A stretch of 64,000 nucleotides of DNA. It comes from Alteromonas sp. IB21 (GTDB lineage Bacteria > Pseudomonadota > Gammaproteobacteria > Enterobacterales > Alteromonadaceae). The notes beneath the pieces were generated by a model. It had not been told where the DNA came from. It saw nothing but the letters and a program-made list of their open reading frames with translations, and made no database searches. The stretch spans positions 1-64,000 of the forward strand of contig NZ_JAEFCD010000024.1 in the NCBI RefSeq assembly GCF_016405965.1, given 5' to 3'. Below are positions 1 to 64,000 of the stretch, piece by piece; the stretch's first letter is position 1; each line of letters opens with the position of its first letter. Position numbers and translations under genes: made by a program.

Positions 1-54
1 AATCAGTGATCGGATTGAACCGAAATGGGTGATCGGAATGGGCCGGAACATGCA
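1..54. mobile_element. Possible IS21-type terminal repeat remnant
   Basis: Two imperfect 23-bp tandem units, both starting GTGATCGGA, lie at 6-28 and 29-51, and the stretch ends near TGCA at 51-54. Multiple short direct repeats of this GTGATCGG..CCGGAA style are typical of the termini of some IS21-family elements (recalled knowledge, not searched). No transposase is visible because the window begins here, so the element body, if there is one, would lie to the left. This could also be only a solo end. Confidence 0.4.
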
Positions 55-155
55 GTAACAACTACTTTAAAATACGCGCTATTTACGAGTATTCACTTAA
101 AGGAAAATACGCAAACGTAGTGTGGAAAGAATAAGCGCAATATTCATTACGCTAT

Positions 156-192
156 CTATTGCTGACCATACTTTAAGTATGCTCAGCAATAG
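156..192. terminator. Long near-perfect hairpin downstream of the flippase gene
   Basis: CTATTGCTGA (156-165) pairs with TCAGCAATAG (183-192). Inside it ATACTT (168-173) pairs with AAGTAT (175-180), separated from the outer stem by a 2x2 internal loop. It lies 50 bases beyond the stop of the last minus-strand polysaccharide gene. It has no clear T run on either strand, so it may act as an RNA 3'-end stabiliser or a repeat element rather than a simple terminator. Confidence 0.55.
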
Positions 193-240
193 GAACGCTG
201 CAACTCATTCTATTTAACAACTAAATAACTCTTCATTGAA

Positions 241-1689
241 TCAACTTGCCCGCCTAGAGCGAATAAAGCGCAAGCCTAACGAACTAACTTCTTCAAGTAT
301 TCTGTGCCTTTTAAATAAAAACAGAAAAAATAAACACGCTACAAGATAAACTCCAAAGTATAGAGCACTCCCTAATACAAGATAGAGTATTCCCTGCCCC
401 GTCAACATTTGTGCTGATAAGACAGCGCCAAAACACGCCGTGGCCAACAGCGCACACATAAACAGTAAGCTAACTACGGGCAGCCCAAACCGCATAGAAC
501 AAAACACCAGCAAGATGCCCAGCACAGTGAAAGCGAATACTAGCCTTGCGATAATAAATTCTTCCATAGTGCCTGAGAAGAAAAACGCAAACAGGCCTAA
601 TAATAAGCTCAACGTTACCATTTCATAAACCGACAATAGCTTTACATCACCATTTGCAATAAGCCCTTGCTGAACAAAAGTGGACACGGCAAATGTAATG
701 GTGAACACGGCTAATAGCGGTAATAAATGCGCAAAGGGCAGCCACTGCTGTCCTAAAAACAGCGAAACAAGCTCCTGATTAAAAACGTGTAAATAACCAA
801 TAATCGGAAAAATCGCACAAAGCAGTATGGTAAGCACAACCACAATGTGCTCACCAATTGGATCACCCCTTCTTTTTATTTCAGAAAAGCTTGCTAGGAA
901 TACATTAGATACAGGTGCAATTATTTCTCTACTCGGTAAGAATGAGAGATTTCTCATTAAACTAAAACCACCGAGCTGATCTGCGCCGTACATTTTACTA
1001 ATGAAAATAACATCGAATTCAGCGCGCACGTAGCCCAAAATAGAACGCATAAGCATCCACAATGAAAAACTCATTTGCTCTTTCAAGCGACTTAATGAAA
1101 AAGTAAAAGGGTACGGTACATACCAATGGGAAAGCATTGTCTTACACGAATATGATGTAAGTACGCCGAAAATCATAGCCCAATAGTTCTCTAAAACGAA
1201 AGCCAGCACTACAGTAACCATAAAGCTCAACACTCGCTCAATAAGCAATATTTTGGAAATTATTTCATACTCCAAATCTCTTCTATGTGTAAATAATTGA
1301 GGGCTCTCGAAGGCAGAGATAGGCAGCACAAATGCCATGACGCGGATTGCCGTTTCTGCTTCCGGCGCATTCAAGAAATCTGCGAGTAACGGCGTTAAGA
1401 TAAGTAGCGCCACGAACAGGACAAACTTAGACAGTATAGAAATCGTCCATGCCGTTTTAATGTCGCTATCATCCAGTGTCTTCTTCTGAATAATATATTG
1501 CTGAGTCCCCCCTTCAGATAAAGCGTCGAAAAAAAATACCAACATGGTAGCTATAGCCACTACACCAAAGTCTTGTGGAGTTAATAGTCGGGCAAGAATC
1601 AGCAGGCTTATAATACCTATGCCGCGTTGGAATAATCGAACAATAAGGATCAACGACGTACTGCTGGCCACTTTTCTCGCTAGGTTCAA
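241..1689 (-). CDS. Polysaccharide flippase (Wzx/MATE-like, MVF superfamily)
   Basis: This 482-residue protein is almost entirely hydrophobic, with about 12-14 membrane segments. Its N-terminal region (LARKVASSTS, then an ARLLTPQDFG motif) is characteristic of Wzx-type lipid-linked oligosaccharide flippases. It would move the undecaprenyl-linked repeat unit across the inner membrane. The start is TTG at 1689: an in-frame TAA lies only four codons upstream, and AAGGA sits about ten bases before it. It is the last gene of a minus-strand series with pyruvyl transferases, a glycosyltransferase and a ligase-like protein, which supports a role in the same polysaccharide pathway. The substrate is unknown. 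Confidence 0.85.
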   Translation of the reverse strand: MNLARKVASSTSLILIVRLFQRGIGIISLLILARLLTPQDFGVVAIATMLVFFFDALSEGGTQQYIIQKKTLDDSDIKTAWTISILSKFVLFVALLILTPLLADFLNAPEAETAIRVMAFVLPISAFESPQLFTHRRDLEYEIISKILLIERVLSFMVTVVLAFVLENYWAMIFGVLTSYSCKTMLSHWYVPYPFTFSLSRLKEQMSFSLWMLMRSILGYVRAEFDVIFISKMYGADQLGGFSLMRNLSFLPSREIIAPVSNVFLASFSEIKRRGDPIGEHIVVVLTILLCAIFPIIGYLHVFNQELVSLFLGQQWLPFAHLLPLLAVFTITFAVSTFVQQGLIANGDVKLLSVYEMVTLSLLLGLFAFFFSGTMEEFIIARLVFAFTVLGILLVFCSMRFGLPVVSLLFMCALLATACFGAVLSAQMLTGQGILYLVLGSALYFGVYLVACLFFLFLFKRHRILEEVSSLGLRFIRSRRAS

Positions 1690-1799
1690 ACTTTTAAGTC
1701 CTTATTGGCTGAATTCAAAACAAAGCACACATCAAGAGGACTTGATGTAAAACGCACAACAGTATTCATTTATATACCCTCCTTGAGTAAGTGAAATGT

Positions 1800-2903
1800 T
1801 CAATCAAACACAGCATGCGTGAAGTTCTTTTCAGCGTCATTCTCGCAACGCTTTATGCTTTGCGAAAAGTCGTGCCCTCCAAGCATTTCTTCAACAATAC
1901 CAACCAAACTATCGGGCGATACCTCAAAATCCCCTACCCGAAAATTCTCTGGCCAATCAATATCTTTAAGAAAGTTGCTGGCTTTTTCATGCACTTCGGC
2001 TAATAAAAAAGGAACGTGAGCCATAAACGCGTAAATTGCGCCGTGTAGTCTAAAGCTTAAAAATGCGTCACACTCTCCAATCTGATGCCACATACTCATA
2101 GGATCGGTAACATAATCGAACAGCTCTATGCTCACAGACGGGTCCAGAAGTCGAATAAACTCCTGCGTTGCAGCCATATCACCATGCAATTCATGGCCGT
2201 TAAATACAAAGAGTCTAAGCTTAACATCACCGCCCCTTTTAGCGTTCAACGTATTAATTGCGGAGGCCAGAATTTGCAATCGTTCGCTATTTTCGTGACG
2301 CACTTCTCCTGTTTTTCCACTAAACGAACACAGGGCTAACCCTACGGTTGATCTAGTGCTCTCTTGCTTTGCTTTTAAATCTAGCTTGTCAACCTTTGGC
2401 AACAGCCCCGCAAGGTCGAACGCATGTGTGCAAGGTAGATCTAAATTGTAACTCTGCACCAATTCATAAGACTTAAGGTCTCTAACACAAAGAAAAGACA
2501 TGCGCTTCATAAACTCGATAACTTTCTTTTCGTGTGCCGTCGACTCAAAAGGGCCTACAGAAACCCCGATAGCCCCAATCTTTAAGTTATACTTTTCAAA
2601 GTTTTTATTGGCATATTCCATTTCCCACCAGTCTTTGCCGTGGAAGATAGAACCACCAGAATAAACAAGATGCTTATTTTTCTTAAAATGCCTATCTAAC
2701 AATAACTCGTTAATGAACTTCAGACGATATGGCAATGTTTTCATAACCGGCTTTGCATTGTTGGATAGCTTAGGAATCTTTTTAGAAAAGAAATAACTGG
2801 TATCAGCGCCCCAGTAATGCTGCGCTCCCCACTCTGCGACTTTGCAAAAGCAATCGTCGCCTGTATTTTTCATACCGTAGAAGCCACTAAAGGTAACATT
2901 CAT
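1800..2903 (-). CDS. Polysaccharide pyruvyl transferase family protein (first copy)
   Basis: This 367-residue soluble protein opens with a GFYGMKNTGDDC segment, like the N-terminal nucleotide-type fold of the CsaB/polysaccharide pyruvyl transferase family. Near the C-terminus it has the family's SFRLHGAIYAF stretch (Arg-Leu-His-Gly). Family members usually transfer pyruvate from phosphoenolpyruvate to a sugar as a ketal; related proteins carry out other sugar modifications. It is separated by 110 bases from the wzx-like gene and by 88 bases from a second, divergent family member upstream. Two family members in tandem suggest two different modified sugars or positions. The specific acceptor cannot be told from sequence. 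Confidence 0.8.
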   Translation of the reverse strand: MNVTFSGFYGMKNTGDDCFCKVAEWGAQHYWGADTSYFFSKKIPKLSNNAKPVMKTLPYRLKFINELLLDRHFKKNKHLVYSGGSIFHGKDWWEMEYANKNFEKYNLKIGAIGVSVGPFESTAHEKKVIEFMKRMSFLCVRDLKSYELVQSYNLDLPCTHAFDLAGLLPKVDKLDLKAKQESTRSTVGLALCSFSGKTGEVRHENSERLQILASAINTLNAKRGGDVKLRLFVFNGHELHGDMAATQEFIRLLDPSVSIELFDYVTDPMSMWHQIGECDAFLSFRLHGAIYAFMAHVPFLLAEVHEKASNFLKDIDWPENFRVGDFEVSPDSLVGIVEEMLGGHDFSQSIKRCENDAEKNFTHAVFD

Positions 2904-2991
2904 ACCTATCCCTTATTTTGTTTAATGCGCGCAATTCCACAAATTATTTTTTGCATTAACACTATGGCTTGCTGCTTTATTGCATTTATTG

Positions 2992-4056
2992 TTAATCTTT
3001 GGTGATTTTTGATGCTAGGCTCTTTATGTTACTGCCCGCTTCTGCATTTTCCGCAAGCTTCACATCAAGCTTACTTCGGTCGCTTCTCCATCCAGCTAGA
3101 AGCAGCCCAACTCTATGCTTCAAAATAGATGCGTCTTCCGCTTGCTTTACATCAACGCCGTCAACTTCCGTATGTGATGTCAAGAATGCCTTCATTTTGT
3201 CATCGCACAGTAACGGTAAGAAAGGAATCCCCATACCGAAACCCATTATACAGCCGTGCAGACGACTACTCACAATAACGCGAGCATTACTTACCTTTTT
3301 CAACATTCGAACATGAGAAGAGTCCATATTAGTATGTTCTTGATATTCCAACCCTAAAGTTTCAGCTACAGCCATCAGATTTTTTGATATTGTATCTAGG
3401 TCAGCGCCTGCCAACCTTACATCTGACGGATGGATTAGATGCAAAAGAACGTTTGAAGAACGTGCTTGTGATTGCCAGTAACGTGGAACCAGATAATTTA
3501 TTGAGGGGCAAGCGGTAAGAACTAGTTTGTTTGGTGCAAATTGCTCTAAAAAGTTGAAGGTATATTCATCTCTCACGCCTAAATGGTCGGCGCACCTCGC
3601 GATTTTAGGAAATAAATCACCTTTCATTTCCCCTCTTCCAGACATCTTATTAATGCCAATACCATGCGCGGTGAAACGCAGGCCACTTTGAAGTACAACG
3701 TGCCAAAAGGGTTCGAATACTGGCTGTAAAAGGCCTCCTCCGCCAACTACCAGCAGCACATTTGGGTTATGCTGTCTTAAGTAGTCAATGTGCGCTTTGA
3801 ACTCCTTTAACCATACAGGAGAACAAAAGAGATCAGGGCCGTCCTTACCCACTATTTCTTTTAAACCAAGATGGGAAATATAGTCCCCAACGTTTCTTTT
3901 GTTTGCATAAATGTAAACGACAGGAGCGTTTTTTAAGTACTTTTTCCTTGTGAACTTTTGCTTTAGGTAGAATGAAAGTGAGCCATAAAGATCAAATTTT
4001 TCGGCAAAGTATAAGTTGTAGCGCCACCGAATGGGTTCCCACAAAAACGACATCAC
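2992..4056 (-). CDS. Polysaccharide pyruvyl transferase family protein (second copy)
   Basis: This 354-residue protein has the family signatures: an N-terminal VVYIYANKRNVGDYIS segment, a glycine-rich VVGGGGLLQP loop and a C-terminal SSRLHGCIMGFGMGIP motif. It differs clearly in sequence from its neighbour at 1800-2903, so this is not a recent duplication. Its start overlaps the stop of the upstream GT4 gene by four bases (ATGA-type), which indicates translational coupling in one operon. The likely role is pyruvyl or similar modification of the exopolysaccharide repeat unit in the cytoplasm. Confidence 0.8.
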   Translation of the reverse strand: MMSFLWEPIRWRYNLYFAEKFDLYGSLSFYLKQKFTRKKYLKNAPVVYIYANKRNVGDYISHLGLKEIVGKDGPDLFCSPVWLKEFKAHIDYLRQHNPNVLLVVGGGGLLQPVFEPFWHVVLQSGLRFTAHGIGINKMSGRGEMKGDLFPKIARCADHLGVRDEYTFNFLEQFAPNKLVLTACPSINYLVPRYWQSQARSSNVLLHLIHPSDVRLAGADLDTISKNLMAVAETLGLEYQEHTNMDSSHVRMLKKVSNARVIVSSRLHGCIMGFGMGIPFLPLLCDDKMKAFLTSHTEVDGVDVKQAEDASILKHRVGLLLAGWRSDRSKLDVKLAENAEAGSNIKSLASKITKD

Positions 4057-5270
4057 TCGTGTGCTCCTTCGTCCTGCTTTTTATTCAACAGATTAAAATA
4101 GGTTGACGCAATGTGTTTAGTGGTGTTCTCCCACGTGAATTGCGAGGCGAGCGCTATGCCTTTAGCAACCTTTTGTTTATATAGCGCGTCGTCAGTTAGC
4201 AGCGCTGCAAGGTTTGCACTCAGCGCAATAAAGTCTTCCGCGTCTGCGCTGCATACCGCGTCTTGACCGATTTCTTTAAGCACATCAGCTTCAGAGGTTA
4301 CAACCGGTGTGCCTACTGCCATTGATTGTACAAGCGGAAACCCAAAGCCTTCTTCACGCGACGCGAACATAAATACTTTTGTCGTTTGCATTTGCTGTAT
4401 GAGTTCGTCTTCGGTTACCCACCCTTTTATAACAATGTCATTGCCAATATCTAAGGTTCGAATAGTTTTAGCAATAATGGAATCTTCTCCCCCCACAAAT
4501 CCCAAAATAGTGAGAGGATGCCGTTTCTTTAATTCGCCTGACAATTGCCCCCATGCCTTAAGCATGTTTTCAGCATTTTTTTGATGGCTGTCGCCTCCCA
4601 GCATCAATACCCCTTGTTTCGCTAATGTAGTTGAAGGGGGGGTGAACCCGTTAGGAATACCGTGGTACACGTGCGACACTTTACTTTTAAATGCAGGAAA
4701 CGTATTGGTGATATCACGCTCAGAATATTTCGATATAGTTAAAATGTGGTCGGAAATGGTAAGACCCAAACGATATACTGCCCACATGTATATTTTCATT
4801 CTAAATATATAAAAATTTTCTTTCACACTACGCTCTTTATAGTAGTGAAATATCTTTAACGAATGCCATTCAATTAGATCATGGGTAGTTGTGATTTGTT
4901 TAACGCGAGACAGCAGGCAAACCCTATTGCCTGGCATATGAAGAAGGTCAATACTGTAATGCTTTAACGCCTTCGGTAACAACCATTGTTCCCAAAGCAT
5001 TTCCGTATCAGCATCAATATTAATTAACGTTACGTTCGAAAACTTTTTGAGTACGTTGAGACGTTGTTGATACTGGGACGCGTCATCATTGTACTCAAAT
5101 TGCCTATTAATAAAAAAGTAAAAATCAACGTTGGGCATCATCTTGGGCAGGCATTGACATAGCATGTACACGTATTGAGGCATGCCTCTTAACGGCCGCA
5201 AAATAAATCGCGCGTCAAGGCCTATCCGGTGTCTCACTGGCGTATTAATTAACTTCTTACCGTCATCCAT
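4053..5270 (-). CDS. Glycosyltransferase family 4 (GT-B)
   Basis: This 405-residue protein has a GT-B layout. The N-terminal half carries a TTHDLIEWH segment. The C-terminal half has the GT4 pattern: VLMLGGDSHQKN, then GWVTEDELIQQMQ, then the donor-binding SREEGFGFPLVQSMAVGTPV motif (E-x7-E type). It would add a sugar to the lipid-linked repeat unit at the inner face of the membrane. It starts directly beside the stop of the acyltransferase gene and overlaps the next gene by four bases. It is the only ordinary glycosyltransferase in this block, so a multi-sugar repeat would need enzymes encoded elsewhere. Confidence 0.88.
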   Translation of the reverse strand: MDDGKKLINTPVRHRIGLDARFILRPLRGMPQYVYMLCQCLPKMMPNVDFYFFINRQFEYNDDASQYQQRLNVLKKFSNVTLINIDADTEMLWEQWLLPKALKHYSIDLLHMPGNRVCLLSRVKQITTTHDLIEWHSLKIFHYYKERSVKENFYIFRMKIYMWAVYRLGLTISDHILTISKYSERDITNTFPAFKSKVSHVYHGIPNGFTPPSTTLAKQGVLMLGGDSHQKNAENMLKAWGQLSGELKKRHPLTILGFVGGEDSIIAKTIRTLDIGNDIVIKGWVTEDELIQQMQTTKVFMFASREEGFGFPLVQSMAVGTPVVTSEADVLKEIGQDAVCSADAEDFIALSANLAALLTDDALYKQKVAKGIALASQFTWENTTKHIASTYFNLLNKKQDEGAHE

Positions 5271-6332
5271 TCAAGAACCTTTGTTTGTAAATTTACGCGA
5301 AATCAAGCGACGTCCAGGGACCTCAACCAGCCTGTAACACATCGTCGAAAACATTAATACTATTGCGATATAAGCGAAAATATTAAAAATAGAGGCATTG
5401 TGACTGTCTTCCATCAATAGCATAACAAACCAATTGAGTAAAAAGGTATGGCTTAAATAGACGGAGTAAGATATGTCGCCAAGCCATATAAAAGGTTTAA
5501 GCTCAAGCAGCCTGTGAATTGGCCCTTTAGACAAAAGAAGCCCTAAAAGCATACAAAAGAATAACCCAGGCGCGTAAAAGTGATTGGCAGTAGTAGTTAG
5601 AATTAATCCATAGAAAGACAAGAAGGAGATACAAAAAAGCCACTTACCAAAAGCAATCTCTTCATCTTTCAATCTGTAATAGATGATGTAAAGGCACATT
5701 CCGTTGAAGAAACCGAAAACGCAACGAAGGAGTCCTAGGTCCCCAATATTATCCCCTAATGAACGAGCTCCAATTACCGTGTAGGCAATCGCGGTGATGC
5801 TTAGCGAAACTAATAGAGCAATAACAGCATAGCGTCGGAACTTTGCAATAAAACCAGCAGTAAATGCAAAAGCCAAATAAGCACAAAACTCTCCGCTGAT
5901 AGTCCATGACGGAGTATTCCACATTGACCAAAAATCGGAGCTGATAAACCAAAGATCTAAAAGCATAAGTTTGATGAAGAAGCTTTCTGCGGTAAATGCT
6001 CCTTCGGGTACTACTCTATTTGTTAAATACAAGGCAAGAGGAATGCTGAGGTAGCTCAAAAGAACAAAAACGTGAAGTGGATAAATTCTTGCTATGCGCT
6101 TAATTATAAAAACTTTTTTAGCCTGCCAAGTGTCATTACTCGAAAAGTGTTTCATATAGTTAAAAGAAATAATGAATCCGCTCAGTAGAAAAAAGAAATC
6201 TACCGCTAAATAGCCCTTCTCAAAGAATATACTAATAAACTGCGGAACATTGTAAGCAACCAACCAATGCTTTATATGATAAAGAACGACAAAGAATGCA
6301 GCGATTCCTCTTATTGAAGTAAGGTAATTCAT
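5271..6332 (-). CDS. Membrane acyltransferase, AT3/OafA-like family
   Basis: This 353-residue protein has about ten membrane segments. It begins with the acyltransferase-3 signature SIRGIAAFFVVLYHIKHW, which contains the conserved Arg and His of the family. AT3 proteins move acetyl or other acyl groups onto extracytoplasmic glycans, so it probably O-acylates the exopolysaccharide. It lacks the extra C-terminal SGNH domain found in some OafA proteins. It abuts both neighbours without a gap (one-base junctions), so it is firmly within the operon. Confidence 0.88.
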   Translation of the reverse strand: MNYLTSIRGIAAFFVVLYHIKHWLVAYNVPQFISIFFEKGYLAVDFFFLLSGFIISFNYMKHFSSNDTWQAKKVFIIKRIARIYPLHVFVLLSYLSIPLALYLTNRVVPEGAFTAESFFIKLMLLDLWFISSDFWSMWNTPSWTISGEFCAYLAFAFTAGFIAKFRRYAVIALLVSLSITAIAYTVIGARSLGDNIGDLGLLRCVFGFFNGMCLYIIYYRLKDEEIAFGKWLFCISFLSFYGLILTTTANHFYAPGLFFCMLLGLLLSKGPIHRLLELKPFIWLGDISYSVYLSHTFLLNWFVMLLMEDSHNASIFNIFAYIAIVLMFSTMCYRLVEVPGRRLISRKFTNKGS

Positions 6333-7598
6333 TTATGACTCTTCTACTGTACTTAAAGCTAGAGAGACTCCATATAGATAATAGATCCATGGATAAAATG
6401 CTACGCCAATGAAGAGACCTCCGACACAATAAATAATTAAAGAATGGCTTAATGCACCGCCAATAACCCCAACTTCTCCACCGAACTGTTTAATAGTCCT
6501 TCTGTTAAGCAAAATTGTATGCAGTAAAATTGACAGAAATAGAAAAAGTCCCCCGTAACCGGTCTCGCCGAGCACTTCGAAGAATATATTGTGGAATGCT
6601 TTACCGCCACTTTGTTTTATTTCTATTTCGTCACCTCGCTGATAGTGGTGTAAAATACCAGCGTTCGCGTTGTAGCTGTAAAAACCGCCCCCGAAAAAAG
6701 GTCTTTGAGAAACGTAGTCTAATGTCCACCTCCACACTACAATTCGACCTATGGCAGACTTTTCAGATGTTGTAGCGTCTTCTATAGACGACATGCGCTG
6801 AAACCAAGACTTGGGCGCAACTGTATAAATAAGCAAAGGAATCATACATATAGCCAGAAACACTTTAAAGTTTATCTTGTGCTTTTTCAGAAGTAATCCT
6901 ATATACGCTGCCAACGCTACTAGACCCGTTCTAGCTTGAGTTCCAACAACCGTGAGTAAAGATAGAGCAGAGTAAGCTAAAGACAGCCAGCGAAAAGCAC
7001 TCCATGACTGTGCAATTTTTGAGGATGACTTTAAGGCAACAAACAAAGGTATAAGGCAAACTGCTAGCGACGCCAGTGTAGAGCCTTCTGAATACATAAA
7101 CCCACCGATTCCGATAAGTGAAACCCCGTAACCTCCTCCCCCTAATAAGGTTTTTATCCCAGCCATAAAAAGGAATAACCCAAAAGAAGCAACACATATC
7201 CAAAGAAACATCTCGACATGAGCTCTTTTAGTTAATGTAAAAGGAATAAAGTAAGCAAAAATAAGGGTTTTTATCACAAAGTCGTACTTAATCCAGACGA
7301 CGTTTTGATATTCACCGAGAAATGAAGCTATTGTTACCCAAACCATAAAACCTATCATAATAAAGTGATATGATTTACTTTTAGGAACACACAGCTTATT
7401 AAAATTAAAAATTAAAACTAAAAAGAATAATGCCGTAGTAATTAAAGAAAGTGGCTGCCCGGCCAAGAAGGCAAAAGAAGTGTTCTGAGGTTTAACAAGG
7501 TTTATCCACACTGCCATACAGGCAGCTACATGTGGCCGAGTAAAAGAATAAAACATCAGAGCTAATAAAATTAAGCTCATGAAAATATCTGTAACCAT
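6333..7598 (-). CDS. O-antigen ligase/polymerase-like protein, exosortase-A-associated type
   Basis: This 421-residue polytopic membrane protein starts with a short hydrophobic segment followed by RPHVAACMAVWINLVKPQN. That resembles the N-terminus of the 'putative O-glycosylation ligase, exosortase A-associated' group (DUF5935 plus Wzy_C; recalled). A loop after the middle segments contains RPFFGGGFYSYN and a later FHNIFFEVLGETGYGGLF. The latter is the conserved periplasmic-loop and TM pattern of Wzy/WaaL proteins, with an expected functional His (FHN). It may polymerise or ligate the glycan, possibly onto protein. Its presence ties this minus-strand block to the exosortase gene 1.5 kb away. 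Confidence 0.78.
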   Translation of the reverse strand: MVTDIFMSLILLALMFYSFTRPHVAACMAVWINLVKPQNTSFAFLAGQPLSLITTALFFLVLIFNFNKLCVPKSKSYHFIMIGFMVWVTIASFLGEYQNVVWIKYDFVIKTLIFAYFIPFTLTKRAHVEMFLWICVASFGLFLFMAGIKTLLGGGGYGVSLIGIGGFMYSEGSTLASLAVCLIPLFVALKSSSKIAQSWSAFRWLSLAYSALSLLTVVGTQARTGLVALAAYIGLLLKKHKINFKVFLAICMIPLLIYTVAPKSWFQRMSSIEDATTSEKSAIGRIVVWRWTLDYVSQRPFFGGGFYSYNANAGILHHYQRGDEIEIKQSGGKAFHNIFFEVLGETGYGGLFLFLSILLHTILLNRRTIKQFGGEVGVIGGALSHSLIIYCVGGLFIGVAFYPWIYYLYGVSLALSTVEES

Positions 7599-7620
7599 TA
7601 AATAGTCTCTTTTCTACTTC

Positions 7621-7761
7621 TTATTGTTGTTTCTGTTTTTTTGTTGCTTCTTTCTTGTCGGCACTATTTTTATTGGTTTTCTTTTCTAATTTCATATAGA
7701 AGATGATTATCATCATCATAACGAAGAAATGTATTAAGGTTGCGAGACTATCAACGCCCAT
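7621..7761 (-). CDS. Small 46-residue membrane protein in the exosortase locus
   Basis: This is an uninterrupted 47-codon frame that starts with ATG at 7761. A GAGGT ribosome-binding site lies six bases upstream (on the minus strand, CTGAGGTCACTGAATG). The product has one hydrophobic segment (about residues 8-23, rich in Met, Ile and Phe) and a tail of Lys, Gln and Asn, ending KKQKQQ. That is the layout of a single-pass protein with a cytoplasmic basic tail. It ends 22 bases before the ligase-like gene and is probably the first gene of the minus-strand operon. I do not recognise the family. Coding status rests on the ribosome-binding site, composition and position, and it could be a chance frame. 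Confidence 0.5.
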   Translation of the reverse strand: MGVDSLATLIHFFVMMMIIIFYMKLEKKTNKNSADKKEATKKQKQQ

Positions 7762-7951
7762 TCAGTGACCTCAGGTGTTTATATTTTGAAAAGGCTAAGC
7801 AATAAATATCGAAAAAGTCGTTCAACTTTTATCGATAAGATAACACTTTGAAGTGACAATATAAAAGATATTTAAAGAAGCAATTTCACTGGTTGTATAA
7901 AGCTACTATCATGAATGACTATATTTGCACAGTTCGAGAGCTATCGGCTTT

Positions 7952-9034
7952 ATGAATCACGTTCTTAGAAAGCTTTGGATAATGGCTTTTATCACATTAT
8001 TTACCCCGTACTCACCTTGCTTTTCGCTAGAGTTGATAGTGACTAATACAAAAGAGCTTAAAAATGCTGTTCATATTGCAAACAATGATAAAAGTGGAAA
8101 CGTAATAGAGATATTAGTGGATGACGGCGAATATAAAAATTCATCAAACATCATAATTTCACGAAATAACATCACCATTCGCTCTATTTCAAATAATCCA
8201 GCGCACGTTGTACTTAGCGGTTCAGGTATGAAGAAGAAAAGCCCCGTTGAGGTCATATTCGATATAAGTGCAAGCAATGTTACGCTTTCAGGTATTACTC
8301 TTAGAAACGTTTCCCATCATCTTATTCAAGTACGCGCAGAGAAAGACGTCGACTATTTTTCATTAGACAACTGCATCCTCGAGGACTCGTATCAGCAACT
8401 ACTCAAAGTGTCCGGAAAGGACAACGGTGAATATTCAGACTTTGGTGTAATCAAAAATAGTCGCTTTGAATACACCGCTGGTGTTGCACCAAACTATTAT
8501 GTTGGCGGCATAGATGCGCATAGGTCACGAGGTTGGGTAGTGTCCAACAATATATTTTTGAATATCGCAAGCCCTGCTGAAAAGGTTGCTGAGCATGCTA
8601 TTCATTTTTGGAAGTATTCATTTGATAATACTGTTGTCAGTAACATTATTATCAACTCGGACAGAGGGATAGGTTTTGGTTTAGGAAACAATAAAAACCA
8701 GTCAATGGGCGGGATCATAGCTTTTAATAAAATATCACATGATAACCCCAACCACATTTACGCAGATGTAGGTATTAGCTTAGAGAGCAGTCCACATACC
8801 ATTGTTAGCAACAATGAGATTTACCTAAATTCAAACTATCCGAATGCTATTGAATACCGCTTTCCTAATACGCAAGGTGTTATTATAAAAAATAATATTA
8901 CTAACAAATCAATTGTTGCCAGAGATGGTGCAGATGGGATAATACTCGCTAATAAATCTGCAGGTATCTTTGAGTACTATTGGAACTCCATATTTTTCTA
9001 CTTTAATCAAGCAATTCGCTTCATCAATAACTAA
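7952..9034 (+). CDS. Secreted right-handed parallel beta-helix protein
   Basis: The start at ATG 7952 gives 360 residues with an N-terminal signal sequence (hydrophobic stretch about residues 8-28). A longer TTG start at 7925 would only add residues before it. The rest consists of repeating N-N-x-I/F and S-N-N-x-I rungs (for example VVSNNIFLNIAS, TIVSNNEIYL, GVIIKNNITN) typical of pectate-lyase-like beta-helices. A GGIDAHRSRGW and AEHAIHFWKYS core may be the active face. Such proteins next to polysaccharide operons often are lyases, epimerases or hydrolases, but no family-specific catalytic set was identified. It is the only plus-strand gene inside this part of the locus and runs tail-to-tail with the exosortase gene, 18 bases apart. 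Confidence 0.75.
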   Translation: MNHVLRKLWIMAFITLFTPYSPCFSLELIVTNTKELKNAVHIANNDKSGNVIEILVDDGEYKNSSNIIISRNNITIRSISNNPAHVVLSGSGMKKKSPVEVIFDISASNVTLSGITLRNVSHHLIQVRAEKDVDYFSLDNCILEDSYQQLLKVSGKDNGEYSDFGVIKNSRFEYTAGVAPNYYVGGIDAHRSRGWVVSNNIFLNIASPAEKVAEHAIHFWKYSFDNTVVSNIIINSDRGIGFGLGNNKNQSMGGIIAFNKISHDNPNHIYADVGISLESSPHTIVSNNEIYLNSNYPNAIEYRFPNTQGVIIKNNITNKSIVARDGADGIILANKSAGIFEYYWNSIFFYFNQAIRFINN

Positions 9035-9052
9035 TCATTTTACTTTCTAAGT

Positions 9053-10528
9053 TTATAGGCGAGATAAAATAACAGAAAGACTGTCATTTATAGCTGAAAC
9101 ATCATGTCCATTTGCTGCAAGGATCCATAGTCTTCCACCTTTGGAACTTCCAAACAGCACATTTTTAACCTGATATATTTTGGCCTTGACCGCGCTGGTA
9201 AATAGCGCATTGTCGACTTCATAAAACCTTACGATACTGAGCTTTTCGCCACTTGACGATACAACATGATAGACAGAGAGGTGTAAACCGTTTGTAGCTA
9301 TACTAGTAATGTGACTGAGCGAAAAGCGTTCAGGGTCGAATAGCCTATGCAGGTCGCTTACTAATTCATTATGTTGTTCGCTAAACCAAGCATTGTAAAC
9401 TTTAACGTTACAACCTTGATATTTAAGAAAGCCAAATTCTTCTGCATCCGGGTCTACTACAATGGGTTGCCAATCCGTTCTTTGGCAATTGTTGTCCCAA
9501 TCATAACTCTGAGTAGAGAGACGTATGTCAGAATGAGAATTGCTAATATTTGAAATATTTACGAGCCATGCAAAAAAGCCTGCAAAAATAACGATTGAAC
9601 TGATAACGACAGGCATGCTCACCGAGGCTGTCGCATTTTGCGGCCCGACTTTACTAGGTTTATACGGTGATTGCCGCATAAATTCACCGATCCCCAGCAA
9701 ACACATAATTACGAAAGCAAAGAAAAACCAGCCATAGATTAGATGATCTGCGCCAGCAGCATGCTCCATGTCTGTCCAATATGCGATAAGAATAATGCCA
9801 TACACTCGAACAATATTCGCCAATACCGGAATTATTAATGATATAGCAACGAATATTGCTCTACGCTTTACTGACACTAAGTTTAAGTAAGCATACAAGC
9901 TACCTATGACAAAGCTCGCAATAAAAAAGCTGACGCCGGAACACGCTTCGGCGACTAGGAATCGACCTTGAGGTATTTCAATGTAAAGGCCGCTTCGAAA
10001 AAGAGGCACATCAGTTAAATGTAATAGGGCAACCGAACCATCAGCAGCTATTTTTTGAAGATAAGGAATAAGCTGTTCACCCACTGGAATACTAAAAAGC
10101 ATAAACACCAATGGAAACAGAATTATTTTTGCAGCTTGAGTGCCCACCATTAACCAAATGAGTGCGGGTAATAGCGTGAAAGTAGCGGTATGCATAAACA
10201 ATTGAATATCACCTGCAATACCAACCACATATAAAAGCAACGCGGGTATAATAATAATAAAAGCCAATGGCGTTGTTTTGATAGGCTTAGCAAACAGCAT
10301 ATAGCGCTTTAGGTAAATTAGGTAGATAGCACCTGGGACGATAAAGAATCCGTGATTAAATATCTCGTTTCCGTACCATATTTGAACAACAGTGGTGAGC
10401 CCCTGCCAACAAAAGGCACCCCATAAGCAAAGCAATAAAAAGCCCGAAGTGAAGAACGTTTTATTTTTACCAAATGAAAAACTTGTAAAACCGCTATCCT
10501 TATCGCTTTGTGTATCAATGTTATCCAT
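9053..10528 (-). CDS. xrtA: Exosortase A with fused EpsI domain
   Basis: The start at ATG 10528 has AGGGAA eight bases upstream; a start two codons earlier is too close to it. The 491-residue protein has about eight N-terminal membrane segments. These carry the exosortase triad: Cys196 in VAEACSGVSF, Arg241 in NIVRVYGI and His262 in AADHLIYGW. After a further TM at about 305-325, a periplasmic EpsI/DUF3485-like domain follows (YDWDNNCQRTDW, then NAWFSEQHNELV). Exosortases are transpeptidase-like enzymes that process proteins with a PEP-CTERM sorting signal, and XrtA genes sit in exopolysaccharide loci like this one. No PEP-CTERM protein is encoded within the window, so its substrates must be elsewhere. 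Confidence 0.92.
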   Translation of the reverse strand: MDNIDTQSDKDSGFTSFSFGKNKTFFTSGFLLLCLWGAFCWQGLTTVVQIWYGNEIFNHGFFIVPGAIYLIYLKRYMLFAKPIKTTPLAFIIIIPALLLYVVGIAGDIQLFMHTATFTLLPALIWLMVGTQAAKIILFPLVFMLFSIPVGEQLIPYLQKIAADGSVALLHLTDVPLFRSGLYIEIPQGRFLVAEACSGVSFFIASFVIGSLYAYLNLVSVKRRAIFVAISLIIPVLANIVRVYGIILIAYWTDMEHAAGADHLIYGWFFFAFVIMCLLGIGEFMRQSPYKPSKVGPQNATASVSMPVVISSIVIFAGFFAWLVNISNISNSHSDIRLSTQSYDWDNNCQRTDWQPIVVDPDAEEFGFLKYQGCNVKVYNAWFSEQHNELVSDLHRLFDPERFSLSHITSIATNGLHLSVYHVVSSSGEKLSIVRFYEVDNALFTSAVKAKIYQVKNVLFGSSKGGRLWILAANGHDVSAINDSLSVILSRL

Positions 10529-10572
10529 ATGCATTTCCCTGCCCTTTTATTCTTATTTTGATAGTTACAGGC

Positions 10573-11412
10573 TTATTCTACTTCGTACGCTTGCTGCATA
10601 GTTACCCAATTAAAGTCTTTAAGCAGCTTTTCAACTTTACCTTCCATTTTTGACAAGTTGATGTAATGACGAGCTTTTGACTTCCATGGAGCTGTGGAGA
10701 ACTTCGGTTGCTCAGGATCTATCTCCCAAGGATGAAAATAAAAGCTGTAAGGCGCACTTTCAGATTGCATAAACTCTGTAATGCGGCGTTTCGAAAGCCA
10801 GTAAGGATACAAACGAAAATAACCTCCACCGCCAATTCCCAAATTGCTTCCTTTTTTACGAACTGTAGGGATAGGTATTTCAATAAGTCCATTATCACGC
10901 TCGTACTTAAAGCGAGGCCATTCAGGCACACCATAGAGGTCATGATTAATTGGGTAAGTACTGGACGAATAAACGAAGCCAAGTTCTTTTAAGATATCGT
11001 AAGCCCAGGTGTTCGAATCGTTGATGGAGAAACTGGGCGCTCTGTATCCTTTTAACGCCACACCGCCTATATCTTCAAGGATATCTTTACTTTGCTTAAT
11101 ATCATCGTAAAGCTCTTGCTCGTTCATCGTGGTGGCCCGTTGGTGTGCTAGGCCATGACTGGCTAACTCGTGGCCCTCATTTACTATTCGTTTAATTACG
11201 TCTGGGCAGCGCTGCGCTACCCAGCCAAGTGTGAAAAATGTAGATTTAACGTTATTCGCTGCAAATAAATCCAACAGCCTATGTGTATTGTCTCCCACTC
11301 TAAGACTAATGCTATCCCAATCTTTTTTTTCAACTACACCTTCAAATGCGGAAACTTGAAAGTAATCTTCCACATCTACTGTCATAGCATTAAGACGATT
11401 ATCTAATTTCAT
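10573..11412 (-). CDS. NodB-type polysaccharide deacetylase, XrtA-associated (DUF3473)
   Basis: This 279-residue cytoplasmic-looking protein opens with AMTVDVEDYFQVSAFE, the start usual for the exosortase-associated deacetylase group. It keeps the NodB metal and catalytic motifs: Asp in DVEDYF, H-x3-H in SHGLAHQ, the RAPSFSI motif and a C-terminal FYFHPWEID. It probably N-deacetylates a sugar of the repeat unit or the lipid-linked intermediate. The C-terminal part after about residue 210 corresponds to DUF3473. It lies two bases from the upstream sugar transferase gene and 44 bases before xrtA, within one minus-strand operon. Confidence 0.9.
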   Translation of the reverse strand: MKLDNRLNAMTVDVEDYFQVSAFEGVVEKKDWDSISLRVGDNTHRLLDLFAANNVKSTFFTLGWVAQRCPDVIKRIVNEGHELASHGLAHQRATTMNEQELYDDIKQSKDILEDIGGVALKGYRAPSFSINDSNTWAYDILKELGFVYSSSTYPINHDLYGVPEWPRFKYERDNGLIEIPIPTVRKKGSNLGIGGGGYFRLYPYWLSKRRITEFMQSESAPYSFYFHPWEIDPEQPKFSTAPWKSKARHYINLSKMEGKVEKLLKDFNWVTMQQAYEVE

Positions 11413-11414
11413 GA

Positions 11415-12827
11415 TTATCGCCCTTTACCAAACAGTACAACTTCAACGGTACGAATTAAAATGAGAATATCCAACAATAAACTTTGGTGTTTCACGTAGT
11501 ACAAATCAAACTTCAGCTTTTCCATGGAGTCCTCAACGCTTGCTCCATACGGATAATTTAACTGCGCCCAACCGGCAAGGCCCGGCTTCACGTTATGGCG
11601 CTGGTTATAGTACGGCACCTCACGAACAAGTTGCTCTACAAATTGCGGCCTTTCAGGGCGAGGGCCGATAAACGCCATTTCGCCTTTAAACACATTTAAA
11701 AGCTGGGGTAATTCGTCAACGCGGTATTTTCTAATAAAGTGGCCAATACGGGTAACTCGATCGTCATTCTTACTCGCCCACTTAGCCCCATCTTTTTCGG
11801 CGTCAGGTCGCATACTTCTGAATTTGATGATTTTGAAAAGCTTACCGTTTAAACCCACGCGCTCCTGTTTGTAAAAAACAGAAACGCCGGTTCTACGACC
11901 ATCGTCGAGGTAGATTATTAATGCAGTTGTTAGCATTATTGGCCAAACAAAGAGAAATATGAAAAACGCTAATATCGTATTAAGCGTGTAATCTAACGCA
12001 TCTCTTAAATAGTTCTGACTTTGGAAGCCGTTTGAATAGATAACCCAACTCGGGTACATCAGGTTTACTACAATTTGTCCTGTCTCGCGCTCCATGAAGT
12101 CCAAAAGCTCGGTGACTTCAATCCCTCTAAGCCTGCAGTCAAAAAGAACTTCTACAGGCAAAGTTCCGCGTCTTTGGTCGCAAGCAATAACAATTTCTTC
12201 AATTTCATTATCGGCTATAAACTGTTGAAAACTTTCATTAACTTTCAGATGTATGATTTTTTCTTTTTTAATACCGTCTTCACGGTTGTCGCCTGGAATA
12301 GGTACAAAGCCCACTAACTCAAATCCTATTCGGTCAACATCTCTTCGCATACGCTTTTCAATAATTGATGCTCTTTCTCCGGCACCAAGTACTAAAATAC
12401 GCACTTTGCCTAATCCCAACAGTCCTAGTCGATTGGTGAAATACCGGAATATCACCAAAGTAATAATTATTGAACACACCGAAGCAGGTAAAAAATACGA
12501 GTCCATTACTAAGTCGTCGAAAAATGCACGACTTAATACTTCTACTAAAAAGTAGCTAAGACCTACACTCACAAAAATGCGTCGTATAATGCCGCGAAAG
12601 GTTTCTCTTAGTTTGGCTTCATATAAGCCGACAGATAGTGAACAAAGTAATATGGAAACGGTGAGCATTCCCACGTTTATGACAAGCTTTTCAACCGAAA
12701 CGTTTGGCGACATCCCGATTTGCGTGAGAATAAAATGAGAAATATAGCCCATGTAAGCTATGAGCAACGCTTCCGTTATTACTAGTATATTTGAGCGTTT
12801 ATTTTGATTGCGCTTGTTTACTGCCAC
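11415..12827 (-). CDS. Initiating sugar-phosphate transferase, XrtA/PEP-CTERM type (WbaP/EpsB-like)
   Basis: This 470-residue protein has four N-terminal membrane segments, a CoA-binding-like Rossmann stretch (VRILVLGAGERAS), a further TM near 280-305 and a C-terminal bacterial sugar transferase domain. The catalytic core shows KIIKFRSMRPDAEKDG, KYRVDELPQLLNVFKGEM and FIGPRPERPQF. It transfers the first sugar phosphate onto undecaprenyl phosphate and so starts repeat-unit synthesis. The length and order match the PEP-CTERM-associated sugar transferase group. It is the first gene of its operon and is divergent from the export genes, with 149 bases between them. Confidence 0.92.
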   Translation of the reverse strand: MAVNKRNQNKRSNILVITEALLIAYMGYISHFILTQIGMSPNVSVEKLVINVGMLTVSILLCSLSVGLYEAKLRETFRGIIRRIFVSVGLSYFLVEVLSRAFFDDLVMDSYFLPASVCSIIITLVIFRYFTNRLGLLGLGKVRILVLGAGERASIIEKRMRRDVDRIGFELVGFVPIPGDNREDGIKKEKIIHLKVNESFQQFIADNEIEEIVIACDQRRGTLPVEVLFDCRLRGIEVTELLDFMERETGQIVVNLMYPSWVIYSNGFQSQNYLRDALDYTLNTILAFFIFLFVWPIMLTTALIIYLDDGRRTGVSVFYKQERVGLNGKLFKIIKFRSMRPDAEKDGAKWASKNDDRVTRIGHFIRKYRVDELPQLLNVFKGEMAFIGPRPERPQFVEQLVREVPYYNQRHNVKPGLAGWAQLNYPYGASVEDSMEKLKFDLYYVKHQSLLLDILILIRTVEVVLFGKGR

Positions 12828-12976
12828 CCCTGGCCCCCTAAAACTGCGGCGATATTCCCATCATAAAGGGATTTATTCCAATAGACTACAATTGATATTG
12901 GCATTATAGTGACATTTCCCGTAGGGTAAACGACAAAAGCCATATATTAACCATAATGAGTGTAGGATGATCTCTT
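12828..12976. promoter_or_regulatory. Divergent promoter region of the EPS locus
   Basis: These 149 bases separate the minus-strand initiating transferase operon from the plus-strand export operon. The stretch is AT-rich and must carry both promoters. I could not assign convincing -35/-10 pairs or an operator, so this is a positional inference. Confidence 0.5.
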
Positions 12977-13609
12977 ATGTTCCGCTTTAGAACGCTAATT
13001 ACATGCTGTGCCCCTATTTTATTTATTGGTCTTAACGGTTGTAGTAACACAGCGGTATTGCCCGAGGCAACCACACGACCTTCTCTAACTACCGACGTAA
13101 ACGATTATCAGTACCTTATCGGCCCCGGCGATTCGTTAACTATTTTCGTTTGGCGTAACCCAGAAGTATCGGGCAATTTCATTGTTCGGCCCGATGGCAA
13201 GGTCACAACATCATTAGTTGAAGACATTGATGTAGCAGGCCGAACGCCTACTATGCTTGCCAGAGAAATTGAAGAGCAACTTTCCACTTATATCAACAAC
13301 CCTAGAGTTACAGTAAGTGTAAATAACTTCACAGGCCCCTTGAGCGAACAAGTTCGAGTAATTGGTGAGGCCACGAATCCCAGCGCAGTCAGTTACTCAG
13401 AGCACATGACGCTTCTTGATTTGATGATAGCCGTTGGCGGTCTCACTGAATTTGCCGATGGAAACAATGCAAAACTTGTAAGGGTTGTTGAAGGAAGACA
13501 AAAAACCTTTGAAATCGATATCGACGACCTGATAAGAGATGGTGACATCTCTAAGAATGTCGATATGCTGCCTGGCGATATCGTAATTATTCCAGAAGCC
13601 TGGTTCTAG
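12977..13609 (+). CDS. Outer-membrane polysaccharide export lipoprotein (Wza-like, XrtA-associated)
   Basis: This 210-residue protein has a lipoprotein signal peptide ending in LNGC (Cys at about residue 22). It then has a Poly_export domain (YLIGPGDSLTIFVWRNPEVSG and VRPDGKVTTSLVEDIDVAG) and a SLBB-type domain (VRVIGEATNPSAVSY). It forms or gates the outer-membrane exit of the polysaccharide. It is shorter than classical Wza (about 380 residues), as is usual for the exosortase-associated form. It is the first gene of a plus-strand set of four export genes, with 31 bases before the chain-length regulator. Confidence 0.9.
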   Translation: MFRFRTLITCCAPILFIGLNGCSNTAVLPEATTRPSLTTDVNDYQYLIGPGDSLTIFVWRNPEVSGNFIVRPDGKVTTSLVEDIDVAGRTPTMLAREIEEQLSTYINNPRVTVSVNNFTGPLSEQVRVIGEATNPSAVSYSEHMTLLDLMIAVGGLTEFADGNNAKLVRVVEGRQKTFEIDIDDLIRDGDISKNVDMLPGDIVIIPEAWF

Positions 13610-13640
13610 TTGTTAAGTAGTAAACGGAACAAATAATAAA

Positions 13641-15209
13641 ATGCAGGACTTACAGCAAACGTTAACCCAGATCCTTGATTATGTTAAAGGGGTTTGGATT
13701 AAGAAGCGTTACGTAATCATCTTTTCATGGTTGATTTGCCCGGTTGGCTTTTTATACGTGGCTAGCCTTCCTGATGTCTATTCATCAAAAGCACAAGTGT
13801 TCGTAGATACGCGTTCTGTATTGCAGCCCTTACTTCGTGGGCTAGCGATACAGACAAATCCTGATCAAGAGATTCAGATGATGGCTAAAACATTGCTTAG
13901 TAGAAGTAATGTAGAGAAAATAGCCAGAGAAAGTGACCTTGATATTACCACTACAACAGAAGACGAGTTTGAATCTCTGGTAACATCACTTACGAAAGAA
14001 ATAAAGCTATCTTCAACTGGACGAGATAACATTTATAACATTTCGTTTTCCAATAAAGAGCCCACAGTAGCTCAGCGTGTGGTTCAAGAAACGTTAGATT
14101 TATTTGTTGAGGGATCTTTAGGTAACAATCGAAAAGATACAGACACCGCCGGGCGCTTTTTAGACGAGCAGATTGCAGAATATGAATCTCGCCTGACGGA
14201 AGCAGAACAGCGTTTAGCTAACTTTAAACGGCAGTATAACGATATATTACCGCTAGCAGGTTCATACTATTCCAGCTTGCAAAGCTTGAATGATGAGTTA
14301 GAAGCCACGCGCCTTCAAATAAAACAAACGCAACAGCAAGCTGAAACGCTCAACAAGCAGATTAGTGGTGTAAAGCGCAGTGACAGTTTTGGCGTCACTA
14401 ATCAAGACGAACCAGTACTTCGCACCCGCTATGATGAACGTATACGTGCTTTAGAGGAAGAACTCGACAGACTTACACTTCGCTTCACGGATTTGCACCC
14501 AGATGTGGTTGAGACTAAAGCATTGCTAGAAAGTTTAGAGGAATCTAGAGACAAAGAAATAGAGGCATTCCTTAGCGCTGACGAAGGCGATAACAATCAA
14601 CCGCTGTCTGAGCTTAACAGAGAAATTAAATTAGAGGCAAGCCGTTTGGAGAGTCAAATTGCTTCACTTCAAGTTAAGGAAACAGATTTATTACGCAAGA
14701 TTTCTGAACTTGAAAGTAAAGTAGATTTGATACCTCAAATTGAAGCAGAGTCATCCTCACTCAATAGAGAGTACGGTGTTACAAAACAAAAGTACGAGGA
14801 ACTATTGTCTCGCCGTGAGTCTGCTGACCTATCAAGAAGAGCTGATGTTTCGGCAGAAGACCTTCAATTCAGGATAATAGAGCCTCCTTTGCTGCCCAAG
14901 CGGCCTTCTGGACCAAACCGTTTGATTTTCTATACTGCTGTTTTGGTTATAGGTTTTGGGTCAGGAATTGGCATTGCGTTTTTAATTAGTCAGCTTACCC
15001 CTGTTCTTATTAGACCTAAGCAGTTACTTAACGTTTCAGACTATCCTATCTGGGGCACGGTTACTCACTTAAATATTGAGCAAATTAACAAAACCAATAG
15101 AACTCGACTTATCGTGTTTTTACTCTCTAGTGGTACTATTTTGGCTATGTATGGAGCGTTAGTCGCAGCTGAAATTATGAATATAGATTTATTTGGAGGG
15201 CTTCTTTAA
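13641..15209 (+). CDS. Polysaccharide chain-length regulator (Wzz/GNVR, XrtA-associated)
   Basis: This 522-residue inner-membrane protein has TM segments near residues 25-43, about 430-450 and 490-512. Between them is a long periplasmic coiled coil of the Wzz/GNVR type (EYESRLTEAEQRLANFKRQY, and a final PLLPKRPSGPNRL before the second TM). It controls polymer length and works with the tyrosine autokinase, whose ATG overlaps its stop codon (both genes share base 15209). It has no cytoplasmic kinase domain of its own. Confidence 0.9.
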   Translation: MQDLQQTLTQILDYVKGVWIKKRYVIIFSWLICPVGFLYVASLPDVYSSKAQVFVDTRSVLQPLLRGLAIQTNPDQEIQMMAKTLLSRSNVEKIARESDLDITTTTEDEFESLVTSLTKEIKLSSTGRDNIYNISFSNKEPTVAQRVVQETLDLFVEGSLGNNRKDTDTAGRFLDEQIAEYESRLTEAEQRLANFKRQYNDILPLAGSYYSSLQSLNDELEATRLQIKQTQQQAETLNKQISGVKRSDSFGVTNQDEPVLRTRYDERIRALEEELDRLTLRFTDLHPDVVETKALLESLEESRDKEIEAFLSADEGDNNQPLSELNREIKLEASRLESQIASLQVKETDLLRKISELESKVDLIPQIEAESSSLNREYGVTKQKYEELLSRRESADLSRRADVSAEDLQFRIIEPPLLPKRPSGPNRLIFYTAVLVIGFGSGIGIAFLISQLTPVLIRPKQLLNVSDYPIWGTVTHLNIEQINKTNRTRLIVFLLSSGTILAMYGALVAAEIMNIDLFGGLL

Positions 15210-16159
15210 TGAAAAACACTATTGAAAAAGCACTTCAAAAGCAAAAAGAAGCTAAAGCTGCAAAGCAGAACAATTTACCAGAAGACAAGCTTGAAGAAGC
15301 GAGTTATGAAAGTCATCTCAAAGAATCGGAAGTTTCTATTGAAGCTTCAACTTCTTCAGAGTTAGCCGCGGCAGAAGTCGTTGCCGATGAGAGGGAGTTC
15401 GTTAATCAAAGGTCGCCCCTTGAAGAGTTCAAAATCAATTTTGAGAGGCTTGATAAAAATGGACATATCTCTCTAAATGGTGACCGCAAGCAAATTAACG
15501 AAGAGTACCGTGAAATTAAGCGAAAGCTTTTGGCTAACGCGTTTGGTTCACTCTCAAAAACGCTACACAACCCTAATATTATAATGGTTACCAGCAGTCG
15601 CCCTTCTGAAGGGAAAACCTTTACTGCGACCAATCTAGCAATGAGTATAGCCTCAGAACAGGATAAAACGGTACTTCTTGTAGACGCCGACGTGCTTAAG
15701 CCAAATGTATTAAATACGTTAGGATTAGAGCGTCGTAAAGGGCTAATGGAATATTTAACCGGTGATGTTGACGATATTTCAGATGTGCTCTACCCCACTA
15801 ACATCGACAAACTAAAAATTATTCCTGCTGGAAAGTCGCACCACTTATCTACAGAGTTACTTGCAAGCCAGAAGATGCATGAAACCGTAGATGAATTTGC
15901 TAACAGATACCCTGACCGTATTGTAATTTTCGATACGCCTCCTCTTATTGGTATTAACGAAAGTGCCATACTCGCAAATTTCGCTGGTCAAGCAGTGGTT
16001 GTGGTTGAAGAAGGGAAAGCAAAAATAAGCGATATAAAGATGTCTGTAGAACGTCTAAACCCAGACATGGCCATTGGATTTGTAGTTAACAAATCTGTTC
16101 ATAATGACACCGATGGAAGCGGATATTATGGGTACTACTACTCAGAGCGTAACGATTAG
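15209..16159 (+). CDS. Tyrosine autokinase (CpsD/BY-kinase, XrtA-associated)
   Basis: This 316-residue cytoplasmic protein has a charged, coiled N-terminus (about 1-100) followed by a P-loop kinase domain. Walker A is SSRPSEGKTFTATN, Walker A' is VLLVDADVLKPN and Walker B is IVIFDTPPLIG. The C-terminus ends in a tyrosine cluster (GYYGYYYSERND), the usual autophosphorylation site of bacterial tyrosine kinases. It regulates polymerisation with the adjacent chain-length protein. The long N-terminal extension is typical of the exosortase-locus version. Confidence 0.92.
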   Translation: MKNTIEKALQKQKEAKAAKQNNLPEDKLEEASYESHLKESEVSIEASTSSELAAAEVVADEREFVNQRSPLEEFKINFERLDKNGHISLNGDRKQINEEYREIKRKLLANAFGSLSKTLHNPNIIMVTSSRPSEGKTFTATNLAMSIASEQDKTVLLVDADVLKPNVLNTLGLERRKGLMEYLTGDVDDISDVLYPTNIDKLKIIPAGKSHHLSTELLASQKMHETVDEFANRYPDRIVIFDTPPLIGINESAILANFAGQAVVVVEEGKAKISDIKMSVERLNPDMAIGFVVNKSVHNDTDGSGYYGYYYSERND

Positions 16160-16169
16160 GCGTTATTTG

Positions 16170-17801
16170 ATGCCTAAAGAGAAAATTATTAAGCTTTCGC
16201 TTGTTGCTATGTCTGTAGCATCAAGCTTCGCTGCACAGGCCAAGTTCGAAATTAACGCTCTAGCTACTGCCGATACCATTCACCAAAGTGTAAATACTGA
16301 AGAAAATGGCAATCGTTCACTAACAACAGTAACGATTGCTCCGCAAGTAAACGCGACTTATCAAACAAGAACATTTCAAGGGTTGTGGTCTGGCACCTAT
16401 ACCCACCTTGAACGCGACAATGACGACGCTAGTCAGCGCCAAGATTATGCGGAGTATAGTTATTCAGCGCAGTGGGTACCGTTTGAAAACCTATTATCCT
16501 TTCAAGCTGCTGGCGCTTTAAATTACCAAAACACTAATTCAGCAAACTTTTTAGTTAGCGACTTTATCGCTAATTCTGACAGCCTGGCGAAAACACGCTC
16601 TAATCGCCTTTCATCTACGCTAACCCTTGATCAAGGTAACTGGATAAGAGGCCAAGGCACCGCCTCATATTCAGACACAGCGTCGGAACGGTCCTTAACA
16701 AACAACAATGCACTCGACAATGATAGTTATCAATTCAACGGTAACTTAATTAATGGTGATGATGCCAAATATTTCATCTGGTCAGTGTCCGGTACTTATC
16801 AAAATACCGAGCGCGGGCAGGCAAATACTGGCAACTTTGAATCAAGAACTGGTGATGGCTATATAGATACGCGAATTTATGGCGACTGGGCCATCCGCCT
16901 AACAGCGCGCCACGAAGCGAACCAAATATCAGACAGAGACGATACCAATAGCTTAGTGAGAGAGTTTAATTCTTACGGTGCGGGTCTAACGTACCGTCAA
17001 GCTGAAAATCGCTATATTTCAATTACCGCAAATAAGAGCGAATCTGATATCGAAGATGATGACGGAGAAACCTTTATTGGTTTAGACATGCAATGGGCAT
17101 TAAGCACCCGCACTCGTATAGCTGCCACATACGGACGTCGTTTTTATGGTGAATCTGCTTCAGCAAGTATCGGCTATAATGCTAAATATTTGCGGACATC
17201 GTTTAGTTATTCGGAAGACGTGACTAATACCTCAAGGCTTCTTGCCGACCCAGAGAACTTAGGCGTATTCGTTTGCCCTACTGCAATAACATCTATCGCC
17301 GACTGCTTTCAGCCTAACAGCTTAAGCTACACACCCAATGCCGGTGAACAGTTAGTTCAGCTTACGTCTCAAAACTTGGAATTCGACGACAATATTATCT
17401 TAAGAAAAAGTTCGAATTTCCAGGCGGGTTACGATTTTTCACGCGTTACCCTCGCATTTTCCTGGCGCTACTCTGAAGATGACTATCTAGACGAAGATAG
17501 GCTAAGACGCACCTACTCTTTCGGTACCAACCTAGCCTATAAAATCGGCAGTTACACCAATTTAACTAGCAGCATTAACTACGCCAATATCACAGGTCAG
17601 GGCGCTGAAGAAACTTTCAGAGGCGAAAGTGACAACTGGAATGCATCCATTGGTTTAGAAAGAGAGTTCGGTCGTCGGTTGAAGGCAGGTATTGATGCTA
17701 GGTATCTTAAGCAAGAAGGTGATTTGAACGCAGGCGGTCAATTTGGAAATAACTATACCGACCGACGTATTAGCGCCTCTATCACCTATACATACGACTA
17801 A
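16170..17801 (+). CDS. Outer-membrane beta-barrel protein, PEP-CTERM/XrtA-associated (TIGR03016-like)
   Basis: The start at ATG 16170, ten bases past the kinase stop, gives 543 residues with a signal peptide (KIIKLSLVAMSVASSFAAQA). An upstream ATG in the same frame would overlap the kinase gene. The mature protein is built of alternating amphipathic strands rich in Tyr, Ser and Asn, such as SFSYSEDVTNTS and SASITYTYD, and ends in an aromatic/charged strand. It resembles the large barrel protein found beside XrtA export genes. It may be the outer-membrane secretion porin or an assembly factor for the polymer; the exact role is not established. Confidence 0.82.
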   Translation: MPKEKIIKLSLVAMSVASSFAAQAKFEINALATADTIHQSVNTEENGNRSLTTVTIAPQVNATYQTRTFQGLWSGTYTHLERDNDDASQRQDYAEYSYSAQWVPFENLLSFQAAGALNYQNTNSANFLVSDFIANSDSLAKTRSNRLSSTLTLDQGNWIRGQGTASYSDTASERSLTNNNALDNDSYQFNGNLINGDDAKYFIWSVSGTYQNTERGQANTGNFESRTGDGYIDTRIYGDWAIRLTARHEANQISDRDDTNSLVREFNSYGAGLTYRQAENRYISITANKSESDIEDDDGETFIGLDMQWALSTRTRIAATYGRRFYGESASASIGYNAKYLRTSFSYSEDVTNTSRLLADPENLGVFVCPTAITSIADCFQPNSLSYTPNAGEQLVQLTSQNLEFDDNIILRKSSNFQAGYDFSRVTLAFSWRYSEDDYLDEDRLRRTYSFGTNLAYKIGSYTNLTSSINYANITGQGAEETFRGESDNWNASIGLEREFGRRLKAGIDARYLKQEGDLNAGGQFGNNYTDRRISASITYTYD

Positions 17802-17860
17802 GTTTCGAAGCGTCACTCAAGCTAAAACAACTTCACTGTTGAATGTGTATGTATAGGGGA

Positions 17861-17914
17861 GCCCTAGAGGGCATTGGCTGAGAGAGTGTTCCCAAAAAAT
17901 GCCCTATCTAGGGC
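17861..17914 (+). terminator. Long nested hairpin after the EPS export operon
   Basis: GCCCTAGAGGGCATT (17861-17875) pairs with AATGCCCTATCTAGGGC (17898-17914), about 15 base pairs with a two-base bulge and a loop of about 22 bases. GTTTCT follows, a weak T tract. It lies 60 bases beyond the barrel gene and before the convergent ATPase gene, so it probably ends the plus-strand transcript. Confidence 0.65.
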
Positions 17915-18003
17915 GTTTCTAAGATGGCTTAGCTGAATAAACTTGGCGTTTGAAATCACTTACGAAGGTTTGTAACGAATACTCTTTAGTAACTATGCCC
18001 CCC

Positions 18004-19068
18004 TCACTCTTTCTTATCATCACTCTTTAACCGCACATACGTCTTAAACTTCTTCTTCATAAGTTTGTCTACGTACTGTGTCATTTTCACCTTCTGTGAA
18101 ATAGCGTCATCTAACGCGTCTACCAGCTCTGCCAGCATATCCAAATAGTATTTGGTATCGCGTATAACATTTCCCTTAGGTGTCATGATAGTTTGACTTT
18201 CTGGGTGGTCAGCAAAGCCCATATGTTCGGTCACTTCTGCGCCCGTTTTATCAGGCTCAAACATTTCCGCTTTTACTTCTTCTATGACTTCGTTTACCGC
18301 GTTTGCATCAAAGCTTTCAAGCTCTTCTAGAAAACCGTAGAGCATCACCCTATCCATAAGGGTGTTAATTTTGCGAGGAATACCGCGAGAGAACATGTGA
18401 ATACGCTCTAATGCTTCGTCGCTAAACAGAGCAGAGCCGTTCCAACCTGCATGGTGTAGACGGTACTCGATGTACTCTTTGCACTCTTCTAACGAAAGCG
18501 GCGCTAAATGACATGACGCTACTATACGCTGCCTAAACTGCTCCATATTCGGTGCCCGCAGAATTGGCTGCAACTCTTCTTGACCTAATAAGAAACTTTG
18601 AATAAGCGGCTTCCCGTTTAGCTGAAAGTTACTTAGCATTCTCAGTTCTTCAATCGACTCTAACGGCAGGTTTTGCGCTTCGTCTACTAACAGCAATGCG
18701 CGGCGCCCCGCTTTATTTAAGTCGTACAAGAATATTTCAAGGGCCTTAAGAATGTCCGCTTTCGAACGCCCTTCAGTAGGTACATCGAATTTAGACGCCA
18801 CCATCTTTACCAGCTCATCTGGCGACAGCTTTGGCGTTACAATTTGGGCCGCGGCGATATCGTCTTCAATCTCTTCAAGCAAACTGTTAGCAACTGTTGT
18901 TTTCCCGGTGCCTATTCCACCGGTAATTACGATAAACCCTTCAGCTTGAGACAGGCCGTACTGCAGATAAGACATAGCTCGCTTGTGCCATTTACTCGCG
19001 AAGAAAAATTGGGGATCGGGGGTTAACTGAAACGGTTTCGAGTTAAGTCCGTAGTAACTTTCGTACAT
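18004..19068 (-). CDS. ExeA/GspA-like AAA ATPase, XrtA-associated (TIGR03015-like)
   Basis: The start at ATG 19068 (MYESYYGLNSKPFQLTPDP) matches the family's usual N-terminus and gives 354 residues. A longer frame to 19113 adds 15 unlike residues. Walker A is GGIGTGKTTVANS, Walker B is ALLLVDEAQNL, and a GIPRKINTLMDRVML sensor-2 region follows. Proteins of this type accompany exosortase EPS loci and are thought to power or regulate export. The C-terminal 90 residues are charged and probably coiled. It is transcribed towards the end of the export operon. Confidence 0.88.
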   Translation of the reverse strand: MYESYYGLNSKPFQLTPDPQFFFASKWHKRAMSYLQYGLSQAEGFIVITGGIGTGKTTVANSLLEEIEDDIAAAQIVTPKLSPDELVKMVASKFDVPTEGRSKADILKALEIFLYDLNKAGRRALLLVDEAQNLPLESIEELRMLSNFQLNGKPLIQSFLLGQEELQPILRAPNMEQFRQRIVASCHLAPLSLEECKEYIEYRLHHAGWNGSALFSDEALERIHMFSRGIPRKINTLMDRVMLYGFLEELESFDANAVNEVIEEVKAEMFEPDKTGAEVTEHMGFADHPESQTIMTPKGNVIRDTKYYLDMLAELVDALDDAISQKVKMTQYVDKLMKKKFKTYVRLKSDDKKE

Positions 19069-19219
19069 GCAATTTACCGTTATTCCATTAAAGAATGTGC
19101 GTTCAAAAAACAAACGTAATATTGTTGGTGCTCGACGCGGCGCGTAACTTTTGATTATATGGTAACCAACAACGCGCCATTCTCGAAGTGTTATCTCTTT
19201 ATTTGTTAAACCTTGAATG

Positions 19220-20650
19220 CTAACGCAGCTTATTTTGCGTGATGCGCTCTATAATGCCTGTGGTAGACACGCCATCTTCAAAGGTAAGCACTTTAACTTC
19301 ACCGCCATTCGCCATAACTTCCGTGCCGCCCGCAATGTCTTCAACCTTGTAGTCACCGCCTTTCACAAGTACATCCGGTAATAATCGAGCGATAACGCGC
19401 TGTGGCGTGTCTTCTTCAAAAGGTACAACCCAGTCAACAGCGCTTAGGCCTGCTAGTACTGCCATACGTCGGCTTACGTTATTTACCGGGCGACCAGGTC
19501 CTTTTAATTTAGTGACAGACGCATCGGTATTGACCGCTACAATTAATCGGTCGCCAAGCTGCGCAGCCTCTTCTAAATAGGCAACGTGACCAGAGTGCAG
19601 GATATCAAAACAGCCGTTTGTCATTACCACTTTCTCGCCTCGTGATTTCGCTGCTTTTAGCGCAATCTCGAGCTGGTCTTCTGTCATTACACCGCCGTCC
19701 AGATGAACTGACTGTTCGCCTAACGCTAACGCTAGCTCGGTGTTTGTTACGGTGGAGGTACCCAGTTTTCCAACCACCACGCTAGCCGCCAAATTAGCGA
19801 GCACGCAAGCCGCTTGAAGTGGCAAATTACAGGCCATGGCAACTGCGAGTGTCGAAACAACCGTATCCCCTGCCCCCGTGACGTCATACACCTCTTTCGC
19901 TTTAGCCGGCAAATGGAACTCAGTATTGTCGCCGTCAAAGAGGGTCATGCCATCCTCAGAACGCGTTACAAGAAGTGCACTTAAATCCAACGATGTTTTC
20001 AGTGTCTGCGCTTTTTCCACCAAAGTCTGCTCGCTATCTATTTCACCGACAATACCGCGAAGCTCGTCCATATTTGGGGTAACTAGTGTAGCACCTGCAT
20101 ATTTTCCAAAATCACTGCCTTTAGGGTCTACTACCACACGCTTATTTTTGCGGCGTGCCTTTTCAATAAGCCTAGCGGGGTTGCTCAGACATCCTTTGGC
20201 ATAGTCGCTTAAAATGACGATATCAGCTTCGTCCAACGCTTTGTCAAAAGCCAATTCCAATTCTGATTTATCAGCGTGTTCAAAACTTTTTTCAAAATCC
20301 AAACGCAGAAGCTGTTGATTTCTGCTCATAACGCGAAGCTTGGTGATGGTATCGAAACCCTCTACCTCAAAAAACTGACACTGAATGTTGTGGGTTTCTA
20401 AACGCTCTCTGAGAATGTTTGCATTTTCGTCTTTACCGCACATTCCCAGCAAGGTTACCTCAGCCCCAAGAGTTGCCACGTTTACTGCAACGTTCGCAGC
20501 ACCACCAGCGCGGTCTTCAGAACTATTAACGTTCACCACTGGTACAGGTGCTTCGGGAGATATACGCCCTGTACCGCCGCTCCAATAGCGGTCTAACATT
20601 AAGTCGCCAACAATAAGCACTTTCGCTTTACTAAAATCTGGTAATATCAT
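19220..20650 (-). CDS. hldE: Bifunctional heptose-7-phosphate kinase / heptose-1-phosphate adenylyltransferase
   Basis: The protein has an N-terminal PfkB-type kinase ([14 protein letters not shown], then [14 protein letters not shown] with the catalytic Asp). The C-terminal nucleotidyltransferase has [12 protein letters not shown] with the H-x-G-H motif. It makes ADP-D-glycero-beta-D-manno-heptose for the LPS inner core. The start at ATG 20650 ([10 protein letters not shown]) gives 476 residues, the usual size. A longer frame to 20713 adds a hydrophobic stretch and would overlap the divergent GIY-YIG gene, so it is rejected. The gene is complete. Confidence 0.96.
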
Positions 20651-20672
20651 GCTGAAAATAACTATGTAGATT

Positions 20673-21029
20673 TTGAAAACATTGGCAAAGAGTATAACAG
20701 CCAAGAACGGCAATACCCACCAAGGAAGTATAAATAACCCTTGGTATCTCTATCTTATAGAGAACAAGCTAGGGCAAATTTATACAGGGATCACAACTGA
20801 CCCCAAGCGCCGCATTGCACAACACAGGGGCGAGCTTAAAGGCGGAGCCAAGGCACTTAAAGGTAAGTCACCGCTCAACTTTAAAGCGGTATTTGAAGTA
20901 GCAGATAAAATTAAGGCAGCCCAGCTTGAATATGCGGTTAAGCAAATGAGCCGCCCACAAAAAGACGGCATTATCGGAAAGGGACAGCTCAACGGTTTAG
21001 CGTGCGTAAAGGCAAAGTTCGAAGATTGA
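20673..21029 (+). CDS. GIY-YIG domain protein (YhbQ-like)
   Basis: This 118-residue protein contains the GIY-YIG core: [20 protein letters not shown], then [10 protein letters not shown] with the conserved Arg and His, and [11 protein letters not shown] with the catalytic Glu. Stand-alone small members like YhbQ may act on DNA ends or structures; the cellular role is unclear. The start at 20673 leaves 22 bases to hldE in the opposite direction, so their promoters must overlap the coding sequences. The first 20 residues are not conserved-looking, and the true start may be internal. Confidence 0.85.
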
Positions 21030-21136
21030 GATGTGACACCAAGTATCACCCTTCACAATTTAAAATATATAAAACCAACACAATAAGCTCGAACAACACG
21101 CGCGAAGCGCCCGCTGATGACAACTTAAAAAGCCTC

Positions 21137-22042
21137 CTACCCGCCTAAAACACCATTGATGATCATGGCGTTACCGATGCTTAGGGTGAAGCCAAGCGCA
21201 GCCACACCCACATTGTGCTGATGGTCCACCTCTTGACGGAAATTCATACCAAAAAGGATAATTTTTTTATTAGCCAGTACCAGCAAGTGAAGTGCTACAG
21301 CAAGACCAACGCTTACAATTAACCAGCCTGTCACGTTGCTAACATAGCCCGATGGATTGTAAATAAGCAGGTTCTTTGCTGCCGACACTATCATAGCCGT
21401 ACCAAGAAGATTGCCGCTGTGCTCGATAGCGAGTGCTAACTGCCCTTTTTCTAGTGCGCCTTGAAACGAGTCATTTTGGTTATCGCGGGCATACCTGAAT
21501 TCTAACATTCGCGTCATCACCAGCAGCATGGTAAGTACCACGGTAAAACCAGTAACAATCGCAATCAGTGCATTCATGTCACTGCCATCAACCCAAATCA
21601 TAATATTGCGCAACACAATGGCACTTGCCACCAAGCTCGCCGCATCAACGAGTGCTACACTTACACTTCGTTCGGCAATCATTGCATGGGTGTCTACCTT
21701 ATTAAGCACCAGCTTGTCGTGAGCAAAGCGCCCGAATTTTACGAGTATGATCCCCACTATACCGAACGTCACCATACCTATCGCCGCTTCCTGGTATCCC
21801 ACACCAATATGACGCCCAACCACAGAACTTAAAACAATGCACAAAGACAGCATGCCACCCGCAATACTTATACCAAACGCAAAGTTATCTTTAACACCTA
21901 ACTCTTCTGTCACTGAATATTTTCTAAATGCGCCGGTTAACCACTTCATGATCATCAGCAGCACTAACGCTATCGCCACATCCATGGCCAAATAAATTAA
22001 TAGCTCTTGCGTCAGGGGTACTAGTTTTACTAAGGCTTCCAC
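21137..22042 (-). CDS. DUF350 inner-membrane protein (duplicated)
   Basis: This 301-residue protein has about eight membrane segments arranged as two similar four-helix halves. Each half ends in a hydrophobic pattern: AFGISIAGGMLSLCIVLSSVV in the first, and ALEKGQLALAIEHSGNLLG with ALGFTLSIGNAMIING in the second. Proteins with paired DUF350 units are common in proteobacteria and function is unknown. It is a single-gene unit with 94 bases of flank downstream and 290 upstream. Confidence 0.78.
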   Translation of the reverse strand: MEALVKLVPLTQELLIYLAMDVAIALVLLMIMKWLTGAFRKYSVTEELGVKDNFAFGISIAGGMLSLCIVLSSVVGRHIGVGYQEAAIGMVTFGIVGIILVKFGRFAHDKLVLNKVDTHAMIAERSVSVALVDAASLVASAIVLRNIMIWVDGSDMNALIAIVTGFTVVLTMLLVMTRMLEFRYARDNQNDSFQGALEKGQLALAIEHSGNLLGTAMIVSAAKNLLIYNPSGYVSNVTGWLIVSVGLAVALHLLVLANKKIILFGMNFRQEVDHQHNVGVAALGFTLSIGNAMIINGVLGG

Positions 22043-22332
22043 GTTATCTTTGCTCCTTGAACGTAGTAAGTTCTATATTGATTTATATATTCAATTAGTG
22101 TTGTAAAAACAATAACATCTAAATGAACAGCTTCCATCTATTACAAATTTGTACAACGATGGGAACGAACTTGTTCAGATTTATTTTAATTGGGACTTGG
22201 TTAAATCAGGTGTTGATGTTAACAACTCAAACACGTCCAAGTCTTTAATACTGGCGTTGCGAGTGAGTTTTTCGCACTGAAACGCGAGTTTAATTCTAAA
22301 GACCAGAATAATATCAAAAAGATGCGATCATT

Positions 22333-25323
22333 ATGCCAACAGACAACGAAAATAGCATGACAAACGTAGAACAAGCCGAGAAATTCTGGCAGCAATTGTT
22401 AACAGCACCGTCGTTAACGTTAGACGATAAAAACCTTGCTGAACAAAACAGTGAGTTGCTGTTACTTGCATTTTCTCGCTCCGCTTTCTTGGCAGAAACG
22501 CTAATACAAAAACCAAGCTTCATATCACATGTCATCGGCGCGCAATCTCAACAAACTAATGAACAACATAGTGCGGGGCCAAAAGACTTTCATCAAGTGC
22601 AACAAAGCGCTCCGCTAAAAACTAGCGTAGATAACGAGTCACAAAACATCATGGCTGAATATCAGTTAGTTTTGAAAGGCAAACTTGCAAATATTTCAAA
22701 CGAAGACGATTTGCTTAAGGTGCTTCGCGAGTATCGCAACCAAGAAATGTCACGTATCACGTTTCTCGATGTATTGAATAAACAGCCTATTGAAAGTTCG
22801 CTAATACAAGTCTCAACATTGGCTGATGTGTTAATCACCCAAGCATACCAATGGATTTATCACCATTTAGCCACTCGCTATGGAAAGCCTCAAAACGAGA
22901 GCCAAGATATGCATATGTATATCTTAGGCATGGGTAAGCTAGGCGGAAAGGAGCTAAACTTTTCTTCTGATATCGACTTGATTTTTGCTTACCCTGAAAA
23001 AGGTGAAACGCAAGGCGGCCGCAAAAGCTTAGAGAATCAGCAATTTTTTACCAAAGTAGCGCAAAAGCTTATTCAGGCGCTTAATAAGGTGACAAACGAC
23101 GGTCAAGTATACCGTGTTGATATGCGCCTGCGCCCTTTTGGTGATTCCGGCCCGCTGGTTATGCACTTTGCTGCACTTGAAGATTACTATCAAGATCAAG
23201 GCCGTCATTGGGAACGTTTCGCCATGGTAAAGGCAAGAATTATTAACGACGATAATTCACAAAATGCAGTTTGGCTGCAAAGCATTCTTCACCCCTTTAC
23301 TTTTAGGCGTTACCTTGATTTCACAACGCTTGACGCACTTCGCAACATGAAAAAGCTGATTGCCACCGAAATTCGTCGTCGCCGTTTAAACAACAATATT
23401 AAGCTAGGCGCAGGTGGTATCAGGGAAGTTGAGTTTTTCGCACAAAGCTTTCAGCTTATTCACGGTGGTAGAGAGCCAGCCCTACAGAGTAAATCATTAC
23501 TTCGCACCTTAACGGCGTTGAGTGAACTCGGCATTGTGGAAAGCAACGTTACTGAACAGTTGAAACACGATTATCTTTTTCTGAGAAAAGTGGAGCACAC
23601 GCTTCAGCAAAGTCAGGACCGACAAACTCAAACGTTGCCAGAGTCACCATGGCAGCAGAGCGCACTTACCGAGGTAATGGGATATGAGTCATACGCTGAG
23701 TTTCTTAAGCAACTCGACGCTACTATGGCACGCATCCATGGACACTTTAATGAGTTAGTGGAAGAATCTCACGAAACCCACTCAGACGAAGACCAGTTAT
23801 TTACCGCCTGCCAAGATGCCTGGCGCCTTCCTCTTCAAGAAGACGAGTTTGCTGAGACGTTTAGCGATTATTTATCGACGGCGGATAGTAGCGGTATTTA
23901 CATCGCGCTTAAGGCCTTTAAAGATAAGCAGCGTAACTATCGAATAGGTCAAAAAGGGGAAGATACGTTAAACAAATTGCTCCCTGAAATTTTATACGTA
24001 CTTATCAATCAACACCCTAGCCATGCCGCGCAAGTTCTCAACCGATTACTGGGCGTTATTGAAGCTATCACTGGGCGCACAACCTATCTAGATCTTCTTC
24101 TTGAAAACCCTGATGTGCTTAAACAACTGGTAAAACTATGCGAGCGCAGTGACTGGATTGCGCAAGAAATTAAACGTTTTCCGCTGCTGCTAGATGAATT
24201 ACTCACGCCTTTGTATTTAGGGCAACAGAATACCGACATTCATACCAGTAAGAAGGAATATCAGCTTGAGCTTCGGGAGACCATGCTCCGCATAGAGCAA
24301 GACGATGTGGAAATGCTAATGGATGGCCTTCGCCAGTTTAAGCTGTGCCAACAACTCCGTATTGCAGCCAGTGATATTAGCGATTCGCTACCCATAAACA
24401 ATGTGAGTGACAAGCTTACCGTTTTAGCCGAAGTTATCCTTGAACACGCCGTAAATGCAGCTTGGATGCAGATGCGTCAGCGCTACGGCGTTCCTTCTCA
24501 TCTGGAAGGTAACGAGAAAGGCTTTGGTGTTATAGGATATGGCAAACTCGGCGGGTATGAATTGGGCTATGGCTCTGATTTAGACTTGGTGTTTTTGCAT
24601 AACGCACCTCGTGGTGTTAGCACCGACGGTAAAAAATCTCTCGAAGCCCAGCAGTTTTATATAAAGCTAGCTCAACGGATTATGCACCTGCTCAACACAA
24701 AGACATTGTTTGGGCAGCTTTATGAAACAGATTTGCGCTTACGACCGTCTGGAAATGCAGGATTGCTTTGCTGTCACATTGACGGTTTCGAAAAGTATCA
24801 GACAGAAGAAGCATGGACTTGGGAGCATCAAGCATTAGTGCGCGCTCGCGCTATTTGCGGCGACGCTGCGCTATTAGAAGATTTCAACCGCGTTAGAAAC
24901 ACGATTTTGACTCAATCGAGAGACAAGCAAGCGCTAGCGATAGACGTGTGCAAAATGCGCCTTAAAATGCGTGAACATCTACTCGCTAAAAACAACGAAA
25001 AAGTTGATTTAAAACAGTGCGTGGGCGGGATTACTGACATCGAGTTTATGGCTCAATACTTCGTACTTGCCAATGCGCAGTCGGTAGAAAGCATGACAAC
25101 GTATCCAGATAATTTGCGTATTTTTGATGCCGCCGCCCAAGGCAAAATTATTGCTCCTGAGACCGCTACAAAGCTGCAACGCGCGTATTTAAAACTGCGG
25201 GAGCAATATCATCATCTCACGCTTGCGGATACAAAATATGCAGACCAAAGTGAAGAGTTAGACGCAATACGCGAGGAGGTTAGGCGTCATTGGGACAGCC
25301 TTTTCGGCCAATGCAGCGAGTGA
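22333..25323 (+). CDS. glnE: Bifunctional glutamine synthetase adenylyltransferase / adenylyl-removing enzyme
   Basis: At 996 residues it is the usual full length. It has two nucleotidyltransferase domains. The first has GMGKLGGKELNFSSDIDL (about residue 198), the de-adenylylating half. The second has GYGKLGGYELGYGSDLDL (about residue 735), the adenylylating half. Each Asp pair is intact, and two GlnD-like linker/PII-uridylyltransferase domains follow them. It switches glutamine synthetase off or on in response to PII and glutamine. The N-terminus could alternatively begin at ATG 22357. A GTGA tetranucleotide repeat crosses the stop codon. Confidence 0.97.
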   Translation: MPTDNENSMTNVEQAEKFWQQLLTAPSLTLDDKNLAEQNSELLLLAFSRSAFLAETLIQKPSFISHVIGAQSQQTNEQHSAGPKDFHQVQQSAPLKTSVDNESQNIMAEYQLVLKGKLANISNEDDLLKVLREYRNQEMSRITFLDVLNKQPIESSLIQVSTLADVLITQAYQWIYHHLATRYGKPQNESQDMHMYILGMGKLGGKELNFSSDIDLIFAYPEKGETQGGRKSLENQQFFTKVAQKLIQALNKVTNDGQVYRVDMRLRPFGDSGPLVMHFAALEDYYQDQGRHWERFAMVKARIINDDNSQNAVWLQSILHPFTFRRYLDFTTLDALRNMKKLIATEIRRRRLNNNIKLGAGGIREVEFFAQSFQLIHGGREPALQSKSLLRTLTALSELGIVESNVTEQLKHDYLFLRKVEHTLQQSQDRQTQTLPESPWQQSALTEVMGYESYAEFLKQLDATMARIHGHFNELVEESHETHSDEDQLFTACQDAWRLPLQEDEFAETFSDYLSTADSSGIYIALKAFKDKQRNYRIGQKGEDTLNKLLPEILYVLINQHPSHAAQVLNRLLGVIEAITGRTTYLDLLLENPDVLKQLVKLCERSDWIAQEIKRFPLLLDELLTPLYLGQQNTDIHTSKKEYQLELRETMLRIEQDDVEMLMDGLRQFKLCQQLRIAASDISDSLPINNVSDKLTVLAEVILEHAVNAAWMQMRQRYGVPSHLEGNEKGFGVIGYGKLGGYELGYGSDLDLVFLHNAPRGVSTDGKKSLEAQQFYIKLAQRIMHLLNTKTLFGQLYETDLRLRPSGNAGLLCCHIDGFEKYQTEEAWTWEHQALVRARAICGDAALLEDFNRVRNTILTQSRDKQALAIDVCKMRLKMREHLLAKNNEKVDLKQCVGGITDIEFMAQYFVLANAQSVESMTTYPDNLRIFDAAAQGKIIAPETATKLQRAYLKLREQYHHLTLADTKYADQSEELDAIREEVRRHWDSLFGQCSE

Positions 25324-25366
25324 GTGAGTGAGGAAAAGTATAGCGGCTAATCAGTGTTTAAAGAAC

Positions 25367-25395
25367 GGCGTTTATTCAACTAGACTATAAACGCC
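25367..25395 (+). terminator. Hairpin after glnE
   Basis: GGCGTTTA (25367-25374) pairs with TAAACGCC (25388-25395) around a 13-base loop, 44 bases past the stop. There is no strong T tract, so this is a moderate call. Confidence 0.45.
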
Positions 25396-25509
25396 AAATC
25401 ATTTATGCCCTAGATTACTTTTACAAGTTTCTAACATGGGGCGGTCAAGGTTATGGTTTTGATCTAGCGTATTAACTTTTTACCTTACGCCCTTAGCAAT
25501 CCAATTAGC

Positions 25510-26127
25510 TTAGGCTCTCAGCAGTCGGCAATTCTTAGAAAGGAATTCTGTTTCTTCCGCTGTGACCACTAAAGAGCGCTGCTCAGCGCATAAGTAAGCT
25601 TTTACTTCGCCTTCGAAGCTACTATCAATAGCGCTGGCAATTTTCGCTAACGAACCAGAAACCGTATTATCGAGCTGAAACTGATATTTAATAACAAAAT
25701 CTTGTTCTAGATTCCAAATAACTTGCATGCCTTCTGCTTGTGCATATTGGGATATAGCCTCGCGTAGCGTATTGCCTTCTCTAAACGCACGATTTTTGTA
25801 TTCGCCTGTCCAGTCTTTTTCTACCGGACGGGTTTGACTCGACATTTTAGCTAACTTGCTATCTAAATTCGCATCCACACCGGCGATATCAATAACAAAA
25901 TCGCCCTGCTCTTCTTCTTTCGGATCGGTGGCTGACATACGAAAGTCGCGATAAAAATCGCTCAGTCCCTTTGACACGGATTTATCTTCTTTCTGCGAAG
26001 CGGGCGCCGGCGCTTGTTCATTCGTTTGTAAAATATATATAAGAACACCTGCAGCAATAACGAGGACCACCGCAATGCCGATTTGTTTGGCCCAAAATGA
26101 TGAGCTTGAATAACTTGTTTGTCCCAT
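25510..26127 (-). CDS. Membrane-anchored TcpQ C-terminal-domain protein
   Basis: This 205-residue protein has one N-terminal membrane segment (about 14-31), a charged linker, and a C-terminal domain. That domain (NTLREAISQYAQAEGMQVIW, then TVSGSLAKIASAI, then RSLVVTAE) matches the toxin-coregulated-pilus biosynthesis protein Q/PilL-like fold, a secretin-type N0-like module. Its place here without any other pilus or secretin gene suggests a stand-alone periplasmic, envelope-linked role. Function is not known. Confidence 0.7.
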   Translation of the reverse strand: MGQTSYSSSSFWAKQIGIAVVLVIAAGVLIYILQTNEQAPAPASQKEDKSVSKGLSDFYRDFRMSATDPKEEEQGDFVIDIAGVDANLDSKLAKMSSQTRPVEKDWTGEYKNRAFREGNTLREAISQYAQAEGMQVIWNLEQDFVIKYQFQLDNTVSGSLAKIASAIDSSFEGEVKAYLCAEQRSLVVTAEETEFLSKNCRLLRA

Positions 26128-26309
26128 AACCTACCAATCTGTTTCCGCAAAATCCAATGGCGCATTACAACATGCGCGTAAACCTTGCCTTAGTCTTACT
26201 AGTTTAGTCTACCAACAACGAGTAGTCCCATTATCCTATTTATCTATTTTTACCAGCTTCTATCAACTTTCGGCTGTTCGGAGGCCGCTGAAATTCGCTT
26301 TTCAATAAT

Positions 26310-27245
26310 CTACAGTGATTTATACAAGGATTCAGGGTTACTTTCAGGCCTTGTTTTAAAACGCTTGTGCATCCACAGATAACTTTCTGGCTGCTCTTTT
26401 ACTGCTGCGTCAACGTGCTGGTTGAGCAAGGTTAATGCTTCTGTATCATTCATCTCACCCAGTTGAGATAGCGGTGGGTAAATTTTTATTTTATAGCCAC
26501 GCTTGGTGTATTGAGACGTTATGATCATAGGCTCTGAATGACTGCGCCTTATGAACATAAGCGTTGCTGTGGTGGTTGCCGTGTCTTTTACCCCACCAAA
26601 AGGCACAAAAATACTTTGTTTGGGTCCGTAGTCTTGGTCAGGCAGGTATAAACACAGTTCTTTATCGTCTAATGCTGCAAGCAGAGCTTTCGCATTGCGT
26701 TTATCAATCATGTATTTGTTCGAACGGTTCCGCCCGTGATACTGAAGATAATCAACCAGAGGATTATTGTGTTTACGATAAAACGCGATACTCGGGTGAA
26801 AAAAACCAATGCCCCGACAAGCAAACTCCAAGTTCATGTTGTGAAGCGCCATGCCAAAAACCCCTTTCCCATTGGCAAAGGCCGCTTTTACGTGTTCGGT
26901 ACCTTCTATTTCGATTGCGCGCTTTACGCGCCAGCTCGGCCACCACCAACCCATGGCCGTCTCGAATAACGCCATGCCGGTACGGCGAATATTTTCTCTA
27001 TAGAGCGTTTCGATTTCACTTTCAGACAATGCAGGGTTCCAAAGGGCAAGATTTCGTTTCGCAACTTTGGCACGTTTTGGCACGATCAACGCAATAAGTC
27101 TTCCCGTACCGCCACCGATAACGCGGATCACAGGAAGCGGTAACCATGTTATCGCATACAAAATAAATACGCCTAGCCACACAGGCCAAAACTTTGGACC
27201 TAAAAATGCCAATTTGAACTTAGGAGCTTTAATTGCCGCAGCCAA
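26310..27245 (-). CDS. Lipid A late acyltransferase (LpxL/LpxM family)
   Basis: This 311-residue protein has one N-terminal membrane segment (about 20-45). It keeps the family catalytic H-x4-E as HNMNLE (His135, Glu140), then YLPDQDYGPKQSIFVPFFG-like residues (DQDYGPK, FVPFGG) and a C-terminal YLWMHKRFKTRP, the usual ending. It adds a secondary lauroyl or myristoyl chain to Kdo2-lipid IVA in the inner membrane. Whether it is LpxL or LpxM cannot be decided from sequence alone. Confidence 0.9.
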   Translation of the reverse strand: MAAAIKAPKFKLAFLGPKFWPVWLGVFILYAITWLPLPVIRVIGGGTGRLIALIVPKRAKVAKRNLALWNPALSESEIETLYRENIRRTGMALFETAMGWWWPSWRVKRAIEIEGTEHVKAAFANGKGVFGMALHNMNLEFACRGIGFFHPSIAFYRKHNNPLVDYLQYHGRNRSNKYMIDKRNAKALLAALDDKELCLYLPDQDYGPKQSIFVPFGGVKDTATTTATLMFIRRSHSEPMIITSQYTKRGYKIKIYPPLSQLGEMNDTEALTLLNQHVDAAVKEQPESYLWMHKRFKTRPESNPESLYKSL

Positions 27246-27406
27246 TGTCTATTTCCTTTGAAATGAAGTGGGCGGCATTGTATCAGAAGGTTTTTTCGGG
27301 GGCTAATAACGGTGGACAGCCAGTGAAGGTAATGCGACCTCGCAGTAAAAATTCATAATGGCGATGCACTAGTCACCGCCTTTATTGACTGTATAGTTAT
27401 CCGCGC

Positions 27407-27664
27407 TTAATACTCTTTATCGATTTCCTTCAGCTTTTTCTCAAATGACTCATATTGGTCTTTTGAGTCATAGTCGAAGTAATACTGGTTGTGAAAACCA
27501 AACTGCAACTTAACATGCACGTCTTCTATATAAAGCGTGTACCCGTCATGGTCGGTAAAAGCAGTAATACCGTTGAGTTTATACTGCTCATCCTCTATAG
27601 CACCGTGTTGACGAATTTTATCGAAAACCTTAAGTAAGAACTTGCTGTCTAATTCGTTTTTCAT
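27407..27664 (-). CDS. Small conserved protein, DUF3081-like
   Basis: This 85-residue soluble acidic protein includes KLNGITAFTDHDGYTLYIED and LQFGFHNQYYFDYDS. The pattern fits DUF3081, a short family of marine gammaproteobacteria, from memory only. No function is assigned to the family. It is a single-gene unit with no signal peptide, no Cys and no obvious catalytic motif. Confidence 0.65.
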   Translation of the reverse strand: MKNELDSKFLLKVFDKIRQHGAIEDEQYKLNGITAFTDHDGYTLYIEDVHVKLQFGFHNQYYFDYDSKDQYESFEKKLKEIDKEY

Positions 27665-27881
27665 TGTAAATCCATAGTAGTGAATTTACTTGTTTTTACA
27701 CGAAATAGCGGTTTTTGGATTTGTCTGATGATTGTAGTCGATAAACTAACAGTCACTATTTGGGATAGCAAAGTCAATTTGAAGGTTTCTCACACCTTCA
27801 TTTAACGACGACGCGGTTAAAACACGCCCGACAGCAAATTCTTATCATGCATGTATATAAGAGCAACAGATGTGGCAAAAT

Positions 27882-28442
27882 TTAAAAATTATATCTAAAT
27901 CCTAAGTTGACGATGTGCGCTGAGAAATCATCTTTTCCGCCAAAATAGGTATACTCGACGCGAACCATAGATTGGAGGCCAACATAATAATCAAACCCCA
28001 ACCCGGCCAGGCCAGCAACAATACTATCGTCGTAGCCACAAATCACGTCGTCCGCACCACAGGCTGAACCATTTAGCGAGACGTGTTCAATGTCTATGTT
28101 TGCTACACCTAATTTGTAATACAGTTCACCGTTTTGACTACTTGCTTTGCCTAGCAACGCAACGTAGGGTCCTTTGCTCGATAACGATTGCTCATCATTA
28201 TCAGCATCAATTAAAGAGATATACCCACCTTCTATGTACCACTGACGATGAAAACGATAGCCTAGAGCAGCCGAGTAGCTAATGTCTGCTTCATTATCTA
28301 TTTCCGTATCGACGTTTCCGTACCCCATATTCGCTACAGCGTAACCTGTCACGTCTGCACTCGCTAAATTCGAACACATTAAGCCGGCAATTGCTGCGCT
28401 TCCAAAAATAAGTTTACTGATAGATTGTGAAAGTCTGCGCAT
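27882..28442 (-). CDS. Outer-membrane beta-barrel protein (OmpW/OmpA-like small barrel)
   Basis: The start at ATG 28442 (MRRLSQSISK) has AAGGAGAT nine bases upstream; a longer frame to 28487 lacks such a site. The 186-residue protein has a signal peptide ending near NLASA. Alternating strands follow (DVTGYAVANMGYGN, YRFHRQWYIEGGY, LQSMVRVEYTYFGG), and it ends in NLGFRYNF with the terminal Phe of outer-membrane barrels. Two Cys (CGADDVICG) could form an extracellular-loop disulfide. The substrate or role is unknown. Confidence 0.8.
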   Translation of the reverse strand: MRRLSQSISKLIFGSAAIAGLMCSNLASADVTGYAVANMGYGNVDTEIDNEADISYSAALGYRFHRQWYIEGGYISLIDADNDEQSLSSKGPYVALLGKASSQNGELYYKLGVANIDIEHVSLNGSACGADDVICGYDDSIVAGLAGLGFDYYVGLQSMVRVEYTYFGGKDDFSAHIVNLGFRYNF

Positions 28443-28692
28443 TTTTATGACATCTCCTTGTTTAAGAGGGCTAACTATAAAAGACAATGCATTGAAATAA
28501 AATGCGCAACATCAACAAAAATAGGCATTTAAGACAGCCGACGTTCGTGAGAATGACGGTAACGAAATCGTCCCGTGCTCACTTTTTAAACATTAAAAAT
28601 ACGCAATATTAATCGAATTAACATACTCCCCGTGTGTATTCTTATTAAATAACCAATACAAATCATTGATATAAAATCATTTTTAACAACAT

Positions 28693-28747
28693 TTGATCTT
28701 TTTAAAATAAGGTGTAGTATTAACTCATACAACTGGTCAGATGAGCG
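28693..28747 (+). promoter_or_regulatory. Promoter with FadR-like operator before the acyl-CoA dehydrogenase gene
   Basis: TTGATC (28693-28698) and TAGTAT (28715-28720) are 16 bases apart and make a good sigma-70 promoter. AACTGGTCAGATGAGCG (28731-28747) lies just downstream of the expected start point. Its left half AACTGGTC equals the FadR consensus half-site, while its right half is degenerate. Placement over the initially transcribed region fits repression that is relieved by long-chain acyl-CoA. Confidence 0.5.
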
Positions 28748-28758
28748 GATGAGTTACT

Positions 28759-31008
28759 ATGAGTATCAGAACTAGCTTAAAAAAAGTTTTACCCCCAATT
28801 TCAGTTACAGAACAAGAAGCCCTAGATGCGGGTGATGTCTGGATTGAATCGTCTATTTATCAAGGCAAGCCTGACATGCAGGCATTGCGCGACATTCCTC
28901 AGGCTAAACTGAGTGCTGAAGAGCAAGCGTTTATGGATGGCCCAGTAGCAGAGCTATTGGCTATGATTGACGACTTCGACTTAGGCAACGGTAAGCACAT
29001 CCCTCAGGAAATGTTAGATTTCTTGGGCAAAAACCGTTTCTTCTCTATGATCATTCCAAAGAAATTTGGTGGTCTTGAATTCAGCCCATATGCGAACTCG
29101 ACTATCGTTGCGACAATTGCGGCGAAAAGCGGTGCCATTGCTGTAACCGTGATGGTGCCTAACTCGTTAGGCCCTGGCGAGCTTCTTATGCACTACGGTA
29201 CTACAGCGCAGCAGGATTACTGGCTACCTCGCTTGGCTGACGGTCGCGATATCCCTTGCTTCGCACTTACTAGCCCAGAAGCAGGTTCAGATGCAGGTGC
29301 AATCCCAGACGCAGCAATCGTTACCAAAGGTGAGTTCAATGGTGAAGAAGTGCTTGGTCTACGCGTAAGCTGGGACAAGCGTTACATTACACTTGCTCCT
29401 ATTGCGACAGTGCTTGGCCTTGCATTTAAAGTATTCGATCCGGACCAACTACTTGGCGACAAGTTAGAGCTTGGTATTACCTGTGCCCTTCTACCTAAGT
29501 CTCACCCTGGTGTTGAACTGGGTAACCGTCACGACCCAATGGGTGTGCGTTTCTACAACGGTACTACTCGTGGTCAAGATGTGTTCATTCCTATGGACTT
29601 CATTATTGGCGGTCAGAAGAACATTGGTCGTGGCTGGCAGATGCTAGTTAGCTGTCTAGGTGCAGGTCGTGGTATTTCACTTCCAGCAATGGGCGTAGCG
29701 TCGGCACAATCTGCGTTTAAAGGCACGGTTGAGTATTCATTCGTACGTGAGCAATTTGGTCTTCCAATTGGTCGCTTCGAAGGTATTCAAGAGAAAATGG
29801 CAGACATCGCCGGTAAGACGTTCTTACTAGAAGCGATGCGCGTGTTAACAACCGAAGGTTTAGGTTTAGGTGTTAAGCCTTCAGTAGTAACAGCTATTGC
29901 TAAGTATCACATGACCGAGCTAGGTCGTGATGTAATGAACTCTGCTATGGATATCCAAGCGGGTAAAGCAATTCAGCGCGGACCTCAGAACACACTTGCG
30001 GGTGGTTATGCAGCACTTCCTATTGCAATTACGGTAGAAGGTGCAAACATCCTGACTCGTAACCTGATGATTTTCGGTCAAGGTGCAATGCGTTGTCACC
30101 CTTACCTTAAAGATATGGTTGACTTAATTCACAGCAACGAAAGTTCAGCGGATGCAGAATTCAACAAAGTCCTTCGTAAGACCGTGGGCTTCAGCGTTAA
30201 AAATGCATTCCGTAGCTTGGGTAAAGGCTATCTTCCTTTCCTACGTGAAAGTGAATCTGCACTACCTGAAGTACGTAAATATGAGAAGCGTGTTAACAGC
30301 ATCTCTGCAAAACTAGCGCCGCTTGCCGACTTATCACTTGCGGTACTGGGTGGAGACCTGAAGAAGGCTGAACTTCTTTCAGCGCGCCTTGGCGACGTAA
30401 TGAGCTATCTATATGGCGCGATGGCAGCAATTCGTTTCTACGAGCAGCGCATTGAAGACAGAAAACTAGCCCTGCCGTATTTCGAGTACGCAATGCAGTG
30501 GTCTCTACAGCAAGCTGACCAGGCAATTGTTAACTTTATTAACAATTTCCCTAACACTGCTACACGCGGTCTGATGCGCCTACTTACTAACACCTACACA
30601 AACAGTGTTGCAGGTATTAGTGACGACCTCGTACGCGAGCTTTCAATTGCGTCAATGCAGGATAATAGCGTTAAAGAGCAGCTTACCCATCTTGTACGTG
30701 TTATTCCTGGTGATGGCAACGATATTAATGAGCAAGCATTTAAAGCTAAGCACGCTGTGGCGCACCTGTTAGGTAAAGTGCAAAAAGCACTGCGCAAAGA
30801 GCCTGTTGTGCCGTTCATTTCTTTTGAGCATGCACTTAACAAGCTACAAGAAAAAGGCGTGGTAACAGCTGACGAAGTAGCGAAGCTTCACGACTACAAC
30901 GAGAAGCGCAAGCTGGCAGTTCGTGTAGATGAATATACATTTGATTTAGAGCTGCTTCCAGCCTCGCAAACGCTAAAAGCGATTGACGGTGGTCAAAACG
31001 CCGCATAA
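28759..31008 (+). CDS. fadE: Acyl-CoA dehydrogenase, FadE type
   Basis: This 749-residue protein has acyl-CoA dehydrogenase N-terminal, middle and C-terminal domains (ALTSPEAGSDAGAIPD for FAD binding; GRGWQMLVSCLGAGRGISLP and REQFGLPIGRFEGIQEKMAD in the C-terminal part). A further roughly 250-residue extension of the FadE/DUF1974 type follows. It catalyses the first step of fatty-acid beta-oxidation. It lacks the N-terminal membrane segments of E. coli FadE (814 residues). Codon use is strongly biased to preferred codons, which suggests high expression. It has a promoter with a FadR-like site upstream and a terminator after it. Confidence 0.95.
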   Translation: MSIRTSLKKVLPPISVTEQEALDAGDVWIESSIYQGKPDMQALRDIPQAKLSAEEQAFMDGPVAELLAMIDDFDLGNGKHIPQEMLDFLGKNRFFSMIIPKKFGGLEFSPYANSTIVATIAAKSGAIAVTVMVPNSLGPGELLMHYGTTAQQDYWLPRLADGRDIPCFALTSPEAGSDAGAIPDAAIVTKGEFNGEEVLGLRVSWDKRYITLAPIATVLGLAFKVFDPDQLLGDKLELGITCALLPKSHPGVELGNRHDPMGVRFYNGTTRGQDVFIPMDFIIGGQKNIGRGWQMLVSCLGAGRGISLPAMGVASAQSAFKGTVEYSFVREQFGLPIGRFEGIQEKMADIAGKTFLLEAMRVLTTEGLGLGVKPSVVTAIAKYHMTELGRDVMNSAMDIQAGKAIQRGPQNTLAGGYAALPIAITVEGANILTRNLMIFGQGAMRCHPYLKDMVDLIHSNESSADAEFNKVLRKTVGFSVKNAFRSLGKGYLPFLRESESALPEVRKYEKRVNSISAKLAPLADLSLAVLGGDLKKAELLSARLGDVMSYLYGAMAAIRFYEQRIEDRKLALPYFEYAMQWSLQQADQAIVNFINNFPNTATRGLMRLLTNTYTNSVAGISDDLVRELSIASMQDNSVKEQLTHLVRVIPGDGNDINEQAFKAKHAVAHLLGKVQKALRKEPVVPFISFEHALNKLQEKGVVTADEVAKLHDYNEKRKLAVRVDEYTFDLELLPASQTLKAIDGGQNAA

Positions 31009-31034
31009 GTATTGAGTTTTTAGCTTAATAAATT

Positions 31035-31063
31035 AAAGCCCCGTCAGTCGATGGGGCTTTTTT
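31035..31063 (+). terminator. Rho-independent terminator after fadE
   Basis: AAAGCCCC (31035-31042) pairs with GGGGCTTT (31053-31060) around a ten-base loop, with a run of six T from 31058 to 31063. It lies 26 bases past the stop. Confidence 0.92.
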
Positions 31064-31144
31064 GTGTTATTTGCCATTTCTTTTCATTGTTCATTTTGTG
31101 CTCTACCATTAAGGGATTAGGATAATCGCTGAAAGGATCGCGCA

Positions 31145-31873
31145 GTGAAAAGAAAGTGTAAGTTTCTCGCTTCAAGCGCTAAGAAGATTTTTCCTCTTTT
31201 TATTACACTTCTAGTTATTACGCTTCTAGTCTCACCATTAAAAGTCGCTGCGGAACACAAGGATTCACATTTTGTAATTGGTGAGTTAAATCATCCGCGC
31301 GTCAACAATTTTTATAAACCTCTGATTGAGAGGGCTTATCGCAGTATTGGAATTGAAGTAACTTTCGAAAAAGTTGGAGGGGAGCGTGGCCTGCGGCTTT
31401 TAAATCAAGGTATGACGGATGCGGACGTCGTTCGCTATGACGTTGTTGCCCAACCTGATAACAATATCTTGATTGTTCCTCCCGCACTTTCTCATGGCGC
31501 ATCTTTTCTGCTGTGCATCAGGGGAGCGAAATGTAGCAAGGATGTTATTGAAGATCCTGACAACGCCATAGCAGCTACTACACGTTTTTTCTTTAATATG
31601 GGTAAGCAATCCCGTGCGTTAAAAGCAAATATCTTTGAATTTGACGACTTTCATCATGTTATTGATCTGCTGCTCAGCGGACGCTTTGATTACGCGATTA
31701 TGCCAAGTGATCACACTGAGGAAGACATTTTCAGACGGTCAGGAATAGAGTTTATTCCCCTCGTCGAACATGAGATCGTGCATGTAATACACAAAAAACA
31801 TAGTCACTTAGTTGACGATTTATCAAACGCTATTGCAAAACAGCTCGCAATTTTAGACCAACAACAAAACTAA
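31145..31873 (+). CDS. Periplasmic solute-binding-like protein
   Basis: The GTG start at 31145 has AAAGGA seven bases upstream. The 242-residue protein has an N-terminal hydrophobic signal (about 15-37) followed by a type-2 periplasmic-binding-protein-like fold. It includes FVIGELNHPRVNNFYKPLIERAYRSIGIEV, LNQGMTDADVVRYD and LLSGRFDYAIMPSDHTEED (given as separate motifs). It contains one Cys pair (LCIRGAKC). No transporter gene is nearby. Many such orphan proteins in marine gammaproteobacteria may act as sensors rather than transport components. The ligand is unknown. Confidence 0.72.
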   Translation: MKRKCKFLASSAKKIFPLFITLLVITLLVSPLKVAAEHKDSHFVIGELNHPRVNNFYKPLIERAYRSIGIEVTFEKVGGERGLRLLNQGMTDADVVRYDVVAQPDNNILIVPPALSHGASFLLCIRGAKCSKDVIEDPDNAIAATTRFFFNMGKQSRALKANIFEFDDFHHVIDLLLSGRFDYAIMPSDHTEEDIFRRSGIEFIPLVEHEIVHVIHKKHSHLVDDLSNAIAKQLAILDQQQN

Positions 31874-31875
31874 AA

Positions 31876-31903
31876 AAACGCCCACTTCGAAAAGTGGGCG
31901 TTT
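31876..31903. terminator. Bidirectional terminator between convergent genes
   Basis: AAACGCCCACTT (31876-31887) and AAGTGGGCGTTT (31892-31903) form a perfect 12-bp stem with a CGAA tetraloop. A tract on one side and T tract on the other allow it to stop both the solute-binding gene and the TonB-receptor gene. Confidence 0.92.
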
Positions 31904-31919
31904 CTCTACTGTATATACT

Positions 31920-31939
31920 CTAACGTGCTTCCACGTTAG
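31920..31939 (-). terminator. Second hairpin downstream of the TonB receptor
   Basis: CTAACGTG (31920-31927) and CACGTTAG (31932-31939) form a perfect 8-bp stem with a four-base loop, 12 bases after the receptor stop. It has no T run and may protect the 3' end or assist the terminator at 31876-31903. Confidence 0.5.
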
Positions 31940-31950
31940 AACGCTTGGTT

Positions 31951-34461
31951 TTATTCAAACATATACTTTAAAGAAAGTACTGTTGTGCGACCGTTTAGAG
32001 GACGCGCACGTACGTAGCTTCCAACTGCCGCAGAACCTTCTTCTGATTCAGTAATGATGAACTCATCAGTAGCATTGTTCATGTTAAGTGATACTGAGAA
32101 CTGATCATTAACCCAATAGGTAGCAAATAGGTTTACAAGCGTGTAGCCATCTTGCTTCAGGTCATTATTGTCTTGAACAAAGTACTCTGTAGAGCCTTGT
32201 AATGAAGCGCCAACAGACCATGTGTCAGTGACATACTCTGGCGTAATAGTCCAAATCCAATCCGCTTGACGGCGAGGTGTGTTACCAACCAATGCAGCGT
32301 TGTTAACGTCATCGCTGATCTCTGCGTCAGTCCAAGTTAAGTTACCAGACATTACAAAGTTATCCGTTGCATTCCAGCGACCTTCTAGCTCAAGACCTGT
32401 CGCTTCGTATTCACGCATAAATGTAAGACCGCTAGTTACCTCTGCTTGTGTATCTTCAGTCACCGTGTCGAACAAGGTTGCGTTAACCATCAGGTCTTTT
32501 GTGCCGTACTTATAACCAATTTCAAACTGCTTCGTTGTATCATAACCTGACGTAGTGCTTGTTAAGCTACCGTCAGCATTCAACGTACCGCCGATTTGAA
32601 GTAGACGGTCAGCAATTGCACGGCCACCTTTCGAGTAACGAGCAAAGAACGTTTGGCTATCAGTAAGCAGGTATGAACCACCGATAGAGTAAGACGTGTT
32701 ATTAGCGCTGTAATCTACGATTTGAGACGCTGCACCAGCGCGGTTTAGATTAATTACACCGCCACGGATGAAACCACTGTTAGTAGCAGACGCATCTTCG
32801 ATTTGCTCGATAACGCCGTTACCGTTTAAGTCAAAATCAGCGTTACCACCACAGCATGAGCTGATAAGTTCACCAGACGCTTCCGTGGTATCGTGACGTA
32901 CTGACGCATCGATAAGGATGTTGTCAGACAATTCGAAACCGATGTTCATGTACGGTGCTTTAGTAACGTAGTTCAGGTCCCATTCCCACGAAAGGAAACT
33001 TGCCGACAGTAAACCGTCAGACACGAGTTCAACGCCATCACCATTAGTAATATTCAATAACTGAGAATTATCACCGTCTAGCGTTTGAATAAAGGTCTGC
33101 CAGCTTGACCAGCTCGTCGCGATATCTTGGTTTGAGTAGTAGTAACCTACTGTAAGGTCGATACCGTTATCAAACTCTTTACGTAAGCTGAAGTCGTTGA
33201 TCATGTTGCCAAGATCATTGATACGCGTGTCAAACTGAAGGTTAGTAAATGCTTGACCTGTGTAAACGTCACCTGCACCAGGACCGTTGGCCAAAGTCAC
33301 TGTTGTACTATCGCAGTTTAGAGGGTTACCATCGCCGTCAAGTGCGCCTGCACAAAGTGCTGAAGCAAAGTTTGAAACATCACCTGGGCCTGCTGGGAAA
33401 CCATCCGTGAATGGTGCGATAAAACCGCCAGAAATGTCAGAAATACGGAACTTGTTAAGTAAGAACAGGTTTTCAGCAACTTCTAAATCAACTTCTACAC
33501 CGAAAGAGCTAACTTTAGACTCGATACCGTCACGTACGTCGCGGTTCTCAGGGTTTCCGAAGCTGTCAAAAGTAGAAATGTTTGTATTATATGCAGAGTT
33601 CAGCGCTTGTGAACTTGCGTCATAACCTGGAACTGGACCGTACTCACCATCACCTTTTACAAGCACTGGAGAAGGAAGGTAAGTTGACACTTTGTCATCC
33701 AAGTTTTTGTAGTAGAAACGGATGTGGCCGTTATCTAACATTTTAGTAATGTTAAACTTAACCTGACCGCCTTGGTCTCCATTGTAACCAGTTTCACGAG
33801 GACCTTCACCGCCGCGAGCAAAACCTGCGATATGGTAGTATAGATCGTCAGTGATTTCGCCACCGTAGCGGAAATCTAAACGGAACTCTTCGTAGTCAAC
33901 ACCAAATGATGTGCCGATAGCGCCACCACCTGCTTCACCTGTGTTGCTGATCATGTTAATTACACCGCCAGGCGAGTTACTTGCAAACGTTGATGCAGAA
34001 CCACCACGTACTGCTTCCACATTGGCTACTGACCAGTCGTAACGTAGGAAGTTATCTGCGTTACCAAAGTTTATATCACCATATTCAAGTACTGGTAAGC
34101 TATCTTCATGAAGCTGAAGAAATTTTGAGCCGCCTGTAGCTAGCGGAATACCACGAATTGTAATGTTTGCGTTACCGCCACCACCTGATGATTCAGCACG
34201 AATACCTGGCAACGCGCGGAACACCTCAGCGGTAGAGCGAGGCGCTAGCTTAAGAATATCTTCTTCATCAAAAGCGCTAACCGAAACACTCGCTTCCTGC
34301 ATTGTTGCGCCACCTGGCGCTGCAGTTACAACGATTTGCTCGAACTTTTCTTTAGATTTTGCTTCAGTCTCTGGTGTCGCAGATTCTTGAGCGAAAGCCG
34401 TGCCAGAAAGCGCTGTACAAACGGCTAATGTTAGTGCGTTGAGTGTGTGATGTTTTTTCAT
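31951..34461 (-). CDS. TonB-dependent outer-membrane receptor
   Basis: This 836-residue protein has a signal peptide (ending SGTAFAQ), a TonB box region with QIVVTAAPGG, and a plug domain (FRALPGIRAESSGGG, ITIRGIPL, VEAVRGGSASTFASNSPGGVINMI). A long barrel follows, ending in LSLKYMFE with a C-terminal aromatic near the end. It imports a scarce nutrient across the outer membrane using TonB energy. The ligand is not predictable, and it lacks the N-terminal signalling domain of FecA-type receptors. The upstream region has palindromic sites of LacI-operator style, so a carbohydrate is possible. Confidence 0.93.
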   Translation of the reverse strand: MKKHHTLNALTLAVCTALSGTAFAQESATPETEAKSKEKFEQIVVTAAPGGATMQEASVSVSAFDEEDILKLAPRSTAEVFRALPGIRAESSGGGGNANITIRGIPLATGGSKFLQLHEDSLPVLEYGDINFGNADNFLRYDWSVANVEAVRGGSASTFASNSPGGVINMISNTGEAGGGAIGTSFGVDYEEFRLDFRYGGEITDDLYYHIAGFARGGEGPRETGYNGDQGGQVKFNITKMLDNGHIRFYYKNLDDKVSTYLPSPVLVKGDGEYGPVPGYDASSQALNSAYNTNISTFDSFGNPENRDVRDGIESKVSSFGVEVDLEVAENLFLLNKFRISDISGGFIAPFTDGFPAGPGDVSNFASALCAGALDGDGNPLNCDSTTVTLANGPGAGDVYTGQAFTNLQFDTRINDLGNMINDFSLRKEFDNGIDLTVGYYYSNQDIATSWSSWQTFIQTLDGDNSQLLNITNGDGVELVSDGLLSASFLSWEWDLNYVTKAPYMNIGFELSDNILIDASVRHDTTEASGELISSCCGGNADFDLNGNGVIEQIEDASATNSGFIRGGVINLNRAGAASQIVDYSANNTSYSIGGSYLLTDSQTFFARYSKGGRAIADRLLQIGGTLNADGSLTSTTSGYDTTKQFEIGYKYGTKDLMVNATLFDTVTEDTQAEVTSGLTFMREYEATGLELEGRWNATDNFVMSGNLTWTDAEISDDVNNAALVGNTPRRQADWIWTITPEYVTDTWSVGASLQGSTEYFVQDNNDLKQDGYTLVNLFATYWVNDQFSVSLNMNNATDEFIITESEEGSAAVGSYVRARPLNGRTTVLSLKYMFE

Positions 34462-34914
34462 ATTTTCTCCGGTAATGTGTTGGAGTTGTTAAATCCTAAG
34501 TAGCCGCTACCCTAACTACTAGGGTGGTTGGCAACACAAACATACTTAATCGATTAAGAATGTATAACAAAAAAACAACATTGTAAACATCCTGTGAAAA
34601 AATTTACTTCGAAAGTATTACGTGTTCTTTCTAAAGTGTTAATACTTAGGTTTCTCAGCCTAAAACACAGAGGGAACATAGGACCTTGAAAGTTGGAATA
34701 TCGATTAAGAAGGTATAAACAATTTGAACTGCGAGAAAAACAAATTGGTCGATGGTCTCATTCAAAATCTATTAAACCGATAGTATGATGATCGCTCCGT
34801 GCTAAGTTAATATATAGCGTAAACGTTAAAAAAATGCCCAAGAAGGCTTAAAATATTAGTGCGGGTTTCATCAAACGTGAGTAACAGCATCAAATTATTA
34901 GAAGGTTTTTCTCG
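34462..34914. promoter_or_regulatory. Divergent regulatory region with repeated ATCGATTAAGAA elements
   Basis: This 453-base region separates the TonB receptor (minus) from the GGDEF/EAL gene (plus). CTTAATCGATTAAG (34545-34558) is a perfect 14-base palindrome with a central CG. A related direct repeat, ATCGATTAAGAA followed by one or two bases and GTATAA, occurs at about 34549 and again at about 34700. A TAAACGTTAA element lies near 34819. CG-centred palindromes are the usual operators of LacI-family regulators. No gene was seen. Confidence 0.45.
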
Positions 34915-36933
34915 TTGAAAACAGATCAAGCGTCAATATCCCAAATAGAGATAGAGCGAGATACGACCGATATGCTCATTGGCAACAGTTTCATCGGATT
35001 TCTGATGACGATGCTTGCCTTTTCCGGTCTTTTATTTTTCTTCGAGAGTAATGCTCCGTCAACGTTTGCTCTGAAATTTCAGGTTTGGATAGTAATGATG
35101 ATCGTATCGATTGCGCGCCTTTTGGATGCTATTTATTGGCGTACTAATCTTGCAGGCACTAGCTATAACCCCCGGCCAGCGTTAATAAGGTTCTCAATCG
35201 GTTTATTCACTACGGGGAGTATTTGGGCGCTCTACTCTGTTCTTTTTTATCCAACAATGACAACGGTTGAGCTTGCAGCAACCATGGTGGTGCTTTCAGC
35301 CATGTCTGGAGGAGCTGGAACGGTATTATCACCCAATAAATACCTTGTGGGCTTTTACTCCACAGCCCTTCTCGTTCCCATGTCGTTGTGCGCTATCTTA
35401 GATAAAAATGGCGAGTTTTTTGTTTTAGGTATTCTCGGGCTTGTATTTTGGTTTGGTATTTTTACTAGTGCATTTCGTTATCATAAGTTTTTTATCAGTA
35501 CCTTATATATAAAGGCTAAAAATAATAAATTGATGGAACAAATGAAAATAGAGCGAAATGAAACTGAAAAGGTTAATCAGTTGCTTGTTGCCTCAAATCA
35601 AAAACTCGATGCATCTAATTTACATTTGGAAGCGGAAGTCGAGCGAAGGACCGCTGAGTTGTATCGCCTTTCAAATAAAGATCCTCTTACGGACCTGCCC
35701 AACAGAAATGGTTTCTTAAAACATCTAAACAATCTTCTAGATACGACGCGCGCCCTTGATAATTCTCTTGCGGTACTATTTATCGATTTAGACGGTTTTA
35801 AACAAGTGAATGACAGTCTCGGCCACAAGATTGGCGATATTGTACTGGCAGAAATCGCTAAAAGACTTCGAAACTACACAGAAGATAATCACTTAGGTCG
35901 GTGGGGGGGAGATGAGTTCGTCGCTGTCATACCCTACGCGAATATTGATACGGCCAAAGCCGTCGCGCACGCTATGCGAAGTGGGGTCACTATTCCTATC
36001 CTTGCGGATGACAACCAAATTACCCTAGATGCCACCATAGGTATTGCTATGTTTCCTTCTCATGGTGATACTGCGCTTGACTTGATTCAACACGCAGATT
36101 TAACCATGTATGACCAAAAGCGAAAGCAACGGGGCTCAGTCAGCGTGTTTAATGAAGCCCTGCATGCTGAAATCAAGATAGAGCAAAAACTCTGCGAAAG
36201 ACTTCGAACAGCCATTGAAAACGGCGAATTGAGTGTTTTCTATCAACCTATTATTGATGTGAGTACTAACTCGGTATCTTCTGTTGAAGCCCTTTTGAGA
36301 TGGAAGTGCGACGAAAACTATATTTGCCCAGCTGTTTTTATTCCACTTGCAGAAAGGAGTGGTTTAATGCCTGAAATAGGGGCATGGGTATTAAACAGAG
36401 CCCTTATTGACCTCTCTCACTGGCAGTTTGGCCACGAAATATCTATGTCCGTCAACGTGTCCGTGGCGCAACTCTTAGACGACAGTTTTTCTAAAATCTT
36501 GGATAATGCTCTCAAATCGACGCAAATTGCCCCGGAGCAACTGCACCTTGAAATTACTGAAAGTGTATTTGCTATAGATAAAAAGCTGATAGGTAAGAGA
36601 GTAAGCGAACTGGTTGACAGAAACGTAAAAATATCTATCGATGACTTCGGAACCGGCTACTCGTCGCTGAGCAGGCTTCAGTCTATTCCCTTCGACTTTA
36701 TCAAGATAGACCGCTCTTTTATACAGAATAGCACTGAGGAGAGTGATACCATAATAAGGGCAACAATATTAATGGCAAAAGAGTTTGGCTGTAAAACTAT
36801 TGCAGAAGGTATTGAAACTGCAGAGCAAAAAGCACACGTTGCAACGCTTGGTGCAGACTACTTGCAAGGTTTTTATTTTGCGAAACCTATGAATGCTAAT
36901 AACCTTATTTCTTGGTACAACGAAAATTACTAA
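34915..36933 (+). CDS. Membrane GGDEF/EAL cyclic-di-GMP enzyme
   Basis: The TTG start at 34915 has AGAAGG nine bases upstream. The 672-residue protein has about six N-terminal membrane segments (about 20-195), a coiled linker, a GGDEF domain with intact GGDEF, and an EAL domain. The EAL domain has [37 protein letters not shown] and AEGIET, so it keeps its metal and catalytic residues. The usual RxxD inhibitory site before GGDEF is absent. Both synthesis and breakdown of c-di-GMP are therefore possible. No known sensor domain was recognised in the membrane part. Confidence 0.93.
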
Positions 36934-36938
36934 TCACC

Positions 36939-37526
36939 ATGGCTCAACTTTATTTCTATTATTCTGCGATGAACGCAGGAAAATCAACGTCCCTTCTCCA
37001 ATCAGCCTATAACTATCGCGAGCGAGGCATGCACTCTATAATATACACTGCAGCGCTTGATGACCGCTACGGTGTAGGTAAAGTTACCTCTAGAATTGGG
37101 CTTCAAGCAGACGCCAAGCTCTACAGCAAAGATGATGACTTATTTTCATCAATTCAAAAGGACTGCGAAGAACGAAAGCCTGACTGTGTGTTCATCGACG
37201 AAGCCCAATTTCTTACGAAAAAGCAAGTTCGGCAGCTGGTTGAGGTGGTAGACGAACTAGACGTTCCTGTGCTTGCCTATGGCTTACGGACTGATTTTTT
37301 GGGAGAAACCTTTGAAGGTAGTCACTTTTTGCTTGCGTGGGCGGACAAACTTTTCGAATTAAAAACAGTGTGCCACTGCGGAAGAAAAGCTAACTTTGTT
37401 GTTAGGCTGGATGAACATGGTGATGCTGTTAAAAACGGAGATCAGGTTCAAATTGGCGGGAATGACCGATACGAATCAATGTGCCGTAAACACTTTAAAG
37501 CCCTCGTTTGGGACGAGCAGCTTTAA
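36939..37526 (+). CDS. tdk: Thymidine kinase
   Basis: The start at ATG 36939 gives 195 residues; a frame from 36912 would overlap the upstream gene. It has the P-loop [14 protein letters not shown], the FIDEAQFL Walker B/catalytic segment, the lasso region [12 protein letters not shown], and a zinc-binding set with VCHCGRKA and CRKH. It phosphorylates thymidine in pyrimidine salvage. It begins five bases after the GGDEF/EAL stop, so the two are probably co-transcribed although functionally unrelated. Confidence 0.95.
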
Positions 37527-37925
37527 ATTGGATTGCAAGACATTCTGAGGTAAATAGACTGCCGATTTCAAGCGTAGGCTAGTAACTCGTTTTATAGCCT
37601 ACATATACCCTCTCTGCACCAGCCTGAATACCACTGTCTATCATTAGGGTTTATCCAATGCTGTTAACATTGCTTTATCAGAATATCTGGTTTAGTACAA
37701 TAAAATGCGCACATTTTAAGAAAGCTTAAATAATTAAGATGCTTTTCTCTCTTAATTTCCCAGCGATAATGTTAAATAAATGTGGATGAAAAACGGTTTT
37801 AGCGACGTTGAGAAAGGTCTCTAGGAGGCACAAATTATCGATTAATTTGCACCAGGCGTTTATCGCTCGCTTATTTAAGACGTATGCTGTATCCCTTCGC
37901 ACTTTTGCATAGGGGTAGCGAATTT
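37527..37925. other. Intergenic region with a hairpin between tdk and the LacI-type gene
   Basis: This is a 399-base region between convergent genes. GTAGGCTA (37574-37581) pairs with TAGCCTAC (37595-37602), a possible end signal for tdk without a T run. The remainder is AT-rich with no convincing ORF or RNA gene. Confidence 0.5.
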
Positions 37926-38951
37926 TTATACAGTTTCACCTAAACGTACTTCAAATGGCAGCGTATTCTTAGATGTAACATGCTCTAAAAGCGATGTGGC
38001 AGCTTCAACGCCTTTTTGTGAGCTAGATTGACAAACCGTCGTCAATCTAGGACGCGCACGTTCAGCTTCTTCAATACCGTCGAAACCGGTAATTTTTAAC
38101 TCTTCTGGAACGTTTATGCCCATTTCAAGCGCCATATGCAAAAGTTCTAGCGCAATGATGTCGCTCATGCAGAGTACAACATTGGGCCTAGGGGAGCTCG
38201 TGAGCACCTCTTTCGCGGCTTGGCGAGCGAAGTGTCGATCACTTTCTGGTAGATGCCAAATAGCTTCATTACTTACAACGACATTTTTGTCTTGAGCAGC
38301 CCTCAAGTAGCCATCTAGGCGGCGGTGAGCAATCGAGGTTTCAACATCAATAAGGGGGCTATCATAAATGCGGCACGTAGCTGGTGAATCAATAAGCCGC
38401 AGCCCGAGAATTGCAACGGAATCCCCTTCATGCAGAGCATGACTAGCAACGCGATATGCAGCCTCCTCATTATCAATGTTAATTGATGGCTTATTATCAA
38501 TATCAAAATCGACAGTAACAACAGGTTTAGGCGAAGCAGCCAGTTCTCTAATAAGATTAACATTGCGAGGTTGACCATAGCAGATAAATCCGTCTACGAA
38601 GTCTACAACGTCAGTAATACTATTCGAGTCGCCTGCATATAGGAGCAAGTGCTTACCACTTTCCTGTAATGCCGAGGAAGCGCCTTTTATAAACGTGCTC
38701 GCAACAGGATCGCTTACCATATAGGAAATGCTATCTGCCAGTACTAAAGCAACAATATTTGAGGTGCCCTTTCTAAGAATCTGGGCGGCTTTATTTGGTC
38801 CGCTGTATCCAATTTTTTTGCATTGCGCCAATATTTCTTCACGCTTTGATTTGGATAACTGATCGGGACGATTGAAAGCATTTGAAATCGTCGCTGTCGA
38901 GACACCTAATTGCTCAGCAACGTCTTTAAGGGTTAGTTTTGTCTTGTTCAT
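37926..38951 (-). CDS. LacI-family transcriptional regulator
   Basis: This 341-residue protein has an N-terminal LacI helix-turn-helix (TLKDVAEQLGVSTATISNAFN) and hinge (AAQILRKGTSNIVALVL). The sugar-binding-like C-terminal domain keeps NVVLCMSDIIALELLHMALE and ITGFDGIEEAERARP (given as separate motifs). It would repress genes until a ligand, often a carbohydrate, binds. No sugar operon is adjacent. Its own upstream region contains a perfect TTAAACGTTTAA palindrome, consistent with autoregulation. Confidence 0.93.
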   Translation of the reverse strand: MNKTKLTLKDVAEQLGVSTATISNAFNRPDQLSKSKREEILAQCKKIGYSGPNKAAQILRKGTSNIVALVLADSISYMVSDPVASTFIKGASSALQESGKHLLLYAGDSNSITDVVDFVDGFICYGQPRNVNLIRELAASPKPVVTVDFDIDNKPSINIDNEEAAYRVASHALHEGDSVAILGLRLIDSPATCRIYDSPLIDVETSIAHRRLDGYLRAAQDKNVVVSNEAIWHLPESDRHFARQAAKEVLTSSPRPNVVLCMSDIIALELLHMALEMGINVPEELKITGFDGIEEAERARPRLTTVCQSSSQKGVEAATSLLEHVTSKNTLPFEVRLGETV

Positions 38952-39048
38952 TAATTATTAACTCTTTTAACGACGCTTTTTGCCCTACGCTAAAACAGTT
39001 AAGGGCAGTAAGCATACGCTGTGACTACCCGTCGATTGTAACACCTTC

Positions 39049-39060
39049 TTAAACGTTTAA
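39049..39060. promoter_or_regulatory. Candidate LacI-family operator upstream of the regulator
   Basis: TTAAACGTTTAA is a perfect 12-base palindrome with a central CG, about 100 bases upstream of the LacI-type start codon and downstream of upp. A similar TAAACGTTAA occurs near 34819. The assignment is by pattern only. Confidence 0.4.
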
Positions 39061-39135
39061 CCCAATAAATTTAACGTTCTAAACACGCCTCATTTAACAA
39101 ATCATTAAACAACTTAATATTAAGGTTTATTACGT

Positions 39136-39765
39136 TTATCGTGTCCCGAAGATTTTATCACCGGCGTCGCCAAGTCCCGGCAATATGTAGCCCTTTTCAT
39201 TTAATCGTTCATCGATAGCAGCGGTAAAAATATCAACATCAGGGTGTGCTTCAACAACAGCCTTAATACCCTCGGGAGCCGCAACAAGAAAAAGCCCCAT
39301 GATTTTGGTACAGCCTTTTTCCTTTAGTAGGTCAATGGTTGCAATGAGGGTTCCGCCAGTGGCAAGCATGGGATCAACAATAAGCGCAGTGCGCTCATCA
39401 ATGTTTTTTACTACCTTGTCAAAATATGCCACAGGTTGCAGTGTTTCCTCGTCACGATAAAGGCCTACTACACTGATCTTGGCGTTCGGTATAAGCTTGA
39501 GTACCCCTTCAAGCATTCCAAGACCAGCGCGAAGAATTGGCACAACCGTTATTTTCTTTCCTTTAATCTGCCTCACTTCGACGTCGTCGCCGGACCAACT
39601 CTTTATCGTCGCTCTCTCGGTAGGTAACGTTCGTGTCGCTTCATAGGTCAGCAGGTTCCCTACTTCTGAAGCTAATTCGCGAAAATCTTTGCTGCTAATT
39701 TTAGCGTATCGCATAAGCCCGATTTTATGGGCAATAAGCGGATGGGTAATTTCGTGAACGGCCAT
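39136..39765 (-). CDS. upp: Uracil phosphoribosyltransferase
   Basis: This 209-residue protein has the usual size and motifs: [12 protein letters not shown] at the start, [13 protein letters not shown], the PRPP-binding [12 protein letters not shown], and a C-terminal [16 protein letters not shown] for uracil binding. It converts uracil and PRPP into UMP. AAGGAG precedes the ATG. No uracil permease gene is adjacent. Confidence 0.97.
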
Positions 39766-39976
39766 GTAAGACTCCTTGTAATCGATTTAACGACAGTTTA
39801 CCCCATGGGTATTTTAGTTAAAGCGATTGGTCGTAAAAACATGCCTATTCGTTTCATTAAAATTGATTTTCATTATTACACGCTATTTTTTAAAGGCCTT
39901 CATGCAGTATAAATTAACAGACTATGCAACTAAGCTATAAAAGATACCTCGGTAGAAACTATTCACCAAAGACAGT

Positions 39977-40000
39977 CGCTACCCTACTCGTAGGGTAGCG
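39977..40000 (-). terminator. Perfect hairpin overlapping the stop codon of the XRE gene
   Basis: CGCTACCCTA (39977-39986) and TAGGGTAGCG (39991-40000) form a perfect 10-bp stem with a CTCG loop. The stem includes the last six codons and the TAG stop (39979-39981) of the XRE gene. No strong T run follows on the minus strand, so it may terminate poorly or act on mRNA stability. Confidence 0.5.
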
Positions 40001-40200
40001 CCATCTGGCATCGTCACTTCAATCTTCATAGTGCCGCCAACCGCTGCTAAATAAGCCGCAGCCCGCTGCAATGACACATCTTGAATTCTCTTCGATTCTA
40101 ATTTGCTTACGCCCGAAGCGGTCACTGATAACGCCATTGCTACCACTTCTTGTTTAACTCTATGTTGCTTTCTAATGTCACCTAATGTGATTTCTTTCAT
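39979..40200 (-). CDS. Small XRE/HipB-like helix-turn-helix regulator
   Basis: This 73-residue protein is essentially one helix-turn-helix domain (LGDIRKQHRVKQEVVAMALSV, then GVSKLESKRIQD) followed by LQRAAAYLAAVGG and a short basic-acidic tail. That is the layout of HipB-like or antitoxin-type regulators. No toxin partner is adjacent. The gene lies directly behind an attenuator-like leader with an aromatic-rich peptide, and its own ribosome-binding site is weak. Direct targets are unknown. Confidence 0.75.
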   Translation of the reverse strand: MKEITLGDIRKQHRVKQEVVAMALSVTASGVSKLESKRIQDVSLQRAAAYLAAVGGTMKIEVTMPDGATLRVG

Positions 40201-40231
40201 TGTTTTTTACCGAGAATTACGGGCATTAAAA

Positions 40232-40374
40232 AAGCCCAGATGGTGATACCTTCTGGGCTTTTGCAAAACGTTCTACCTGCAGTGCCCAGAAGCCAATACT
40301 TGCCCCTGAACACCGACGGTCAGGTGCAATCAGTAATTAAAATTGTAAAAATAACCAGTTGAAACGTTTTGCAT
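40232..40374 (-). promoter_or_regulatory. Ribosome-mediated transcription attenuator in the XRE gene leader
   Basis: Read on the minus strand, CTTCTGGGC (40284-40292) can pair perfectly over nine bases with GCCCAGAAG (40250-40258), an antiterminator. The latter can instead pair with TCTGGGC (40234-40240) to form a 9-bp terminator stem (arms 40232-40240 and 40252-40260) followed by six U. A further perfect 10-bp pairing links GCAAAACGTT in the leader-peptide start (40363-40372) with AACGTTTTGC (40263-40272). This is the classical layout of amino-acid attenuators. The pairing is read by eye and no folding was computed. Confidence 0.7.
40330..40374 (-). CDS. Aromatic-rich leader peptide of the attenuator
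   Basis: A 15-codon frame starting at ATG 40374 encodes MQNVSTGYFYNFNY. Three Tyr and two Phe fall in the last seven residues, preceding the competing hairpins by the usual distance. GAGA lies eight bases upstream. Control codons for Tyr/Phe would let stalled ribosomes favour the antiterminator when charged aromatic tRNAs are scarce. No known gene product has this sequence to my knowledge. Confidence 0.6.
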   Translation of the reverse strand: MQNVSTGYFYNFNY

Positions 40375-40505
40375 GATAATTCTCTTTTCACAATGTGCTT
40401 GTACAAACGACCCTGTGCCGCGACTGAGCAAAATGTTGAGGCTTCGGTGCGTTTCAAAAATACAGCAGCGGCCTTCTGTCACTTATCCTTAACCATACCA
40501 TGTCG

Positions 40506-40586
40506 TTAAGCAATAGCAACGACTTTCCAAACAGGAAAGTGTTTGTGCGCTTCGATCACGCCTTTCATATTAGTTTTAAAAAACAT
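40506..40586 (-). CDS. Very short ORF abutting the cupin gene
   Basis: ATG at 40586 follows the cupin TAG stop with no gap. The frame encodes 26 residues ending FPVWKVVAIA. It could be translated by re-initiation but has no recognisable family and no independent ribosome-binding site. It may be a chance frame. Confidence 0.2.
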   Translation of the reverse strand: MFFKTNMKGVIEAHKHFPVWKVVAIA

Positions 40587-41117
40587 CTACAGAACACCTA
40601 CAAAGTCCCCTTCTTTGGCACGCTTTAGCGCATCCAAAAATTGTGGAACTAAATGACTTCCTTCCTCGGGCGACCAGGGTGCAAACCCCTTATCATCTGT
40701 AGCCTCATAGGGGCCCTGTTTTACTTCCATAAAAACAACCGGGCTATTGCAAACTGTTGCATGCCAGACATTTGGAGGTATTTCCACACCGCTAGTCTCC
40801 CCGCCTGCTTTTAAGGTAGTTCTTTCCACCAGTTGCCCTTCCTTCTCGTTATCGAAAAAGAGAATATCTAACTCACCTTCAAGTACCATAAAAAACTCCC
40901 ACTTATGAGACTGTACATGCCGATGAGGACGTACATAAGAGTCTGGCATCATGGCAATAAAAAGGCGCTGAACGACATCTTGATATGTTTTGTGAACATT
41001 AAAGTGGGAGCGGCGGCGTGCGCTAGTCTCAGCTTGAGATTTAAGCGTTTCAAACAGTGTTTTATCAAAGCGGGTTGCATTAGCCTGGTGTACGTTGCTC
41101 TGTTTTTTATTGCTCAT
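40587..41117 (-). CDS. WbuC-family cupin metalloprotein
   Basis: The start at ATG 41117 (MSNKKQSNVHQ) gives 176 residues. The longer frame to 41267 would run through a terminator at 41167-41195 and is rejected. The cupin core has metal-binding residues in RPHRHVQSHKWEFFMVLEGEL and IPPNVWHATV. It also has the conserved RRRSHFNVH start and FAPWSPEEG near the C-terminus, the WbuC pattern. WbuC genes often sit in O-antigen clusters but the reaction is not established. Here it is separated from the EPS locus. Confidence 0.85.
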   Translation of the reverse strand: MSNKKQSNVHQANATRFDKTLFETLKSQAETSARRRSHFNVHKTYQDVVQRLFIAMMPDSYVRPHRHVQSHKWEFFMVLEGELDILFFDNEKEGQLVERTTLKAGGETSGVEIPPNVWHATVCNSPVVFMEVKQGPYEATDDKGFAPWSPEEGSHLVPQFLDALKRAKEGDFVGVL

Positions 41118-41166
41118 GTTTATATCTGACAATATCTTCCCCTTTAACTGCTTGAAAAAACGAAAA

Positions 41167-41195
41167 GTGTTTGCGCAAAACAACTGCGCAAACAC
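41167..41195 (-). terminator. Terminator between the periplasmic duplicated protein and the cupin gene
   Basis: GTGTTTGCGC (41167-41176) and GCGCAAACAC (41186-41195) form a perfect 10-bp stem with a nine-base loop. On the minus strand it is followed by CTTTTCGTTTTTT. This ends the oxidase operon and makes the cupin gene a separate unit. Confidence 0.85.
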
Positions 41196-41242
41196 CAAAA
41201 AGCTATCGCTTACGTTACTTTTGCAAAAAAAAAGTTGCAAGC

Positions 41243-42148
41243 TTAAAGGCGAGCTATCTCTACCCATCCTCCCTGAATAAACTTCACTTTTTTATCTTGG
41301 TGACAGAAGACAGGAATTTTCCATTTTTCTTGTTCATCGTTATCTAAACGACTGTCTGGCCATGTATATGCCGCTTGTGTAGAAAGCTTCACCCATTTAA
41401 CTTCAGAATCCACGGGCGAACGACCAAGTTGTTTCCAGCCTTCACTTTGCGTGTTTGCCTCTACGCCGTGTGGACTAAATCTGAACATGGGCTCGTCGTA
41501 TTCATCAAGTACTACCATGTGATGGTCGCCCTGATAACTTACCCTTATCGCTCGTTCAGGACCAGGAATTACCATAGCTGTAAGGTCTGTAATAGGCGCC
41601 GCTTTATTGTCTACCGTAACTAACGTGCGCTTGCTCGGTGGCGCCAGCGATTTGAAATACCCAGAAAGCTCTTGGCGCTTGCCGTTTACCGCTAGCGCAA
41701 TACTCCAGCGTTCTGCGTGTTCATCAGTTTTTTCTAACCGTTTATCATACCAACCGTAGTAGTTCCGCTCGCTAACTTGGGTCCATTTTGACTCGAGCTT
41801 TTGATCTGTTACCCACTCTGGCAAAGGTCTGGGCCCTGCGGTTTGTACTTTAAACCACATAGGGTGGTCCCAATTGGCATAAACACCACTTTTTGTGATG
41901 CGAATGAAAGCCTCATTGTCATCGCCCAGCACTTCTAATTTTCCCTCGCCGTCATATTGCACAAGTATTTCGTTTCCCAAGGGCGAACTTTGTATTTGGG
42001 ACAAAATAACGGCTTCGCTTTTACCCCGCTCATCTATAACAGGGAGCCACTCTCCGGCGACAGCTGACGCCCCATGCGCGTAAACGTTTGAGGATATAAA
42101 AGAGCATGCTAGGAAAAATGCTAACACGGTAGTAAATGTCTTAATCAT
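41243..42148 (-). CDS. Periplasmic protein with internal duplication, partner of the copper oxidase
   Basis: This 301-residue protein has a signal peptide (TVLAFFLACSFISSNVYA) and two similar halves. VLGDDNEAFIRITKSGVYAN in the first matches VLDEYDEPMFRFSPHGVEAN in the second. WTQVSERNYYGWYDKRL and ERWSIALAVNG match WVKLSTQAAYTWPDSRL and EKWKIPVFCHQ. Each half has conserved Trp and Arg. I do not recognise a named family. It starts 11 bases after the copper-oxidase gene, so the two form an operon. A role in copper delivery, maturation or substrate presentation is only inferred. Confidence 0.75.
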   Translation of the reverse strand: MIKTFTTVLAFFLACSFISSNVYAHGASAVAGEWLPVIDERGKSEAVILSQIQSSPLGNEILVQYDGEGKLEVLGDDNEAFIRITKSGVYANWDHPMWFKVQTAGPRPLPEWVTDQKLESKWTQVSERNYYGWYDKRLEKTDEHAERWSIALAVNGKRQELSGYFKSLAPPSKRTLVTVDNKAAPITDLTAMVIPGPERAIRVSYQGDHHMVVLDEYDEPMFRFSPHGVEANTQSEGWKQLGRSPVDSEVKWVKLSTQAAYTWPDSRLDNDEQEKWKIPVFCHQDKKVKFIQGGWVEIARL

Positions 42149-42159
42149 GATTACTCCCC

Positions 42160-44433
42160 CTAGTTACACATTGCAGAAAGTTCGCCCGTCACCGTGATAG
42201 TCTTTGACGCTGATGGAACTAATTCGCCATTTTCATCACGAGCGTTAACAAAAAGCATGTAATCGCCAGGTGGTACTACAGCTTGCTGCGATGGCATTTG
42301 TACGACAATCCTATCTGTATTGTGACGCACTATGGGAAGAACTACGCTGCGCTGGTCACCATCGATAAGATGGGTAATGTTTGTTCTTCGTATCAGCACC
42401 ACTGACTCGATATTGGCATTCATTTTGGCGGTTGCTGCATCTGTGTTTTTCAAGCCAATACTAAGACGTTCGCCCACACCAACAGCCTTGTTTTTTCTTC
42501 CTATAGCGGGTCTGTCGCCAAACATATAGGCAGGCTTATAGATTTCAAAAGAAGGATCTCTGCCATCGTTTGGTGAGAAGCCCGGTAACGTAACGCTGTA
42601 TGCATATGCGGTATTAATGGGAGCATGTCCACCTATTAAGACACTACCATCTGGCAACAATGCAGCAGAGTTGTGATACGTACGCGGTCGATTTTGCTCG
42701 GCAACCTGTCTAAATGTTTCTGTCTCAGGGTCGAAAATTTCAGCTTTCAGAATAGGTTTTCCAGCACCTGGTAGCACCACCTCATCCCTGTCTGCTCCCG
42801 ATACGACTAAGACCTCTCCTGTGGGGAGCAGTACACCAGTACCGTACCAACGACCTTGCTGTAGACTTCCCGTTGAGCGCGAGTCATACAGCATTTTTTC
42901 ACCGTCAATGGTCACCGAGTCGATACGCGCCAAGTTTGTACCAACATACAAACCAGGGCTTGTTGCAGCAACACCAGTTAATACACCACCGGCGGTGAGA
43001 AACTCTGTTTTACTGTAAACCCCATTATCATCTGGCGTTAGTGGCATCATCATTGAAAATGTGGAGCCTCGAAAACCAGCGCCTAACAGTGCCTGCACAT
43101 CAGCAAGCCTGTATGGGTCGTCAATGATGGGGGCTAGTGCGTCAAATGGATTAGCAATAAATTCTTCCGTTAGACCGGTAAGCAACCCATTTAACGATGT
43201 GCTTGATTCGGTATTGGTTATATTAAGAAAACTTGTAAGATCTCCTATACCCGCTTCGCTTAAGTGAAGTGGTAAGCCGGCAAACCCAAGGTCAGCCCAC
43301 GTTTTAGATTGAGGATCGTAAGCCGCTACTATATTCCAAAGCGCTTGATCGTAACTCTGCCCAAATGGATTAAACGCCTGCCCGCCTCCGTTGTAGAAGA
43401 CGTGGCCATTAGGTAGCAAGTGTAATCTTGGATACAAGGGTAACGAACGTTCTGCTAACGGGCCGTTGTCCTTCCATTCCCCGCAAGATGTATCGTAGGT
43501 TTCGGTAACCGTAACATTTCTACCTGAGGTTTCTGGGCGGGTTAAATAAACGGGCTTCACGAGCTTGGTAACACCACTAGCAACCAGTACATTGCCGTTA
43601 GCTAGTGATAAAGCGCTTGGATACCAGCGCCCAAAGTTCATGTCGCCTGTTTTTCGCCAGCTATTATCTTCGGGATTAAAAATACGACTGTTTTTCAAAC
43701 CTTCTAGTTCAGACAGTCCAAAATTAATCGGCTCGCCAAGTAAGCTCGTACTTACTCCTGGTTCGTGGTAGTAGTCAGTGCCGCCTACTGCCATAAGTTC
43801 TCCGTTGGGCAAGCCAACTAAATCAGCACAGAAAAGAGCGCCGTCGTTGTTGGTTCTCTCGTCATCTGTGTTTAAATCAAGTGGCAGGGATGTACCTAAA
43901 AAACCGGTTATGTCACCAGTAAGGGTTTCAGAATCATTTCCATCAGGGTTGGCGCCAGCGTCTACAGGAGAAGGCGCAATCCAACTCGCACTGTCATTTT
44001 TCATGGTCAATACGCGAGTTTGGTCGTTTATAATGGCAGAGCCTATTTCTAGTAACGCGTTGTACTCAACGTTTTCAGTACCTTCCAATGCGTTAAAATA
44101 AAGAATACGCCCATCGTTTAGTAGTGCCAAGCTGCCTGCTGCAGGTTTGCACTTGAGCACACCATCTTCATTCTCTTCGCACTTACCGTTATCTGGGTAA
44201 TTGTTGAGAGGATTAGTTATGTTGGTGTTGTCTTGATCGGGGAATTCACCTGTAACCAACGGCTCTTCGAATGGGTCAGTGAAAATTCCCTGCTGTTTAC
44301 ACGCAGCAATATTTGAACATTCTGGCGTGACGATTGGCACTTTACCTTTGTTGCGTTCAGCAAGCGCAAAGTGAGAGGTTATACTTAAAGTAAGTAGTGT
44401 AAGTGTGGGTACTAAAAGTGGACGTTTGTGCAT
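42160..44433 (-). CDS. Secreted galactose-oxidase-like copper-radical oxidase (Kelch + DUF1929)
   Basis: This 757-residue protein has a signal peptide (ending HFALA), a seven-bladed Kelch-type propeller with repeated LPNG..GG motifs, and a C-terminal immunoglobulin-like DUF1929 domain. All copper-radical residues are present: Cys202 (LFCADL) and Tyr271 (RWYPSA) for the cross-link, Tyr586 and His587 (RTYHNS), and His688 (ITHLIDGDQRS). An insertion of about 100 residues lies at about 380-480. Family members oxidise alcohols or aldehydes to aldehydes or acids and release hydrogen peroxide. The substrate is unknown. Similarity is closest to GlxA-like and glyoxal-oxidase-like enzymes, by recall. 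Confidence 0.85.
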   Translation of the reverse strand: MHKRPLLVPTLTLLTLSITSHFALAERNKGKVPIVTPECSNIAACKQQGIFTDPFEEPLVTGEFPDQDNTNITNPLNNYPDNGKCEENEDGVLKCKPAAGSLALLNDGRILYFNALEGTENVEYNALLEIGSAIINDQTRVLTMKNDSASWIAPSPVDAGANPDGNDSETLTGDITGFLGTSLPLDLNTDDERTNNDGALFCADLVGLPNGELMAVGGTDYYHEPGVSTSLLGEPINFGLSELEGLKNSRIFNPEDNSWRKTGDMNFGRWYPSALSLANGNVLVASGVTKLVKPVYLTRPETSGRNVTVTETYDTSCGEWKDNGPLAERSLPLYPRLHLLPNGHVFYNGGGQAFNPFGQSYDQALWNIVAAYDPQSKTWADLGFAGLPLHLSEAGIGDLTSFLNITNTESSTSLNGLLTGLTEEFIANPFDALAPIIDDPYRLADVQALLGAGFRGSTFSMMMPLTPDDNGVYSKTEFLTAGGVLTGVAATSPGLYVGTNLARIDSVTIDGEKMLYDSRSTGSLQQGRWYGTGVLLPTGEVLVVSGADRDEVVLPGAGKPILKAEIFDPETETFRQVAEQNRPRTYHNSAALLPDGSVLIGGHAPINTAYAYSVTLPGFSPNDGRDPSFEIYKPAYMFGDRPAIGRKNKAVGVGERLSIGLKNTDAATAKMNANIESVVLIRRTNITHLIDGDQRSVVLPIVRHNTDRIVVQMPSQQAVVPPGDYMLFVNARDENGELVPSASKTITVTGELSAMCN

Positions 44434-44577
44434 TGTGGCATCCTATTATCGTTGAGTTATCACGCCGTTTAACTTGAGCGAACCTGTTCAGGAAATGCCC
44501 AAATGTAAACAGCATGTAAACCAAACGTCTAAGACGAATGCTTGGATGCAGTTTTTTTAAAATTAGTTTTTAATTTT

Positions 44578-45585
44578 TTATTTCTTGTTACCCGCGCGCA
44601 TTCTGCGGCTCTGTTCTTGGCGCTTCTCTTCTCGCTTTTCTTTTCGGTCCTTTTTATCTGGCGTCAGCGAGCCTGTTTTAAATTTTGCTTTACGATTAGC
44701 TTTTGCTTCAGCCTTCTTAATCGCTTCCAGCTCCATTTCTTTTTTCTCAACTTCTAACATTTCAGGGGTTTCTAACGTAATTCGCCCTAGCTTGCCTGAC
44801 TGCAGTTCTTTAAGCAGAATTTCACAAATTTTATGTAGGTTTACTCGTCCACCTGCCTGAATTGCTCCGCGGTTTCTCGCGGCGGCCTCTAAAAACTCAA
44901 TCTCTGTGTCAGGCAACTCTTCAAGCTTGTAACGCTCTTTCATGACGTCGGGATACGCTTTAATTAGATAATCAGCAGCAAAAAAACCAACATCATCGTA
45001 TTCCATTGCTGTATTTTTAACGGCTCCCGATGAAGCCAAGCGGTAAATAGAATGCGGATTTTCTAATTTCGGCCATAACACCCCTGGCGTATCAAATAAA
45101 ATAATGCCACTGCCCAAATTAATACGCTGCTGACTTTTAGTGACAGCAGGCTCATTGCCGGTTTTTGCGATAATACGCTCTGCTAATATATTGATGAGCG
45201 TTGACTTACCCACATTGGGAATGCCGGTAATCATTGCTTTTATCGCTTTGGGTTGGCCTTCTTTGTAAGCACAGATACTCTTAACAAGCTGCATTATCTG
45301 CTTACTGTTACCAGGATTGTCACTTGATGTTGTAATCGTTTTTACGCCGCGCTCTTTTTCCAAGCTTTCCTGCCAGCGGGCAGTTATCTCAGGGTCGGCT
45401 AAATCATATTTATTCAGAATTTTAATACAGGGTTTATCACCGCGTATTTTTGCAATTTCTGGGTTTTCACTAGAATACGGAATACGTGCATCAAGTACTT
45501 CAATAAGAATGTCTACTTGACTAAGCGACTCTTTAATTTCTTTCAGGGCCTTGTGCATGTGGCCAGGGAACCATTGTAATGCCAT
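44578..45585 (-). CDS. ylqF: Circularly permuted ribosome-biogenesis GTPase, YlqF/RbgA type
   Basis: This 335-residue protein starts WFPGHMHKALKEI, the YlqF signature. The G motifs are in permuted order: G4 (ILNKYDLAD) comes first, then G1 (GIPNVGKSTLIN), then G3 (DTPGVLWP). A basic Lys/Arg/Glu-rich tail (about 275-335) probably contacts rRNA. It helps assemble the large ribosomal subunit. It is followed at 32 bases by the RNA methyltransferase gene upstream in the same direction, so an rRNA-related pair is likely. Confidence 0.9.
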   Translation of the reverse strand: MALQWFPGHMHKALKEIKESLSQVDILIEVLDARIPYSSENPEIAKIRGDKPCIKILNKYDLADPEITARWQESLEKERGVKTITTSSDNPGNSKQIMQLVKSICAYKEGQPKAIKAMITGIPNVGKSTLINILAERIIAKTGNEPAVTKSQQRINLGSGIILFDTPGVLWPKLENPHSIYRLASSGAVKNTAMEYDDVGFFAADYLIKAYPDVMKERYKLEELPDTEIEFLEAAARNRGAIQAGGRVNLHKICEILLKELQSGKLGRITLETPEMLEVEKKEMELEAIKKAEAKANRKAKFKTGSLTPDKKDRKEKREEKRQEQSRRMRAGNKK

Positions 45586-45617
45586 GGTTAATTCCTATCG
45601 TGATCGAGTTGTAAACG

Positions 45618-46406
45618 CTATGCCGAACGGGTCAGCTCGTATGCGCAGACATTGACAGCGCTAGCTAAATTTAATGAGTCTATGTTGCCACTTCCGGCAA
45701 TGGTATATGCTGTTGCGTTAAGCGTTGAAAGCGCATTTGAAGGCACTCCACGTGCTTCATTGCCAAACAGATAGCACTGATAATTACCGAAGGTCTCTGA
45801 GGTGATATTGCTACCATCCATGTCTAAAAAAGCGAAGCGTTCAAATCGTTCTGCCAAACTTTCAAGCGGCACATTTAATTCCATTTTGACGTGAAAAATA
45901 GCCCCCATGCTAGAGCGCACGACTTTAGAATTGTATGGGTCTACGCTGTTTGGGCTAAGCAGTAACGTGAAATTACCAAACCAGGCTAGGGTTCTTAGTA
46001 TAGTGCCTAAATTGCCTGGATCTTGAACCTCATAAAGGTAGATGTACTTTTCGGTGCTGGAACTGTTCGCAATATTGCTAGATGTTGACTGCTCTGTACT
46101 TAACGTAGCGTTGGGAAGCGGAACGCGAGCAATAATACCTTGTGGTGACTTCGTGTCGCTTAGTTGCTGCATTTGTTGCGACGATACCGTTTCAACGTTC
46201 ATCTGAACATTAGATGGAAGTACGTATTCTCTCACCCACGGCTCGTACTCAGCCGTGATATAAAGCGTGATATCGCCGATACTTTTACTCTTGTGTTGAG
46301 CAACGTTAATTAACTCTAGGACTAAGTGCTCCCCTTCAACTAAATAGAATCCGAACTGTGTTCTAAATTTTTTTTGATGAAGCTTTTTCACGTCACTTAG
46401 TTTCAT
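45618..46406 (-). CDS. SpoU/TrmH-family RNA methyltransferase
   Basis: The start at ATG 46406 (MKLSDVKKLHQKKF) has AAGG eight bases upstream; a longer frame to 46472 is not supported by this site. The 262-residue protein has the SpoU substrate-binding N-domain (FYLVEGEHLVLEL). The knotted methyltransferase domain has YEVQDPGNLGTILRTL, YLFGNEARGV and SLNLASAVNVCAYE. It 2'-O-methylates rRNA or tRNA; the exact site is unknown. It sits just upstream of ylqF in one operon. Confidence 0.9.
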   Translation of the reverse strand: MKLSDVKKLHQKKFRTQFGFYLVEGEHLVLELINVAQHKSKSIGDITLYITAEYEPWVREYVLPSNVQMNVETVSSQQMQQLSDTKSPQGIIARVPLPNATLSTEQSTSSNIANSSSTEKYIYLYEVQDPGNLGTILRTLAWFGNFTLLLSPNSVDPYNSKVVRSSMGAIFHVKMELNVPLESLAERFERFAFLDMDGSNITSETFGNYQCYLFGNEARGVPSNALSTLNATAYTIAGSGNIDSLNLASAVNVCAYELTRSA

Positions 46407-46459
46407 TTGCATCGCCTTTTTATAACTTTCGGCGCAAGTGTAAGGTAAGTGAAAGAAAA

Positions 46460-46483
46460 GGCAAGATGACATTGCATCTTGCC
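46460..46483 (-). terminator. Terminator after the decarboxylase gene
   Basis: GGCAAGATG (46460-46468) and CATCTTGCC (46475-46483) form a 9-bp stem. On the minus strand CTTTTCTTTC follows. It lies 16 bases past the decarboxylase stop. Confidence 0.8.
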
Positions 46484-46498
46484 GCTAGAGCATGGCGG

Positions 46499-48529
46499 TC
46501 AACTTTCATCAACAACATAAATTTCACCATCATAAATTCCTTGCACGGTAAGCTTTTGACTTGCCAACGCCTGAAGATAATCAATGTGCGCCTGTTCTAC
46601 TTTCTGCCCTGGAACAATAAGCGGAATGCCTGGAGGGTAAGGGGTAATTAAGCCAGCCGCCGTGCGGCCGATGCTGTTCTGCCATGCGATTGCTTCGCGC
46701 TTGCTGAAGAACGCTTTTGAAGGCAGATCATCTAACTGAATGGGTGGAATATCTGCTGGCAGCGGGCTTTTATTCTTGCGTTTACTTAAATTAACTGCGC
46801 CATCGTCCAGACGCTTTAAAGCGTTATATAGTCTTACGATTTTAGAACGCATTCCGCCTAGCGTGAGCAAAACTAGAATCGTGCTATGGGTAAACTTCTC
46901 TATTTCTAACCCGACCTCATCCATCAGGAATCGATGTATTTCTTGATTTGAATACTCAAGCGCAGACACATCGATAAGTATTTTAAGCGGGTCATGTCCT
47001 ATGTTGTCACTTTCAAAATGGGAAAACATTTTTGCGAAGTCGTCAGTTGACAATATTTTAAGGCGCTTGAACTTAGCCATTTGCGATTTAAGTTCGGCTA
47101 CGTTACTTAATAACTCATTGAGTATTTTGTAGCCTTCCATTTCCAGCTGCTGACGGCACACATCAAGCGACGCAATTAACTGATATTTAGGCGACGTACT
47201 GGTGTGAATGGCAAACACTTCTTTAAAGAAGTCTTTATCGAAATCAGGGTCGTTAACGTGGATAAAAGACGCTTGGGAAAACGCCGACACCACTTTGTGC
47301 GCGGAATGCGTTACATAGTCTGCGCCAGCGGCGATGGCTGAATAATCTCGTAAAGCCGGATGAAATAGGGAGTAAGCAAACCAGGCTTCATCTATAAAGA
47401 CTTTGATATCGTGTTCATGGGCAAGTTTAACCACTTGTTTCAAATCGGTTAGCAAGCCGTCATAGGTACAACCGGTCAGGACGATCAGCTTGGCGTCGGT
47501 GTTCTCTTCAATTAACGACTTAATTTGCGCCATTTTAGGCGGTGAAAAGATCCCGTATTCTGGATTAAACACACTATCTAGATACACTGGCATGGCACGC
47601 GCTTGGATAATGCCGTAGTGCACTGACTTATGGCAATTTCTATCGGCAATGACTTTGTCGCCCTCGCGCAACAGCGTTTGCAAAATAATTTTGTTAGACG
47701 TAGAAGAGCCGTTGGTAACGAAATAGGAATGACGTACTTCAAATGTATTCGCGACAGCCGCTTGCGCTTTGCCTATAGCGTGAGTGCCATCAGATAACGA
47801 GCCTAAAGAATCAACGCTTACCGATAAATCGCTGACGAATACATTACGCCCGAAGAAGCGGTAAAAGTCGCTGATATAGGGTGAATTTCTGAAACTTGCA
47901 CCGCCACTGTGCCCTGGTGTGTGCCACGAATCATTAGCTTCTACAACGTAATCTTTGTATTCCGTCCAAAATGGTGTCTCGTTTCTGTCATCAAAATCGT
48001 TAATGATGTAACCGAGGATTGATTCCGGATCTGAGATGATATCATTGCGATAGAAGAACGACTCGATACCGTTAGCTTGGTTTACGATATCCAAGCCCTT
48101 AACCGCATCGCCCAGCACATAAACGGGCAGTTCTGGTCTAATACGCTTAATAGCATCAATGACTTTGGCGTTATTCTCAACGGTGGCGCCAGTGCTTGAA
48201 AGTAGCTCTTCACCGGGCTTCTCGTCATCAACCGTATCCTTTGCCTTACTACCTTCCGATTGCTGACTTCCTTGCGCTGGAAGGTTGAGTAGGCTGGTTT
48301 CTGAAAGTTCACTGACTCTTGCGACCACATCCCAACTAAAAACTACCGCCTGAATATCACCGTCTTCACGAACAAGCTGCAGCGCCTTTGCTACTGAGCT
48401 TGCCTCTAACAAACTTATTTCAACATCGCTTCTATCAAAGTAGTTGATAGTATTACCTATGCTTGAGGTAATTTGTTCGAGCAGGTCAACAGCATCTTCT
48501 ATAACGAGTATTTTCAAATGAGGGCGCAT
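46499..48529 (-). CDS. Orn/Lys/Arg decarboxylase family, PLP-dependent
   Basis: This 676-residue protein has an N-terminal receiver-like 'wing' domain (about 1-145) containing a roughly 40-residue Ser/Glu/Lys-rich insertion near 80-120. The PLP fold follows (TNGSSTSNKIILQ, RNCHKSVHYG, FIDEAWFAY, and THSAHKVVSAFSQ with the Schiff-base Lys at about 412). A C-terminal domain has TPYPPGIPLIVPGQ. It decarboxylates a basic amino acid (lysine, ornithine or arginine). Substrate preference is not readable. No antiporter gene is next to it, so it is probably not a simple acid-resistance pair. Confidence 0.88.
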   Translation of the reverse strand: MRPHLKILVIEDAVDLLEQITSSIGNTINYFDRSDVEISLLEASSVAKALQLVREDGDIQAVVFSWDVVARVSELSETSLLNLPAQGSQQSEGSKAKDTVDDEKPGEELLSSTGATVENNAKVIDAIKRIRPELPVYVLGDAVKGLDIVNQANGIESFFYRNDIISDPESILGYIINDFDDRNETPFWTEYKDYVVEANDSWHTPGHSGGASFRNSPYISDFYRFFGRNVFVSDLSVSVDSLGSLSDGTHAIGKAQAAVANTFEVRHSYFVTNGSSTSNKIILQTLLREGDKVIADRNCHKSVHYGIIQARAMPVYLDSVFNPEYGIFSPPKMAQIKSLIEENTDAKLIVLTGCTYDGLLTDLKQVVKLAHEHDIKVFIDEAWFAYSLFHPALRDYSAIAAGADYVTHSAHKVVSAFSQASFIHVNDPDFDKDFFKEVFAIHTSTSPKYQLIASLDVCRQQLEMEGYKILNELLSNVAELKSQMAKFKRLKILSTDDFAKMFSHFESDNIGHDPLKILIDVSALEYSNQEIHRFLMDEVGLEIEKFTHSTILVLLTLGGMRSKIVRLYNALKRLDDGAVNLSKRKNKSPLPADIPPIQLDDLPSKAFFSKREAIAWQNSIGRTAAGLITPYPPGIPLIVPGQKVEQAHIDYLQALASQKLTVQGIYDGEIYVVDES

Positions 48530-48725
48530 TAAACAACCATGTAGTAAAAAAGAGCAAATTGCTCTGAAATCAAAAAGACTAAAATTAGTGTAACGCTGAA
48601 ATTATTCGTTGTCGTGTAAACTCTTTTCTAAACCGAATTAAGATTGCAATGGCACTACTAATTCAAGCTATAAAAATACCAACCCTTTTTTTAGCCATGT
48701 TTTGAATAACCAGCGCTCCAGAGCT

Positions 48726-49067
48726 ATGAAAATCAGTCACACTCCCTTCGTGTCAGCAGAACATGAGAAAAGCCTCAAACAGTTTTTGCATTACGCAAAA
48801 AATGTATTGCCTTCTATTGCAGCAACGAAGAAAAATAGTTGGCCAATACACAATGACCACTGCTTCATGCGGGTCATTTTGGATAATGTTTGCGGATGCC
48901 CATGGTACGACGTTATTCGCTCCCCGGCCTATCCAAATCTTTCAGAGGAAAAAGCCATTGCTGCGGCGCAGCTTGCTGAGCGCATAGCGTGCGAAAGTGT
49001 ATCACTTCACACGCTAAACGAACGCTCTAAACAGTGGCGAAAAAAACAATATCGTTTGGATTTTTGA
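48726..49067 (+). CDS. Conserved hypothetical protein with CGCPWYDV motif
   Basis: The start at ATG 48726 gives 113 residues; TTG 48702 would add eight. It has the pattern NDHCFMRVILDNVCGCPWYDVI followed by an Ala-rich helix (AIAAAQLAERIAC) and a basic tail. It is soluble with no signal peptide, and the Cys cluster (Cys-x-Cys plus His) might bind a metal. I do not recall a characterised family. It is followed by a small basic protein one base later, probably one operon. Confidence 0.6.
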   Translation: MKISHTPFVSAEHEKSLKQFLHYAKNVLPSIAATKKNSWPIHNDHCFMRVILDNVCGCPWYDVIRSPAYPNLSEEKAIAAAQLAERIACESVSLHTLNERSKQWRKKQYRLDF

Positions 49068-49068
49068 A

Positions 49069-49275
49069 ATGCCAAGAAGAACGTCTCTTTTTGATGCAAG
49101 TAGAATTGAAGATGCGCAAGACTTAGAGGATGTTGTGCAAGATAAGCGCGCTTCCCGGCGAGCTAATAATGCAAAGGCACGTCGCAGGCAGCGCCGATAT
49201 AAAAAGAAGCTTATTGCAGAACTTCCCCGAATAATCTCCGATAATCAGGGCACGTACCCCGAAGATGATACATAA
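49069..49275 (+). CDS. Small basic hypothetical protein
   Basis: This 68-residue protein starts one base after the previous stop. It has an acidic first third (DASRIEDAQDLEDV) and a strongly basic middle (NAKARRRQRRYKKKL), suggesting nucleic-acid or ribosome binding. It has no TM segment or signal. The family is not recognised. Confidence 0.5.
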   Translation: MPRRTSLFDASRIEDAQDLEDVVQDKRASRRANNAKARRRQRRYKKKLIAELPRIISDNQGTYPEDDT

Positions 49276-49381
49276 AGCACTATCATAATAGATATCAATT
49301 ACCTACAATCACTGTTAGAAAGTTGCGCTTAAAAAAGTGTAACGTACATTTATCCCTACCTTGAAAGTTACAGGACATACC

Positions 49382-50038
49382 ATGGCGTTTAATTTAGCTA
49401 TTAATAACGATATTGCAGTGATCACCTTTGACGACGGAAAAGTTAACGCCGTGAGCTTTACACTTATCCAACAGTTCAACGACGCGCTTGATGAAGCCGA
49501 GAAGAATGCAAAAGCGGTTGTACTTCATGGGGGTGAAGGTAAATTTTGCGGTGGATTCGATTTATCGGTTATGAAAGCAGACGACAAAGCAAAGCAGCAT
49601 GAGTTAGTCTCAAAAGGGGCTGAACTTATTGTCAGACTCTACAGTTTTCCCCTGCCGGTTATCGTTGCGGCTGAAGGTCACAGCATTGCAATGGGTGCAA
49701 TTATGCTGATGGCGGCCGATTTGCGTATCGGTAAAGATGCAGATACTAAATATGGACTAAACGAAACTGCCATTGGCATGGTACTTCCGCCGTTTGGCAT
49801 GGAGTTGGCAAAAGCAAGGCTGGCGAATACGAGCCAAACAGAAGCGTTGCTTTTCTCTCGAATTTATCAAGGTATTGAAGCTGTTAAAGCAGGATTTCTC
49901 GATGCAGCTGTACCACAGGATCAGGTTTTGGCAACGGCAATGGGTTATGCGGAAAAGCTTAAAATGTTGCCTAGGCAGTCGTTCGCTGAGTCAAAGCTAC
50001 AGCTGCGTAACGAGACTATAGAAAAAATGAAAGCCTAG
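49382..50038 (+). CDS. Crotonase-fold enoyl-CoA hydratase/isomerase-like protein
   Basis: The start at ATG 49382 (MAFNLAINNDIAVIT) has AGGA six bases upstream, giving 218 residues, short for the family (about 260). It has the crotonase oxyanion elements HGGEGKFCGGFDL and AEGHSIAMGAIMLMAADLRIG. The usual second catalytic Glu region is GMVLPPFGMELAKARL, where the typical Glu of hydratases is not obvious. The precise reaction (hydratase, isomerase or hydrolase) is therefore unclear. It appears to be a single-gene unit with a terminator 25 bases downstream. Confidence 0.85.
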   Translation: MAFNLAINNDIAVITFDDGKVNAVSFTLIQQFNDALDEAEKNAKAVVLHGGEGKFCGGFDLSVMKADDKAKQHELVSKGAELIVRLYSFPLPVIVAAEGHSIAMGAIMLMAADLRIGKDADTKYGLNETAIGMVLPPFGMELAKARLANTSQTEALLFSRIYQGIEAVKAGFLDAAVPQDQVLATAMGYAEKLKMLPRQSFAESKLQLRNETIEKMKA

Positions 50039-50062
50039 GGCCATTGATTGGGTGTTCGGAGC

Positions 50063-50096
50063 AACGCGTTAACGTTTATAGGGTTAACGCGTTTTT
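50063..50096 (+). terminator. Rho-independent terminator after the crotonase gene
   Basis: AACGCGTTAAC (50063-50073) and GTTAACGCGTT (50083-50093) form a perfect 11-bp stem with a nine-base loop, followed by a T run to 50096. Confidence 0.92.
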
Positions 50097-50110
50097 CCCG
50101 AAATACGCCA

Positions 50111-50246
50111 CTACTTTACTGGGCCAGAGCGGCGCTCTATTTCTTCTTTGAGTGCCTTTCTCAAACCTAACTCAAAGCTCAGTTCCGCAAGAACAAACAA
50201 CGGCCCGATCGCTAACCCCATAATGTCGTCGACAAAGGCTGTTTTT
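50111..50246 (-). pseudogene. Possible gene remnant, C-terminal 44 codons only
   Basis: The minus strand keeps an open frame that begins just after an in-frame TAA (50247-50249) and ends at TAG (50111-50113). It encodes FVDDIMGLAIGPLFVLAELSF and then GLRKALKEEIERRSGPVK, which reads like the tail of a membrane protein (hydrophobic helix plus charged end). No start codon lies upstream, so it looks truncated. The family is not recognised. Confidence 0.35.
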
Positions 50247-50373
50247 TAGCCCTCAAAACAATGCCTAACGTTCATGGTCTTCTTTAGCCCCTTAAAAACA
50301 TAAACAGATACTAAATGAACTAAGAGGCATTGCGAGACTCATAGCGCTAGTAGAAAAACTAAATGGAGTCTTG

Positions 50374-51195
50374 ATGACTAATAAGATGTACTTTGGGGCA
50401 CTGTTTTACACAGGCTTACTATCGCTGGCTGGGTGTAGCTCAAGCTCTTTCTCTGATTCGGTTTCTCCTTCAAGTTCCGAAAATCCTTCACACGCCGCCT
50501 CTGTTATTGCAATGAACGATAGCTACTGGCAGGTTGAAAGTATTCAGCAAGGCGGAATTATTGACTATAGCCATGTGACTATGAGCATAGACGATGGTCA
50601 GATAAGCGGCAGTACGGGTTGCAACCGTTATACAGGGGCGGTCATGGTAGAGGCAGAAAGCGAAGGGCTCTCAGCATTTACAATCGACACTATTGCGTTG
50701 ACCAGAAAGATGTGTGCACCTGCGCTTATGAAGCAGGAGCAAAAATTCGTTGAGGCGCTTAACGAAACTCAGTTGTATTCCGTAGACAGTGGTACGTGGC
50801 TAGTTCTTCTCAACGGCGACAAAACAGAAACCATCAAAGCAATGTTAACGTCTGAAAGCACGGCGGATACTGACTATCAATCGTCACATAATGAAAAGAA
50901 ACTAACGGCACCTGTTAACCAAAAACAAGACGTCATTGATACAAAGCAGACAAATAACACAAAACGCTATACATGCGAGACCCCTAGCGCGAACACGACC
51001 ACCCTTGAAGTAAGTGCACTTGGCCCGGATACGTTGGGGCTATCGCTAAACAATAGTCTTCACATTGTTCAATTATCCCGTTCTGCTTCAGGGGCGAAAT
51101 ACACAAATAACAAGAATGTTGTGTATTGGAACAAAGGTGATGACGCGATCCTTTCAATAAACTCAGGAAGCTATCACTGTAATCTTCTTAAATAA
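50374..51195 (+). CDS. Lipoprotein with META and MliC-like domains
   Basis: The start at ATG 50374 has GGAG five bases before it. The signal peptide ends in LAGC, a lipobox. Residues about 48-155 form a META/HslJ-like domain (YWQVESIQ, ISGSTGCNRYTGAV, LTRKMCAPALMKQEQKF). After a Thr/Lys/Gln linker, a C-terminal MliC-like domain follows (YTCETPSANTTTLEVSAL, YWNKGDDAILS, SYHCNLL), a fold that inhibits c-type lysozyme. The combination suggests a cell-envelope defence or stress role in the periplasm. Confidence 0.8.
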   Translation: MTNKMYFGALFYTGLLSLAGCSSSSFSDSVSPSSSENPSHAASVIAMNDSYWQVESIQQGGIIDYSHVTMSIDDGQISGSTGCNRYTGAVMVEAESEGLSAFTIDTIALTRKMCAPALMKQEQKFVEALNETQLYSVDSGTWLVLLNGDKTETIKAMLTSESTADTDYQSSHNEKKLTAPVNQKQDVIDTKQTNNTKRYTCETPSANTTTLEVSALGPDTLGLSLNNSLHIVQLSRSASGAKYTNNKNVVYWNKGDDAILSINSGSYHCNLLK

Positions 51196-51233
51196 TCAAA
51201 CCCATCTTATATTAAACAATATCGATTACGTAT

Positions 51234-51269
51234 GAAGGCGCTTTTTAAAACGCGCCTTCGTTTATTTTT
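51234..51269 (+). terminator. Terminator after the META/MliC lipoprotein gene
   Basis: GAAGGCGC (51234-51241) pairs with GCGCCTTC (51252-51259), followed by GTTTATTTTT. Confidence 0.85.
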
Positions 51270-51838
51270 GCGTTGCAATTCGCGTTCACACACTCAGCAC
51301 AATCTTCTGTATTAGCACATTTCATTGTACTACTTCGTCACTATTGGCTTTCTCCTTAATTAGTTTCAGCTAAACATTTCTATCAAGGTATCGAACACTG
51401 CCTTACCACTCCTCATATAACCGTTAATATTCGATATTTTTTAATGTTTGCAATTTTATGCATATAAATCTGCAACTTATAAACTAAAACCCACTACCAA
51501 ACATGCTTTAAAACACGATATTTACGTGAGCCCAAGTTGAAATAATAGTTAGAGCACTATACAATTTATTTTTTATTGAACAGCCAATCAAAATAAAATC
51601 ACTCATTGGCAAGCGTTAAACCTAACGTCGAAATAGCCTTTAATGGCTTGAAACGGCATTAAAGGTAATGGTGATTTTAATATTGCGTGAACCGTTTGAT
51701 ACAAGTCGAGCGATCTTCGTATAAAGAAATAGTTTCAACACTATTCATCGTTTTGAAACGGAGTTCGTGTATCAGGTTTTTTCTCGCAATTTATTGGTGA
51801 GTATATTCAACACCTTTTTTTAAAGTAGGAGTTTATGC
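51270..51838. promoter_or_regulatory. Long regulatory region before betB
   Basis: About 570 bases with no convincing ORF. Besides the BetI-like site at 51572-51591 it holds an inverted repeat GTTTCAA (51732-51738) / TTGAAAC (51753-51759), which overlaps CGTTTTGAAACG (51749-51760). The length suggests several regulatory inputs to the betaine genes. Promoter elements were not assigned. Confidence 0.5.
51572..51591. promoter_or_regulatory. BetI-like operator
   Basis: TTTATTGAACAGCCAATCAA matches 16 of 20 positions of the palindrome TTGATTGAACGTTCAATCAA, which I recall as the BetI-type consensus. It lies about 250 bases before betB. BetI is a choline-responsive TetR-type repressor. No betI gene occurs within this window. 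Confidence 0.5.
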
Positions 51839-53305
51839 ATGTCATTACCGACTTATCAGAATTTCATTCACGGCAAGCCGATGGCAAACAAAAGCAAAGA
51901 AACCTTTGCAGTAACCAACCCCGCAACCGGTGAAGTAATTTACCACGTAGAAGTGGCTGATGAGTTCATTCAACAAGAAGCAATCAAGAGCGCTAAAGAG
52001 GGATTTGCGGTGTGGTCGGCAATGATGCCGATAGAAAGAACCCGCATCCTTAATAAAGCGGTTGCACTGCTTCGTGAGCGTAATGACGAGCTAGCTAAAC
52101 TTGAAGTCCTCGATACGGGGAAACCCATCCAAGAAGCGGACTGTGTTGACATTGAAACCGGCGCTGATGTTATTGAGTATTATGCAGGACTTGCCCCTAC
52201 TCAGTTAGGAACCCAGCAGCCTGTGGGCGGCGACTTCTTCTATACCCGTAAAGAAGCGCTGGGTATTTGCGCTGGTATTGGTGCATGGAACTACCCTATT
52301 CAAATCGCATGTTGGAAGTCCGGTCCGGCACTTGCTGCGGGCAATGCATTCATTTTCAAACCGTCTGAAGAAACCCCAATGGGTGCACTTAAGTTAGCGG
52401 AAGTCTTTATTGATGCAGGCGTACCTGCTGGCGTATTCAATGTAGTACAAGGCGCAGCAGAGGTGGGGCAGTGGCTGACAACAAGCCCCGACATTGAAAA
52501 AGTGTCGTTCACCGGTGAAGTAGGCACAGGCAAAAAGGTAATGCAAAGCGCAGCCGCATCTAACTTGAAAGACGTTACGATGGAGCTTGGTGGTAAATCA
52601 CCGCTGCTAGTGTTTGAAGACGCTGATATTAGCCAGGCCGTAAGTGCAGCTATGTTAGGAAACTTCTATACCCAAGGTGAAATTTGTACAAATTGCACCC
52701 GTGTTTTTGTTCAGCGTTCTGTGTATCAAGCCTTCATTGATGAGCTTAAGACACGTACCGAAAACAACATCGTCATGGGCGACCCATTAGATCCTAATGT
52801 AAACCTTGGCGCTCTTATCTCTAAGAAACATCAAGAGTTAGTGCTTGGCTATATAGCTAAAGGTAAAGAAGAAGGCGCAACACTACTAACTGGCGGCAAC
52901 GCGGCGTCTCCTGAGTCTGCACCCAATGGTTTCTTTGTAGAGCCAACTATTTTCACAGACTGCACCGACGATATGACCATTGTTAGAGAAGAGATCTTTG
53001 GTCCGGTGATGAGCGTGTTGGTTTTCGATGACGAAGATGAGGTGATCGCACGGGCCAACGGCACCGAGCTAGGTTTAGCGGCCGGTGTGTTTAGCAAAGA
53101 CATTCAGCGCGCGCACCGCGTTATCCAACAGCTACAAGCCGGCATTTGCTGGATCAATGCATATGGTAACTCTCCTGCTGAAATGCCCGTAGGCGGCTAT
53201 AAACAGTCAGGTATTGGCCGAGAAAATGGCGTAGAAACGCTTAATAGCTACACACAAACCAAGTCGGTTTACGTAGGTATGAGCCAAATCGAAAGCCCGT
53301 TTTAA
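51839..53305 (+). CDS. betB: Betaine-aldehyde dehydrogenase
   Basis: This 488-residue protein is in the aldehyde dehydrogenase family with [12 protein letters not shown] (NAD binding), LELGGKSPL-type residues ([14 protein letters not shown]) with the catalytic Glu, and [12 protein letters not shown] with the catalytic Cys. It begins [12 protein letters not shown] like known BetB proteins. AGGAG lies seven bases upstream of ATG 51839. It oxidises betaine aldehyde to glycine betaine, an osmoprotectant. It is followed by betA at 21 bases. Confidence 0.95.
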
Positions 53306-53326
53306 GAAGCTATTCTAGGAGCAGAT

Positions 53327-54979
53327 ATGCAGACATTTGATTATATTATCGTAGGTGCAGGTTCAGCTGGCTGTGTGCTGGCTAACCGCCTGTCAGAAAA
53401 TCCGAAACACAAGGTGCTGCTGCTTGAAACCGGTGGCTCAGACAAAAGCATTTTCATTAAGATGCCAACGGCGTTGTCTATTCCGATGAATACCGACAAA
53501 TACGCGTGGCAATTCAATACAGAAAAAGAGCCGTATTTAAACAACCGTGAAATGCACTGCCCACGCGGAAAAGTATTGGGCGGCTCATCATCCATTAATG
53601 GAATGGTATATGTTCGCGGCCACGCTAAAGACTTTGATGAATGGGAAGCTCACGGCGCAGAGGGCTGGAATTATCAGGCCTGCCTACCTTATTTTCAAAA
53701 AGCGGAAACCTGGTATAAGGGCAACGACGCTTATCGTGGTGGAAATGGCGAACTCGGCGTTAACAATGGTAACGAAATGAAGAACCCACTTTACACAGCA
53801 TTTATTAAAGCCGGCGAACAGGCAGGTTACGACATCACTAGCGATTATAACGGTAAGCAGCAAGAAGGCTTTGGCCCAATGCATATGACCGTGAAAGACG
53901 GCGTGCGCAGTTCTGCAAGTCGTGAGTACCTTGACCCAGTTAAATCGCGCAAGAATTTAACCATAGTGACCGGCGCACTAGTTACTAAGGTAGTGCTAGA
54001 AGATAAGGTTGCGAAAGGTGTGGAGTATGTGGTTAACGGTAAAACCGAAACTGCAGCTACATCTAACGAAGTGATCTTGAGCGCAGGCTCTATCGGCTCG
54101 CCACACATTCTGCAACTTTCCGGTATCGGCGATAAAGATATTCTTGAAAAAGCAGGCATTGAAGTTAAGCATCACCTGCCTGGCGTGGGCCAGAACCTGC
54201 AAGATCATTTGGAATTCTATTTCCAATACAAGTGCAAGCAGCCAATTACGTTAAACCGCAAACTCGGACTAATTTCAAAAGGGTTAATCGGCGCGCGCTG
54301 GTTGTTGAACCGCTCTGGTCTAGGTGCAACGAATCACTTTGAATCTTGCGCGTTTATTCGCTCGAGAGCAGACGTGGAATGGCCTGATATTCAGTACCAC
54401 TTTTTACCAGCTGCAATCCGTTATGACGGTAAGTCTGCGTTCGACGGCGATGGTTTTCAAGTGCACGTAGGTCACAACAAACCTAAAAGTAGAGGTAGTG
54501 TCACTATTCAGTCGGCTGATCCAACGGTGCCACCTAAAATCCTATTCAACTACTTGCAGCACCAAGATGATATTGAAGGGTTTAGAGCATGCGTAAGACT
54601 GACAAGAGAAATCATCGCACAGCCAGCATTCGACGACTTCAGAGACGGCGAAATTCAGCCTGGCGAACACATTCAGACGGATGAAGAAATAGATACCTTC
54701 GTGCGTGAAGCCGTTGAGAGTGCTTACCACCCATCATGTTCGTGCAAAATGGGTGAAGACGACATGGCGGTAGTAGATTCTAGAACCAATGTGCATGGCA
54801 TTGAAGGTTTGCGCGTAGTGGATTCATCTATATTTCCGACGATTCCAAACGGAAACCTAAATGCGCCAACCATCATGGTAGCGGAAAAGGCCGCGGATAT
54901 AATTTTAGGCAAACCTGTTTTGCCACCGCAGAATGTAGCGGTAGATATCCACCCTAGTTGGCAAACCGAGCAACGCTAG
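53327..54979 (+). CDS. betA: Choline dehydrogenase (GMC oxidoreductase)
   Basis: This 550-residue flavoprotein has the N-terminal FAD motif [18 protein letters not shown], the GMC signature [19 protein letters not shown], and the C-terminal active site [10 protein letters not shown] with the catalytic His. GMC C-terminal elements ([22 protein letters not shown], read as motifs) complete it. It oxidises choline to betaine aldehyde, feeding BetB. A good AGGAG lies before the ATG. betB and betA are in the order commonly found in proteobacteria. Confidence 0.95.
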
Positions 54980-55109
54980 ACTTTAAATAATTTTGCACCA
55001 GTGTGTTTTCATATGACAAGCACACCTTCCACAGTGCTTATACGCTGCTGTCATAAGGCGACGACGTATAACTGGGTGGACTGTTTAATAACGAAAAAAA
55101 GGAAAAAAC

Positions 55110-55160
55110 ATGTTTTATTTTTATCAGTACTGGGAGGGCGATAATGACAGTATGGCTTAG
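55110..55160 (+). CDS. Aromatic-rich upstream ORF overlapping the BCCT-like gene
   Basis: ATG at 55110 is preceded by an AAAAAAAGGAAAAAAC Shine-Dalgarno stretch. The frame encodes MFYFYQYWEGDNDSMA and stops at 55158-55160, 17 bases inside the transporter gene in another frame. This arrangement could couple translation of the transporter to the small peptide. It could also be a chance frame, although the ribosome-binding site is strong. Confidence 0.4.
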   Translation: MFYFYQYWEGDNDSMA

Positions 55161-56361
55161 TGCAGGCATTATTTTCACTCTACTTTCTATAGCTTACATT
55201 TTATATAAATGGGGCAACATGAAAGTGGTTGGCGTAACGCCAGTCAGAACTTTTACCTTTATCGCTATTCTTTTTACCTCGGGTTTAGACGTGGGCCTTA
55301 TCATGTTCCCGCTTACTGAATTTGCAGGTTATGCTGACATAAGCGCAAGTCCTGAATATGCATTCACCAATCCACTGGCTATCGAGTTCGGTTTTTGGGG
55401 TTTCTTAATTTGGGGGTTTTACTTTCTTACTTGCTTTTATTTCTGTGTAATCGAACCAAAAGTTAAGTTCTTTGAGCTACCGCTAGTTAAATTCGTCAAC
55501 AATGTGGTGATCATCGGAACCTGCGCTTTCACGGCGTTTTTACTCTTGTCCAATCTGCCGTGGTATTTACCCTCCCTAGGAGATGGTGAATCAGTTGTCC
55601 CCGCGTTTTATTTGATAGTGTTTGCAGCTATTGCCTTTGCTGTTTATTCAAGTACCAGTATTAAATATGTTCGTATTTTAAGCCTTACCACCACGTGGGT
55701 ATTCATCGCACTAATTGTTGGTATGTGGGCGGCGGCCTTTGTATTTGGTGAAAGTGAGATGTCGGCGTACTTTGCTAATCTAGGTTTGATTGGCGGTTAT
55801 TTTGCCAACATCGACAACTTTGTTTTACCTATCAATGAATATCACGAGTTTTACTTATTCTGGTGGTTTAGTTGGAGCATTATGATAGGACAATTTACGT
55901 CGCGCTTTGTAGGTGGTCTCAAAACGTATCAAGTCATGTTGGCGATGATGGTCATTCCATCTATTCCAATTGCAGCGTGGTTCTCAGTCCTTTACCACTA
56001 CCACAGCGCCGGTATCCCAACTGAAGGGTTAACGAATATGGCAATGGTGTTTGTCGGTATTGTCTTTGTGATCAACTCTCTCGATTCACTCATAAGGCTT
56101 TACACCGAAAACCTCAATATGACCGTTGAGCACATAGGTAAAGGTAAATATATTGCGTTAAACATTGTCGCACTTTCGCTGCTTACGCTTTTATTTCAGC
56201 TAGACTTCTTACAAATACAGTGGGTGGGTGCGCTGGTTATAGCCGTCTTCTTTAGCTGCTTCGGTTTTATATTGAGTCAGAAGTTTAAATCAGTGACGAC
56301 TATCAAAACCTCGCCAAAAGAAAACAAAATCGACTTCACAAAAATAGAAAACTTAAATTAG
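55144..56361 (+). CDS. Short, divergent BCCT-like transporter
   Basis: This 405-residue protein has about ten membrane segments. Two stretches correspond to the BCCT family: ILFTSGLDVGLIMFPLTE, against the usual GMGIGLxFWGVAEP, and EFYLFWWFSWSIMIGQFTSRF, against the usual WxxWxPFVGxFIAR. Normal BCCT proteins have 12 segments and 500 or more residues; the first two segments and the C-terminal extension seem missing. Position after betB-betA suggests choline or betaine uptake. GGGAGG lies six bases before the ATG. Transport competence and substrate are unproven. Confidence 0.65.
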   Translation: MTVWLSAGIIFTLLSIAYILYKWGNMKVVGVTPVRTFTFIAILFTSGLDVGLIMFPLTEFAGYADISASPEYAFTNPLAIEFGFWGFLIWGFYFLTCFYFCVIEPKVKFFELPLVKFVNNVVIIGTCAFTAFLLLSNLPWYLPSLGDGESVVPAFYLIVFAAIAFAVYSSTSIKYVRILSLTTTWVFIALIVGMWAAAFVFGESEMSAYFANLGLIGGYFANIDNFVLPINEYHEFYLFWWFSWSIMIGQFTSRFVGGLKTYQVMLAMMVIPSIPIAAWFSVLYHYHSAGIPTEGLTNMAMVFVGIVFVINSLDSLIRLYTENLNMTVEHIGKGKYIALNIVALSLLTLLFQLDFLQIQWVGALVIAVFFSCFGFILSQKFKSVTTIKTSPKENKIDFTKIENLN

Positions 56362-56553
56362 TGAAATAGCGTCTACTGACCTTTGCAATGCGGTAAAGGT
56401 CAGTCACGCAAAAGAACAGCACGGTCCCTTATCTTATATTGAGTAGTTTACCTTCTGGATAAACGAGCGTAGTTGCGCCTATAACTTGGGTATAAGCGCA
56501 ATTGAAATAAGAGATCGTGGATAACACAATAACGAAAAAACAGGTGTTTAATA

Positions 56554-57276
56554 ATGAAAAAACGCAATGCTTTTCAAGCATCCATCCGCATCGTTACTAC
56601 TGCTATTGTTGCAGTGCTATACTCATCAGCGTCGTTCGCTGACTGGAGCGCAAATATTTCTGCGGTCTCTGATTATACCTTCAATGGCCTAAGCCAAACC
56701 CAAAATGATCCAGCACTTCAAGGTGGTATAGATAAAGCTCTCGAAAACGGCGTATATGCTGGCACTTGGGCATCTAACGTGGATTTTGGTGGCGACACCA
56801 ACCTTGAGTGGGATGCCTACGTGGGTCGTTATCAAATGCTTACTGAGGCTGTCAGCATTGACTATGGTATCGCCTATTATTCCTACCACGGCGGTGACGA
56901 CTCAAGCGACGGTAATTATCCAGAAATTTATACTAAGTTTGGCTATGCAAGCGACTACGGTAATACAGAGCTTAATTTCTGGTACACGTGGGATTACTTT
57001 GGGACAGGCTCAAGACATACAGTAGCGATGGTTGCCCATACCTTCGAACTCGCGCCAAACCATAACGTACGCGCAAGCTTTGATGTGTCTAACTCGCTAG
57101 ATAGCGACACATGGGTATGGCGTGATGACAATACATCGTTTTATCACTATCGTTTGGCTTACCAAACGAGCTACAAAGGTTTAGATTTCGAAATTGCCGC
57201 AGAGAATACAAACCTTGATATAGATACCGCTGACGAACGAATTGTGTTCGGCGTAACCAAAACATTTAGCTTCTAA
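56554..57276 (+). CDS. TorF-family putative porin (Gcw_chp)
   Basis: This 240-residue protein has a signal peptide ending SSASFA, then strands starting DWSANISAVSDYTFNGLSQT, the typical opening of the Gcw_chp/TorF barrel family. It ends IVFGVTKTFSF with terminal Phe. It is an outer-membrane barrel. Its place downstream of choline genes suggests it helps choline or betaine cross the outer membrane, which is an inference. It has AGGTG before the ATG and a terminator 57 bases after its stop. Confidence 0.85.
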   Translation: MKKRNAFQASIRIVTTAIVAVLYSSASFADWSANISAVSDYTFNGLSQTQNDPALQGGIDKALENGVYAGTWASNVDFGGDTNLEWDAYVGRYQMLTEAVSIDYGIAYYSYHGGDDSSDGNYPEIYTKFGYASDYGNTELNFWYTWDYFGTGSRHTVAMVAHTFELAPNHNVRASFDVSNSLDSDTWVWRDDNTSFYHYRLAYQTSYKGLDFEIAAENTNLDIDTADERIVFGVTKTFSF

Positions 57277-57332
57277 AGCCTGCTTTAAGCGCTATTTTCT
57301 CATAGAAAAAAAGAGCGCTAAGCAAAAGGTAT

Positions 57333-57370
57333 AAAGCGTGCGAACGCCATTAATACTGCGCACGCTTTTT
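57333..57370 (+). terminator. Rho-independent terminator after the porin gene
   Basis: AAAGCGTGCG (57333-57342) pairs over ten bases with CGCACGCTTT (57359-57368), followed by further T to 57370. It ends the bet cluster. Confidence 0.92.
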
Positions 57371-57417
57371 ATCGTTTTTCTTGCTGCTCTTTACGGCTAA
57401 ATCTCCGCTATTCAGCC

Positions 57418-58392
57418 TCAAAATGACCAAGCTATAAAGCGACTCACCTTGCTCCCCTGCCCCATATCAATGACTTTACATTCACGCGCGCCATAGTAAT
57501 TAATACTCGTTTTCAGTGGCTTTAAATGCGCGCTTTTCGATACCAAACAGGTAAACCATTCAACATTGTCTTTTACGTTAACACTTTCTTTTATCATGCG
57601 TTGAATAAACGCAAGCTCGCCGCCTTCACACCACAGTTCGTTAGCTTGACCCGCAAAATTTAGGTTAGCCTGTTTCGCGACATTTTCTGTAACCTTATTA
57701 TGCCCTTGTGATTTTGCGCGATGAGCGAACTCCTGCGGTGAACTTGCCGTTAACTTGCCACCACGCTTATGTTTATTACGGGCTAAATTTAATGTTTTTC
57801 GATGAGTGCCGTGTAACGCATCTTCTGCAGACTTATGAAAAGGTGGGTTACACATAGTAAAAGTGAAATGCTCGTTATCCTTAATAATGCCCTCAAAAAT
57901 ATGTGCACTATCGGCTTGTTTTCGCACGCTAAATTTATTGGTTAGCCTTCTATTTTTGCTCGCTATTTGCGCAGCACTTTTAACCGCTTGGCCGTCTACA
58001 TCACTGCCCACAAATTCCCAGTCATAAGACGCCACGCCAATAATGGGGTAAATTGCGTTGGCCCCCACGCCCACATCTAGACCACGAACAGCTAGACCCC
58101 GAACAGCGTCTCGCTTTTCATCAGATTGATATAATAAATCGGCAATGCCGTGAATATAGTCGGCTCTACCTGGAACAGGCGGACACAAATATCCTTCCGG
58201 CATGTCCCAATATTCAAGCTTATAGTAGTGGAAAAGCAGCGCAGCGTTGAGCGCTTTTACCGCGTTTGGATTGGTAAAATCGATACTCGTTTTGCCACTT
58301 TTTGCGCGCACTAAGAAAGGTTTAAGTGCGGGATACGACTGGCACAGCGCATCCATGGGATAGCCGTTTTTGTGAATATTTCTTGGGTGCAT
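57418..58392 (-). CDS. rlmF: 23S rRNA (adenine-1618-N6)-methyltransferase
   Basis: This 324-residue protein begins HPRNIHKNGYPMDALCQSYPAL, the RlmF start. It has the SAM-binding GLDVGVGANAIYPI and the catalytic NPPF motif in TMCNPPFHKSAEDA. A conserved RNKHKRGG region lies between them. It methylates A1618 of 23S rRNA. It is a single-gene unit converging on the TorF porin. Confidence 0.95.
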   Translation of the reverse strand: MHPRNIHKNGYPMDALCQSYPALKPFLVRAKSGKTSIDFTNPNAVKALNAALLFHYYKLEYWDMPEGYLCPPVPGRADYIHGIADLLYQSDEKRDAVRGLAVRGLDVGVGANAIYPIIGVASYDWEFVGSDVDGQAVKSAAQIASKNRRLTNKFSVRKQADSAHIFEGIIKDNEHFTFTMCNPPFHKSAEDALHGTHRKTLNLARNKHKRGGKLTASSPQEFAHRAKSQGHNKVTENVAKQANLNFAGQANELWCEGGELAFIQRMIKESVNVKDNVEWFTCLVSKSAHLKPLKTSINYYGARECKVIDMGQGSKVSRFIAWSF

Positions 58393-58800
58393 GAAGCGCT
58401 ACTTTTTATTGGAAATTAGAAATTGAGACTGCACGTTATCATCGAGCAACTGGGCGCCACTGCCTCGGGCTGCCACTTTATCGTCGTTATTGTAAAGCCT
58501 GCTGCGTTCTGATGACAAACACCTATAGCCAATACACCTCTCTAACGACGTTTCCAAACTAGTCAGCGCCGCTATTTATGCATCAAGAGGTTGAAGTAGT
58601 TTCATACAGCCAACTTATATTTACCTTGTTCACCTACACCGCAGCTGTGAGATCAGAATGGCATAGGAAACCTCTATAAGCAGCAGGTTTCATCAAGATA
58701 TCCTTTCAATTGATTTATATATACAAAGCGTAATTTACGTGTTAACGGTATAAAGAGTAGCCGATAATACAAAAATAACTGCCAAAACAACGGAATGCAT
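58393..58800. other. Intergenic region between rlmF and the M24 peptidase gene
   Basis: 408 bases, divergently flanked. It must carry two promoters, but no clear operator or RNA gene was seen. A minus-strand 46-codon frame beginning with TTG is discussed under rejected items. Confidence 0.5.
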
Positions 58801-60132
58801 ATGAAAAAAACCTTATTTTTCCTACTCATCTTTTTAGGGTTCAGTGTACAAGCCAGTTCGGTGCTGTCGATGAAAGAAAGAAGTGTCTTAATTGATAATA
58901 TTCTTGAACAGCGCTTTAGTGATGTGCTGCCCCACATTATGGAGCGCGAGGGCATCGACATGTGGGTGCTGATGTCTCGCGAGTACAACGAAGATCCCGT
59001 CTTAAAAACCATGCTGCCTTCTACTTGGATTTCCGCACGGCGTCACACCATGTTAGTTATTTACAATTCCGGAAATGGCCAACCGCTTGAACGTTTGGCT
59101 GTTGCAAGGTATGCGGTAGGATCTCTATTTAAAAAAGCGTGGGATAAGGAAGCGCAACCCGACCAGTGGGAAGCATTGAAACACATTATCGAAGCGCGAA
59201 ACCCTTCAAAAATTGCCATTAATACATCTGATGCATTTGCCCTTGCAGACGGTATGACATCAACCGAATACAATAGGTTAATGGCCACACTATCTGATGA
59301 ATTCAAACGTCGAGTGGTAAGCGGTGAAATGCTTGCTATTGGTTGGCTAGAAACGCGTAGTGAATTAGAGATGAAGCACTACCCTGCTCTTGCGCAAATT
59401 GGTCATTCGCTTATAGCAACGGCATTTTCAAATGAAGTTATTACGCCAAACGTCACATCCACAGACGATGTTGTGTGGTGGCTTCGAGATCAAACTCGCG
59501 CGCTAGGGCTTACTAATTGGTTTCATCCCACCGTCTCTATTCAACGTCAAGACAATGAAGTGTTCGATCAAATCAGTGCATTTAGCAAACGCCCTGGCGA
59601 AAATATCATTCGACCGGGTGATCTCATTCATGTTGATTTCGGCATTACCTACCTTCGCCTTAATACCGATCAACAGCAACATGCCTATGTGTTAAAACCG
59701 GGTGAGAAAGACGCACCAGCTTCACTTAAAAATGCGCTAAAAGCGGGTAATCAGTTGCAAGACATTCTAACCAGTAATTTTAAGGTAGGCAGAACGGGAA
59801 ACACCATTTTAAGTAGGTCTCGTGATCAAGCTATTGAACAAGGTATCTCGCCCGCTATTTATACCCACCCGCTTGGTTTTCATGGCCATGCAGCCGGCCC
59901 AACCATAGGAATGTGGGATGCGCAGCAAGGAGTACCCGTTCAAGGTGACTATCCAATGTTTGCAAAAACGGCCTATTCAATAGAGCTCAATGCGGCACGC
60001 TTTATCGAAGAATGGAAAAAAGAGATACGAATTATGCTGGAAGAAGATGCGTTTTTTGATGGCGAGCAAGTAACGTATTTAGATGGCAGACAGACTGAAT
60101 TTCATTTGATTTACTCTAATGAAAGTCAATAA
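58801..60132 (+). CDS. Secreted M24-family metallopeptidase (aminopeptidase P-like)
   Basis: The start at ATG 58801 gives 443 residues with a signal peptide (TLFFLLIFLGFSVQAS). A start at 58795 only adds two residues. The C-terminal pita-bread domain keeps metal ligands: LIHVDFGITYLRLNTDQQQH (two Asp), HPLGFHGHAAGPTIGMW (His), YSIELNA (Glu) and a final Glu near EEDAFFDGEQV. It cleaves peptides with Pro at position 2 or has a related activity in the periplasm. It is not the classical cytoplasmic PepP. Confidence 0.87.
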   Translation: MKKTLFFLLIFLGFSVQASSVLSMKERSVLIDNILEQRFSDVLPHIMEREGIDMWVLMSREYNEDPVLKTMLPSTWISARRHTMLVIYNSGNGQPLERLAVARYAVGSLFKKAWDKEAQPDQWEALKHIIEARNPSKIAINTSDAFALADGMTSTEYNRLMATLSDEFKRRVVSGEMLAIGWLETRSELEMKHYPALAQIGHSLIATAFSNEVITPNVTSTDDVVWWLRDQTRALGLTNWFHPTVSIQRQDNEVFDQISAFSKRPGENIIRPGDLIHVDFGITYLRLNTDQQQHAYVLKPGEKDAPASLKNALKAGNQLQDILTSNFKVGRTGNTILSRSRDQAIEQGISPAIYTHPLGFHGHAAGPTIGMWDAQQGVPVQGDYPMFAKTAYSIELNAARFIEEWKKEIRIMLEEDAFFDGEQVTYLDGRQTEFHLIYSNESQ

Positions 60133-60255
60133 TCATCGGCGAAGCATTACGCCTATTCCAGTTTTTTGTGAGTTAAAAATGAACTGGCTGGCTAGAATAT
60201 TAGCCGATGTGAAAAAATTTAAGCAGAGATAAAACCGGTAAAGCGTAAAGTGTCA

Positions 60256-60283
60256 GGCCTTTCGCCTTTTCAAGTGAAAGGCC
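60256..60283. terminator. Hairpin between convergent genes
   Basis: GGCCTTTC (60256-60263) and GAAAGGCC (60276-60283) form an 8-bp stem. No T run on either side makes it a weak terminator. Confidence 0.45.
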
Positions 60284-60333
60284 ATGAAACTGTACAAAAT
60301 ATTAGCAGTAGGTTACTACCCTAAAACCTAGTC

Positions 60334-60801
60334 TTATTCAGCTGCAGTGCGAACTACTACGTTTTCAGCTTTGTATTCACGAACAAAGTCAGAAATTGTT
60401 TTGTGGTTACAAATGATGTTTTCACCTTCCAAACCAAACTTCGCCAGTGCTGCTTCTTTACCTAAAGAAAGAGCTTCTAAACAAGCTTGTGACGCTACGT
60501 CTTGATTCTTTGCAACAAGCGCTACGGTTTTTGCGTTTTCAGTCGCTTTATTGTTTCTGTACATATAAGCGAAAGTACGCAGAGACTCACCGTTACAGCG
60601 AACAGATGCGCTAAATTCTTCGGCATTAAAGCCATTTGCGCGAATAAGGCGCAGCGCAGGAGCAAAACCTTCTTCGGCCGCAGTCAAACACGCCTGTGTT
60701 TCAAAATTTTCGTTAATTGGCTTTAGTACCACATCTTTTGCGAAAGATTGTGTAGCAGCAACAGTTAGTGTTAGAGCAATAGCGAAAGTAGACAGTTTCA
60801 T
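60334..60801 (-). CDS. Periplasmic DUF3718-type protein with internal duplication
   Basis: This 155-residue protein has a signal peptide (TLTVAATQSFA) and two similar units. ACLTAAEEGFAPALRLIRANG with VRCNGESLRTFAYMY matches ACLEALSLGKEAALAKFGL with IICNHKTISDFVREY. Each unit carries two Cys, which could form disulfides. The pattern fits DUF3718, a short periplasmic family of marine gammaproteobacteria whose function is unknown. Confidence 0.75.
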   Translation of the reverse strand: MKLSTFAIALTLTVAATQSFAKDVVLKPINENFETQACLTAAEEGFAPALRLIRANGFNAEEFSASVRCNGESLRTFAYMYRNNKATENAKTVALVAKNQDVASQACLEALSLGKEAALAKFGLEGENIICNHKTISDFVREYKAENVVVRTAAE

Positions 60802-61122
60802 TTTTTAAATTCCTATTTTGTAACTTAATTAGATATCACCTAGATGATGCGTACATTATGAACAACACTTTCAAAAAATAAAGCATTTTTTGTAATTTAA
60901 TTACAGAAAACAAGAATAAAACAGACAGATCACGCCTAAACTGAAAGTTATTTACAAAAAATAACATGTTTCACATAGAATTTTACATATAAGTATTTTT
61001 AGTTACAGGTGTCTGGGTACAATGAAACAAAAAAGCGCGCATGAAATCGCTTTCAGCGCGCTTGGTTCAAAAAATCACAACGGGGTAATAGCCGTTACCA
61101 AGGTAACCTTTAAAGTCTAAAC
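60802..61122. other. Intergenic region before the PaaX-linked genes
   Basis: 321 AT-rich bases with no gene. It contains the minus-strand terminator at 61033-61063 for the gene at 61123. On the other side it holds the promoter of the DUF3718 gene. Confidence 0.5.
61033..61063 (-). terminator. Terminator after the PaaX-linked unknown gene
   Basis: AAGCGCGC (61033-61040) pairs with GCGCGCTT (61056-61063), and TGAAA pairs with TTTCA inside. On the minus strand CTTTTTTGTTTC follows. Confidence 0.9.
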
Positions 61123-62247
61123 CTATAAAATGAGATCGTGCATCCAGTTAAGTGATGGCAACTGCTGTTCTGGCTGGTAGAAGAGTCGATTTAGCCTACC
61201 CAACAAGTTAACCGAGCGACTTGGATCGTGCGCTTTAACCCTGTGCTCACTCTCGGTAAGCATGAATTCCCATGGCTGAAGATTGAGGTCGTCTACTTCT
61301 TCTTGCCTAACGCCCAGTGACTGCAGCGTTGACAGAATTCGTTCGGTTTTGCTTTCAGCAATAGGAATAATCTCGTTGCCGTATAAATTATCAAGCGGCT
61401 CGTTTATAGCTTCTAACGTGTGATTTATTGCTGCCCACACCTCGTCGTGATCAAACGCCCATCCTCTAGGTGCATAGTACCCTTCAATCTCCCATTCAAA
61501 TTCAGCATTGCTAACAGCAATAGAACTTTCCGCTTCAGGAGAATAGGCTAAGTCAGGTTTAGCTCCAATATTGTAGGCATCGACACTCATCGCAACGCAA
61601 ATAATCAAATCACCACAATGTTGTTTGTTTGTGTAAAGCGCTTCAAATGCCGCTCGCTTAACACCCATCCAACCGTGAACTTTAGATGGTTGTTCAACAA
61701 AGTGCCTTACATCATTAGGTAAATCCTCGCCATAGGCATTGATGAGAAGAGGTAAGGGATTTTGATCTGGCGCTTCATCAGGCATCCACACTTCGTATTC
61801 TTGTCTGTTATCGGCTTTACCACGACTTTTGATACCGTAAGACAAATTCACAGGGCGGCAAATACTTCTGTCTTCATCTATTTTGTGAAAATACTCAGAA
61901 CGCATTCGCTTTATGAATGGCGCGTCTAGACCAGCCAACGCTGCCGTTGGGTAGCGATAGCCTATTTCACTATGCTCAACCATGTGTAACGTGGGAATAG
62001 CCTGTGTCAGCTTATTCTTCAAGCCCGATAACGCATTAACTCTGGGTAGAACAATACTCCTCTCTGGCTCTATAGTGAGCCTGCTTCCATCTTCGGTTAC
62101 GAACTTTGGTGTTTTGTGAAACTCATAACCTGCGAAACCTAAAGTGCTCACCGCGGCGTTTCGGTATTGAGACAGCTCACTGAAAAGCGCGGTGTGATTG
62201 CGTATATGCTTAAACAAAGGTCTTGATGCGGTCATATTTACTTCCAT
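61123..62247 (-). CDS. Unrecognised 374-residue protein next to a PaaX-like regulator
   Basis: Soluble, with no signal peptide or TM segment. It has several conserved-looking stretches (HTALFSELSQYRNAAVSTLGF, TEDGSRLTIEPERSIVLPR, GYYAPRGWAFDHDEVWAAI) but no motif I can name. ATG at 62247 and ATG at 62235 both have GGAAG nearby, so the start may be 12 bases inside. The gene lies 36 bases after the PaaX-like gene, presumably in one operon, with a strong terminator downstream. A role beside the regulator or the divergent acyl-CoA dehydrogenase is possible but unknown. Confidence 0.65.
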   Translation of the reverse strand: MEVNMTASRPLFKHIRNHTALFSELSQYRNAAVSTLGFAGYEFHKTPKFVTEDGSRLTIEPERSIVLPRVNALSGLKNKLTQAIPTLHMVEHSEIGYRYPTAALAGLDAPFIKRMRSEYFHKIDEDRSICRPVNLSYGIKSRGKADNRQEYEVWMPDEAPDQNPLPLLINAYGEDLPNDVRHFVEQPSKVHGWMGVKRAAFEALYTNKQHCGDLIICVAMSVDAYNIGAKPDLAYSPEAESSIAVSNAEFEWEIEGYYAPRGWAFDHDEVWAAINHTLEAINEPLDNLYGNEIIPIAESKTERILSTLQSLGVRQEEVDDLNLQPWEFMLTESEHRVKAHDPSRSVNLLGRLNRLFYQPEQQLPSLNWMHDLIL

Positions 62248-62283
62248 TTCGGCTACTTCCGTTTTAATTCCAAGGCTACTAAC

Positions 62284-63084
62284 CTAATTTAGGTTCAAAA
62301 AGCGATGCCATATCTCTGCGCCCATATCATCATAATGCTTTACCAAATTACGATAATGCTCGCGCATCGTCACATCAACTAGCGGCGAAGGCAATAAAGG
62401 GTCAAACACCAAATGATATAAGGCTCTATCTCCTATCACATAGGATTCTTTGGTTGCATCTTCAAGGGATAAAGACGGTAATCGAGCAAGAGATTCCTCT
62501 ATTTCACGGCATCCGTCTTTATACAGCGACGCTAGGTTTAGATGGCGCCATAGTCCCATCGCCTTACTTTGTGTTTTACTGTCAAAGTCGCTGGCCCTAA
62601 ACACTAGTGCTTTACCCGACAAGCCAAGTGTGTGAAGCCTTTCTCGAACTTCGCCAACGCCGCCTGAAAAGTTGTTCGGTCTAAGATAAGCGTCGTTTGC
62701 CAGCTTTTTCATCCCCACAAGCTTGAGTGCACGTTCGTTATTTCTGTACTGCTTTTTATCACTTTTAGGAAGGGGGCTGGTTTGAGCAACAACCCAATCG
62801 TTTTGCCAAGGTACCAGGCCGTTCTCATCCTCTCGCCACTGATGTATTTCTTTAGCAAAACGAATGCCTTTGTCGCCCAGTCTGTAATAGCCTCGCTCAA
62901 CCAAGGTGATGAGCTGCGCAGACTGTAAACGCGTGAGCGTAACGCGAATGTTGTTTTCAGAAATCCCAAACAGCGCCCCCACGCGTACAGCTGCACTGGC
63001 ATTCATTTGAATATTGTCACGGGAGCCCAATAGCTTTAGCAGTAGCTTTCGTGCGACGGGCTTTCTCTCTTTATCTAATTGCAA
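62284..63084 (-). CDS. PaaX-like transcriptional regulator
   Basis: The predicted start is TTG 63084, with ATG absent nearby; the true start is uncertain. The 266-residue protein has an N-terminal winged helix (KLLLKLLGSRDNIQMNASAAVRVGALFGISENNIRVTLTRLQSAQLI, read as domain). The middle and C-terminal PaaX domain has NVRERLH-like residues, FDPLLPSPLVD and REHYRNLVKHYDDMGAEIWHRFL. PaaX family members repress aromatic or fatty-acid catabolic genes and are released by acyl-CoA. It is divergent from the AidB-like acyl-CoA dehydrogenase, its likely target. Confidence 0.8.
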   Translation of the reverse strand: MQLDKERKPVARKLLLKLLGSRDNIQMNASAAVRVGALFGISENNIRVTLTRLQSAQLITLVERGYYRLGDKGIRFAKEIHQWREDENGLVPWQNDWVVAQTSPLPKSDKKQYRNNERALKLVGMKKLANDAYLRPNNFSGGVGEVRERLHTLGLSGKALVFRASDFDSKTQSKAMGLWRHLNLASLYKDGCREIEESLARLPSLSLEDATKESYVIGDRALYHLVFDPLLPSPLVDVTMREHYRNLVKHYDDMGAEIWHRFLNLN

Positions 63085-63318
63085 ACTCTTTTTACTTCTT
63101 TGTCTCAGATAGGGGCTAAGTTTTAAGCGAAATCTAAGGTGGCATCAGGCTAAATGTATATTCGTTCATCATCATACAAACATGCGCCAGGCACAAACAT
63201 TACATGAATTGTTAATTCGCAAATATTAATGTAATGTTTTAGCGGAGTGTTTTAAGATTGCGCTCTAAAGTAAAAGCGCAAAAAAGATGCACCCTTTCTA
63301 TTCATAAGTGGAAATGCC

Positions 63319-64000
63319 ATGACCCCATCAGATCGATTTGTGACGCACGTTGTAGAAAACCAACCCACCATTCCCGCCCCCTACAATTTGTGGCGCAATG
63401 ATGCGTTGTTACGTCTATTGGTAAACCACCATTTACCTTCATCACACCAGCATGACGAAGGTTTATTAGATCAATATGGTCAACTTGCGGGTGATACACT
63501 TATGGGTCACGGGGAGCTCGCTAATAAGAACAAGCCAACGCTTCATACATTCGATCGTTATGGCCGCCGCACAGATAATGTAGAGTTTCACCCGAGCTAT
63601 CACGCACTAATGGAAAGAGCGATGCAGCACAATGTTCACAACTATTCGTGGACGCACGAGGGAGTTGAAGGAGCCCATACTGTTCGCGCAGCGCTGATGT
63701 ATATGCATTATCAAGCTGAGTCTGGTACGTCTTGTCCGCTAACCATGACCCACGCGGCAATCCCAGCAATGCGTTATGGAGCAAACTTACCGCCCTACTA
63801 CCTAGATAAAACCACTAACGGCGTTTACGACCCTCGTTCTCTTCCCGCTAGTCAGAAACACGGGCTCACCATAGGCATGGGCATGACCGAGAAACAAGGC
63901 GGGTCGGATGTGAGGCGAAACACCACTACTGCAGTAAAACAGGCTGATGGCAGTTACCACATTGTAGGGCATAAGTTCTTTTTCTCAGCCCCCATGTGCG
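63319..64000 (+). CDS. AidB-like acyl-CoA dehydrogenase (5' part; runs off the window)
   Basis: The frame opens at ATG 63319 (MTPSDRFVTHVVENQPTIPAPYNLW, read as motif) and remains open to the end, 227 codons. It has the AidB-type N-terminus (TH-V-NQP) and the FAD-binding TIGMGMTEKQGGSDVRRNTT. AidB proteins are acyl-CoA dehydrogenase relatives linked to alkylation response in E. coli, but many are catabolic. GGAAATGCC lies before the start. The C-terminus cannot be judged. Confidence 0.85.
   Translation, partial: MTPSDRFVTHVVENQPTIPAPYNLWRNDALLRLLVNHHLPSSHQHDEGLLDQYGQLAGDTLMGHGELANKNKPTLHTFDRYGRRTDNVEFHPSYHALMERAMQHNVHNYSWTHEGVEGAHTVRAALMYMHYQAESGTSCPLTMTHAAIPAMRYGANLPPYYLDKTTNGVYDPRSLPASQKHGLTIGMGMTEKQGGSDVRRNTTTAVKQADGSYHIVGHKFFFSAPMC

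Follow-up and report, generated by a model that had tools for sequence, protein, structure and literature searches.

What is a complete transcription attenuator doing in front of a gene for a small DNA-binding protein? Attenuators are textbook devices for amino-acid biosynthesis. In the window, that is, the whole 64,000-nt stretch of Alteromonas sp. IB21 DNA analysed here, the first-pass annotation had claimed a 14-residue leader peptide followed by two mutually exclusive pairings of GCCCAGAAG, one with an upstream CTTCTGGGC and one with a downstream TCTGGGC followed by six U, all of it before a 73-residue XRE gene. It had proposed that the XRE protein is made when charged tRNA-Tyr or tRNA-Phe is scarce, or that the device is the relic of a displaced biosynthetic gene. 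Based on the analysis below, we consider it probable that the unit is a ribosome-mediated transcription attenuator, which responds to how much charged tRNA-Tyr is available and governs a HigA-like regulator that has no toxin and is autoregulated. The layout, its conservation, the covariation in the terminator and in a long-range helix (0:3.5), the strict co-occurrence of attenuator and XRE gene, and the cognate tRNAs in related units are established at the level of sequence.

Layout of the unit and its distribution in Alteromonas

The leader and both pairings of GCCCAGAAG are present on the minus strand, where the unit is bounded by a WbuC-type cupin gene and upp (all coordinates below refer to this strand of the window). 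The leader ORF MQNVSTGYFYNFNY runs from the ATG at 40374 to the TGA at 40330 (40330..40374), with an AAGAGAA stretch immediately 5' of the ATG. It carries the control codons Tyr8 and Tyr10, beside an also invariant Asn11, and no His codon. In the mechanical ORF list the leader frame is prolonged to a GTG (50 aa), so the leader is not plainly visible there. Region 1 (GCACCTGA, 40320..40327) follows the leader stop and would be hidden by a ribosome sitting at the stop codon. Region 2 (GTGTTCAGGGGC, 40302..40313), which includes TCAGGGGC within 40312-40302, can pair with region 1 or region 3, while region 3 (GCTTCTGGGCAC, 40282..40293) has region 2 as one possible partner and region 4 as the other, the latter pairing being the antiterminator and involving the stretch CTTCTGGGC (40292-40284) that is able to pair with GCCCAGAAG. 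Region 4 (GCCCAGAAG, 40250..40258) is either this antiterminator partner or the 5' arm of the terminator, whose 3' side is region 5 (TCTGGGC plus six T, 40228..40240, with the arm at 40240-40234 and the U-run at 40233-40228); the terminator spans 40258-40228 and was not listed by a simple terminator scan allowing loops of up to 8. In addition, arm 0 (GCAAAACGTT, 40363..40372) at the leader start and arm 3.5 (AACGTTTTGC, 40263..40272) form the long-range helix 0:3.5 of 10-11 bp, and region 6 (TGCCCG, 40220..40225) lies 3' of the U-run. The core pairings thus stand as they were first read, but region 1, the region 2 arms and helix 0:3.5 had been missed.

Like the his, trp, phe, thr and leu attenuators, the unit has a leader ORF with control codons, and pairings that exclude one another and yield either a terminator or an antiterminator. 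Unlike the attenuators of amino-acid operons, it controls a small DNA-binding protein, has Tyr codons and contains the extra helix 0:3.5. The Rfam model His_leader (RF00514) scores 28.2 bits on the window, below its gathering threshold of 49, and its best place in the same genome, with five consecutive His codons, reaches 64 bits. Other Rfam matches (sau-63, mir-186, rliB, rli43) are far under threshold and were taken as chance.

A DNA search matched the region in 21 of the 60 genomes it covered, that of the window included, every one within the genus. The XRE protein is present in 31 of the 59 genomes of the genus, and strong matches of the RNA model R1 (E 3.4e-23 or better, in a genus-wide search run with stricter filters) occur in the same 31, whereas in the remaining 28 no XRE protein was matched and the RNA model gave a weak match at best. 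Among the 31 XRE-bearing genomes, the attenuator layout was recognised in every one (30 loci and A. halophila), as was a short translated-looking ORF 5' of an intrinsic terminator. Since attenuator and XRE gene occur in the same 31 of 59 genomes, the idea of a device left behind by a displaced biosynthetic gene is not supported and was rejected. The upp gene is found in all 28 XRE-less genomes, with other genes 5' of it, and on the upp gene tree (48 rows, 20 with XRE and 28 without; the XRE-bearing locus L112 was left out) the presence of XRE needs two changes. A second collection yielded 21 loci, namely 19 from Alteromonas, one from an Alteromonadaceae MAG and one distant protein from Celeribacter. 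Across the order, R1 matched at E 1 or better in 62 of 295 genomes. Of the places outside the genus, 16 were inspected by eye and dismissed as lone terminators, except two leaders in other genera with runs of six His, each followed by an ORF that we take to be HisG-like.

Leader peptide, conserved pairings and predicted switch

The leader peptide varies as a coding sequence would, around a fixed core. In the 24 distinct Alteromonas leaders, codon 10 is always Tyr (TAT in 15, TAC in 9) and codon 11 always AAT (Asn), and codon 8 is Tyr in 23, while codon 9 varies among F, I and N, codon 12 among F, Y and I, and codon 14 drifts (Y/Q/H/N/D). The leader start lies 47 nt from region 1 in 30 of 30 loci; in the 31st, from A. 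halophila, it lies two codons further 5' and the core reads QYFYNFTY. Of the two amino acids originally proposed, then, Tyr is the better candidate in Alteromonas, because Phe is not fixed there, and the tRNA sensed in the window is most likely tRNA-Tyr.

The alignment with Alteromonas relatives also shows that the stems are conserved. In the terminating state, 97.8-98.0% of the alignment cells pair, and double-sided changes are found at 6 pairs, 2 in helix 0:3.5 and 4 in the terminator, a covariation that none of 500 shuffles equalled; the helix is retained in A. halophila through two compensatory double changes. When the partners are slid by 1-3 columns, pairing falls to 32-51%, a control that is biased towards the terminating structure, since this was modelled on the window sequence, itself in the alignment. 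The antiterminating pairs are kept in 97.7-97.9% of cells, and their arms (1:2 and 3:4) are nearly invariant and show no covariation. Consequently, covariation neither supports nor contradicts them. Regions 1-3, which lie outside the terminator, are invariant. The 154-nt minus-strand RNA folds at -59.2 kcal/mol (z -6.18), and none of 200 shuffles is as good, so the fold exceeds chance. As for region 6, all 31 Alteromonas loci have TGCCC at most 3 nt from the U-run, as do six other leaders; it may pair with region 5 once this is freed, and could possibly act as a second lock on translation. In the members L195, L203 and L215 described below, TGCCC could pair with a GGGC near the XRE start, and with region 5 where this is free.

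The switch was predicted by mask folding, in which the leader RNA was ended just past region 4 and the bases beneath the ribosome were masked. With the ribosome at codons 3-10, all 25 leaders form the antiterminator, and 24 of 25 do so at codons 1-2. The number drops to 11 at codon 11, 10 at codon 12, 3 at codon 13 and 1 at codon 14, and to none with the ribosome at the stop codon; 7 of 25 form it with no ribosome. The predicted switch point hence falls between codons 10 and 13, with the control codons before it: the invariant Tyr codons fall to its inducing side and codon 14, which drifts, to the opposite one. Footprint size and mask edge hardly alter the outcome (24 leaders), and after the spacer of the window leader was shuffled the switch appeared in 0 of 300 cases. 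Masking arm 3.5 raises the antiterminator without ribosome from 7 to 21 of 24 leaders, which suggests that helix 0:3.5 makes termination the default. Three his leaders, folded in the same way, served as positive control: a clean switch, at the last His codons, was seen in one of them, and no such switch in the other two under the regions chosen. Attenuators decide while the RNA is being made. Equilibrium folding of the full-length RNA, which, wherever the ribosome is placed, prefers the terminator in 22-24 of 24 leaders, was dropped as uninformative about the switch.

These predictions would fit the following course of events. Transcription would begin at the conserved promoter, and a ribosome would start on the leader. 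With Tyr-tRNA plentiful, the ribosome would reach the stop codon and cover region 1, so that region 2 pairs with region 3 and region 4 with region 5; the terminator would form and no XRE mRNA would be made. With Tyr-tRNA scarce, it would wait at codon 8 or codon 10, pairings 1:2 and 3:4 would form, and the polymerase would read through into XRE and perhaps on into upp. In the absence of a ribosome, arm 0 is predicted to pair with arm 3.5, favouring the terminator. The XRE protein, finally, would probably bind the palindrome at its own promoter. The earlier proposal of induction on scarce Tyr or Phe tRNA is thereby supported in its Tyr half, by the conservation of Tyr8 and Tyr10 and the predicted stall-dependent switch.

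The regulator, its promoter and upp

The XRE gene (39979..40200) encodes a 73-aa HigA-like orphan whose Pfam HTH matches stay below the curated cut-offs. Its sequence matches the HigA3 antitoxin 6lty at E 0.0013, and with its AlphaFold2 model (pLDDT 91) the best two Foldseek matches are HigA3 (E 3.6e-5) and HigA2 (1.7e-4); the best PDB matches are 6ltz, 6lty and 7ewc. The protein thus shares fold and sequence with the type II antitoxins HigA2 and HigA3, from which it differs in lacking about 30 N-terminal residues, the Alteromonas XRE being shorter by that much than its HigA-like homologues, and in having no toxin seen beside it. We take it to be related to HigA antitoxins but shortened. At 18 of 23 homologous loci from the order, a HigB-like ORF was seen upstream by eye, the HigA-like ORFs there having about 100 residues; of the remaining five, L028 corresponds to the orphan locus L205. 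In the window, a Pfam scan of the neighbours (a cupin, a UPRTase, a LacI and one without match) revealed no toxin, and no toxin-like ORF was noted beside 20 Alteromonas loci, whose ORFs were compared with the window proteins only.

The predicted promoter (40487..40520) consists of a -35 box TTGCTA, a 16-nt spacer and a -10 box TATGGT, and was not returned by a strict consensus promoter scan. Just 5' of the -35 box lies the palindrome ACTTTCC-N5-GGAAAGT (40522..40540), a candidate operator. Among 21 Alteromonas sequences (the window and 20 loci), GGAAAGT is found 5' of the leader in 19, TTTCC-N5-GGAAA in 14 and the TATGGT -10 in 18, with one-base variants of the latter in L112 and L117 and none seen in L108. 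The palindrome occurs in exact form once in its genome; 13 further places carry 2 mismatches, against 18 places for a reversed control pattern. Since it is no commoner than this control, no XRE regulon was found. The palindrome would probably serve autoregulation. Further 5', a WbuC-family cupin metalloprotein gene (window 40587-41267, minus strand; NCBIfam, 159.6 bits) lies just before the unit.

Called lone by the annotation, the XRE gene is not quite so, as upp, which had gone unmentioned, comes after it. In the window, upp (uracil phosphoribosyltransferase, 39136..39765) is the next gene on the strand, 213 nt after XRE. In the 20 neighbourhoods, the attenuator is followed by XRE, and XRE in turn, along its strand, by upp, with one exception, where another ORF, presumably methyltransferase-like, comes before upp. 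At all 20 loci read, upp thus lies 3' of XRE in the same orientation, although 4 of them have other genes in between. The gap measures 57-75 nt in nine loci and 30-37 nt in two (as read from the sequence); five loci have 147-206 nt, and four, where genes intervene, 1.6-2.6 kb. At L105, L109, L112 and L122, XRE and upp are separated by an inserted opposite-strand gene of about 430 aa. It should also be noted that a strong hairpin without a clear U-run lies at the end of the XRE gene (window 40000-39977, minus strand), a possible weak terminator before upp.

Relatives with other leaders and their tRNA genes

Could the same device exist with other control codons? Beyond the genus-wide form, six further members with unrelated leaders were found, one on an A. 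mediterranea plasmid and five at loci in four other genera. The plasmid pAMCP48-600 (L195, 2826-3234) carries an orphan XRE gene whose product is 40% identical, with a terminator and a leader of its own, MNTQRCWRYFYMY, which does not match R1 at E 0.5. In mask folding, the probability of its antiterminator is 0.91 at codon 11, 0.50 at codon 12 and 0.00 at codon 13, so the switch falls just after the Tyr-Phe-Tyr codons of the leader; its RNA is not better folded than shuffles (z -0.76). On this 600-kb plasmid a terminator-like hairpin stands directly 3' of the XRE gene.

A profile search of 395 Alteromonadaceae genomes added the five orphan XREs of other genera (70-74 aa), each with a terminator and a leader: MMNCFRFTHFFSGS, MFNFVSLLSLAPTPSFSLPT, MKTFRITHYWYLHLN, MNFSRIYSWHNFST and MNFSRIYFWYHILT. 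The 20-aa leader of L203 is our choice among several short frames. The sequence 5' of these units contains TTTCC-N5-GGAAA in four and TGTCC-N5-GGACA in one. A helix like 0:3.5, differing in its letters, is significant in 6 of the 8 sequences tested (the window and A. halophila included) and absent from the plasmid member and the Phe-rich member. Under mask folding, L202 and L215 gave no clean switch, and that of the other three is late or shallow. The family search also listed nine further loci (L206-L214): seven HigA-like ORFs read there have 100-133 aa, and a toxin-like ORF was seen upstream by eye in 6 of the 9. For L216-L220, from the same search, the motif filter gave nothing, and they lie outside the present reading. 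Outside the family, among the matches listed from 394 genomes of the order and 369 of the class, with no more than 30 loci per search, 34 ORFs were read (from a sample of 44 loci, 10 being too short or unread; 2 with stops were left out) and no such orphan was found; 22 have a HigB/RelE-like ORF upstream by a loose motif, and the other 12 are 91-124 aa long. A search of phages and viral contigs yielded no relative, and one of plasmids for the L205 protein none either.

At all five loci of the other genera (L271-L275, from genomes G391, G379 twice, G392 and G060), tRNA or tRNA-like genes begin about 3-70 nt past the XRE stop on the same strand. The Phe-rich leader has a tRNA-Phe behind its XRE gene, and tRNA-Ser(GCT) and tRNA-Pro(TGG) go with a leader that contains AGT twice and CCN three times. 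The HYWY leader (L273) is accompanied by a tRNA-like gene with a Tyr anticodon and by tRNA-Trp, the IYSW leader (L274) by a Trp-like gene and tRNA-CAT, and the IYFWY leader (L275) by tRNA-Tyr, a Trp-like gene and tRNA-CAT. The excess of cognate codons over background gives a combined p of 2e-4 for the called tRNAs at four loci, and of 1.8e-5 with the tRNA-like genes included at five loci; L274 has a single cognate codon. When the tRNA sets are permuted among the leaders, the observed match is reached in 2 of 24 cases (strict) and 2 of 120, because three of the leaders are alike.

Several of the tRNA genes concerned are atypical. Where Rfam accepts them, their scores are 47-70 bits; it does not accept the Trp-like genes. 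In ARAGORN, the tRNA-Trp of L273 needs -ps95, and the Trp-like genes of L274 and L275 need -ps85 and an anticodon read by eye, settings that also yield other, probably false calls. Three identities were assigned by eye, that of the Tyr-like gene of L273 from its anticodon loop and those of the Trp-like genes in L274 and L275; these three hand-read stretches take branched, cloverleaf-like folds that are not better than shuffles (z -0.8 to -1.5). Near the 20 Alteromonas loci (9 and 11, some from the same genomes), default ARAGORN found no tRNA gene, and the tRNA link accordingly rests on the other genera. At -ps75, the 20 loci and the window gave scattered calls, taken as false, the recurrent ones being an opposite-strand 'tRNA-Gly' in four loci and an upstream 'tRNA-Leu' in two.

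The most economical reading is a family of attenuators, each of which senses that a given charged tRNA is in short supply and drives a HigA-like, autoregulated protein; spare cognate tRNAs accompany it in four other genera but not in Alteromonas. Since the members of other genera carry cognate tRNAs, the ancestral job was probably the response to a shortage of a particular tRNA. This suggests that the piece missing in Alteromonas may be a tRNA gene, not a biosynthetic gene. A wider proposal, which we put forward tentatively, is that of a dedicated tRNA-supply response in the Alteromonadaceae, where a leader peptide, enriched in the codons of one or two tRNA species, would gauge whether these are usable and, when they run short, switch on a HigA-derived, autoregulated regulator in one operon with spare, atypical copies of the same tRNAs, and where Alteromonas would have kept sensor and regulator without the tRNA gene. 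Here an unusable tRNA would be one that is uncharged or cut by an anticodon nuclease.

Could the leader sense something other than the charging of one tRNA? If it responded to general translation stress, for example from ribosome-targeting antibiotics, any stall before codon 11 would induce XRE, as the predicted antitermination for a ribosome anywhere at codons 3-10 would allow. There is a precedent in toiL, described in the available part of PMC12121999 as a uORF that senses ribosome stalling and controls the topAI-yjhQ toxin-antitoxin operon, although by that account toiL acts on translation and Rho and not through an intrinsic terminator, and the Alteromonas unit is without a toxin. We think such a role unlikely, because it would leave unexplained the Tyr10 that stays invariant through synonymous change, the Tyr-Phe-Tyr core of the unrelated plasmid leader, and the leader codons that match downstream tRNAs in other genera.

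The leader might instead sense tRNA modification, either queuosine (Tyr, Asn, His and Asp codons) or ms2i6A37 (U-first codons). Tyr and Asn are indeed invariant, codon 14 is Y, N, H or D in 19 of 24 leaders and Q in 5, and T-first codons make up 46 of 97 in the leaders of 7 lineages against a background of 19%. The available parts of two sources report that miaA mutants are impaired in attenuating the trp and phe operons (PMC9303304) and that Q34 alters the reading of Tyr codons in Vibrio (PMC11703503). The U-first excess outside F, Y and W is, however, 16 of 67, with a p of 1.2e-3 obtained post hoc, and the Ser/Pro leader with its tRNA-Ser and tRNA-Pro fits neither modification, on which ground modification sensing was demoted to an improbable rival.

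Little probability, in our judgment, likewise attaches to a merely strong terminator with an incidental short ORF and alternative pairing, in which case XRE would be expressed by constant readthrough or the short RNA would be an sRNA. The terminator is the most stable part, and covariation is confined to it and the long-range helix; against this stand regions 1-3, invariant outside the terminator, the coding-type variation of the leader, the loss of the switch in all 300 shuffled spacers, and the independent leaders of other genera. The leaders of pyrBI operons run into the terminator. An attenuation of this type serving upp, in which low UTP would make RNA polymerase pause in the U-rich leader, could account for that leader and for upp 3' of XRE in 20 of 20 loci, but it is highly improbable given that the window leader stops 71 nt before region 4, so that its ribosome cannot reach the terminator, that the Tyr codons vary between TAT and TAC among the leaders, that other genes separate XRE from upp in 4 of 20 loci, and that tRNA genes follow XRE in four other genera.

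For an attenuator reading charged tRNA, then, the mechanism is classical and the controlled genes are not. As the downstream gene neither makes nor charges Tyr, the Alteromonas unit is attenuator-like in its working but controls another kind of gene: its target encodes a small DNA-binding protein, and its counterparts in sister genera stand before tRNA genes matching their own leader codons. If this is true, the demand for a single tRNA species becomes a regulated variable, domesticated antitoxins are tied to tRNA supply, and the leader offers a simple in vivo reporter of tRNA depletion. We know of no leader-peptide attenuation of tRNA genes. Our literature search, which was directed at the attenuator-XRE element and did not extend to tRNA-gene attenuation, returned no description of this element among the papers listed; the available part of an Alteromonas RNA-seq study records, besides leaders for His, Trp and Thr, two unidentified RNAs (PMC4223743).

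One member is found beside a known tRNA-damage system. The rtcR gene, which adjoins L275 (767.8 bits, cutoff 650), encodes the activator of RNA repair operons that answer broken tRNAs, as described in the available part of PMC7790460. Both systems would thus respond to tRNA trouble, the sensor of RtcR being, according to the same part of that source, a CARF protein that binds broken tRNA, as against a leader peptide in the attenuator family. At L275 (10169-10383, plus strand, and 8316-9914, minus strand), rtcR lies just 5' of the unit, and a second cluster of tRNA-like genes diverges from rtcR. The genes of this second cluster are again atypical, with A-first anticodons (Ser aga, Thr agt).
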